Positions 1 through 32,430 of a stretch of DNA of 32,430 nt are shown piece after piece (position 1 is the first letter of the stretch; every line of letters begins with the position of its first letter). The stretch lies in the NCBI GenBank assembly GCA_902782245.1, contig CACZMI010000018.1:1-32430 (forward strand), written 5' to 3'. The DNA comes from an uncultured Bacteroidales bacterium (GTDB taxonomy: Bacteria; Bacteroidota; Bacteroidia; Bacteroidales; Bacteroidaceae). A program made the position numbers and the translations under genes. The notes under the pieces were generated by a model. The model was not told where the DNA came from. It made no database searches and saw only the letters and a list, made by a program, of their open reading frames with translations.

Positions 1-3000
1 AACCGGTAATCATACCCTTTACAATCTGCCAGGTTTCATCGGCCTCATGCTCCAGACGGAATCCCACTGCGCCAATCTGATGCTCACCGTTTTCGAGCGT
101 TACCACCAGCGGCAGGGCGCGGCAAAGTCCGTCGGCGGAATTCTGCTCCTTTCCGTCATTCATGCAGGCGTTCACGCGGTCTGTGAGGCGCTCATCGGCC
201 AAACCGTCGTTATGGACTGCGGTTATTATGCGGCCCTCGTCATTGAGTGAAATAATGAGCGAGCGCAAATCGGTCAGATGGTCCAGTTCAACGAATATGC
301 CGTCGGTCAGGCGGGTTACCACATCCTCGGCGTTAAAGTTGTCAAGATCCGTCACTGCGGTAATTCTGGATATGCTGTCAACCACACGAATGGCCTGCTG
401 CAGATCACTGCGGAACTTGAGCCAGTGGCGCGAATGCACCACAAAGCGCACCAGCACCACCACGATGAATATCAGCACGAATATTATGACCGATATAGTC
501 AGGTTGCTGTTGGTCCGCTGCAGTTCACGGCAGTCCTCCTCAATCTTCCACTCGCCGTAATAGAGTTTGAACAGCTTCAGGTAAGCGTCATCATTATAGC
601 GGTAAATATCCCAGTCACGCATAGCCAGAGCCGATACCGCAATCTCATTACGCAGCCACAGGACCGTCTCGTAATCAGTGGCGAATCCGTCCTCAAGCCA
701 GTATGTCTCGGCCGGTACCAGCACATCCATCACAGACAGGAGCATATCCTTGGATCCGCCGTTCAGCAGATAGTCACGGTTCAACGCATCAAAGGCCGAA
801 TCAGCGTAAAGCAACGCCTCCTCAAACTGCCCCCGGGTATTGCACAGATATGTCTGGTTGGCATAATCATATGCCTTTACAAGCAGGCTGTCCTGAGCCT
901 CCTGCGAATGGGCCGATAAGCCCGAGCACAGCAATACCAGCAGCATCAGCGCCCGCTTTATGCCCTTGGGCAGACGGAACGAGAATCGGCTGCCCTTGCC
1001 CGGTGTGCTCTCAACGTTGAAACTGCAGACCTTGAACAGGTCATCGGCCTTACGGTATTTCTCAATGATGCCCTTGCAGTTCATAAGACCGAATCCGCTG
1101 CCCTTGCCCTGACGCTCGCCCTGTCCTATCTTGTCGGGGTCAAACACCTTTGAGTCACGGATCTGGCTGACATCAGCCTCACTCAGGCCCACGCCTGTAT
1201 CGGAAACCGATATCTCAACGTAGTCTTCACCCTGCGTAGCCTCAACGGTAACCTTACCGCCGGCAGGCGTGAACTTGCGGGCGTTATCGGCCAGCGTATT
1301 TATCATAAACAGCGTGAGTACGCGGTCTGCGCGAACCACAGCGTCGCTCTTTACCACATCCAGTTCAACACCCTTCTGGATGAAACCGCGGCTGCCCTTG
1401 CTTACTATGTCAAACACTCCCTGTACGGGGAAACTCTCCACATTCAGGGTAACAACGCCCTGACGTATGCGTATCCATTGTGAAAGCAGGTCGTTGTACT
1501 GGTTGATGCGCTCGGCCAGTTCACGTACGTACTGCATGCTCTGCTCATACTGGGGTGTACCGGCCTTAAGCCCGGAGAGATGCTTTATCTCGGAGCGCAT
1601 GCGGTCTATGTACGGCAGGCACTCGGCCACCACCTGACAGCAGGTCTTGCGTACCAGATTCTCGCGTTTGTTGGTATCGGCATGCAGACGGTACAGGTAG
1701 TGCTGCTTCTCGGCCTGCTTGAGACGGTCAGCCTGACCTACAAGCTCATCGGCATTACGCAGTGCGGCCTTCAGGTACGGAGCCAGATCGACACCTTTGA
1801 TATCCGGAATGGCTATGCTGTTGAGCCACTGGGTGGTATCCTGTCCCTCGGGAGCCGGTTTCAGGATTCGCTCGCACAGATCAACCGTCTTCTGCATCAT
1901 CTCCACATACTTGCGGTTAGCGGCATTGATGCGCTTGTGGAACAGCAGAATCAATACGGCCAGCAGCACGATTGCAGAAGCCATTGCGTACAACATGCCC
2001 TTAAGGCGCAGGTTGGACTGCTTGAGCAGTATGGTACGCGCCTCATAGCGGCGGTCCAGACGTATGTTCTTCTGTATCTCCAGATATACCGTACGGTTAT
2101 AGTCCGATGCCTCCTTGTCGTTCAGTCCCGAGTAAGCCAGACTCATCTGCTCACGCAATGAAGCCATACACTCCGGCACCACGCCGTGAGGCATCGCATC
2201 CATCCACTCCTCCTCAATAATGCGGCCGTCGCTGCGATAACGCTCCAGCGGCTCCTGCTCCGTACGTCCGGCGCTGTTAAGACGGAAGTTGGAATTCAGC
2301 ATGTCAAGTGCCGTGCCCAGCACGTCCAACGCCTCCTCATACAGGCCACGCTCAATATAGCAGGAAGCCAGCAGGCGCTCGCACTCTATTATCTCATACT
2401 GTCCGCCGTATGATGCCGAAAGTTGCAAAGCCTTGAGAGCCAGTTGTGTAGGCAGCAGTTCAGGACTTACGTCCGATGCATTCAACCTGGAAAGCATGTC
2501 ATCACTCACCCCTGACAGCACGTTGTCGGTACCGTACTCCAGCAGCAGCGAACAGATGGCGCTTATGCTCAGCGCCTGCATCCTTACATTATTGTATCGG
2601 GTGGCACTGCGCAGGCAGTTGTCCAGACTGCGCAGACGGTATGAAGCGATATCGGTCTCCTCTATTCCTATGCCCAGACCATGCATGTAAGTGTACATCA
2701 GGTATCGGTCATGGTCGTCACGCAGACGGTTATCGGGCACTACATAAGCCATCTCACGGCCTGCCTGTCCCAGTTGCTCCAACTCGAACCAGTAACGGGC
2801 CGACTCCATGCGGAACGAGCGCTCCAGTGAGAGCAGACGGTCCAGTTGGGCACTGTTCAATGCCTCCTGCTCCTCATGCAGGGCACGCAGGTTAAGCAGG
2901 ATCTCATTGCGGTACTGATAGAAAGATACGTTGTCCGATGTACGCTGGCATATCCTCATCAGGCCTATCTGTGAAGCCACAATCTCAAGGGTATTGCCGG

Positions 3001-3289
3001 TGATTGACGGAACCGAGCTGTAAAGGTCCCAGGCCTCGGTATAGTCCATACGCATGAACGCAATGCGCGCCAGAGTGTTTACCGCCTTGGCGTGCTCATC
3101 GCTGTGACGGCGGGTAACATCCAGTGCAAACCGGGCGTACTGCTCGGCCGAGTCCAGATTGTTCCAAAGGTATGAAATGGCCTTCTCGTTCAGGTCAAAC
3201 ACAGTCTGGCCCGAACCATTCGCCTTAACCTGTCCGCCTACAGACAGACAGAGCAAAGCAACGTAAAACCAATATCCCAGTCCTTTCAT
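1..3289 (-). CDS. Large two-sensor histidine kinase (DUF5112/DUF5113-like), 3' end cut by window edge
   Basis: The frame is open from an ATG at 3289 to the left edge (1096 residues, no stop). It starts with a signal peptide (residues 1-24), then a helical TPR-like extracytoplasmic region (about 25-425) and a membrane helix (about 431-452). A dimerisation-like region follows, with a candidate phospho-acceptor His536 (HADTNK). A complete HATPase domain spans about 655-772: N-box N664/D668/N669, G1 SDTGVG near 695, G2 GKGSGFG near 728. Instead of ending there, the chain continues into a second hydrophobic segment (about 776-795), a second TPR-like region, another membrane helix (about 928-950) and a GAF-like cytoplasmic region that reaches the edge. 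This resembles the Bacteroidales DUF5112/DUF5113 sensor proteins, from recall and not from a search. The start overlaps the stop of the upstream gene by ATGA, implying coupled translation. The phospho-acceptor is inferred from its spacing to the N-box (about 128 residues). Confidence 0.85.
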   Translation of the reverse strand, partial: MKGLGYWFYVALLCLSVGGQVKANGSGQTVFDLNEKAISYLWNNLDSAEQYARFALDVTRRHSDEHAKAVNTLARIAFMRMDYTEAWDLYSSVPSITGNTLEIVASQIGLMRICQRTSDNVSFYQYRNEILLNLRALHEEQEALNSAQLDRLLSLERSFRMESARYWFELEQLGQAGREMAYVVPDNRLRDDHDRYLMYTYMHGLGIGIEETDIASYRLRSLDNCLRSATRYNNVRMQALSISAICSLLLEYGTDNVLSGVSDDMLSRLNASDVSPELLPTQLALKALQLSASYGGQYEIIECERLLASCYIERGLYEEALDVLGTALDMLNSNFRLNSAGRTEQEPLERYRSDGRIIEEEWMDAMPHGVVPECMASLREQMSLAYSGLNDKEASDYNRTVYLEIQKNIRLDRRYEARTILLKQSNLRLKGMLYAMASAIVLLAVLILLFHKRINAANRKYVEMMQKTVDLCERILKPAPEGQDTTQWLNSIAIPDIKGVDLAPYLKAALRNADELVGQADRLKQAEKQHYLYRLHADTNKRENLVRKTCCQVVAECLPYIDRMRSEIKHLSGLKAGTPQYEQSMQYVRELAERINQYNDLLSQWIRIRQGVVTLNVESFPVQGVFDIVSKGSRGFIQKGVELDVVKSDAVVRADRVLTLFMINTLADNARKFTPAGGKVTVEATQGEDYVEISVSDTGVGLSEADVSQIRDSKVFDPDKIGQGERQGKGSGFGLMNCKGIIEKYRKADDLFKVCSFNVESTPGKGSRFSFRLPKGIKRALMLLVLLCSGLSAHSQEAQDSLLVKAYDYANQTYLCNTRGQFEEALLYADSAFDALNRDYLLNGGSKDMLLSVMDVLVPAETYWLEDGFATDYETVLWLRNEIAVSALAMRDWDIYRYNDDAYLKLFKLYYGEWKIEEDCRELQRTNSNLTISVIIFVLIFIVVVLVRFVVHSRHWLKFRSDLQQAIRVVDSISRITAVTDLDNFNAEDVVTRLTDGIFVELDHLTDLRSLIISLNDEGRIITAVHNDGLADERLTDRVNACMNDGKEQNSADGLCRALPLVVTLENGEHQIGAVGFRLEHEADETWQIVKGMITG

Positions 3290-4014
3290 CTTATCTTTAT
3301 CTCATAAGCCGCCTCAAGTCCGTATTCCGTATATGCCGATATCACGGCACTGTTCAGGTCCTTAACATCGGACGCATAAACCCTGCATCCCAGCCCGTCA
3401 TCATCGACCGTAAGTTTCAGGCCATGGGCCGATGTGCTCCAGCCCACGAACGTCCCCTTTTCCAGACCGCGGACTTGCAGATGTGCAATCTCCCCGCTCC
3501 CCAGAACGCTTTTGTCTGAATTCATTATCATAAACAACGGTCCGTCTGACTCGCCGCGTACGCTCTCCTCAAAAGCCAGGCCGTCAATATCGATGATGGT
3601 CTCCTGCTCATCAAGCACGGTGCACTCGTGGCCGTTCAGCGTTACTCCGGTAATATAGTTACGGTTGGCGGGATTATAGTCCCTGCACATGCTCAGTGCG
3701 TCACAGCCGCTCACATCACAGTCGGCCAGCACTATGCCACTACCACTTTCAGCAATATAGATTTCGCCGCCCTTGCCCTCAAACCTGCAGTTGCGGAACA
3801 CTACACCGTAGGAGTGTTTAAGCACCACCCCGTCGGTCCGGAACGTACAGCCCTCGAACAGCACCGGCCACGACACGTCAACCGTACCCTCAAACGTTCT
3901 TCCGCTGAACGTGTTCAGAACAGGAAGGACCTGGGCCGATGCGCCCCACGCCGATGCAACGAGCATCACCACGCAAAGCACTGACAGTCTATTTAACCAC
4001 TTTGGCATGACCAT
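3286..4014 (-). CDS. Secreted beta-helix-like protein of unknown function
   Basis: This 242-residue protein begins with a clear Sec signal peptide ending near ASAWGASAQ (about residue 28), so it is exported. Residues 35-105 contain short repeated strand-turn units with alternating hydrophobics, of the type VLFEGCTF, VVFRNCRF and IVLADCDV, which is the look of a right-handed parallel beta-helix. The C-terminal half has no recognisable motif. A second ATG at 4008 is equally usable and gives a more standard signal peptide (MPKWLNRLS). The stop overlaps the ATG of the downstream two-sensor kinase as ATGA, so the two are probably one operon, and a role as an accessory to the kinase's periplasmic sensing is a reasonable guess only. 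I do not recognise a named family. Confidence 0.75.
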   Translation of the reverse strand: MVMPKWLNRLSVLCVVMLVASAWGASAQVLPVLNTFSGRTFEGTVDVSWPVLFEGCTFRTDGVVLKHSYGVVFRNCRFEGKGGEIYIAESGSGIVLADCDVSGCDALSMCRDYNPANRNYITGVTLNGHECTVLDEQETIIDIDGLAFEESVRGESDGPLFMIMNSDKSVLGSGEIAHLQVRGLEKGTFVGWSTSAHGLKLTVDDDGLGCRVYASDVKDLNSAVISAYTEYGLEAAYEIKIR

Positions 4015-4020
4015 AACTTA

Positions 4021-4028
4021 CAAATGTA
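4021..4028 (-). promoter_or_regulatory. Candidate -7 box for the beta-helix/kinase operon
   Basis: The minus strand reads TACATTTG, an exact TAnnTTTG match, just upstream of the ATG at 4014. No clear -33 TTTG is seen. Expected transcription start would be about 4016, giving almost no leader for the 4014 start and about 8 bases for the 4008 start. Confidence 0.45.
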
Positions 4029-4041
4029 TTCTTTTTTTTCC

Positions 4042-4049
4042 GTACCTTC
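4042..4049 (+). promoter_or_regulatory. Candidate -7 box for trmO
   Basis: TACCTTCG resembles TAnnTTTG with one mismatch. It lies 10 bases before the trmO ATG and is preceded by a T-rich tract. It shares a 44-base divergent region with the minus-strand gene at 4014. Confidence 0.4.
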
Positions 4050-4058
4050 GCCTCTGCG

Positions 4059-4739
4059 ATGCAGAAAATGCAACCTATAGCAACTATACGGACAGGATTC
4101 GCCAGCAAGTTCGGAGTCCCGCGCCAGAGCGGACTGGTACCCGAACTCAAGGGAACCATTGTCTTCAGTCCCGAGTACCGCAACCCAGATGCGCTGCGTG
4201 GGCTGGAGGGATTCAGCCATATCTGGCTTATCTGGGAGTTCTCGGAGGCCATACGTCAGGATTGGTCGCCCACTGTGCGTCCGCCGCGTCTGGGAGGCAA
4301 CACGCGGTTAGGTGTATTCGCCACACGCTCTCCCTTCCGCCCCAATCCCATCGGTCTTTCATGCGTAAAGCTTGAATCCATTGAGTTGAGCACTCCGCAG
4401 GGACCCGTTCTGCATGTAAGCGGTGCCGACCTTATGGACGGAACGCCCATTTACGATATCAAGCCCTACATACCCTATACCGATTGTGTGCCTGACGCAA
4501 CTTCAGGCTTCACGGGAAGCGTTTCCATGCATCAGCTGCAGGTTGTCATTCCGGAGCAGATTGCAGCCAAAATAAAACCCGGGACGCTCGCTGCGCTCCG
4601 GGGTATTCTTGCTCAGGATCCGCGTCCCCGTTATCAGGATGACCCTGAACGTGAGTACGGATTTGATTTTGACGGCTATTCAGTAAAGTTCAAGGTTCCT
4701 GATGCCGACACTCTGATTGTCACTTCTCTTCAGGCTTGA
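4059..4739 (+). CDS. trmO: tRNA (N6-threonylcarbamoyladenosine-37-N6)-methyltransferase TrmO/TsaA
   Basis: This 226-residue cytoplasmic enzyme belongs to the TsaA/TrmO family, which uses S-adenosylmethionine to methylate t6A37 in ANN-decoding tRNAs to m6t6A. The signature LGVFATRSPFRPNPIGLS lies at about residues 84-101. The N-terminal PIATIRTGFASKFGVPRQ segment and the C-terminal DPRPRYQ...YGFDFDGYSVKF region are also typical, and the length fits the family. An in-frame ATG three codons later (4068) is an alternative start. The gene is divergent from the beta-helix protein and its 3' end overlaps the convergent DUF1573 gene by 20 bases, so it is probably monocistronic. The product assignment is secure; activity on a particular tRNA is inferred from the family. 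Confidence 0.93.
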   Translation: MQKMQPIATIRTGFASKFGVPRQSGLVPELKGTIVFSPEYRNPDALRGLEGFSHIWLIWEFSEAIRQDWSPTVRPPRLGGNTRLGVFATRSPFRPNPIGLSCVKLESIELSTPQGPVLHVSGADLMDGTPIYDIKPYIPYTDCVPDATSGFTGSVSMHQLQVVIPEQIAAKIKPGTLAALRGILAQDPRPRYQDDPEREYGFDFDGYSVKFKVPDADTLIVTSLQA

Positions 4740-5160
4740 TCCTGTCGGCCACCAGTTCATCGACCATCTCGCCCATAATATAAAGGTAGCATGAGTTGAC
4801 CTTGCAGTTGGTTGTCAGCGCAATGGTCTTCTTCATCTTGCCCACCCTACGGGTAGAACCGGCATATGAAACCTTTATGGAGTCCTTCTGACCAGGCTGT
4901 ATAGCGGTCTTGGGATACTCGGGGACAGTGCAGCCACAGGTTGAATTGGCTGACAGGATAAGCAGTTCCTTGTCACCGGTATTGGTAAACACGAACCAGC
5001 ACACCTTGTCACCGTGTTCCTTGTCAAACAGACCAAAGTCAACGGTTGTCTTTTCAAAAGTTATCTCCGGATATTTTTCTTCCTCGTTTGCATTCTCGCC
5101 CCATGCGGTCATTGTTAACGCAGCAAACAGAAACAGGGCAAAACTCTTTAAATACTTCAT
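4720..5160 (-). CDS. DUF1573 secreted protein
   Basis: This 146-residue protein has an N-terminal signal peptide (MKYLKSFALFLFAALTMTAWG, cleavage about residue 21). It is followed by one DUF1573 domain (about 32-135), an immunoglobulin-like ASPM/SPD-2/Hydin-type beta sandwich that is abundant in Bacteroidetes. Supporting motifs are TTVDFGLFDKEHGDKVCWFVFTN, split here as the opening strand pair, then STCGCTVPEYP, IQPGQKDSIKVSY and the closing strands. The Cys-Gly-Cys in STCGCT is the usual family hallmark. The molecular role of DUF1573 proteins is not established. The 3' end overlaps trmO by 20 bases in convergent orientation. It has its own upstream region, so it is likely a single-gene unit. 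Confidence 0.88.
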   Translation of the reverse strand: MKYLKSFALFLFAALTMTAWGENANEEEKYPEITFEKTTVDFGLFDKEHGDKVCWFVFTNTGDKELLILSANSTCGCTVPEYPKTAIQPGQKDSIKVSYAGSTRRVGKMKKTIALTTNCKVNSCYLYIMGEMVDELVADRIKPEEK

Positions 5161-5182
5161 AATATTCTTATTTATTCGAGCG

Positions 5183-5190
5183 CTAAGTTA
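5183..5190 (-). promoter_or_regulatory. Possible -7 box for the DUF1573 gene
   Basis: The minus strand reads TAACTTAG, one mismatch from TAnnTTTG, 23 bases upstream of the ATG. No -33 TTTG at the right spacing is visible, so this is tentative. Confidence 0.35.
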
Positions 5191-5227
5191 TGAAAATAAT
5201 TTCAACCCGCATTATAAGTCCCTTTTC

Positions 5228-5259
5228 TTTGTCAAATCCAAAAAACAGCACTACTTTTG
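5228..5259 (+). promoter_or_regulatory. Bacteroidetes-type promoter for the DUF4301 gene
   Basis: TTTG at 5228-5231 and TACTTTTG at 5252-5259 are separated by 20 bases, an exact match to the Bacteroidetes consensus. It places the transcription start near 5264 and rules out the upstream in-frame TTG at 5257 as the translation start, leaving the ATG at 5296. Confidence 0.7.
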
Positions 5260-5295
5260 ATACTCCAAAAAAGGACTCACAAAGTGTTTGTATAT

Positions 5296-6825
5296 ATGTT
5301 TGACGAGAAAGATCTGGAACAGTTTAAAAAGAAGGGTACATCGGCCGATAAAGTGAAGGCCCAGTTAGAGCTTATCCAGAAAGGTTTCCCCTTCCTTGAG
5401 TTGGAGGCCGCCGCATCCGTAGGCAACGGCATCATGGCAGTTGATGACAGTGAGTGTGACAAGTACATCAAGACCTGGGATGCATATTGCACGGGCAGCA
5501 AGCATATCATAACCAAGTTCGTACCCGCATCAGGCGCCGCAAGCCGCATGTTCAAGGATCTTTTCGGTTTCCTGGACGCAGGTTATGACACCCCCACCAC
5601 CCCGTTTGAGAAGACCTTCTTTGACAACATAGAGAAATTCGCTTTCTATAAGGAACTTGATGACGCCTGTCTCAAAAACAGCGGCAAATCCATAAAGGAC
5701 CTTATGGCCGATGCCCGGTACAAAGCAGTCGTAGCCAACCTGCTGGGTGCCGACGGACTCAACTACGGTGCACTGCCCAAGGGCCTGCTCAAGTTCCACA
5801 AATACGCAGCCGCCGCGCGCACACCCCTTGAGGAACATATGGCCGAGGGTGCACTTTACGCCACCGGTTCGGACGGATCGGTACATATACATTTTACCGT
5901 ATCACCCGAGCACAAGCAGTTGTTCAAGACACTGGCCGAGAGTTGTTCCAAGACACTTTCCAAACGCTACGGAACCACTTACAGCATATCGTTCTCCGAG
6001 CAGAAACCCAGCACCGATACGGTAGCCGCCGCTGCCGACGGCTCCGCCTTCCGCAATGACGACGGTTCCATACTGTTCCGTCCCGGAGGTCACGGCGCCC
6101 TCATTGAGAACCTCAATGACCTGGACACCGACATCGTCTTTATCAAGAATATTGACAATGTGGTACCCGATCATTTCAAGAACGACACCATCACCTATAA
6201 GAAGCTGCTTGCCGGAATTCTGGTAAGCATCCAGGAAAAGGTCTTTGAATACCTGCGGTTGCTTGACACTAAAAAGTACACCGATGCCCAACTCAGGAAA
6301 ATAACCGGTTTCGTACAGAATACCCTCTGCTGCCGATGCAAGGACCTTGCAGGCAAGACAGACAAGGAGTTGGCAGCATGGCTGCACGGCAAGCTGAACC
6401 GCCCCATCCGCGTATGCGGCATGGTAAAGAACGTGGGAGAGCCCGGCGGCGGTCCGTTCCTGGCATACAATGCCGACGGCACAGTATCACTCCAGATTCT
6501 TGAAAGCTCACAGATTGACCTGAATGATCCCGCCAAGAAGGAGATGTTCACCAAGGGCACCCACTTCAACCCCGTCGATCTGGTATGCGCCGTACGTAAT
6601 TATAAAGGTGGCTCATTCAACCTGCCGGACTACGTTGACAAATCCACAGGATTCATCTCAAGCAAATCCAAGAACGGCCGCGAACTCAAAGCCCTTGAGC
6701 TTCCCGGACTCTGGAACGGAGCCATGAGTGACTGGAACACCATCTTTGTCGAGGTGCCCCTATCCACTTTCAATCCTGTAAAAACGGTAAACGACCTGCT
6801 CCGCCCCCAGCATCAACCAGCATGA
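5296..6825 (+). CDS. DUF4301 family protein
   Basis: This is a soluble protein of 509 residues from the ATG at 5296 (MFDEKDLEQF). The frame is open further upstream to a TTG at 5257, but that codon sits inside the promoter. I recognise it as the Bacteroidetes DUF4301 family, whose function is unknown. Visible landmarks are a glycine/alanine-rich loop KFVPASGAASRMFKDL about 85 residues in, FRPGGHGALIENLNDLD near the middle, and MVKNVGEPGGGPFLAYNADG in the C-terminal third. The loop and the GEPGGGPF motif vaguely recall the nucleotide-binding segments of sugar-nucleotide pyrophosphorylases, which is a guess. There is no signal peptide or membrane segment. Its TGA stop is the first three bases of the 78-base palindrome that follows. 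Confidence 0.82.
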   Translation: MFDEKDLEQFKKKGTSADKVKAQLELIQKGFPFLELEAAASVGNGIMAVDDSECDKYIKTWDAYCTGSKHIITKFVPASGAASRMFKDLFGFLDAGYDTPTTPFEKTFFDNIEKFAFYKELDDACLKNSGKSIKDLMADARYKAVVANLLGADGLNYGALPKGLLKFHKYAAAARTPLEEHMAEGALYATGSDGSVHIHFTVSPEHKQLFKTLAESCSKTLSKRYGTTYSISFSEQKPSTDTVAAAADGSAFRNDDGSILFRPGGHGALIENLNDLDTDIVFIKNIDNVVPDHFKNDTITYKKLLAGILVSIQEKVFEYLRLLDTKKYTDAQLRKITGFVQNTLCCRCKDLAGKTDKELAAWLHGKLNRPIRVCGMVKNVGEPGGGPFLAYNADGTVSLQILESSQIDLNDPAKKEMFTKGTHFNPVDLVCAVRNYKGGSFNLPDYVDKSTGFISSKSKNGRELKALELPGLWNGAMSDWNTIFVEVPLSTFNPVKTVNDLLRPQHQPA

Positions 6826-6900
6826 TACCATTGGGGACGGTTCCGTTTGGTACTGTTTTTCGCGAAACAGTACCAAACGGAACCGTCCCCAATGGTATCA
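6823..6900. repeat. Perfect 78-base palindrome between convergent genes (REP/MITE-like)
   Basis: Two 36-base arms (6823-6858 and 6865-6900) are exact reverse complements around a 6-base loop (TTCGCG). Each arm begins TGATACCATTGGGGACGG when read inward. The first TGA is the stop codon of the DUF4301 gene and, on the other strand, the TGA of the opposite end is the stop codon of mltG. It could act as a bidirectional transcription terminator, but there is no terminal T-run outside the arms. The shared TGATAC-4 bases-GGGGAC start with the palindrome at 32027-32053 suggests a small family of REP-like elements. Confidence 0.9.
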
Positions 6901-7893
6901 CCGGATGCCGGCTTTGTCAAGAGCACGCTGGTAACGTGCCGCGTAGGCGTTGTGCTGCGACAGGGTTGTGCTGAAATAGTGTGACCCGCTGAAATCCTCC
7001 TTGGCAGAGAAATAGAGATAGTTGTGCTTTGTGTAATTGAGCACGGCATTGATGGACTGTGTGCTGACAAAGCGTATGGGGCCGGGAGGCAATCCGGGAT
7101 TCTTGTATGTATTATAAGGTGAGTCGTACTCCAGGTGTTTCTTGAGTACGCGTTTGGGACGCTCTCCACCCATTGCAAAAATCACAGTAGGACAAGCCTG
7201 CAGAGGCAGTTTCTTCTTGAGGCGGTTCATATAGACGCCCGCAATTATGGGGAACTCGTCAAGTTTTGCGGTCTCCTCTTCAATGATTGATGCAAGAATG
7301 ATCACTTCATCCTCAGTAAGGCCGATGGATTTGGCCTTGGCTTTGCGCTCATCGGTCCAGAAGCGGTTGCGTTCCTTTACCAGACGGCTTAGGATTGAGC
7401 TGGCCGATGAGTTCCAGTATACCTCATATGTATTGGGGATGATCATGCAGTATACATTGGTGGGGGTGTACCCCATTGAGTCCAGGAATTGGGGACTGGT
7501 AAGGCGGCTGGCAATGGCGGCCGAATCAACCATCACCTGGTTTGCTATGGCGCGGGCCATCTGACCTATTGTGCGGGTGCTGTTTATGGTAAGGCGGACC
7601 GGGGTCTGGCTGCCGCTCAGCAGCATATCGGACACCTGTTTGGGGGTGGCTCCGCTCTTTACAGTGTAACATCCGGTGTGAATGTGCTCATCGTAGTCAC
7701 GGTGCTCCAGTAGAAAATTCAGGGGTTTGGTGTTTGCCTGGGGATCAGCCTCCAGAATGGATTGTATTATGGTTTCACGTGTATCGGCCGGACGGATATA
7801 GATCCTGTAGTCGGGGCATTCCGATACGGGTTTGTTGAATGAACATGCCGAAAAGAACAGCAGTGTAGCAATTATCAATAATCCCTTTTTCAT
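6898..7893 (-). CDS. mltG: Endolytic murein transglycosylase MltG-like lipoprotein
   Basis: MltG cleaves nascent glycan strands in peptidoglycan and so helps set glycan length. I chose the ATG at 7893 (331 residues, MKKGLLIIATLLFFSAC). The in-frame GTG at 7911 lies upstream of the promoter-like box and lengthens the signal awkwardly. The start gives a lipoprotein signal with Cys17, whereas the E. coli enzyme is anchored by a transmembrane helix. The YceG/MltG domain covers about 90-325. The catalytic Glu is in ASIIEEET (about Glu205), followed by YMNRLKKKLPLQACPTV. The usual Asp of LQ.DPTV is Cys here. The C-terminal SPYNTYKNPGLPPGPI and FSGSHYFSTTLSQHN motifs are conserved. Its TGA is contributed by the palindrome at 6823-6900. 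Confidence 0.9.
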   Translation of the reverse strand: MKKGLLIIATLLFFSACSFNKPVSECPDYRIYIRPADTRETIIQSILEADPQANTKPLNFLLEHRDYDEHIHTGCYTVKSGATPKQVSDMLLSGSQTPVRLTINSTRTIGQMARAIANQVMVDSAAIASRLTSPQFLDSMGYTPTNVYCMIIPNTYEVYWNSSASSILSRLVKERNRFWTDERKAKAKSIGLTEDEVIILASIIEEETAKLDEFPIIAGVYMNRLKKKLPLQACPTVIFAMGGERPKRVLKKHLEYDSPYNTYKNPGLPPGPIRFVSTQSINAVLNYTKHNYLYFSAKEDFSGSHYFSTTLSQHNAYAARYQRALDKAGIR

Positions 7894-7899
7894 ACTTTG

Positions 7900-7907
7900 C
7901 AAAGATA
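7900..7907 (-). promoter_or_regulatory. Candidate -7 box for mltG
   Basis: The minus strand reads TATCTTTG, an exact TAnnTTTG match, 6 bases upstream of the ATG at 7893. A start at the expected distance would leave almost no leader. No good -33 box is visible. Confidence 0.4.
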
Positions 7908-7989
7908 ACACTATCTTTAATAAATTGAAGATAACTGCGCCTCGGAATAAAAAATGAACAAGTTCCTTTTTTCTCCTCTCGGCTTGTAC

Positions 7990-7997
7990 TATCTTTG
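7990..7997 (+). promoter_or_regulatory. -7 box of the GH51 promoter
   Basis: TATCTTTG matches TAnnTTTG exactly, 22 bases before the ATG at 8020. A T-rich tract about 20 bases upstream (7967-7970, TTTT) may serve as a weak -33 element. Confidence 0.55.
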
Positions 7998-8019
7998 TAC
8001 AAACTACATCAATTAGACA

Positions 8020-9585
8020 ATGAGAAAAATCTTTTTCCTGCTCTCTCTGACGGCAGCTCTGTCAGTTAGCGCAAAGAATGAAGTTACGGTCAATGTTCAC
8101 GCCGACAAACCTGGTGCAACCATCAACAAGAACATTTACGGACAGTTCTCCGAGCATCTGGGTACATGCATCTACGGCGGTCTGTGGGTTGGTCCGGAGT
8201 CATCAATTCCCAATACAAACGGTTACCGCAATGATGTCCTTGAGGCTCTTAAGGAGCTTGAGGTTCCAGTAATGCGCTGGCCGGGCGGTTGCTATGCCGA
8301 TGAATATCACTGGATGGACGGCATAGGCCCCAAGGAGGATCGTCCCGTAATGGTTAACAACAACTGGGGCGGCATTGTTGAGGACAACAGCTTTGGTACA
8401 CATGAGTTCCTGAACCTTTGCGAGCTTATCGGCTGCGAGCCTTACATCTCACTGAACGTTGGCAGCGGATCAGTTGAGGAGGCTGCCAAGTGGATCGAGT
8501 ATATGAACGCCGCCGACGGTCCTATGGCCAAACTGCGCAAGCAGAACGGCCGTGAGGAGCCCTGGCACGTTAAATATATAGGTATAGGTAATGAGGCCTG
8601 GGGTTGCGGAGGCAACATGCTGCCCGAGTACTACTCGGATATTTTCCGCCGTTACCAGACCTACTGCCGCGATTACAACGGCACACAGCTCTTTAAGATT
8701 GCCAGCGGTGCCACCGATTATGACTATGAGTGGACCGATGTGCTGATGAAGAAAATCGGCTCTATGATGAACGCCGTTTCCCTGCATTACTATACCGTAT
8801 CAGGTTGGGTAGGTGCCAAGAAGCCCGCTCTGGACTTTACCGATGAGGATTTCTACTGGTGCCTGGGTAAGTGCCTTGGTATTGAGCCCGTTATCCAGAA
8901 GCATCTGGCCATAATGAGCAAGTATGACCCCGAGCACAAGACTCCGCTGCTGGTCGATGAGTGGGGCACATGGTGGGAGCCGGAGCCCGGCACACAGCTC
9001 TATCAGCAGAGCACCATGCGTGACGCTCTTGTGGCTTCACTGTCACTTGACGTGTTCCACAAGTACTGCGACCGTATCCAGATGACCAACATAGCCCAGG
9101 TTGCCAATGTACTCCAGTCAATGATCCTGACCAAGGATGACAAGATGGTACTCACCCCGACATACTGGATATTTGATATGTACAAGCCTCACATGGATGC
9201 CACCTACATCCCCACAGACCTTGAGGGCGTTGAGGTTAAGCTGACTCCTAACGAACGCTATGCCGCAAATCCTGATGAGACCGCTACGCGTCCGCTGCCG
9301 CTGTTCAGTTCAACTGCATCGACCAAGAACGGCAAACTGCATATCTCAATGTCAAACGTCAAACTGAACGAGGCTCAGAGCGTAACCGTAAAACTGGACG
9401 GCATCAAGGCCAAGAAGGTATCAGGTAAGATCCTTACCAGCGACAAGGCCAGCAACTACAACACCTTTGAGAATCCTGATAAGATCAAGTTGGCCGATTT
9501 TGACGGTGCCCGCATAGATAAGAAAACGGGAGACCTGATCCTTGAGATCCCCGCAGCAAGTATCGTTACCCTTGAGGTTGAATAA
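8020..9585 (+). CDS. Secreted GH51 alpha-L-arabinofuranosidase
   Basis: This 521-residue enzyme removes terminal alpha-L-arabinofuranosyl groups from arabinoxylan or arabinan. A signal peptide (residues 1-18, MRKIFFLLSLTAALSVSA) sends it to the periplasm or cell surface. The GH51 (beta/alpha)8 barrel carries NIYGQFSEHLG (about 38-48), MRWPGGCYADEYHW (85-98), the acid/base Glu192 in GIGNEAWG and the nucleophile Glu314 in LVDEWGTWW. The C-terminal beta-sandwich ends in a typical ASIVTLEVE strand. The length is normal for the family. It has its own promoter and a strong terminator after it. It pairs functionally with the GH10 xylanase downstream and the GH43 at 21195. The substrate is inferred from family and context; GH51 also contains a few endoglucanases, but the motifs here are the arabinofuranosidase type. 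Confidence 0.95.
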   Translation: MRKIFFLLSLTAALSVSAKNEVTVNVHADKPGATINKNIYGQFSEHLGTCIYGGLWVGPESSIPNTNGYRNDVLEALKELEVPVMRWPGGCYADEYHWMDGIGPKEDRPVMVNNNWGGIVEDNSFGTHEFLNLCELIGCEPYISLNVGSGSVEEAAKWIEYMNAADGPMAKLRKQNGREEPWHVKYIGIGNEAWGCGGNMLPEYYSDIFRRYQTYCRDYNGTQLFKIASGATDYDYEWTDVLMKKIGSMMNAVSLHYYTVSGWVGAKKPALDFTDEDFYWCLGKCLGIEPVIQKHLAIMSKYDPEHKTPLLVDEWGTWWEPEPGTQLYQQSTMRDALVASLSLDVFHKYCDRIQMTNIAQVANVLQSMILTKDDKMVLTPTYWIFDMYKPHMDATYIPTDLEGVEVKLTPNERYAANPDETATRPLPLFSSTASTKNGKLHISMSNVKLNEAQSVTVKLDGIKAKKVSGKILTSDKASNYNTFENPDKIKLADFDGARIDKKTGDLILEIPAASIVTLEVE

Positions 9586-9595
9586 AATAAACAAA

Positions 9596-9621
9596 GGTCG
9601 CTCAATTGAGCGGCCTTTTTT
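9596..9621 (+). terminator. Rho-independent terminator after GH51
   Basis: The inverted repeat GGTCGCTCAA/TTGAGCGGCC (one G-T pair, 9596-9615) is followed directly by six T residues. It begins 10 bases after the GH51 stop codon. Confidence 0.85.
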
Positions 9622-9623
9622 AT

Positions 9624-9631
9624 TATATTTG
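9624..9631 (+). promoter_or_regulatory. -7 box of the tRNA-Gly promoter
   Basis: TATATTTG is an exact TAnnTTTG match ending 11 bases before the tRNA 5' end, immediately after the GH51 terminator. It is the only such box between that terminator and the GH10 gene. Confidence 0.55.
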
Positions 9632-9642
9632 CATACACAATC

Positions 9643-9715
9643 GCGATAGTAGCTCAGTTGGTAGAGCGTTGGCTTCCCAAGCCGAAGGTCGCGGGATCGT
9701 GCCCCGTCTATCGCT
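9643..9715 (+). tRNA. tRNA-Gly, anticodon CCC
   Basis: A full cloverleaf of 73 bases is visible. The acceptor stem is GCGATAG/CTATCGC with discriminator T. The D arm is GCTC-AGTTGGTA-GAGC. The anticodon stem TTGGC/GCCGA (one G-T pair) encloses the loop TTCCCAA, giving anticodon CCC for GGG codons. The T stem is GCGGG/CCCGT. CCA is not encoded. The T loop is ATCGTGC rather than TTCGANN, so position 54 is A and 58 is U, a swap of the nearly universal T54-A58 pair. The GH10 gene starts 24 bases downstream with no terminator between them, so they may share a transcript. Confidence 0.95.
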
Positions 9716-9739
9716 CTAATTATTAACCACCAGACTATT

Positions 9740-12403
9740 ATGAAAAGGATTATTTCCATTCTAACCTGTTCGTTTCTCCTTGCAGCGACAGCCCAGGCCC
9801 AGTTATCCCAGAACCCCAACAAATTCCTTGGTAACATCACCACCAGGTATCAGGTCGATGCCGGAGGCGGCGTTCCGGATTACTACAAGTTGTGGAACCA
9901 GATTACCCCCGAGAACGAGTCCAAGTGGGGCTCTGTAGAGGGCGATAGAGGAAGATACAACTGGGGCAGCGACAGGCCGTTCAACTACGCCAAGCAGCAC
10001 GGATTCACATACAAGTTCCATGCATTGGTATGGGGAGCCCAGTACCCGGACCGCTGGTTCAACAGCAGCCTGTCGGTAAACGAACGTTACAACGCAATAG
10101 TAAAATGGTTCGATGAGGTCAAGAAGCACTACCCCGACCTGCCAATGATAGATGTTGTCAATGAGGCCGTAGGTATGCACCAGCAGGGAAATCCGCTTAT
10201 GAAAGAATCACTGGGAGGAGGCGGTAAAACCGGTTATGACTGGCTTATCAAGGCATTTGAAATGGCTCATGAACGCTGGCCCAACGCCATCCTTATATAC
10301 AATGACTACAACACATTCCAGCATGACACCGATGCATACATAGACCTTATCCGCACCCTGCGCGATGCCGGTGCTCCCATAGACGCCTACGGATGCCAGT
10401 CACATGACGTTGACAACATCAGTTATGACAATCTCAAGAATTCAATGACCAAGATCCAGAATGCAGTCAAGATACCTATGTATATCACTGAGTTGGATAT
10501 CAACGTAGAGGATGATGCCAAGCAGAAAGCACAGTATCAGAGCATATTTCCATTGATGTGGGAGGCCGATTACTGCGCAGGCGTAACCATTTGGGGATAT
10601 GTCTACGGTGCCACATGGGTTGACCACTCAGGTCTTTACAAGAACGGAGTTGAGCGCCCCGCAATGACCTGGCTTAAGGAGTATATGGCAACCGATAAGG
10701 CCAAGAACGCCAAGAGTCCCTTCCCGGGCATGAAGAAGCAGATTTCACTCTACATCAAGCCGGCAACCCTGAAAGCCACTTACGGCGACACTCTGGACAT
10801 CACCGTACGTGCCGAGTTGGTTGACAGGAACAAGTCCATCGACAGTGTGAAACTTTTCGTAAAGGGTCAACTTGACACAATCATGACCCAAGCCCCGTAT
10901 ATAGCAAAGTATGTACCTGCCGCCAAAGGTGATTATCCCCTTAAGGCAATTGTATACACAAGTGACGGCAAGACTTATGAGCGTGAAGGCAAATTCACAG
11001 CATACCCTCCCCGCTCCCCTTTCGCCGAAATGTCCATTCCCGGTCTGATACAGGCCGAAAACTTCGACAAAGGCGGTGACGGCGTGACCTACCACGATGC
11101 CAACGGCAATAAGGAGGGAGACGCAAGTTCTTACCGCAGTGACTGTGAAGGCGTGGACATTGTAAAAGGCAACGGAGGTTTTGCACTAGGTTACACCAGT
11201 ACCGATGAGTGGCTTGAGTATACCGTAAATGTCACCAAGGCAGGTTACTACACTTATGAGGCTGTGGCATCATCGGGCACAACAGGTTCGGGGTTCCGTC
11301 TTGCGCTCAGCGACAACAACGGTCTTACAAACCTGACCGACAATATCAGCATTTCCCAGACCGCCAGCAATGACTGGGGAACCTACAAGACATTTTCGGG
11401 ACGCACTGTCATTCCGCTCAAAGAAGGCGAGCAGGTGATTCGTCTTACCATAACCGGCAGCAACTGCAACATAGACATGATCAACTTCCGTCATGTTGAG
11501 ATTGACAAAACGCTGAACGTAAAGATCTCCGCCTCCCCGTCTCCCGCCACTACAGGATCAAACACCACCCTGCAGTTCACTCCCGTAACGGAATCAAGGG
11601 ACAGTGCCATAGCAAAGGTTAAGGTCTATATTAACGGTACACTGACCAACACTTTAACCTCCAGACCGTTCAAGTGCACTTACAAGCCTTCGGCCAAGGG
11701 AACCGCCACTATCTCGGCCATCGCAGTGGACACATTGGACAATGAGTCCGAAATTACCAAATACACCCTTACCATAAATAACGCCCGTTCCGCTTACAAG
11801 TCAGTAGACATACCCGGTACCTTCCAGGCCGAAGATTTTGACAGGGGCGGCGAAGGGCTCACATTCCACGACTCGGATTCCAATGATGAGGGCAGCGCTA
11901 ACTACCGTTCAGACAATGAGGGCCTGGATATAGTAACCGGAAACGGAGGATATGCAATAGGATATACAGCCAGCGGCGAATGGATGGAGTATACCCTTAA
12001 TGTAACAGAAGCAGGCACATACAGATACACCGCTTTTGTAAGTTCAGGTCTGGAAAATTCAAAATTCACCATAGGCTTAATGAAAAACGGCAAGGAGACA
12101 GTATTATCAGAAGTAGTAGTACCCAAGGGCGAAAACTGGGATACCTACTCAAAGAAATACGGCCTTTTCAACATGCCTTTTGATGTAGGCAGGATAACAT
12201 TGCGCATCACCATCACAGGTGCTTACTGTAATATTGACAAGATCAAGCTGGATAATGAAATACCAGCGACCCGGATCAGTTACATAACCGATGATGACCG
12301 GAACGCAAACGGTACCCGTTACAATGTTGGCGGCATGCGGGTAAACGGATACAGACAGGGAATAACCATCAAAGACGGAAAGAAGGTATTGATATTGGAA
12401 TAA
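9740..12403 (+). CDS. Modular secreted GH10 endo-beta-1,4-xylanase with two CBM6 modules
   Basis: This 887-residue enzyme cuts the xylan backbone. The order is: signal peptide (1-20); GH10 barrel (about 25-317) with acid/base Glu142 in VVNEAVG and nucleophile Glu251 in ITELDI; an Ig-like spacer (about 338-425); CBM6 (about 434-584, starting IPGLIQAENFDKGGDG); a second Ig-like spacer (about 592-682); a second CBM6 (about 691-838, starting IPGTFQAEDFDRGGEG); and a short tail (about 857-887) with YNVGGMRVNGYRQGI and KKVLILE. That tail resembles the C-terminal ends common on Prevotella/Bacteroides secreted enzymes, possibly a sorting or remnant type IX tail. The CBM6 modules probably hold the enzyme on arabinoxylan. 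The gene follows tRNA-Gly by 24 bases without a visible promoter of its own, and a bidirectional terminator follows it. Confidence 0.95.
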   Translation: MKRIISILTCSFLLAATAQAQLSQNPNKFLGNITTRYQVDAGGGVPDYYKLWNQITPENESKWGSVEGDRGRYNWGSDRPFNYAKQHGFTYKFHALVWGAQYPDRWFNSSLSVNERYNAIVKWFDEVKKHYPDLPMIDVVNEAVGMHQQGNPLMKESLGGGGKTGYDWLIKAFEMAHERWPNAILIYNDYNTFQHDTDAYIDLIRTLRDAGAPIDAYGCQSHDVDNISYDNLKNSMTKIQNAVKIPMYITELDINVEDDAKQKAQYQSIFPLMWEADYCAGVTIWGYVYGATWVDHSGLYKNGVERPAMTWLKEYMATDKAKNAKSPFPGMKKQISLYIKPATLKATYGDTLDITVRAELVDRNKSIDSVKLFVKGQLDTIMTQAPYIAKYVPAAKGDYPLKAIVYTSDGKTYEREGKFTAYPPRSPFAEMSIPGLIQAENFDKGGDGVTYHDANGNKEGDASSYRSDCEGVDIVKGNGGFALGYTSTDEWLEYTVNVTKAGYYTYEAVASSGTTGSGFRLALSDNNGLTNLTDNISISQTASNDWGTYKTFSGRTVIPLKEGEQVIRLTITGSNCNIDMINFRHVEIDKTLNVKISASPSPATTGSNTTLQFTPVTESRDSAIAKVKVYINGTLTNTLTSRPFKCTYKPSAKGTATISAIAVDTLDNESEITKYTLTINNARSAYKSVDIPGTFQAEDFDRGGEGLTFHDSDSNDEGSANYRSDNEGLDIVTGNGGYAIGYTASGEWMEYTLNVTEAGTYRYTAFVSSGLENSKFTIGLMKNGKETVLSEVVVPKGENWDTYSKKYGLFNMPFDVGRITLRITITGAYCNIDKIKLDNEIPATRISYITDDDRNANGTRYNVGGMRVNGYRQGITIKDGKKVLILE

Positions 12404-12420
12404 CCTGTTACAGCATAACT

Positions 12421-12455
12421 AAAACGGGCTGGTCCATAAAGGATCAGCCCGTTTT
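12421..12455. terminator. Bidirectional terminator between GH10 and the 6S-like RNA
   Basis: A 15-base-pair stem, AAAACGGGCTGGTCC/GGATCAGCCCGTTTT with one G-T mismatch, closes a 5-base ATAAA loop. T residues follow the stem on both strands, so it can stop both the GH10 transcript and the minus-strand small RNA. Confidence 0.85.
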
Positions 12456-12462
12456 ATTATAA

Positions 12463-12644
12463 AAATAACCGCACCGGTGATGTGATGAGAACTCCGAGAA
12501 AATAAGTTTTGAGCGCCCGGCCTCCTTTGTAATCCACCGACCGAAGGTTACCCCGTCAGGGGCGTGGCCCGCCATTGGAAACCAGAGCAAGTCTCGGTTC
12601 TACCTTGTTATTGATGAGTCTCCCGATCTAACCCGATGCGGTTA
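12463..12644 (-). ncRNA. ssrS: 6S-like RNA (Bacteroidales-1 RNA type) downstream of rplT
   Basis: The 300 bases between GH10 and rplT hold no reading frame but do hold a structured transcription unit on the minus strand. The ends pair through a 13-base-pair stem, ATAACCGCATCGG at the 5' end with CCGGTGCGGTTAT at the 3' end (one G-U). The unit is about 180 bases, has a TACTTTTG promoter box just upstream and a terminator just after its 3' end. Inside, GAGACT near the 5' side can pair with AGTTCTC near the 3' side, leaving unpaired segments and an internal hairpin region rich in GGCGGGCC and GACGGGGT. A long rod with a central bubble is the 6S RNA layout. From recall, Bacteroidales-1 RNAs lie downstream of the L20 gene and have been equated with 6S RNA, which sequesters RNA polymerase in stationary phase. 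Exact ends are estimated. Confidence 0.75.
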
Positions 12645-12646
12645 TA

Positions 12647-12654
12647 CAAAAGTA
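12647..12654 (-). promoter_or_regulatory. -7 box for the 6S-like RNA
   Basis: The minus strand reads TACTTTTG, an exact TAnnTTTG match, located between the rplT terminator and the first paired base of the small RNA. The spacing would place the transcription start at the base of the closing stem. Confidence 0.6.
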
Positions 12655-12656
12655 AC

Positions 12657-12693
12657 AAAAAAAGTGTCCGAATGGTCATCCGGACACTTTTTT
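12657..12693 (-). terminator. Terminator of the thrS-infC-rpmI-rplT operon
   Basis: A stem of AGTGTCCG/CGGACACT, extended by flanking A and T runs (about 13 base pairs in all), closes a 10-base loop. Poly-U follows it on the minus strand. It starts 17 bases after the rplT stop codon and looks able to work in both directions. Confidence 0.85.
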
Positions 12694-12710
12694 AACTATT
12701 GGTTATCGTC

Positions 12711-13055
12711 TTACTTAACCTTTTTAACGATGGCCTTGAAAGCCTCGGGGTTGTTCATAGCCAGGTCGGCCAACACCTTACGGTTAATCTCGATACCTGC
12801 CTTGTGGATGGCACCCATGAGCTGTGAGTAGTTCATACCCTCCAGACGGGCAGCTGCGTTGATACGCTGAATCCACAGTGCGCGGAACTCTCTCTTCTTG
12901 TTCTTACGGTCACGGAAAGCATAAGTCAAACCCTTCTCCCAAGTATTCTTGGCAACGGTCCAAACGTTCTTTCTTGCACCAAAGTAACCTCTGGTAAGAC
13001 CTAAAATTTTCTTTCTCTTTGCTCTTGAAGCAACGTGATTTACTGATCTCGGCAT
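12711..13055 (-). CDS. rplT: 50S ribosomal protein L20
   Basis: This 114-residue basic protein carries the classic L20 N-terminus ([20 protein letters not shown]) and the RNA-binding core with [31 protein letters not shown] and [22 protein letters not shown]20 binds 23S rRNA early in large-subunit assembly and, in other bacteria, represses its own operon by binding the mRNA leader. It is the last gene of the thrS-infC-rpmI-rplT cluster, 38 bases after rpmI, with a terminator directly downstream and the 6S-like RNA beyond it. Confidence 0.99.
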
Positions 13056-13093
13056 AGTTTTCTGTTTTTGACTGTTGATTAATCGGGATTAGA

Positions 13094-13291
13094 TTATCTC
13101 ATGCAAAGCAGTGACTTAACCTGCTTAGCGTTAGCCGGATCAAGAAGTGTGAAGTGATCCAGATTTCTTTTACGCTTCTTAGTCTTCTTGGTCAGAATGT
13201 GACTGTGGTAAGCGTGTTTTCTCTTGATTTTGCCCGATCCGGTAAGAGCGAATCTTTTTTTGGAACCGGAATTAGTCTTTGATTTCAACAT
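13094..13291 (-). CDS. rpmI: 50S ribosomal protein L35
   Basis: This 65-residue, very basic protein matches L35 end to end: [31 protein letters not shown], shown here only as start and middle landmarks [10 protein letters not shown] and [12 protein letters not shown], with the C-terminus [15 protein letters not shown]35 is a structural protein of the large ribosomal subunit. It lies between infC and rplT as in most bacteria. The 63-base spacer before it contains a GCCCGGGC self-complementary core, which could be part of a leader structure, but I see no clear L20-binding pseudoknot. Confidence 0.98.
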
Positions 13292-13354
13292 TGTTATTAA
13301 AAATTTTGTTTGTTATTTATAACCGTAAGCACCATGCCCGGGCTTATCGGTCGT

Positions 13355-13927
13355 TTATTCATTATTATCTTCCTGCTTGGGAGCATCAGCTTTCTTGGGG
13401 GCTCCACCCTTCTTGGGTGATATGAATATTGTCATACGCTTACCCTCCAGAATGGGAGCCTGTTCCTGCTTTCCGTACTCTTCAAGGTCTTTTGCAAAAC
13501 GTGCCAGAATGTTCTCACCCTGCTCCTTAAACAGTATTGAGCGGCCACGGAAAAAGACGTATGCCTTAACCTTGTCGCCGTTCTGCAGGAAACCCATGGC
13601 GTGCTTGAGCTTGAAGTTGTAGTCATGATCATCAGTCTGGGGTCCGAAACGGATTTCCTTGACATCAATCTTGACCTGCTTAGCCTTGGCCTCCTTCTGC
13701 TTCTTCTTAAGCTGGTATATGAATTTGGAGAAATCAACTATTCTGCAAACCGGCGGAACCGCATTCGGTGAAATCAGGACCAAATCAAGTTCCATGTCAT
13801 CGGCAATCTTGAGAGCCTCACGCAGAGATACCACCTTAGGCTCAAAGCCTTCACCGACTATACGTACCTCACGGGCACGGATTTCGTCATTGACCTGATA
13901 CTGATCGCTTAAGTTGTCTTTCTTCAT
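13355..13927 (-). CDS. infC: Translation initiation factor IF-3
   Basis: IF-3 binds the 30S subunit, keeps it apart from 50S and proofreads the start codon and initiator tRNA. The 190-residue protein has the N-terminal domain (about 8-80, with [14 protein letters not shown] and [22 protein letters not shown]), the lysine-rich linker [13 protein letters not shown], and the C-terminal domain (about 90-175, with [22 protein letters not shown] and VFFRGR). It ends in an extra acidic/lysine tail of about 15 residues, common in Bacteroidetes. The start here is an ordinary ATG, unlike the AUU of E. coli infC. It begins 22 bases after the thrS stop codon. Confidence 0.98.
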
Positions 13928-13949
13928 ATTATTCCAAGCGGGCGCAAAA

Positions 13950-15896
13950 TTACCATTTATTTATCATAGAATTAACTTCATCGGCAATTTTTTTACCGAA
14001 ATCGTCAATTTTCATATTTCCAAGGTTCTCAGCACCCTGCTTACGTACGTTAACCTCACCCATTTCGGCCTCTTTCTCACCTACTACCAGCATGTACGGG
14101 ATGTGCTTTACCTCATTGTCGCGGATCTTACGTCCTATCTTCTCGTTGCGGTCATCGACAAAACCGCGAACCTCATACTTGTCCTCCAGTTCCTTCTGAA
14201 CCTTATGGGCATACTCGTTGGCCTTCTCAGAGATAGGCAGTATAGCCACCTGGTCAGGTGTAAGCCAGAGCGGGAACTTACCGGCGGTATGTTCAATGAG
14301 TACGGCGACAAAGCGCTCCATTGAGCCGAAAGGTGCGCGGTGAATCATAACCGGACGCTCCTTCTGGTTATCGGAAGCGATATACTCAAGCTCAAAACGC
14401 TGCGGCAGGTTATAGTCAACCTGGATGGTACCCAGCTGCCAGCGGCGACCCAGGGCATCCTTAACCATGAAGTCCAGCTTGGGACCGTAGAATGCAGCCT
14501 CGCCGTACTCGACGGTAGCCTTAAGACCCTTCTCCTGGCAAGCCTCAACGATGGCGCGCTCAGCCTTCTCCCAAACCTCGTCACTACCTACATACTTCTC
14601 GTGGTCGTTAGGATCACGAAGTGATATCTGAGCCTCGAAGTTGTCAAAGTCAAGAGCCTTGAAGATGATCTCAATGATCTCCATTACGCGGATGAACTCA
14701 CCCTTTACCTGGTCGGGACGGCAGAAGATATGTGCATCGTCCTGTGTGAAGCTACGTACGCGAGTCAGTCCGTGCAGCTCGCCGCTCTGCTCGTAACGGT
14801 AAACGGTACCGAACTCTGCAATACGCAGAGGCAGGTCGCGGTATGAACGGGGCTGTGACTTGAATATGCAGCAGTGGTGAGGGCAGTTCATAGGCTTGAG
14901 CAGGTAGCACTCACCCTCCTCAGGGGTGGTGATGGGCTGGAAGCTGTCCTTACCGTAATGATCCCAGTGACCTGAGGTCACGTACAACTGCTTTGAACCG
15001 ATATGCGGGGTGATTACCTGCTGGTAACCGTAACGCTTCTGGATACGTGAAAGGAAGTCCTGCAGACGCAGACGCAGAGCAGTGCCTTTGGGCAGCCAGA
15101 TGGGCAGGCCCTTACCTACCATGTCGCTGAACATGAAGAGCTCCATCTCCTTACCTATCTTGCGGTGGTCACGCTTCTTGGCCTCCTCAAGGAGTGTCAG
15201 ATACTCATCCAGCATCTTCTGCTTGGGGAATGTGATACCGTAGATACGGGTCATCTGCGGGCGCTTCTCGTCACCGCGCCAGTATGCGGCCGATGTAGCC
15301 AGCAACTTGATTGCCTTGATGGCACCAGTATCAACCAGGTGAGGTCCGCGGCACAGGTCAGTGTAGTTACCCTGAGTGTATGTGGTGATGGTACCATCCT
15401 CCAGATCGGCTATGAGCTCATTCTTGTAGCTCTGACCGCGGGCGGCGAAGAACTTCAGGGCATCGGCCTTTGAGATCTCCTCACGGACCAGTTTCTCCTT
15501 CTTCTGGACCAGTTCCTTCATCTTGGCCTCGATGGCGGGAAAATCACTCTCCTTGATGACCACGCCTTCTGGGGGCATGATGTCATAGTAGAATCCCTTC
15601 TCAATTGCCGGACCGATACCGAACTGTGTGCCGGGATAAAGCTCCTGCAGAGCCTCGGCCATAAGGTGGGCGCTGGTGTGCCAGTAAGCATGCTTGGCCT
15701 CATCGTCCTCCCACTTGTGCAGCTTGATGGTAGCATCGGTGGTTATGGGGCGGTTGAGCTCTGTAATCTGGTCGTTCACACTGCAGGCCAACACATCCTG
15801 TGCCAGTCTATGGCTGATGCTCTCAGCAATCTCATAACCGGTTACGCCGCTTTCATATTCGCGTACGGAACCGTCGGGAAACGTAATCTTTATCAT
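13950..15896 (-). CDS. thrS: Threonyl-tRNA synthetase
   Basis: This 648-residue class II synthetase charges tRNA-Thr with threonine. Domains in order: TGS (about 1-62); the N2 editing domain (about 63-225) with HTSAH (73-77) and CRGPH (182-186), which hydrolyses Ser-tRNA-Thr; the catalytic core (about 245-535) with zinc ligands Cys338 (PMNCPHHC) and His389 (DDAHIF) plus a third His in [13 protein letters not shown]; and the C-terminal anticodon-binding domain (about 545-640). The length is normal. It opens the thrS-infC-rpmI-rplT operon, 44 bases after the TPR gene, with only a weak promoter-like box between them. Confidence 0.99.
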
Positions 15897-15927
15897 GTTG
15901 TTTTATAGTAATTTCTATTTGAGCGTG

Positions 15928-15935
15928 CGAATTTA
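15928..15935 (-). promoter_or_regulatory. Possible -7 box upstream of thrS
   Basis: The minus strand reads TAAATTCG, one mismatch from TAnnTTTG, 31 bases upstream of the thrS ATG and 5 bases before the stop of the TPR gene. No matching -33 box is seen. Confidence 0.3.
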
Positions 15936-15940
15936 TCAAA

Positions 15941-17965
15941 TTATTCGGACTTTGAGAAGCGTTTGATGATATTATACGCTGAATATATGCCAAGTTCGCC
16001 TGCGCGACTCAGGTCACGGAACGCATCATCCATACGGTTGAGCATCACAAGTACCAGACCGCGGTTGTACCATGCCTCGGCCAGGGTCTCGTCCAGTTCT
16101 ATCGCCTTGTCAAAATCCACCAGTGCCGCATGCATGTCATTGGTCATGGCATGGAATGTGCCGCGGTTGTAGTATGCGAAAGCGAATGACGGCTCCAGGT
16201 CTATGGCCTGTGACAGGTCCCTTATCACCATCCGGTATCCGGCTTCGGCCGATACTCCGCGCCCGGTGTTATCAGTCTGATTATCATTATCCTGTTCGGC
16301 TTTCCTGACCTCAACCGATCGGGCCCTTATCTGTGCCCTGCAGAACCACACAGCCCAATTGTCCGGATCGGCCTGAACAGCCAGGTTAAGGTCCGATTCG
16401 GCATTGGTAAAATCCTGAAGCAGAGCAAAATCTATGGCTCTGGCCAGCAGGAGGCATCCTGCGTTATCCCTATTGTCCGACAGGTACTGGGTACGCAACC
16501 CTATATCGGCAAACAGACGGTCTATCTGATTCTGTTCCAACTGAACCTCATGGTTCTCAAGCAGCACCTCGGCCATAAAACATCCGGTCGATGACAGTTC
16601 CTCAACCACCTTGCTTCCATGTACCGATCTGACTGTCTGTGTATTATCCTTATAGTATGTAAGCCTGTACGGTTCCAGATACCTCACATCGACATTGCGG
16701 TTCTGGACCTTTCCGCGGTACTCGCTGGAGAATCCGGTCGAGTTCTCCAGATTCTCGTCAACCACTATCTTACGGTAATTGCGCACGTTCCTGTCGGAGC
16801 GGTTGCGCACCCTGGCGTCATCATCCTCATCATCGGCACTGTCCTCATAACCCAGGGCATTGTTGAAACGGCGGTTCTGCTCACGCAGCACAACCATGGC
16901 ATCCTCCTCGGCGCCACGGCGGTTTCCCAGTTTCTCACGCACCTCGCTGCGTATCTGGTAACCCTGGGTAAAACGCGGATACTCTTCGAGGACTCGGGTG
17001 ATATCCTGTTCGGCACCACGGTAATCGCCGGTCTGACTGCGTAATACGCCACGGTAGAATATAGCCATAAGGTTATCCGGCTCGGCTGCAATCACCACGT
17101 CAAAATCCTCAATCGCACGGTTGTCATCTCCTATCTGTGCTCTCAGGTTACCCCGGTTGTAATGACCGGTCACATTGGCCGGGTCAATCACGATTGACAT
17201 GTCGTAGTCAGCCAGTGCACCGTTCAGATTGTCACGGAAATAGCGGATCATGGCGCGGGTTATGTAGGCACCGGCATCGGCCGGATCCAGATAGATGGCA
17301 CGGTCCAGGTCGGACTCTGCCTCCTCATACCGTTCCATACGGGCCAGCATCACGCCCCGGTGCTGCAGCATGGACGGATCATAGCGGTTCACATCAAGGG
17401 CTTTGTTTGCCCACTCCAGCGCACCTGTGCTGTCACCCTGTTCCCAGAGCAGATCGGACCGCATGGCCATGGCGGGAGTGTATTTGGGCGACAGAGAGAC
17501 AAGCGTATCGGCCGCCATCAGGGCGTCTTGGGTCCTGTTAAGACGTATCAGACAGAGTATCAGGTTATGACGCATGGAGTTGCTGCCGGGTTCGCGGCGC
17601 AGGCCCTCCCTGAAATCGGACATGGCGTCCTCATAACGGCCCTGATAGACACGGGCCAGTCCCCTCACCTGATATGCATTGGCAACGAACGGGTTGCGGT
17701 CAATCGCTATGCTGCAGTCCTGTTCGGCACCCCGGTAATCCTCGAGTGACAGTTTGGCGACCGCCCTGTAGAAATACGGCTCCGCCAGATAGGGTTTTGC
17801 GTTGATTACCTGGTTGAAATACTGGATGGAAAGTACGTAATCATCAAAATAGAGAGCGGTACGGCCCACCGACATCATACGGTCAGTGTTTATCTGAGCC
17901 TTTACAGGGGCACAGAAACCCCAGAAGACGACAGTCAGCAAAATGACGGCCCGCCCTATTCTCAT
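15941..17965 (-). CDS. Exported tetratricopeptide-repeat protein
   Basis: This 674-residue protein has a signal peptide (about 1-23, ending CAPVKA). It then carries roughly nine consecutive TPR units (about 35-370) with the usual G-Y/A-F-P spacing, for example AEPYFYRAVAKLSLEDYRGAE and similar repeats. An acidic, then arginine-rich, non-repeat segment follows (about 378-505, DSADDEDDDARVRNR at its start), and a second TPR block of about four units closes the protein (about 510-665). The protein is probably periplasmic and acts as a scaffold, but nothing shows its partner. The start is one base after the def stop codon, so the genes are almost certainly cotranscribed. The linker is the unusual part: it interrupts the superhelix and is rich in Tyr and charged residues. 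Confidence 0.85.
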   Translation of the reverse strand: MRIGRAVILLTVVFWGFCAPVKAQINTDRMMSVGRTALYFDDYVLSIQYFNQVINAKPYLAEPYFYRAVAKLSLEDYRGAEQDCSIAIDRNPFVANAYQVRGLARVYQGRYEDAMSDFREGLRREPGSNSMRHNLILCLIRLNRTQDALMAADTLVSLSPKYTPAMAMRSDLLWEQGDSTGALEWANKALDVNRYDPSMLQHRGVMLARMERYEEAESDLDRAIYLDPADAGAYITRAMIRYFRDNLNGALADYDMSIVIDPANVTGHYNRGNLRAQIGDDNRAIEDFDVVIAAEPDNLMAIFYRGVLRSQTGDYRGAEQDITRVLEEYPRFTQGYQIRSEVREKLGNRRGAEEDAMVVLREQNRRFNNALGYEDSADDEDDDARVRNRSDRNVRNYRKIVVDENLENSTGFSSEYRGKVQNRNVDVRYLEPYRLTYYKDNTQTVRSVHGSKVVEELSSTGCFMAEVLLENHEVQLEQNQIDRLFADIGLRTQYLSDNRDNAGCLLLARAIDFALLQDFTNAESDLNLAVQADPDNWAVWFCRAQIRARSVEVRKAEQDNDNQTDNTGRGVSAEAGYRMVIRDLSQAIDLEPSFAFAYYNRGTFHAMTNDMHAALVDFDKAIELDETLAEAWYNRGLVLVMLNRMDDAFRDLSRAGELGIYSAYNIIKRFSKSE

Positions 17966-17966
17966 C

Positions 17967-18524
17967 TTACTTGCGTGCGGTTTTCACCTTGTAGTCACAG
18001 CTGAACTTTCCGGCTGCTATTGAACTCAGAGCCTTCTTGTTCATCTGGCGGCGCAGGGGTGACATACGGTCTATGAAACACTTGCCGTCCAGATGGTCTA
18101 TCTCATGCTGGAGGACACGTGCAGGGAATCCCTCGAACCATTCGTCATGCTCCTGGAAATTCTCGTCCTGCCAACTCACGCGCACCCTCTCGGGGCGGTT
18201 AACCTTTTCGTGAATGCCCGGAAAACTCAGGCAGCCCTCCTCATACGGAACCATCGCTCCGTCAGTCTCCTCAATGTAAGGATTGATATATGTACGGAAA
18301 TAGCCCTTGAATTCCGGTTGGTCATCGGAAATGGCATCCAGATCAACAACCACCAGTCTGATGGAAAGACCCACCTGAGGAGCGGCAAGACCCACGCCCT
18401 CAGACTTCTTGAGTGTCTCAAACATATCCTGGATGAGTTGCGGGAGTCCCTCATAGGTATTGTCTATCTCCTCAGCCTCTTTCTTGAGGACGCCCTGTCC
18501 GTATGTGTAGATCGGTAAAATCAT
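17967..18524 (-). CDS. def: Peptide deformylase
   Basis: Peptide deformylase removes the formyl group from the initiator Met of new proteins. The 185-residue sequence contains all three family motifs: GVGLAAPQVG (motif 1, 43-52), EGCLSFPG (motif 2, metal ligand Cys98) and QHEIDHLDG (motif 3, metal ligands His140 and His144, catalytic Glu141). The N-terminus MILPIYTYGQ is typical of Bacteroidetes enzymes. Its ATG overlaps the stop of ruvX as ATGA, and its own stop is one base before the TPR gene, so translation of the three is probably coupled. Confidence 0.98.
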   Translation of the reverse strand: MILPIYTYGQGVLKKEAEEIDNTYEGLPQLIQDMFETLKKSEGVGLAAPQVGLSIRLVVVDLDAISDDQPEFKGYFRTYINPYIEETDGAMVPYEEGCLSFPGIHEKVNRPERVRVSWQDENFQEHDEWFEGFPARVLQHEIDHLDGKCFIDRMSPLRRQMNKKALSSIAAGKFSCDYKVKTARK

Positions 18525-18946
18525 ATCTCTTTGTACTGTTTTGAATCCATAAATGACTCCAGGATGATTGTAGCGCTCACCTCATCCACAAGAGCCTTGT
18601 TGCGTCGGGCCATACGTCCTATTCCCGAATCCAGTATAGCCTTCTGTGCTATGACCGATGTGAACCGCTCGTCAAACATGACAATCTTCTTGTCCGGATA
18701 CTGTTTGGTGAGTCTGTTCACGAAAGGACGTATCTGTTTCATGCTTGCCGACTCCTCGCCGTTCATGTTGGTGGGATAACCTACCACAATGACATCGACT
18801 GTCTCCTTTTTGAAATAATCATCCAGGAAACTCATCAACTCATGTGTGGCCACGGTTTTTAATCCTCCCGGCACAATGCGCAACGGATCGGTCACCGCGA
18901 TTCCGGTACGTTTGGTACCGTAATCAATAGCAAGTAATCTGCCCAA
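18521..18946 (-). CDS. ruvX: Putative pre-16S rRNA nuclease / Holliday junction resolvase-like RuvX (YqgF)
   Basis: YqgF/RuvX has an RNase H fold and is implicated in 16S rRNA 5'-end maturation. The motifs are RLLAIDYGTKRTGIAVTDP at the N-terminus, VVGYPTNMNGEESASMKQ, MFDERFTSVIAQKAI and the terminal DEVSATIILESFMD. The frame is open to 19060, but the extra residues have no family resemblance and overlap the SPOR gene. The family N-terminus aligns with a TTG at 18946 (reading MGRLLAIDYG, 141 residues), 2 bases after the SPOR stop codon. TTG is therefore the likely start. The stop overlaps def as ATGA. Confidence 0.92.
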   Translation of the reverse strand: MGRLLAIDYGTKRTGIAVTDPLRIVPGGLKTVATHELMSFLDDYFKKETVDVIVVGYPTNMNGEESASMKQIRPFVNRLTKQYPDKKIVMFDERFTSVIAQKAILDSGIGRMARRNKALVDEVSATIILESFMDSKQYKEI

Positions 18947-18948
18947 GA

Positions 18949-19425
18949 TTATTTTCTGTAAAGTATCCAGGCGCTCTGGAAATCCTGGTTGTCCGGATAT
19001 CTGGTCTTGAACTTTGTACGCTCTGCAACGGCCTCCTCCTTGGTGTCGAAACTGGCGCATACCACACGGTATGTCTTGCCTGCCTCATTAACCACCACCA
19101 CGGCCTTGTAACCGTCATTAACCAGACGCTCCCTGAGAGCATCGGCATTGGCCTTGAGTGAGAAACTGCCGCATACAATGCCGTATGCCTTGATCTCCTG
19201 CTCACCGGATACTACCGATACCTTCTCCTCGCGTACCGAGATATTGGAAACATCCTCAGCGGTGGGAGCCTCGTTATCAGCCACTACAGGCTCTTCGATG
19301 ACAGCCTTGGGAGCATCGCCCTCAACAGCCTTCTCGTAAGCCTCCTTGTAAGCGTTCTTGCTTGATTTGCACGCTGAGAGCGAAAGAACTGTTCCCGCAA
19401 TCAGCAAATAAACTATCTTCTTCAT
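18949..19425 (-). CDS. SPOR-domain lipoprotein
   Basis: This 158-residue protein has a lipoprotein signal with lipobox LSAC (Cys19), an acidic, low-complexity linker (about 35-75), and one SPOR domain (about 78-156) built from two repeats: YGIVCGSFSLKANADALRERL and YRVVCASFDTKEEAVAERTKF (landmarks). SPOR domains bind denuded glycan strands in septal peptidoglycan. It likely sits in the cell envelope and senses or organises division-site wall. It lies between the 5'-nucleotidase family gene (21 bases upstream) and ruvX (2-base gap), within the long directon. The family assignment rests on the paired repeats. Confidence 0.88.
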   Translation of the reverse strand: MKKIVYLLIAGTVLSLSACKSSKNAYKEAYEKAVEGDAPKAVIEEPVVADNEAPTAEDVSNISVREEKVSVVSGEQEIKAYGIVCGSFSLKANADALRERLVNDGYKAVVVVNEAGKTYRVVCASFDTKEEAVAERTKFKTRYPDNQDFQSAWILYRK

Positions 19426-19446
19426 AAACTGTATTTTTTGTTTTGT

Positions 19447-21198
19447 CTAATTATTTGACGCAGTTTTTTCAATTATGTTAAACCCCACGGTATCCCTTGC
19501 CAGACAACCGGCGACCGTTTCGGGAGGCACCAGTCTCCAGTCGGTAACCTTTTCCACGGTTACTGCCATTCCCGCCTCTTTCTTGATGGCAAGGTCAGTT
19601 ATCATGTAATACCGTATATCGGCGCGTGATGACCCGTTGAACCTTTTGCGCATATCATCCGTACTGATTCCTATCACCCTGGGCAGTGTCGTGCCCGAAT
19701 ACTGGTTTGAATTGATTGTGGTACGGTACATACGGTCCGGGTCAAACGGTTTGCCGTCGGACATGGATATGATGTTTATGCGTTTGCCTTCCGGTTTGGT
19801 CACGTCTATGTCATATCTGATTCCGGCTGCAGTCACCATGCCGCTTGCCGGGCGTTGGGGCAGAGTGGAACTGCCATCCCTCACCTGACGCAGTTTGAGA
19901 AGCCCTCCGTTAGCGTCGGTGACGGTATTATAGAACTGGCTGGCCGAATTCTCCAGGACCGCCTTTATCTCACTGCCCCTGAGCATTACCGACACCATGG
20001 TGTTGTCAAATTCATAGACCCCGAAAAGATCCTTTATCCTTATCTCTCCTGCCGGGAAATACGATGCCGTGAATGCCGGGACCGCAAGCGACACCTCTGC
20101 ACCTATGAAGCTCATCTGCATCGAATGGACAAAATCCATCAGTGAGGAGCGTCTCCACAGCATTCCGTCGGCCTCTATGGGAGCCGACACAGAGCCTATC
20201 ACAGAATCTGCATACCGGGACAGGTCATCATACCAACCGGAAAGTTTCCTTAAGAAACGTGCATCGGGAATCTCACCCGTAATGTTGACCAGGTCACCCG
20301 ATGCCGTAACGGCCGGACTCTCTCCCCTTACACCTGTCACGGTCACGGTTGCAACAGCCACATCGGTCATGAACGGACCGGGATTGAGCAGGAGTACAGA
20401 GTCTCCGCTGCAGTCTGCAGTCTTGAGTTTACGTGCCTTGTGGTCATGTCCATAGATGATCAGGTCAAATCCCGGGACATTCGCTATGAGTTTGCGCACA
20501 GCGTTCTCGCTCAGCCCTTCATCCTGGCGGCCTCCGTCATAACCCGAATGGAACAGTCCTATCACCACATCGGCTTTCTCCTTATCCTTCAGGACAGGCA
20601 TCCAGTATCCGGCGCTCTCCAATATATCCGCCAGGTCAAGTTCCCTGCGGTCTGCCGGAAGCTGGTAGTTGACCAGCGGAGTGGTCATGCCCAGGATGGC
20701 AATCCTGACTCCCTGCACCTCCATTATCCTATAGGGCGGCAGGTAGTCTCCGTATTGTTCAAAGAAAACATTGGCACCCAGCACAGGACAGTCAAGCCCC
20801 CTGAAGTACCTGTCATAACTGTTGGGGCCTACCGCAAAATCATGGTTACCCATAACGGTGGCGGAACAGCCCAGAAGATTCAGGGCCTTGGCCGGCAGGC
20901 ACTCACGGGCGAACTGGGCGGTCTGGTCATGATAATCATCAATGGTACCCTGAAGCATGTCACCTGCATCCAGATATATCACGTTGCGCTGTTCCTTGCG
21001 TTCCCTGTTCAGGAATGTCGAGAACTTGGCCAGACTGCCTTCCCTTTCACTGCCCGATACACAATCCTTGTCAAAGATATGGCCATGGACATCCGTAGTG
21101 GCCACAATCCGTACAGTTACGGTATCAGGCCCGGATGTGCAGCACATCAGGAACAGGGACAGACAACCTGCTGTTATAAGAACGCCTATTCTTTTCAT
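19447..21198 (-). CDS. 5'-nucleotidase / 2',3'-cyclic phosphodiesterase family enzyme (UshA/CpdB-like)
   Basis: This 583-residue secreted metallophosphoesterase probably releases nucleosides and phosphate from extracellular nucleotides. It has a lipoprotein- or Sec-type signal (LFLMCCTSG, Cys19 or Cys20). The calcineurin-like domain (about 27-280) shows the five metal motifs: TTDVHGH, LDAGDMLQG, GNHDF, LFHSGYD and YGHDHKA. The C-terminal 5'-nucleotidase domain (about 335-560) contains LFGVYEFDNTMVSVMLRG and INSNQYSGTTLPRVIG, the substrate-binding part. The ATG overlaps the GH43 stop codon as ATGA, so the two are coupled. Whether it acts on 5'-nucleotides or 2',3'-cyclic substrates cannot be told from sequence alone; bifunctional family members exist. 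Confidence 0.92.
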   Translation of the reverse strand: MKRIGVLITAGCLSLFLMCCTSGPDTVTVRIVATTDVHGHIFDKDCVSGSEREGSLAKFSTFLNRERKEQRNVIYLDAGDMLQGTIDDYHDQTAQFARECLPAKALNLLGCSATVMGNHDFAVGPNSYDRYFRGLDCPVLGANVFFEQYGDYLPPYRIMEVQGVRIAILGMTTPLVNYQLPADRRELDLADILESAGYWMPVLKDKEKADVVIGLFHSGYDGGRQDEGLSENAVRKLIANVPGFDLIIYGHDHKARKLKTADCSGDSVLLLNPGPFMTDVAVATVTVTGVRGESPAVTASGDLVNITGEIPDARFLRKLSGWYDDLSRYADSVIGSVSAPIEADGMLWRRSSLMDFVHSMQMSFIGAEVSLAVPAFTASYFPAGEIRIKDLFGVYEFDNTMVSVMLRGSEIKAVLENSASQFYNTVTDANGGLLKLRQVRDGSSTLPQRPASGMVTAAGIRYDIDVTKPEGKRINIISMSDGKPFDPDRMYRTTINSNQYSGTTLPRVIGISTDDMRKRFNGSSRADIRYYMITDLAIKKEAGMAVTVEKVTDWRLVPPETVAGCLARDTVGFNIIEKTASNN

Positions 21199-22934
21199 TC
21201 TTTAATCAACGACCAGGATTCAAGACTTATATCACCTACTGCAGTTATGTAGAATTCGGTCTGCAGTCCGCTGGCCGTCTTAAGCAGCGGGACCTCCAGA
21301 TCAGCATATCCGGATTGGGAGTCAACCTCGGCCAGAGCAAGCGCGGTTCCGTTGGGACCTGCAAAACCTATGGTCACGGCTATTATTCCCTTACCCTTGG
21401 CTCTGGCCCTGAATCCTTTCGCTCCGGTTCCCAGATTTACGTTTGACAGACACATCCAGGCACCGGTCTTCATCTCGGCCGTGCATTTGGAATCGGCGTA
21501 TTTGGTAGTCACACCCTTGCTCCAGGCCATGGTTGCACCGGGAATCACGCCGTAAGGATCAAAATCCTTGAGTTGGTTTACTCCACTCTCCGAGATGGAA
21601 GAGGATGACAGGTTTGATATCCTGCCTGTGGACTCATTTACCGAAATGGTGTTCATACAGGTGCTGCGCACCTCCATTCCGCCGGTTATATCCTTGTTTT
21701 CCTTCATCATGGCGCTCTTGAGGGCGCGGTTATGGTAAAGGATATAGTATTTGCCCTTATACTTGACTATGGAGTGGTGATTGTTTCCACCGCCTCCCGA
21801 CCATGATGCACCGACGGGATTATCAAAGCAGCGCCCTACGTATGTGAATGGTCCCAGAGGAGAGTCCGATTCCATATAGGCTATGTTGGCCACACCCGGA
21901 TCGGCATTCTGGGCCCAGTTGGAGCAGTAACTGTACAGATACTTTGAGCCCACCCTGTTTATTCCGGCATCCTCAAACAGATACGGAGGATTTATGGCTA
22001 CGGGAGTTCCCTTTATGGATATCATGTCATCACCGAGCTGGACACAGCGTGCAGTTCCCGGATCGGCATCCTTTCCCTGCGGCACACCGCCTCCGAAATA
22101 GAGGTAGGCATTACCGTCGTTATCCACCAGCACGGCCGGATCAAACAGCCAGGTCACGTTTCCGCAGTTGGGGGTGTTGCGTGATATGAGCTGATTCATT
22201 CCCGACGGCTGTTTCCAGGGGCCGTATGGGGTATCCGCCGTAAGGACTCCAATACCGTTCGCGTTATCGGCAAAGTACAGGAAGAACTTCTCCTGTCCGT
22301 TTATGGTCTTGTGTGCGGCGCACGGAGCCCACATGTTGTTGGCCCACTTGGCAGGACCAGTTCCGCCTCCCAGGCCGGCAACGGGCTGTGCTCCGTGATC
22401 GGTCCAGTTAACCAGGTCATCGGTCGAAATTATGCTCACATTCTTGCAGTCGCCGTAATCGGAATCCGGAACCGGCCGGCCTGTAGAGCTGTTATAGATG
22501 TGGTCATCGGTCATATATACATAGAGCCGGTCTCCCACAACCATTCCGAACGGATCGGCACCGAACTTGTGTCCCATCAGGGGATTGTGGTTGCCTATTT
22601 TCTTGTATGGACTGCCCATGGCCGTTATGCTGCGGAACTCCAGAGTAAGCTCCTTTACGGAACGCTTATTCGTACTGTTCACATCCGGAACCGATACCGT
22701 AATGCTGTCAACGTCTGCCAGAGCCACCGAGTCTGCAGCCAGTTTGGTGTAACCCCTCTTCTCATAGTGGACAACAGCCTTGCCGTTGCCGGCGGCCACC
22801 TCAACGCTGTCAAGAGTAAGCAGCGAGTATTCAGTAGCCTTACCGTCTCTCCAGACTGACATGCTTCTGTACCCCTGTCCGTACACCGGGAGGGCAGCCA
22901 TCATAAGCACGAATAATATAGTTCCGTTTTTCAT
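21195..22934 (-). CDS. Secreted GH43 arabinofuranosidase/xylosidase with N- and C-terminal accessory domains
   Basis: This 579-residue glycoside hydrolase has a signal peptide (about 1-20) and a small N-terminal domain (about 22-85) with the repeated DSVEV and VDSITVS motif seen in many Bacteroidetes carbohydrate enzymes. The five-bladed GH43 propeller (about 112-440) carries likely catalytic Asp127 (GADPFG), Asp265 (LFDPAVLVD) and Glu321 (LFEDAGI); the spacing matches arabinoxylan arabinofuranohydrolases. A C-terminal CBM6-like beta-sandwich (about 460-578) follows. It probably removes arabinose side groups from xylan, complementing GH10 and GH51 elsewhere in the window. It sits in a housekeeping run, 15 bases after pgm, and overlaps the nucleotidase gene by 4 bases. 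The precise subfamily and linkage are inferred. Confidence 0.9.
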   Translation of the reverse strand: MKNGTILFVLMMAALPVYGQGYRSMSVWRDGKATEYSLLTLDSVEVAAGNGKAVVHYEKRGYTKLAADSVALADVDSITVSVPDVNSTNKRSVKELTLEFRSITAMGSPYKKIGNHNPLMGHKFGADPFGMVVGDRLYVYMTDDHIYNSSTGRPVPDSDYGDCKNVSIISTDDLVNWTDHGAQPVAGLGGGTGPAKWANNMWAPCAAHKTINGQEKFFLYFADNANGIGVLTADTPYGPWKQPSGMNQLISRNTPNCGNVTWLFDPAVLVDNDGNAYLYFGGGVPQGKDADPGTARCVQLGDDMISIKGTPVAINPPYLFEDAGINRVGSKYLYSYCSNWAQNADPGVANIAYMESDSPLGPFTYVGRCFDNPVGASWSGGGGNNHHSIVKYKGKYYILYHNRALKSAMMKENKDITGGMEVRSTCMNTISVNESTGRISNLSSSSISESGVNQLKDFDPYGVIPGATMAWSKGVTTKYADSKCTAEMKTGAWMCLSNVNLGTGAKGFRARAKGKGIIAVTIGFAGPNGTALALAEVDSQSGYADLEVPLLKTASGLQTEFYITAVGDISLESWSLIKE

Positions 22935-22949
22935 ATCATCAGGAATAAA

Positions 22950-24689
22950 TCAGATTCCCAGGTCTTTCTTGAAGGCGTCAATCTTCTTCATGGCCTCGGC
23001 CTGCACCTTAAGGAAATCCTTCTTGTCCGCCATAGGCAGCTTGGCCTCCATGTAGAACTTTATCTTGGGCTCGGTGCCTGAAGGACGGACCGATATCTTG
23101 TCACCTGCGGCGGTAAAGTACTGCAGCACGTTTGACGGCTCGGGCATAACCAGATCGGTAACCTTACCCTGTGCATCGGTCTGCTTGAGAAGTTTGAAGT
23201 CCTTTATGAGAACCACCTTCTCACCTGCCAGAGTCTTAGGCGGATTGGCGCGGAACTGCTCCATCATGGCCTTTATCTCATCAGCACCGCTCTTGCCGGG
23301 CTTTACAACGCTTACGGCACCCTCCTGTGAGAATCCGTACTCCTGATATGCATCCAGAAGCAGATCCCAGAGTGTCTTGCCGTTCTCCTTGGCCCATGCG
23401 GCAATCTCGGCCATCAGCGAGCAGGCCGATACGGCATCCTTGTCACGTACAAAGTCCTCGGCCAGGAATCCGAAACTCTCCTCACCGCCGCCTATGTAGT
23501 GCTTGCCCTTGGCGTTCTCATCGGCAATCACCTTGGCAATCCACTTGAAACCGGTGTAGCAGTCAAACATCTCAAGGTTGTTCTTCTCGGCTATGCGGCT
23601 GATAACCTCTGTGGTAACGATGGTCTTAACGATATACTCCTTACCGGTCATCTTGCCCAGCTTGGTATACTGTGTTATGATGTAGTACAGGAAAATCATT
23701 GCGGTCTGGTTACCGTTCAGAAGGGTAAGCTCACCCTTGTCATCACGACAGGCCACACCCAGACGATCGGCGTCGGGGTCCGATGCCATAACCACGTCGG
23801 CGTTCAGCTTGCGTGCCAGGGCCAGTGCCATGGTCAGAGCCTCGGGATACTCGGGGTTGGGTGATACCACGGTCGGGAAGTTGCCGTCCGGAACCATCTG
23901 CTCGGGAACGCAATTCACGTTGGTGAATCCCCACTGCTTGAGTGAACGCGGTATCATCACGCGGCCGCATCCGTGCAGCGGAGTATATACTATGCAGAGG
24001 TCATGGTTGCGCTTAACCAGAGCGGGGTCGATGCAGATACCCTCAATGGCATCCAGATAGGGTTTGTCAACCTCCTCGCCTATTATCTGGATCAGGTCCG
24101 GGTTGCCCTTGAACTTTATGTCGGCCACCTTTACCTTGGCAACCTCATCGATTATGCCTGTATCATGCGGAGCCAGCACCTGTGCGCCGTCCTCCCAGTA
24201 TGCCTTGTAGCCGTTGTACTCACGGGGGTTATGGCTGGCGGTCACGTTCACACCGCTCTGGCAGCCCAGGTAACGGATGGCAAATGATACCTCAGGTGTA
24301 GGGCGCAGGTCATCAAACAGATAAACCTTGATGCCGTTTGCGCTGAAGATGTTGGCCACGGTCTCGGCAAACAGACGTCCGTTGTTGCGGCAGTCATGTC
24401 CTACCACCACCGATATCTCCTTACGCTCCTTGAAGTTTTTGTTAAGATAGTTGGCCAGACCCTGGGTTGCCATACCCACGGTGTATATGTTCATGCGGTT
24501 GGTACCTGCGCCCATGATTCCGCGCAGACCGCCTGTTCCAAACTCCAGATCTTTGTAGAATGCGTCAATCAGGTCAGACTTGTCCTCTTTTGCCATTAAA
24601 GCCTTAACCTCCTCACGTGTCTTCTCATCGAATGAACTGCCCAGCCATTCCTGTGCCTTGGCAGTTACCAGTCCCAGTAATTCGTCCAT
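22950..24689 (-). CDS. pgm: Alpha-D-phosphohexomutase (phosphoglucomutase/phosphomannomutase)
   Basis: This 579-residue cytoplasmic enzyme interconverts hexose 1- and 6-phosphates, linking glycolysis to sugar-nucleotide synthesis. The four phosphohexomutase sites are intact: phosphoserine loop VTASHNP (Ser152), metal loop SDPDADR (Asp304, Asp306, Asp308), sugar loop GGEESFG in the middle third, and phosphate loop RPSGTEPKIKFY near the C-terminus. The approximately 580-residue length and the N-terminal FGTGGLRGIMGAGTNRMN motif put it in the PgcA/PGM2-like subgroup, found in most Bacteroidetes. A well-formed promoter lies upstream. GH43 follows after 15 bases, so a common transcript is likely. 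Glucose versus mannose preference cannot be decided from sequence. Confidence 0.95.
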   Translation of the reverse strand: MDELLGLVTAKAQEWLGSSFDEKTREEVKALMAKEDKSDLIDAFYKDLEFGTGGLRGIMGAGTNRMNIYTVGMATQGLANYLNKNFKERKEISVVVGHDCRNNGRLFAETVANIFSANGIKVYLFDDLRPTPEVSFAIRYLGCQSGVNVTASHNPREYNGYKAYWEDGAQVLAPHDTGIIDEVAKVKVADIKFKGNPDLIQIIGEEVDKPYLDAIEGICIDPALVKRNHDLCIVYTPLHGCGRVMIPRSLKQWGFTNVNCVPEQMVPDGNFPTVVSPNPEYPEALTMALALARKLNADVVMASDPDADRLGVACRDDKGELTLLNGNQTAMIFLYYIITQYTKLGKMTGKEYIVKTIVTTEVISRIAEKNNLEMFDCYTGFKWIAKVIADENAKGKHYIGGGEESFGFLAEDFVRDKDAVSACSLMAEIAAWAKENGKTLWDLLLDAYQEYGFSQEGAVSVVKPGKSGADEIKAMMEQFRANPPKTLAGEKVVLIKDFKLLKQTDAQGKVTDLVMPEPSNVLQYFTAAGDKISVRPSGTEPKIKFYMEAKLPMADKKDFLKVQAEAMKKIDAFKKDLGI

Positions 24690-24742
24690 AATATATCAGT
24701 TTATCTTTTGTTTATGCAAATACGCATACGCGCACATAAATA

Positions 24743-24773
24743 CAAAAGTAACGCTTTTCTTTGAGGAGTCAAA
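24743..24773 (-). promoter_or_regulatory. Bacteroidetes-type promoter for pgm
   Basis: On the minus strand TTTG (24773-24770) is followed after 19 bases by TACTTTTG (24750-24743), a full consensus match. The expected leader before the ATG at 24689 is about 50 bases. It is the best candidate for driving the pgm to TPR gene run. Confidence 0.68.
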
Positions 24774-24800
24774 AAAAAGATACAAAAAGGAGGAATAAAA

Positions 24801-26276
24801 TCAGAAGGAGGTATGTTTGCGGAAGAACAACAGGGTATAGACGCCCGATACGGCCAGCAACGCAAAGCCAGCGACTAAGGCACCCTTGCCGTCATATACC
24901 GACAGGGCCGATGCCCCCGCAACCAGAACGGCCTGAATAAGAAAAGATATTACAACCTTACCTGCCAGGCGGTATCCGTAACGTATCCTTGAGATGGTCA
25001 GCACCATACCCAGATACAGCAGTTCCCAGAATGCGAGCGCGATGCCTATGCCAACGGTCCCGTACAAGTTGAATCCGCATATCACACATATTACCAGTAG
25101 TATATAGCAGATTGTCTCCTGGATAAGATAGGTAACCTGATCTGATTTGGCAAGCACAATGCACGCTATGGGCTGGCTTACGGATTTAAAGAACACTCCT
25201 GCAACAGCCAGTTGTGCAAGGGCTATGGAGTTATGGAATTTTCCGTACTCCAGAACCACATAAACCACCAGCGGCATTACAATGATGAAGCATATAACCA
25301 AAGGGGCCGAAAGCATAAGCATAGCCTGAGCCTGACTGTCAACCGTGCTCTGCAGCCTCTCCTTATCGGCCGCAACCGATGACAACCTGGGGAAATACTC
25401 CGAGTCATTGACCGTTAGCAGCAGGGTGGCAAAATAGGTTACAAGCATATAGCCAGCGCTGTAGATACCTGTCAACTCCTGGCCTCCCTTATCCATCAGG
25501 AACTTGGCAATGATTGACCATGCCCACGCGCCCAGGAAAGCCGCAACCGTAAAGAATACTCCGAATCCTATCATTCCGAATCCCTTGCGCAGCACCTGCC
25601 CGCTAAACGGACGTGCGCTGTAAGGATACGCCCTGAATGAATAGCAACAGGTTACCGTCATCGTACCCAAAGCCGACAGAACCAGAGCGGGTATTATACC
25701 GTCCAGTTTAAAGAACCAGTAAAGCGGCACAGACAGACAGAGTGAGACGATACTTGCAAACAGCTGGCTCAACGCCACCTGACGCATCAGTCCTGTACCC
25801 CTGAGCACAGCCATCTCACCACCGGTAACGGCAGCCGCAGCCACGGCGAATGACATCAGCATGAAACCTACGGTGTAACCGGCATCGCCCGCAAACGCCC
25901 AACGGCTAAGGAAAGGAGACATCAACAGGCATACTGCCATTCCCGCTATAGCGGTCAGCAGAGCCCAACTGCGGGTAATCAGGATACTGTCACCCATTGC
26001 ATCGGCATCGGCCCCTACCGTACGTGATATCTCGGGGACTGCCACAGTCTGGATACCCAGATTGGTCAGGTTCTTGACCACATCGGTATTGCGGTTCATG
26101 GACTCCGTGATGCCGAAGCACGCAGGTCCCAGCCACACCGACTTGACCTTGTTCAGGACAAGTGTCACAAGCATAGCCAGCATCTGCACACTGCCGAACA
26201 CGCCGGCATACTTGAGTATCCGGTTATATACCCCGTGCCCGGGATTGCTTTTTATGTCGGCATTATTCTTCTCCAC
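24801..26276 (-). CDS. MOP-superfamily polysaccharide flippase (Wzx-like)
   Basis: This 491-residue integral membrane protein has about 12-14 hydrophobic segments and no signal peptide. The N-terminus, with YAGVFGSVQMLAMLVTLVLNKVKSVWLGPACFG as its general region, matches the lipid-linked oligosaccharide transporters of the Polysacc_synt/MATE-like family: first helix pair about 22-60, then NLGIQTVAVPEISRT. Such flippases move undecaprenyl-linked glycans across the inner membrane for O-antigen, capsule or exopolysaccharide assembly. It diverges from a three-gene glycosyltransferase cassette, which fits this role. pgm follows after 111 bases that contain its own promoter. The flipped substrate cannot be told from sequence. 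Confidence 0.85.
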   Translation of the reverse strand: MEKNNADIKSNPGHGVYNRILKYAGVFGSVQMLAMLVTLVLNKVKSVWLGPACFGITESMNRNTDVVKNLTNLGIQTVAVPEISRTVGADADAMGDSILITRSWALLTAIAGMAVCLLMSPFLSRWAFAGDAGYTVGFMLMSFAVAAAAVTGGEMAVLRGTGLMRQVALSQLFASIVSLCLSVPLYWFFKLDGIIPALVLSALGTMTVTCCYSFRAYPYSARPFSGQVLRKGFGMIGFGVFFTVAAFLGAWAWSIIAKFLMDKGGQELTGIYSAGYMLVTYFATLLLTVNDSEYFPRLSSVAADKERLQSTVDSQAQAMLMLSAPLVICFIIVMPLVVYVVLEYGKFHNSIALAQLAVAGVFFKSVSQPIACIVLAKSDQVTYLIQETICYILLVICVICGFNLYGTVGIGIALAFWELLYLGMVLTISRIRYGYRLAGKVVISFLIQAVLVAGASALSVYDGKGALVAGFALLAVSGVYTLLFFRKHTSF

Positions 26277-26301
26277 TTGGGTAATAACGATAATACAGGC
26301 G

Positions 26302-26309
26302 CAAAATTA
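26302..26309 (-). promoter_or_regulatory. -7 box of the flippase promoter
   Basis: The minus strand reads TAATTTTG, an exact TAnnTTTG match, 25 bases upstream of the ATG at 26276. A T-rich stretch about 20 bases further upstream could serve as a weak -33 element. Confidence 0.5.
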
Positions 26310-26333
26310 CTTATTTCAGAAAAATAAAAGCGG

Positions 26334-26341
26334 TATATTTA
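26334..26341 (+). promoter_or_regulatory. Possible -7 box for the glycosyltransferase cassette
   Basis: TATATTTA differs from TAnnTTTG in the last base and lies 15 bases before the ATG at 26357. No convincing -33 box is seen. It would place start sites of the two divergent transcripts about 50 bases apart. Confidence 0.35.
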
Positions 26342-26356
26342 CGTTTTCAATCTGTA

Positions 26357-27154
26357 ATGCGCGCACGTATGGATAACCGGGATCTTACACTTGACATACT
26401 TATTTGCACCGTGAGTGACCGTCTTGCGGGAGTACCCGGCATGATACTGCCGGAGCGTGACGGCGTTCGTTACATAGTATCGGTCCAACACCGCGGCCCT
26501 GCCAAGGAGGTAACGATACCTTCCGCGCTGGAATCCAGACCCGATATAACCATTGGGTTGCTTGAAGGTTTGGGCCTGTCACGCAACCGCAACAACGCCA
26601 TAGACATGTCCACTGCCGATATCTGCCTGATAGCCGATGACGACAACCGTTACAGGCCGGAATACATCGACACCATACTGGATACATGGAGCACCAATCC
26701 CGATGCCGACATCCTGACCTTCCAGGCAGAGACGCTTAAGGACGAGCTACTGCACCCCTATCCCGCCCCGTACGTATGCTCGGTTGAGATTTCTTTCCGC
26801 CGCAACTCCGTCCTTGAAAAAGGATTGCGTTTTGATGAGCGGTTCGGACTGGGAAGCCCGTTGCTGTGCGCCGGTGAGGAGGAGGTATTCATGGCCGATG
26901 CACGCCGCGCCGGACTCAACGTCAGATACATACCTGAGGTAATTGTTCAGACTGAAGGTGCCACCACCGGCATCAGCCTTATAGGGAACCGTACGCTGCA
27001 GATTACCAAAGGCGCCACATTCCGCTATGTCTACGGCACATGCAGCGCAGTATGGCGCAGCTTCAGGGAGGCCGGATGGTATCTGCTGCACAAGAGAGCG
27101 AACCCGTTCCCCATACTGTTTAACATGCTCAAAGGAATATGGATATTACGATAG
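26357..27154 (+). CDS. Family 2 (GT-A) glycosyltransferase
   Basis: This 265-residue cytoplasmic or membrane-associated protein looks like a GT2 enzyme of glycan assembly. The first beta strand LDILICTVSDRL, the NNAI segment (GLSRNRNNAIDMSTA) and the DxD-type motif CLIADDDNRY (about residues 92-101) mark the nucleotide-sugar site. The later AGEEEVFMADARRAG resembles the acceptor/catalytic ED region. A second ATG at 26369 (MDNRDLTLD) is an equally good start. It overlaps the next glycosyltransferase by 16 bases, so the three genes form one operon. The donor and acceptor sugars are unknown. Confidence 0.85.
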   Translation: MRARMDNRDLTLDILICTVSDRLAGVPGMILPERDGVRYIVSVQHRGPAKEVTIPSALESRPDITIGLLEGLGLSRNRNNAIDMSTADICLIADDDNRYRPEYIDTILDTWSTNPDADILTFQAETLKDELLHPYPAPYVCSVEISFRRNSVLEKGLRFDERFGLGSPLLCAGEEEVFMADARRAGLNVRYIPEVIVQTEGATTGISLIGNRTLQITKGATFRYVYGTCSAVWRSFREAGWYLLHKRANPFPILFNMLKGIWILR

Positions 27155-28056
27155 TCATACCCGTCTATAACCGAAAGGCACTGCTCAAGCACACTCTTGA
27201 CAGCATAATGCGCAGTCCCTGTGCCGGTGCACCGGTAATTGTAGTGGATAATGGCAGCACTGACGGTACAGACAAGTTCCTTGAGGCCTATTGCGAGTCT
27301 CACCCCACGGTCACCGCCGCATCAGAGCCTGTACGCAGCGCCGCAACAGCACGCAACAAAGGGCTGTCCCTGGTCCGCACCACATGGGTCTATTTCTTTG
27401 ATTCCGATGATGAGTTTGAGGACATTCCGCATGATTGGGACTCCTCCGCCCAACTGGTTGCCTTCCCCACCCGCCAGAAGGTTGAAAGCAAGGTTACAAT
27501 CCGCGCATACAAGCCTGTGGCCGACCCCGCGGTACAAATATTGAACGGAATGCTCAACACCATAAGTATGATATTCCGCACTGCCTGGCTCAAGGAGATT
27601 GGCGGTTGGAACACGGCATGCCCCGTCTGGGACGACTGGGAACTTGGAACCCGTGCCCTTATCGCAGAACCCCGCCTGCAGTGGATCACCACCAAGGCAT
27701 ACCACACAGTTAAGGTTCACTCCGACAGTCTGACCGGTCCCAGTTTCAAGTCACGCTACAAACTCCAGCTTGAGGCCATAGGCCAAGCCGCAACAGATAC
27801 TGACCGGGCCGACACCCACACCGCAGTCCGCTGTCGCAAGGCACTCATGCTGCGCACCTTCATACTGAGCGGAAAACTGCTCTATGAAGGCGACAAGAAG
27901 GCATCGGCCCAGTGCAGGGATTTCATTACGGAACAGTTCGGCAAGAGACCTGAAGGTATAGGATTCGGCAGATTCCTGGAGCAGTATTCCGCATTGGGCC
28001 TGCGCGGTGCATGGGAACTTGCCGTAAGATATATGACAAGCAAGAAACGCCTATGA
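27139..28056 (+). CDS. Family 2 (GT-A) glycosyltransferase
   Basis: A 305-residue GT2 enzyme with the canonical N-terminus MDITIVIPVYNRKALL and VDNGSTDGT, the ARNKGLSLVRT segment, and the DxD-type motif YFFDSDDEFED (about residues 88-98). GGWNTACPVWDDWELGTRAL (about 152-171) carries the ED-like catalytic region. The start overlaps the end of the previous glycosyltransferase by 16 bases, and the stop overlaps the next gene's ATG as ATGA. Together with the flippase across the divergent gap this points to surface glycan synthesis. Sugar specificity cannot be inferred. Confidence 0.92.
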   Translation: MDITIVIPVYNRKALLKHTLDSIMRSPCAGAPVIVVDNGSTDGTDKFLEAYCESHPTVTAASEPVRSAATARNKGLSLVRTTWVYFFDSDDEFEDIPHDWDSSAQLVAFPTRQKVESKVTIRAYKPVADPAVQILNGMLNTISMIFRTAWLKEIGGWNTACPVWDDWELGTRALIAEPRLQWITTKAYHTVKVHSDSLTGPSFKSRYKLQLEAIGQAATDTDRADTHTAVRCRKALMLRTFILSGKLLYEGDKKASAQCRDFITEQFGKRPEGIGFGRFLEQYSALGLRGAWELAVRYMTSKKRL

Positions 28057-29153
28057 AAATACTTCTGTTGGGAGAATACAGCAACGTTCACAACACCCTT
28101 GCTATGGGGCTCAAGGCACTTGGGCATGAGGTTACTGTAGCCAGCGACGGTGACAGCTGGAAGAACTACCCCCGCGATATTGACCTACGGCGTGACCTGA
28201 CAAGCCGCACCGGACGCATATCATTCCTATGGAGGCTGTTCAAGGCTCTGCCCAAAATGCAGGGCTATGACATCGTCCAGCTTATCAACCCCATATTCCT
28301 GGAGCTCAAGGCAGAACGCCTGATGCCGTTCTACCGCTATCTGCGCCGTCACAACAAAAAGATTCTGATGGGAGCGTTCGGCATGGATTACTATTGGGCA
28401 AGCGTCAACACCGACATTCGTCCTCTCAGATACAGTGATTTCAACTTTGGCGACCAGCCCCGAACCGACATCGAGGCACAGCGTTTCCGCGACGAATGGA
28501 TAGGTACTCCCAAGGAGAAGCTGTGCAGACAGATAGCACTGGACTGTGACGCCATTCCTGCAGGACTTTACGAGTACTGGGCTACATACAATGAAATTCC
28601 CCAATTGCGTGAAAAGATGCGCTTTATCCCCTTCCCCATCCGGATGCCGGAGATATACCGTACATCATTCTACGGAGGCCCTCTGAAACTCTTTGTGGGA
28701 ATCAGCCGGGGACGCAATGCCTACAAGGGGACCGATATCATGCTCGATGCAGCCAGGCAACTAAAGGAAAAATATCCCGAAAAACTGGAAATCAAGGTTG
28801 TGGAAGGTGTTCCGTTCAGTGAGTACACACGCATACTGGACGGCAGCGACGCCATCCTGGACCAGCTGTACAGTTACACCCCGTCCATGAACTCTCTGCT
28901 GGCCATGTCCAAGGGAATCATTGTAATCGGCGGCGGCGAGCCCGAGAACTATGAGATTCTTGGGGAAAAGGAATTAAGACCCATCATAAACGTCCGGCCA
29001 AATTTCCAAAGCGTATATGACGAACTGGAACAGCTGATACTTCACCCCGAGCGCATATCGGACCTTAAGAAACAGTCCGTAGAATACGTGCGCCGCCACC
29101 ATGATTATCTCAAAGTGGCGGAGCAGTATATCAGATTATATCAGGAATTATAA
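28053..29153 (+). CDS. GT-B fold glycosyltransferase (GT4-like)
   Basis: The frame is open from 28011, but the ATG at 28053 (MKILLLGEYSNVHNTLAMGL) gives the natural GT-B N-terminus and forms an ATGA overlap with the upstream stop. That gives 366 residues. The N-terminal Rossmann half has GHEVTVASDGD and YDIVQLINP. The C-terminal half has LKLFVGISRGRNAYKGTDIML, KVVEGVPFSEYTRILDGSDAILDQLYS and MSKGIIVIGGGEPENYEILG, where the E-x7-E-like donor-site pattern of GT4 enzymes would lie. No signal peptide or membrane helix is seen. It is the third gene of the cassette; its 3' end overlaps the convergent acyltransferase by 6 bases. The GT4 label is tentative. Confidence 0.85.
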   Translation: MKILLLGEYSNVHNTLAMGLKALGHEVTVASDGDSWKNYPRDIDLRRDLTSRTGRISFLWRLFKALPKMQGYDIVQLINPIFLELKAERLMPFYRYLRRHNKKILMGAFGMDYYWASVNTDIRPLRYSDFNFGDQPRTDIEAQRFRDEWIGTPKEKLCRQIALDCDAIPAGLYEYWATYNEIPQLREKMRFIPFPIRMPEIYRTSFYGGPLKLFVGISRGRNAYKGTDIMLDAARQLKEKYPEKLEIKVVEGVPFSEYTRILDGSDAILDQLYSYTPSMNSLLAMSKGIIVIGGGEPENYEILGEKELRPIINVRPNFQSVYDELEQLILHPERISDLKKQSVEYVRRHHDYLKVAEQYIRLYQEL

Positions 29154-30461
29154 CTTGGGAGCGTGTTTCTTGCGCAGTTTCCACCTCAAGTCCGATGTAA
29201 ACCTGCGGAAGTAAGTTCCGTAGTCATACAGATATTTGAGTGACGGCAACGACAGGATGAGCAGTCCAAGTGCGATGTACCACTTGAATATCAGGAAATA
29301 AACCAGTGACCAAATTATCAGCGCGGGGATAGCCAGCGCCAGACGCACGCCGTAACGGGCGGTGTTGTAGAATGCGTCGTCCTTGACGCCGCGCAGGATA
29401 TAGACTATCGGTATCCACTTGAGACAGCCCACCAGACCGCAGAACAGATAGTAAGGTGCGCCCAGCAGTGCAACCAGAGTCTTGAGCAGCAGTCTGAATA
29501 CCCCCGGCTCACGCGCAATAGAGTAAACCGATATGCCGTTCTGGATACGCCATACGCGCAGGGCATCCACCTTTGAAAAGAGGTCACGGGCCTTCTCGGG
29601 CTCCTCCTCACGCAGTTTCAGGGCCTCGGCCACGGCGTATTTATCGACAGCCTGAATACGGAGCAGACCTTTAAGTTTCTTTCCGTCGCGGGATTCAATT
29701 TCGGCCAATGCCTTTTTGTAGTATTCGCGGTTATCGGCCTTGAGTTTGGCATACTCCCAGATAGCGTCGTAATCCTCATCGTCGGGGATGTATACAATCT
29801 CTTTGGCAAGTGCATCGGTCAGCAGGCCGCGCATCTGCAGCATCGCTACGGGAGCGGGCTCGTCGCTGTGCTCCTGCAGGAATTTATTTACGTTGATTGG
29901 CTCTCCGAACCTTACCAGCACCTTTCCGCGGAAACGGAAATAATCACTGTATTCTATGCCTATGGGCTGTATGTAAACCGGCCGTCCGTCTGATTTCTCA
30001 ATGGCGTTCTCGGCTATGTGGAATATGCCTTTGGAGAGCTTGAGCAGCGAATGCTTGGCACGGTGGGTTGCCTCGGGGAATATTATGAACGGAACACCGT
30101 CCAGGATTACACCGGTGGCCTGATCTATGCATTCGTTATTGTGCTTGACGGCATCTATTCCGTCGCGGATGCGGTATATGGGCATCACACGCAGAAAATA
30201 GAGCGCCTTTTTGGCCCAGTTCTTCTTGAATATATCGGCCCTGGCTACAAACACCTTGCGGATTTTGTTGGCCGGCAGCATCACCATAGGGTCCATCAGC
30301 GCGTTGGTGTGATTGGATGCCCAGATTACTATGCTGCCTTCTTCAGGAAGGTTCTCAATCCCCTCTACCTGGTATTTACGGTATGAACTCCGTACTGACC
30401 AATCAACAAAATGCCTCAGGAATGTATAGAACCAATCCGGGTCCTGTATATGTTCTTTCAT
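29148..30461 (-). CDS. PlsC-like lysophospholipid/glycerolipid acyltransferase with membrane C-terminus
   Basis: This 437-residue protein has a PlsC-type acyltransferase domain (about 25-235) with SNHTNALMDP (His51, Asp57) as motif I and FPEATHR (about 130-136) as motif III. Members esterify lysophosphatidic acid or related lipids at the inner membrane. Motif I here is H-x5-D, one residue longer than the textbook H-x4-D. Family motif III is usually PEGTR. A charged helical segment (about 240-330) follows, and two hydrophobic blocks (about 330-415) probably anchor the protein; the last residues are basic (RWKLRKKHAPKL). The ATG overlaps the stop of the BASS transporter as ATGA, so the two are translationally coupled. 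The acyl acceptor is unknown. Confidence 0.85.
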   Translation of the reverse strand: MKEHIQDPDWFYTFLRHFVDWSVRSSYRKYQVEGIENLPEEGSIVIWASNHTNALMDPMVMLPANKIRKVFVARADIFKKNWAKKALYFLRVMPIYRIRDGIDAVKHNNECIDQATGVILDGVPFIIFPEATHRAKHSLLKLSKGIFHIAENAIEKSDGRPVYIQPIGIEYSDYFRFRGKVLVRFGEPINVNKFLQEHSDEPAPVAMLQMRGLLTDALAKEIVYIPDDEDYDAIWEYAKLKADNREYYKKALAEIESRDGKKLKGLLRIQAVDKYAVAEALKLREEEPEKARDLFSKVDALRVWRIQNGISVYSIAREPGVFRLLLKTLVALLGAPYYLFCGLVGCLKWIPIVYILRGVKDDAFYNTARYGVRLALAIPALIIWSLVYFLIFKWYIALGLLILSLPSLKYLYDYGTYFRRFTSDLRWKLRKKHAPKL

Positions 30462-31441
30462 TTTTCTCTGTGCAGGAATTTTGACAGGCCTGTCGTATCA
30501 AAGGCCGAAAAGCGGAACGCCGTTCCAAGCAGAAGGCCCGATATGATATGCCATACGCCCCACCATGCAGTCACGAACACCATTCCGCCCTTGGCAATCT
30601 CAGGCGGGAATATACCGGTGTTGAAAAGCAGGATAAGGCCCAATCCGGAATTCTGGATACCGGTCTCCAGGGTCACCGCGCGACGGTCCTTCACAGGAAC
30701 CTTACCTATTGTAGATGCAGTGTAACCTATACCGAAACCTACCAGATTATGGATAAATACTATAATGAATATAAAACCTATATACTCTCTGAACAGCATC
30801 ATGTTCTGTGATATCATCATGCCGGCCACGCTCAGGAAAACAGCGATAGACACGTAGCGCATAATCTCCTTGAGTTTCTCGGCCGCCTTGGGTGCCAGTT
30901 TTACGGTGATGTATCCCAGCAGGACAGGAATACCTATTATTACAACAACGGTCAGCGCAATCTGCATAGGCGGAACCTGCAGGGTACGCAACACCTCGCC
31001 TGCAGCAGCATCCATGTATTTGGTGTAGAGGCCGCCCCAGATAGCGTAGTTGATCGGGGTGAAAATTGGAGCGCCAAGGGTTGTGATTGTGCTCATGAGC
31101 ACGGAAAGCTCGGCGTTACCCTTACCGTATGAAGTCATGAAGTTGGATACCGCTCCACCGGGGCACGAAGCCACCAGAATCATACCCATAGCCACCATGG
31201 GCGGAACAAAATTGTGGAACAGCACGCAGAGCAGGAATGTTATCAGAGGCAGGAATATCCATTGGCATATAAGGCCGATGAACATGCCGCGCGGGCGGTT
31301 GAACACGCCCCTGAAGAACTGGGGTCTCAGCCCGAGAGCCACGCCGTACATGACTACGGCCATGAAAATCATCAGCAGCCAGTTACCTGTTCTGTTGAAA
31401 TTGATATTAAGCGCATCAAGCTGTTGAAGACTCTCGTACAT
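30458..31441 (-). CDS. BASS-family sodium-dependent transporter (bile acid:Na+ symporter family)
   Basis: This 327-residue inner-membrane protein has 9-10 hydrophobic helices. Family landmarks are ASCPGGAVSN (about 93-102), the crossover region GAPIFTPINY, and TLETGIQNSGLGLILLF (about 258-274), the second unwound helix. BASS members carry bile acids, pyruvate, pantothenate or other organic anions with sodium; the substrate here cannot be told from sequence, and the bile acid name is only the family label. The gene has a full consensus promoter and is followed, with a 4-base overlap, by the acyltransferase gene. Confidence 0.93.
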   Translation of the reverse strand: MYESLQQLDALNINFNRTGNWLLMIFMAVVMYGVALGLRPQFFRGVFNRPRGMFIGLICQWIFLPLITFLLCVLFHNFVPPMVAMGMILVASCPGGAVSNFMTSYGKGNAELSVLMSTITTLGAPIFTPINYAIWGGLYTKYMDAAAGEVLRTLQVPPMQIALTVVVIIGIPVLLGYITVKLAPKAAEKLKEIMRYVSIAVFLSVAGMMISQNMMLFREYIGFIFIIVFIHNLVGFGIGYTASTIGKVPVKDRRAVTLETGIQNSGLGLILLFNTGIFPPEIAKGGMVFVTAWWGVWHIISGLLLGTAFRFSAFDTTGLSKFLHREK

Positions 31442-31468
31442 TAGATATTACTCCAGTCAAAAGTTTGG

Positions 31469-31500
31469 CAAATATAACAAATGTCCCACAAACCGCCAAA
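31469..31500 (-). promoter_or_regulatory. Bacteroidetes-type promoter for the BASS-acyltransferase operon
   Basis: On the minus strand TTTG (31500-31497) is followed after exactly 20 bases by TATATTTG (31476-31469). The leader to the ATG at 31441 would be about 23 bases. Confidence 0.7.
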
Positions 31501-31517
31501 ATCACGCGGAATGATTA

Positions 31518-31525
31518 TAACTTTG
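31518..31525 (+). promoter_or_regulatory. -7 box of the rlmH promoter
   Basis: TAACTTTG matches TAnnTTTG exactly, 18 bases before the ATG at 31544. It shows that the longer open frame from 31481 is not the coding start, because that ATG would lie upstream of the transcript start. Confidence 0.55.
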
Positions 31526-31543
31526 TCTTCAGGAACATTTGAC

Positions 31544-32017
31544 ATGAAGATTCTCCTTATAGTAATAGGCAAGACAGACCAAAAATGGCTCATTGACGGC
31601 ATCGGCCAATACACCGAACGCCTCACCCACTTTGCCCAGTTTGAGATGCAGGTAATCCCCGACATCCGCAACACCAAGAACATGGATTCCCAGACCCAGA
31701 AGGTGCGTGAAGGCGAACTCATACTGAATCTTCTGCAGCCGTCCGATGATGTCTGGCTGCTGGACGACAAAGGCAGGGAAATGACGTCGCCCGAGATGGC
31801 GCAGTGGCTGGAAAAGCGCATGGCCCAGTCCACCAAACGTCTGGTATTCATAATAGGCGGCCCCTACGGATTCTCACAGGATGTCTACAGCCGCGTTCCC
31901 GGCCGTCTGTCACTCTCCAAGATGACCTTCTCGCACCAGATGGTCCGCCTCATCTTTGTGGAGCAACTCTACCGCGCCTTCAGCATCCTAAACAACCTCC
32001 CCTACCATCACGAATAA
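31544..32017 (+). CDS. rlmH: 23S rRNA (pseudouridine-1915-N3)-methyltransferase RlmH
   Basis: This SPOUT-class enzyme uses S-adenosylmethionine to methylate pseudouridine 1915 in helix 69 of 23S rRNA, acting on whole 70S ribosomes as a homodimer. From the ATG at 31544 (MKILLIVIGKT) the protein is 157 residues, the usual RlmH length. The family motifs are WLLDDKGREMTSPEMA, VFIIGGPYGF (the knot and SAM loop) and the C-terminal LSLSKMTFSHQMVRLIFVEQ plus RAFSILNNLPYHH. The 21 residues encoded upstream in frame lack any family resemblance and precede the -7 box. A REP-like palindrome starts 9 bases after the stop codon. Confidence 0.98.
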   Translation: MKILLIVIGKTDQKWLIDGIGQYTERLTHFAQFEMQVIPDIRNTKNMDSQTQKVREGELILNLLQPSDDVWLLDDKGREMTSPEMAQWLEKRMAQSTKRLVFIIGGPYGFSQDVYSRVPGRLSLSKMTFSHQMVRLIFVEQLYRAFSILNNLPYHHE

Positions 32018-32026
32018 CCAAAATGA

Positions 32027-32053
32027 TACAAAAGGGGACAGACCCCTTTTGTA
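32027..32053. repeat. Short palindrome, REP-like or bidirectional terminator
   Basis: Arms TACAAAAGGGG (32027-32037) and CCCCTTTTGTA (32043-32053) are exact reverse complements around the loop ACAGA. It lies in the 42 bases between two convergent genes and could terminate both. Its left side, TGATAC-4 bases-GGGGAC, is the same as both ends of the larger palindrome at 6823-6900. Confidence 0.85.
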
Positions 32054-32059
32054 CTATTT

Positions 32060-32430
32060 TCAGAAAAGCATCTCGTAAGTGTCGTAGACTACTGATCTTG
32101 CGCCGAATCCCTCCTTCTGGAAAATGAGGCCCTCGTTCAGGTAACCGCCGCCGTTCTCGGTCGATACGCCGAAATCAAAATAGGTGCGGTCCGCATAGAC
32201 ATCGGTAATAAGAGTGTGAAGCAGCATATCCAGAGCGCCGTTGTTCTTTCCGAACTCCGATGACGCCAGATACTGCGTATGAACCACATGTCCCATATCA
32301 TAGATGAGCGCGCCCGCCACGACCTCGCTGCCGTTGCGGACAACGTGCAGTCTGATGCGGTCCGGGAATCGGCCCTGGAGCAGACGCAGTTCGGCAACCG
32401 TATGCACGGGTTTCTTCTTGTGCTTGGCCA
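32060..32430 (-). CDS. FemAB-like GNAT acetyltransferase, 5' end cut by window edge
   Basis: The frame is open from the right edge to a TGA at 32060, giving 122 whole codons of what must be the C-terminal part. An internal GTG at 32407 is not needed as a start because the frame continues upstream (AKHKKKPVHTV). The sequence, with HTQYLASSEFGKNNGALDMLL, YFDFGVSTENGGGYLNEGL and QKEGFGARSVVYDTYEM as landmarks, is the C-terminal GNAT fold of the FemAB/Acetyltransf_6-type family common in Bacteroidetes, where DFG.S and N.GL..QKEGFGA are conserved. Such proteins transfer aminoacyl or acyl groups in envelope or glycan assembly; the substrate is unknown. It converges on rlmH across the palindrome at 32027-32053. 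Confidence 0.8.
   Translation of the reverse strand, partial: AKHKKKPVHTVAELRLLQGRFPDRIRLHVVRNGSEVVAGALIYDMGHVVHTQYLASSEFGKNNGALDMLLHTLITDVYADRTYFDFGVSTENGGGYLNEGLIFQKEGFGARSVVYDTYEMLF

Follow-up and report, generated by a model that had tools for sequence, protein, structure and literature searches.

Is the long perfect palindrome between the convergent genes for a DUF4301 protein and for MltG a terminator private to this locus, or is it one copy of an element that spreads through the genome? We followed this question in the window, i.e., the whole 32,430-nt stretch of DNA that was analyzed, and from there into the host genome and its relatives (features of the window in Table 1). The initial annotation had described 36-base arms matching perfectly around a 6-base loop, without a flanking T-run, and this description is exact: the arms are 100% complementary, and the single T5 (6856-6860) lies inside the palindrome beside the loop, with none outside the arms. 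At loops of up to 8 nt, this arm is the longest perfect one in the window, against 8-10 in 20 mononucleotide shuffles, and as RNA the palindrome is predicted to fold with -68.6 kcal/mol (z -15.7). The arrangement of an intrinsic terminator, a GC hairpin followed by a T-run, is absent here, and a terminator scan of the window gave no match at the palindrome. An Rfam identity was rejected as well: the best matches were microRNA hairpin families, all below their thresholds (mir-2574 reached 51 bits at a gathering score of 90, E 2.6e-10), which we take as an effect of the long perfect hairpin.

Table 1. Coordinates of the palindrome, its parts and the neighboring features in the window.
Feature	Position	Strand	Basis
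DUF4301 gene	5257..6825	+	PF14134, E 2.6e-235; ends at TGA 6823-6825
TGA, element terminus and DUF4301 stop codon	6823..6825	+	sequence, ORF list
Unit 1 (GGGGACGGTTCCG subfamily), left arm of the palindrome	6823..6858	+	inverted-repeat search
Loop TTCGCG, 6 nt, separating units 1 and 2	6859..6864	.	sequence
Unit 2, right arm of the palindrome, inverted copy of unit 1	6865..6900	-	inverted-repeat search
TGA, element terminus and mltG stop codon	6898..6900	-	sequence, ORF list
mltG/yceG (YceG/MltG) gene	6898..7911	-	PF02618, E 8.9e-77; ends at TGA 6900-6898
Segment inverted relative to G002, G010, G011, G036 and G017: mltG, arabinofuranosidase (8020-9585), tRNA-Gly (9643-9716)	6901..9716	.	gene places, blastn synteny, tRNA, junction sequences
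Second unit of the window, single, ACAA...GGGGACAGACCCC subfamily, AAAA/TTTT flanks, between two convergent frames	32020..32061	+	folds alone, -18.7 kcal/mol

Two further features of the window were recorded beside the palindrome. A promoter-like match on the minus strand (6892-6920: TTGACA, 17 nt, TACCAT; 10/12, a consensus match only) overlaps its right end. Shorter inverted repeats lie at 9590-9621, 12420-12456 and 12658-12693; two of them end in T-runs, and they look like ordinary terminators.

A search of the host and related genomes for the arm sequence returned many copies in both. In the host genome (G000; 2.51 Mb in 98 contigs, 86% complete), the 78-mer gave 27 matches, and a covariance model built from 28 units gave 164, with 150 of 1396 candidates scored. 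The pattern TACMAWWGGGGHCNGNYCCSWWTKGTA, allowing up to 3 mismatches, matched 133 times in forward and 134 times in reverse orientation, against 1 and 1 for a backwards control; since most listed units match on both strands, we arrive at about 134 units. Among the 61 genomes compared, 20 of the 37 of the genus (own genome included) contain 16-160 forward pattern matches and the remaining 17 contain 0-7, while the 24 genomes outside the genus, which represent other families of the order, contain 0-1. Thirty-five nucleotides of unit 1 (6826-6860) recur identically, as a lone unit, at G000:C2:159345, and an identical 77-nt dimer is found at C21 and C63 within different flanks, which speaks for copying. 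The palindrome of the window is a head-to-head dimer of a repeat unit of about 36-41 nt and no private terminator. Our searches of open-licence PMC papers on REP-type repeats of Bacteroidetes or rumen bacteria, and on palindromes with stop codons or in-frame copies, gave no prior report of this repeat family.

One unit comprises about 34 nt, TGATAC...GTACTAT, usually with AAAA on its 5' and TTTT on its 3' side; its ends read TGATAC/TAGTAC...GTATCA/GTACTA. Subfamilies differ in the center of the unit. Within about 360 kb fetched around the units, 119 of the roughly 134 could be mapped, comprising 59 of an ACAA/GGACAGACC type, 29 of an ACCA/GGCCTGACC type, 15 of an ACAA/GGACAGTCC type and 3 of the GACGG type found at the palindrome. 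Folding separates two kinds of unit. Those of the common ACAA type are self-complementary and fold alone (-18.1 and -18.7 kcal/mol, z -6.7 and -5.8), whereas the GACGG type folds only as an inverted pair: a single GACGG unit has no fold of its own (z 0.47 and -0.48 in two cuts), and the pair folds strongly. In the 774 kb fetched of the related genome G010, GACGG is the main type, with 80 units in total; these form 32 neighboring pairs (24 of them head-to-head), and 14 stand alone. Some pairs in G010 enclose a spacer with a hairpin and a T-run. At one pair of loci of the host genome (L172:446 and L178:2503, on C54 and C72) both flanks are near-identical. One locus carries an ACCA-type dimer and the other an ACAA-type dimer, which looks like an exchange of element type between loci that are duplicates or strain variants.

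The initial annotation had also proposed to look for a Y1 transposase. A single Y1_Tnp gene was detected in G000 (C57:4740-5591; PF01797 over cut-off), and units of the same kind lie directly on both sides of it. The NCBIfam model for REP-associated tyrosine transposases matches this gene with E 5.9e-14, yet stays under its cut-off (52 vs 80 bits). The 265-aa protein carries the motifs NHVH, YIHQNP, FQ and SS and a C-terminal helical tail with predicted helices at 229-243, 246-253 and 257-264, where HTH_38 matches below its curated cut-off (E 0.012). For a 92%-identical relative, modeled from 30 sequences with a mean pLDDT of 87.8, the best structural match was to TnpAREP in complex with a REP hairpin (4er8, E 6.9e-7); the IS608, IS200 and ISDra2 transposases came next.

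The association of transposase and repeats extends beyond the host. At 12 congeneric transposase loci, its own included, a unit or unit-like repeat was present on at least one side in 12/12 and on both sides in 8/12, and the flanking subfamily varies among these loci. Those close relatives that are named are MAGs of Bacteroidaceae/Bacteroidales, and several bear isolate names that refer to ruminants or the horse gut. Wider relatives of the transposase from Prevotella-like bacteria and Clostridia showed flanking inverted repeats at 57 of 70 loci, 38 with a GGGG motif, compared with 0/70 in the shuffled control (for each locus, one flank was shuffled 10 times and the best result taken). Of 80 loci, 72 entered this comparison; two partial matches were left out, as were six loci whose gene lay about 205 nt or less from the end of a contig, and the flanks of 2 more were short. 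Transposase matches above 100 bits came from 22 of the 37 congeneric genomes and from 0 of the 24 others. Within the genus, the two are not fully in step, which counts against a tight link: six genomes hold 16-78 units without such a match (G006, G008, G009, G019, G026, G033), and eight hold a match but only 0-7 units (G007, G013, G015, G016, G018, G024, G027, G031), in a comparison in which many assemblies are incomplete. Moreover, the sole transposase found in the 86%-complete host assembly is flanked by the GGCCTGACC subfamily and not by the GACGG type of the palindrome (3/119 mapped units).

Taken together, the copies in the host and its relatives and the Y1 transposase between similar units support the mobile, dispersed element that the initial annotation had suggested. 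We consider it highly likely that the palindrome consists of two copies, head to head, of a small mobile element that is non-autonomous and belongs to a family of gene-end units that are moved by a Y1 transposase and mostly carry stop codons at their ends. The Y1 (HUH) transposase, of the REP/TIR-associated type, would most likely copy or move the units as single-stranded hairpins; mobility itself is seen here as presence and absence of units between species. Units settle mainly just behind genes, and most element ends, read inwards as AAAA-TGATAC or AAAA-TAGTAC, carry a stop codon. If an insertion cuts the stop codon of a gene, the A-run restores a stop, so that the end of the neighboring gene shifts by no more than a few residues. 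As both halves are predicted to pair in RNA from either side, the dimer likely acts as a bidirectional 3'-end hairpin now.

Positions and reading frames of the copies bear on this proposal. In the 360 kb there are 100 elements (81 single, 19 double). The frames on either side are co-directional for 45 of them, convergent for 36 and divergent for 7; another 9 elements lie inside a frame, and 3 are undecided. The frames are ORFs called by length alone, and some of those 9 are spurious. Convergent positions exceed divergent ones (36 vs 7, P = 9e-6). At the outer ends, 159 of 200 triplets read TGA, TAG or TAA (TAG 60), and the remaining 41 read CAG, TGG or other triplets that are no stop. Among 136 frames of at least 80 codons that extend to 33 nt or less from an element, the terminal triplet itself is the stop of 66 (46 TGA, 18 TAG, 2 TAA). 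A further 23 end at a TAA no more than 4 nt away that overlaps the A-run and 33 at another stop ahead of the core, whereas 14 continue further inwards. Simulated insertion of the consensus unit at each of the 15 final positions of 176 gene ends that lack an element resulted in 818 core stops (31%), 1607 read-throughs (61%) and 215 other outcomes, against which the observed 66 core stops and 14 read-throughs stand out (P = 4e-19); when the simulated insertion fell inside the stop codon, a stop was retained in every case. Supplying stops is a trait of the repeat family. At seven loci, 6823-6900 included, both neighbors are stopped by element ends, two of these (C24, C35) being a pair of units about 108 nt apart.

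For the palindrome itself, the ORF ends at 6823-6825 and 6900-6898 agree with the claim that its outermost TGAs are the stop codons of the two neighbors. The accompanying suggestion that the element might have clipped these genes was rejected, as the C-termini are not shortened relative to their orthologs. The end position of DUF4301 is shared by 22 of 27 usable ortholog loci (from 30 rows, of which L078 is cut by a contig end and L062 and L108 represent one G009 locus with Ns), and that of MltG by 16 of 30 rows, with 26 of 30 at most one residue off (one G009 locus is included twice). Gene ends are thus preserved despite insertion, at the window locus and in the statistics above, presumably for a selective reason.

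Such conserved ends are also what would be seen if the stops were the host genes' own, the element inserting beside stop codons with TGA as part of its target site and supplying none. Orthologs end at the same place; in G010, DUF4301 and mltG both end in TGA at the same residues with the element absent; and at C57:4071 an old TGA is retained upstream of the unit. The TGAs of the window copy could be ancestral stops of the two genes that met an element starting at TAC. Against this account stand the stop triplets at 159/200 element ends, with TAG in 60 and an A-run before them, and two pairs of loci read by eye: at the empty/occupied pair C34:24113 the stop has moved from LKQ* to LK*, with a new TAG inside the unit, and at C63:1223 the protein ends 7 residues earlier, within the unit. 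We regard it as somewhat unlikely that the element supplies no stops.

Further insight into the turnover of sites was obtained from G010, in which 19 of 96 elements could be mapped within the 774 kb; 9 of the 19 lie on C57, the contig of the transposase itself, and the rate of shared sites may not hold genome-wide. Eight of the counterpart sites are empty, ten hold another subfamily (one, C18:32027, degenerate) at or near the same place, and one holds the same core inverted (C3:45638). These states were assigned by a motif test, except for C57:4719, which was assigned by eye as occupied, giving 11 occupied and 8 empty sites. At C34:25988 (L161 around 6589), G010 is without the unit but has its last 8 nt, ACTATTTT, apparently including the TAG of the neighboring gene, which is possibly an excision scar. 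For REPs, it has been published that orthologous RAYT genes can have different REPs and that an "orthoswitch" can be followed by partial replacement (PMC3686654).

The palindrome locus has a history of its own. In G002, G010, G011, G036 and G017, the order is DUF4301, tRNA-Gly, arabinofuranosidase and then mltG on the strand of DUF4301, whereas the window and G009 have this block the other way round, with mltG facing DUF4301. The palindrome lies at the left breakpoint of this inversion of about 2.8 kb; the dimer sits between two convergent genes that the inversion joined, and its outer TGAs end both. Behind DUF4301, G010 is empty (GCG TGA GCGATAG), and G002, G011 and G036 carry single units between T and GAGCGATAG. 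The inversion possibly arose through recombination between two units, because G002 has units behind both DUF4301 and mltG; at the other breakpoint, the tRNA-Gly end (9716), the window holds no unit. G009, with the same inverted junction, carries a single unit of a subfamily unlike that of the window dimer, and the site was therefore probably occupied before. Judging from these junctions, the present dimer probably replaced an earlier unit or arrived by exchange. The initial annotation had called the element mobile or recently placed; its copies and the transposase uphold the first part, and the G009 unit makes the second doubtful.

Sites that persist while their occupants change invite a tentative, rather unlikely extension of our proposal, namely that the units are exchangeable gene-end cassettes whose sites are kept over species divergence while the subfamily is swapped, each supplying a stop and a two-way 3' hairpin. 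At C34:25988, an element-derived TAG appears to have been kept after loss of the unit. If this holds, a co-evolving transposase would shape where many genes of the genus have their stop codon and where their transcripts end.

The spread of copies could also be explained by homologous exchange or gene conversion among existing palindromes, with the linked Y1 gene as an incidental passenger. Occupation of 11/19 sites in G010 as well, 10 by another subfamily at or near the same place, the different subfamilies at the window site in G000 and G009, and the genomes rich in units without a close transposase match are in line with this. However, 8/19 sites are empty in G010, all 12 fetched transposase genes have a unit or unit-like repeat beside them, and conversion between diverged palindromes of about 40 bp would seem unlikely; we therefore hold spread by exchange alone to be improbable. 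A local, immobile intrinsic terminator that is perfectly palindromic by chance fits the position between two convergent stops, and at C37:39601 (L164:2502 vs L223) G010 has an ordinary hairpin terminator with a T-run where G000 has a dimer between convergent genes, so units may assume this role, but the lack of a T-run and of a scan match at the palindrome speaks against it, and about 134 dispersed copies with a linked transposase refute it as a full explanation and leave it very improbable.

In addition to the mobile gene-end units proposed here, there are copies within coding sequences. In manC, two loops contain units that are translated in frame, and the same holds for the feoA-feoB linker, a PARG-like gene and a GATase_3 gene. 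In manC, unit-type peptides from different subfamilies were seen by eye in 6 of 15 aligned genomes, the G009 row having been dropped due to Ns. Simple insertion is weakened as an explanation: at loop 1 of manC the G010 stretch is equal in length (43 nt), the feoAB linker measures 57 vs 87 nt in the comparison with G010, and in both comparisons made the net length change is smaller than the inserted unit. Hence host sequence gave way to the copies, or else decayed copies persist in the relatives. The PARG-type gene with the in-frame unit (L167:6902-7912) also has a tandem in-frame peptide repeat (IFRDGAYRTETDRVVTL).

Its abundance, its variation between related species, its position at gene ends and its in-frame entry into proteins make the repeat family a natural system in which to ask what guides TIR/REP-type repeats to their sites, and whether such repeats are retained as combined stop and terminator parts.

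Among known systems, GTAG REPs and REPINs with RAYTs resemble it, being described in PMC3733652 and PMC3686654 as dispersed palindromes, single and in inverted pairs, mostly extragenic near gene 3' ends. Novelty is moderate, since REP termini that often give stop codons are in print for GTAG REPs, and REPs within genes are already known (both in PMC3733652). Unlike the GTAG REPs of those papers, the units here end in TGATAC or TAGTAC, with neither GTAG nor CGTC at the unit end. With the Rickettsia palindromic elements, as outlined in PMC3733652, they share copies translated in frame in ordinary genes (here manC, feoAB, PARG-like and GATase_3); they differ from that outline in lacking the CGTC tag and in having a linked transposase.

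The family is best filed as a new one of TIRYT-type (TIR-associated Y1 transposase) repeats. As in the TIRtrons and TIRYT TIR repeats described by Di Nocera et al. 2013 (PMC3733652), a Y1 gene is flanked by inverted repeats, and the same repeats are dispersed in the genome; the families described there are likewise moderately abundant and occur as singles, dimers and clusters. Several of the flanking repeats printed there share GGGGWSAS, which is present in our common subfamilies (GGGGTCAG, GGGGACAG). Our family differs from those described there by its host, a Bacteroidales genus in which single genomes hold up to 160 pattern matches, by its two kinds of unit and by the window subfamily GGGGACGG, which misses GGGGWSAS by one base.

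Compared by motifs and length, the transposase shares YIHQNP with subclass TnpAY1 2.6, as characterized in PMC6006769, but 2.6 has WQ and a median length of 179 aa. With TnpAY1 2.1 of the same paper it shares NHVH, FQ and SS, and its 265 aa include a helical tail at the C-terminus as in that subclass. For the C-terminal helix-turn-helix domain of 2.1, the protein offers the three predicted helices and the HTH_38 match below cut-off. The paper reports subclass 2.1 to be without REP-like sequences near the gene, whereas units abut the transposase here, and our findings thus bear on that published claim.
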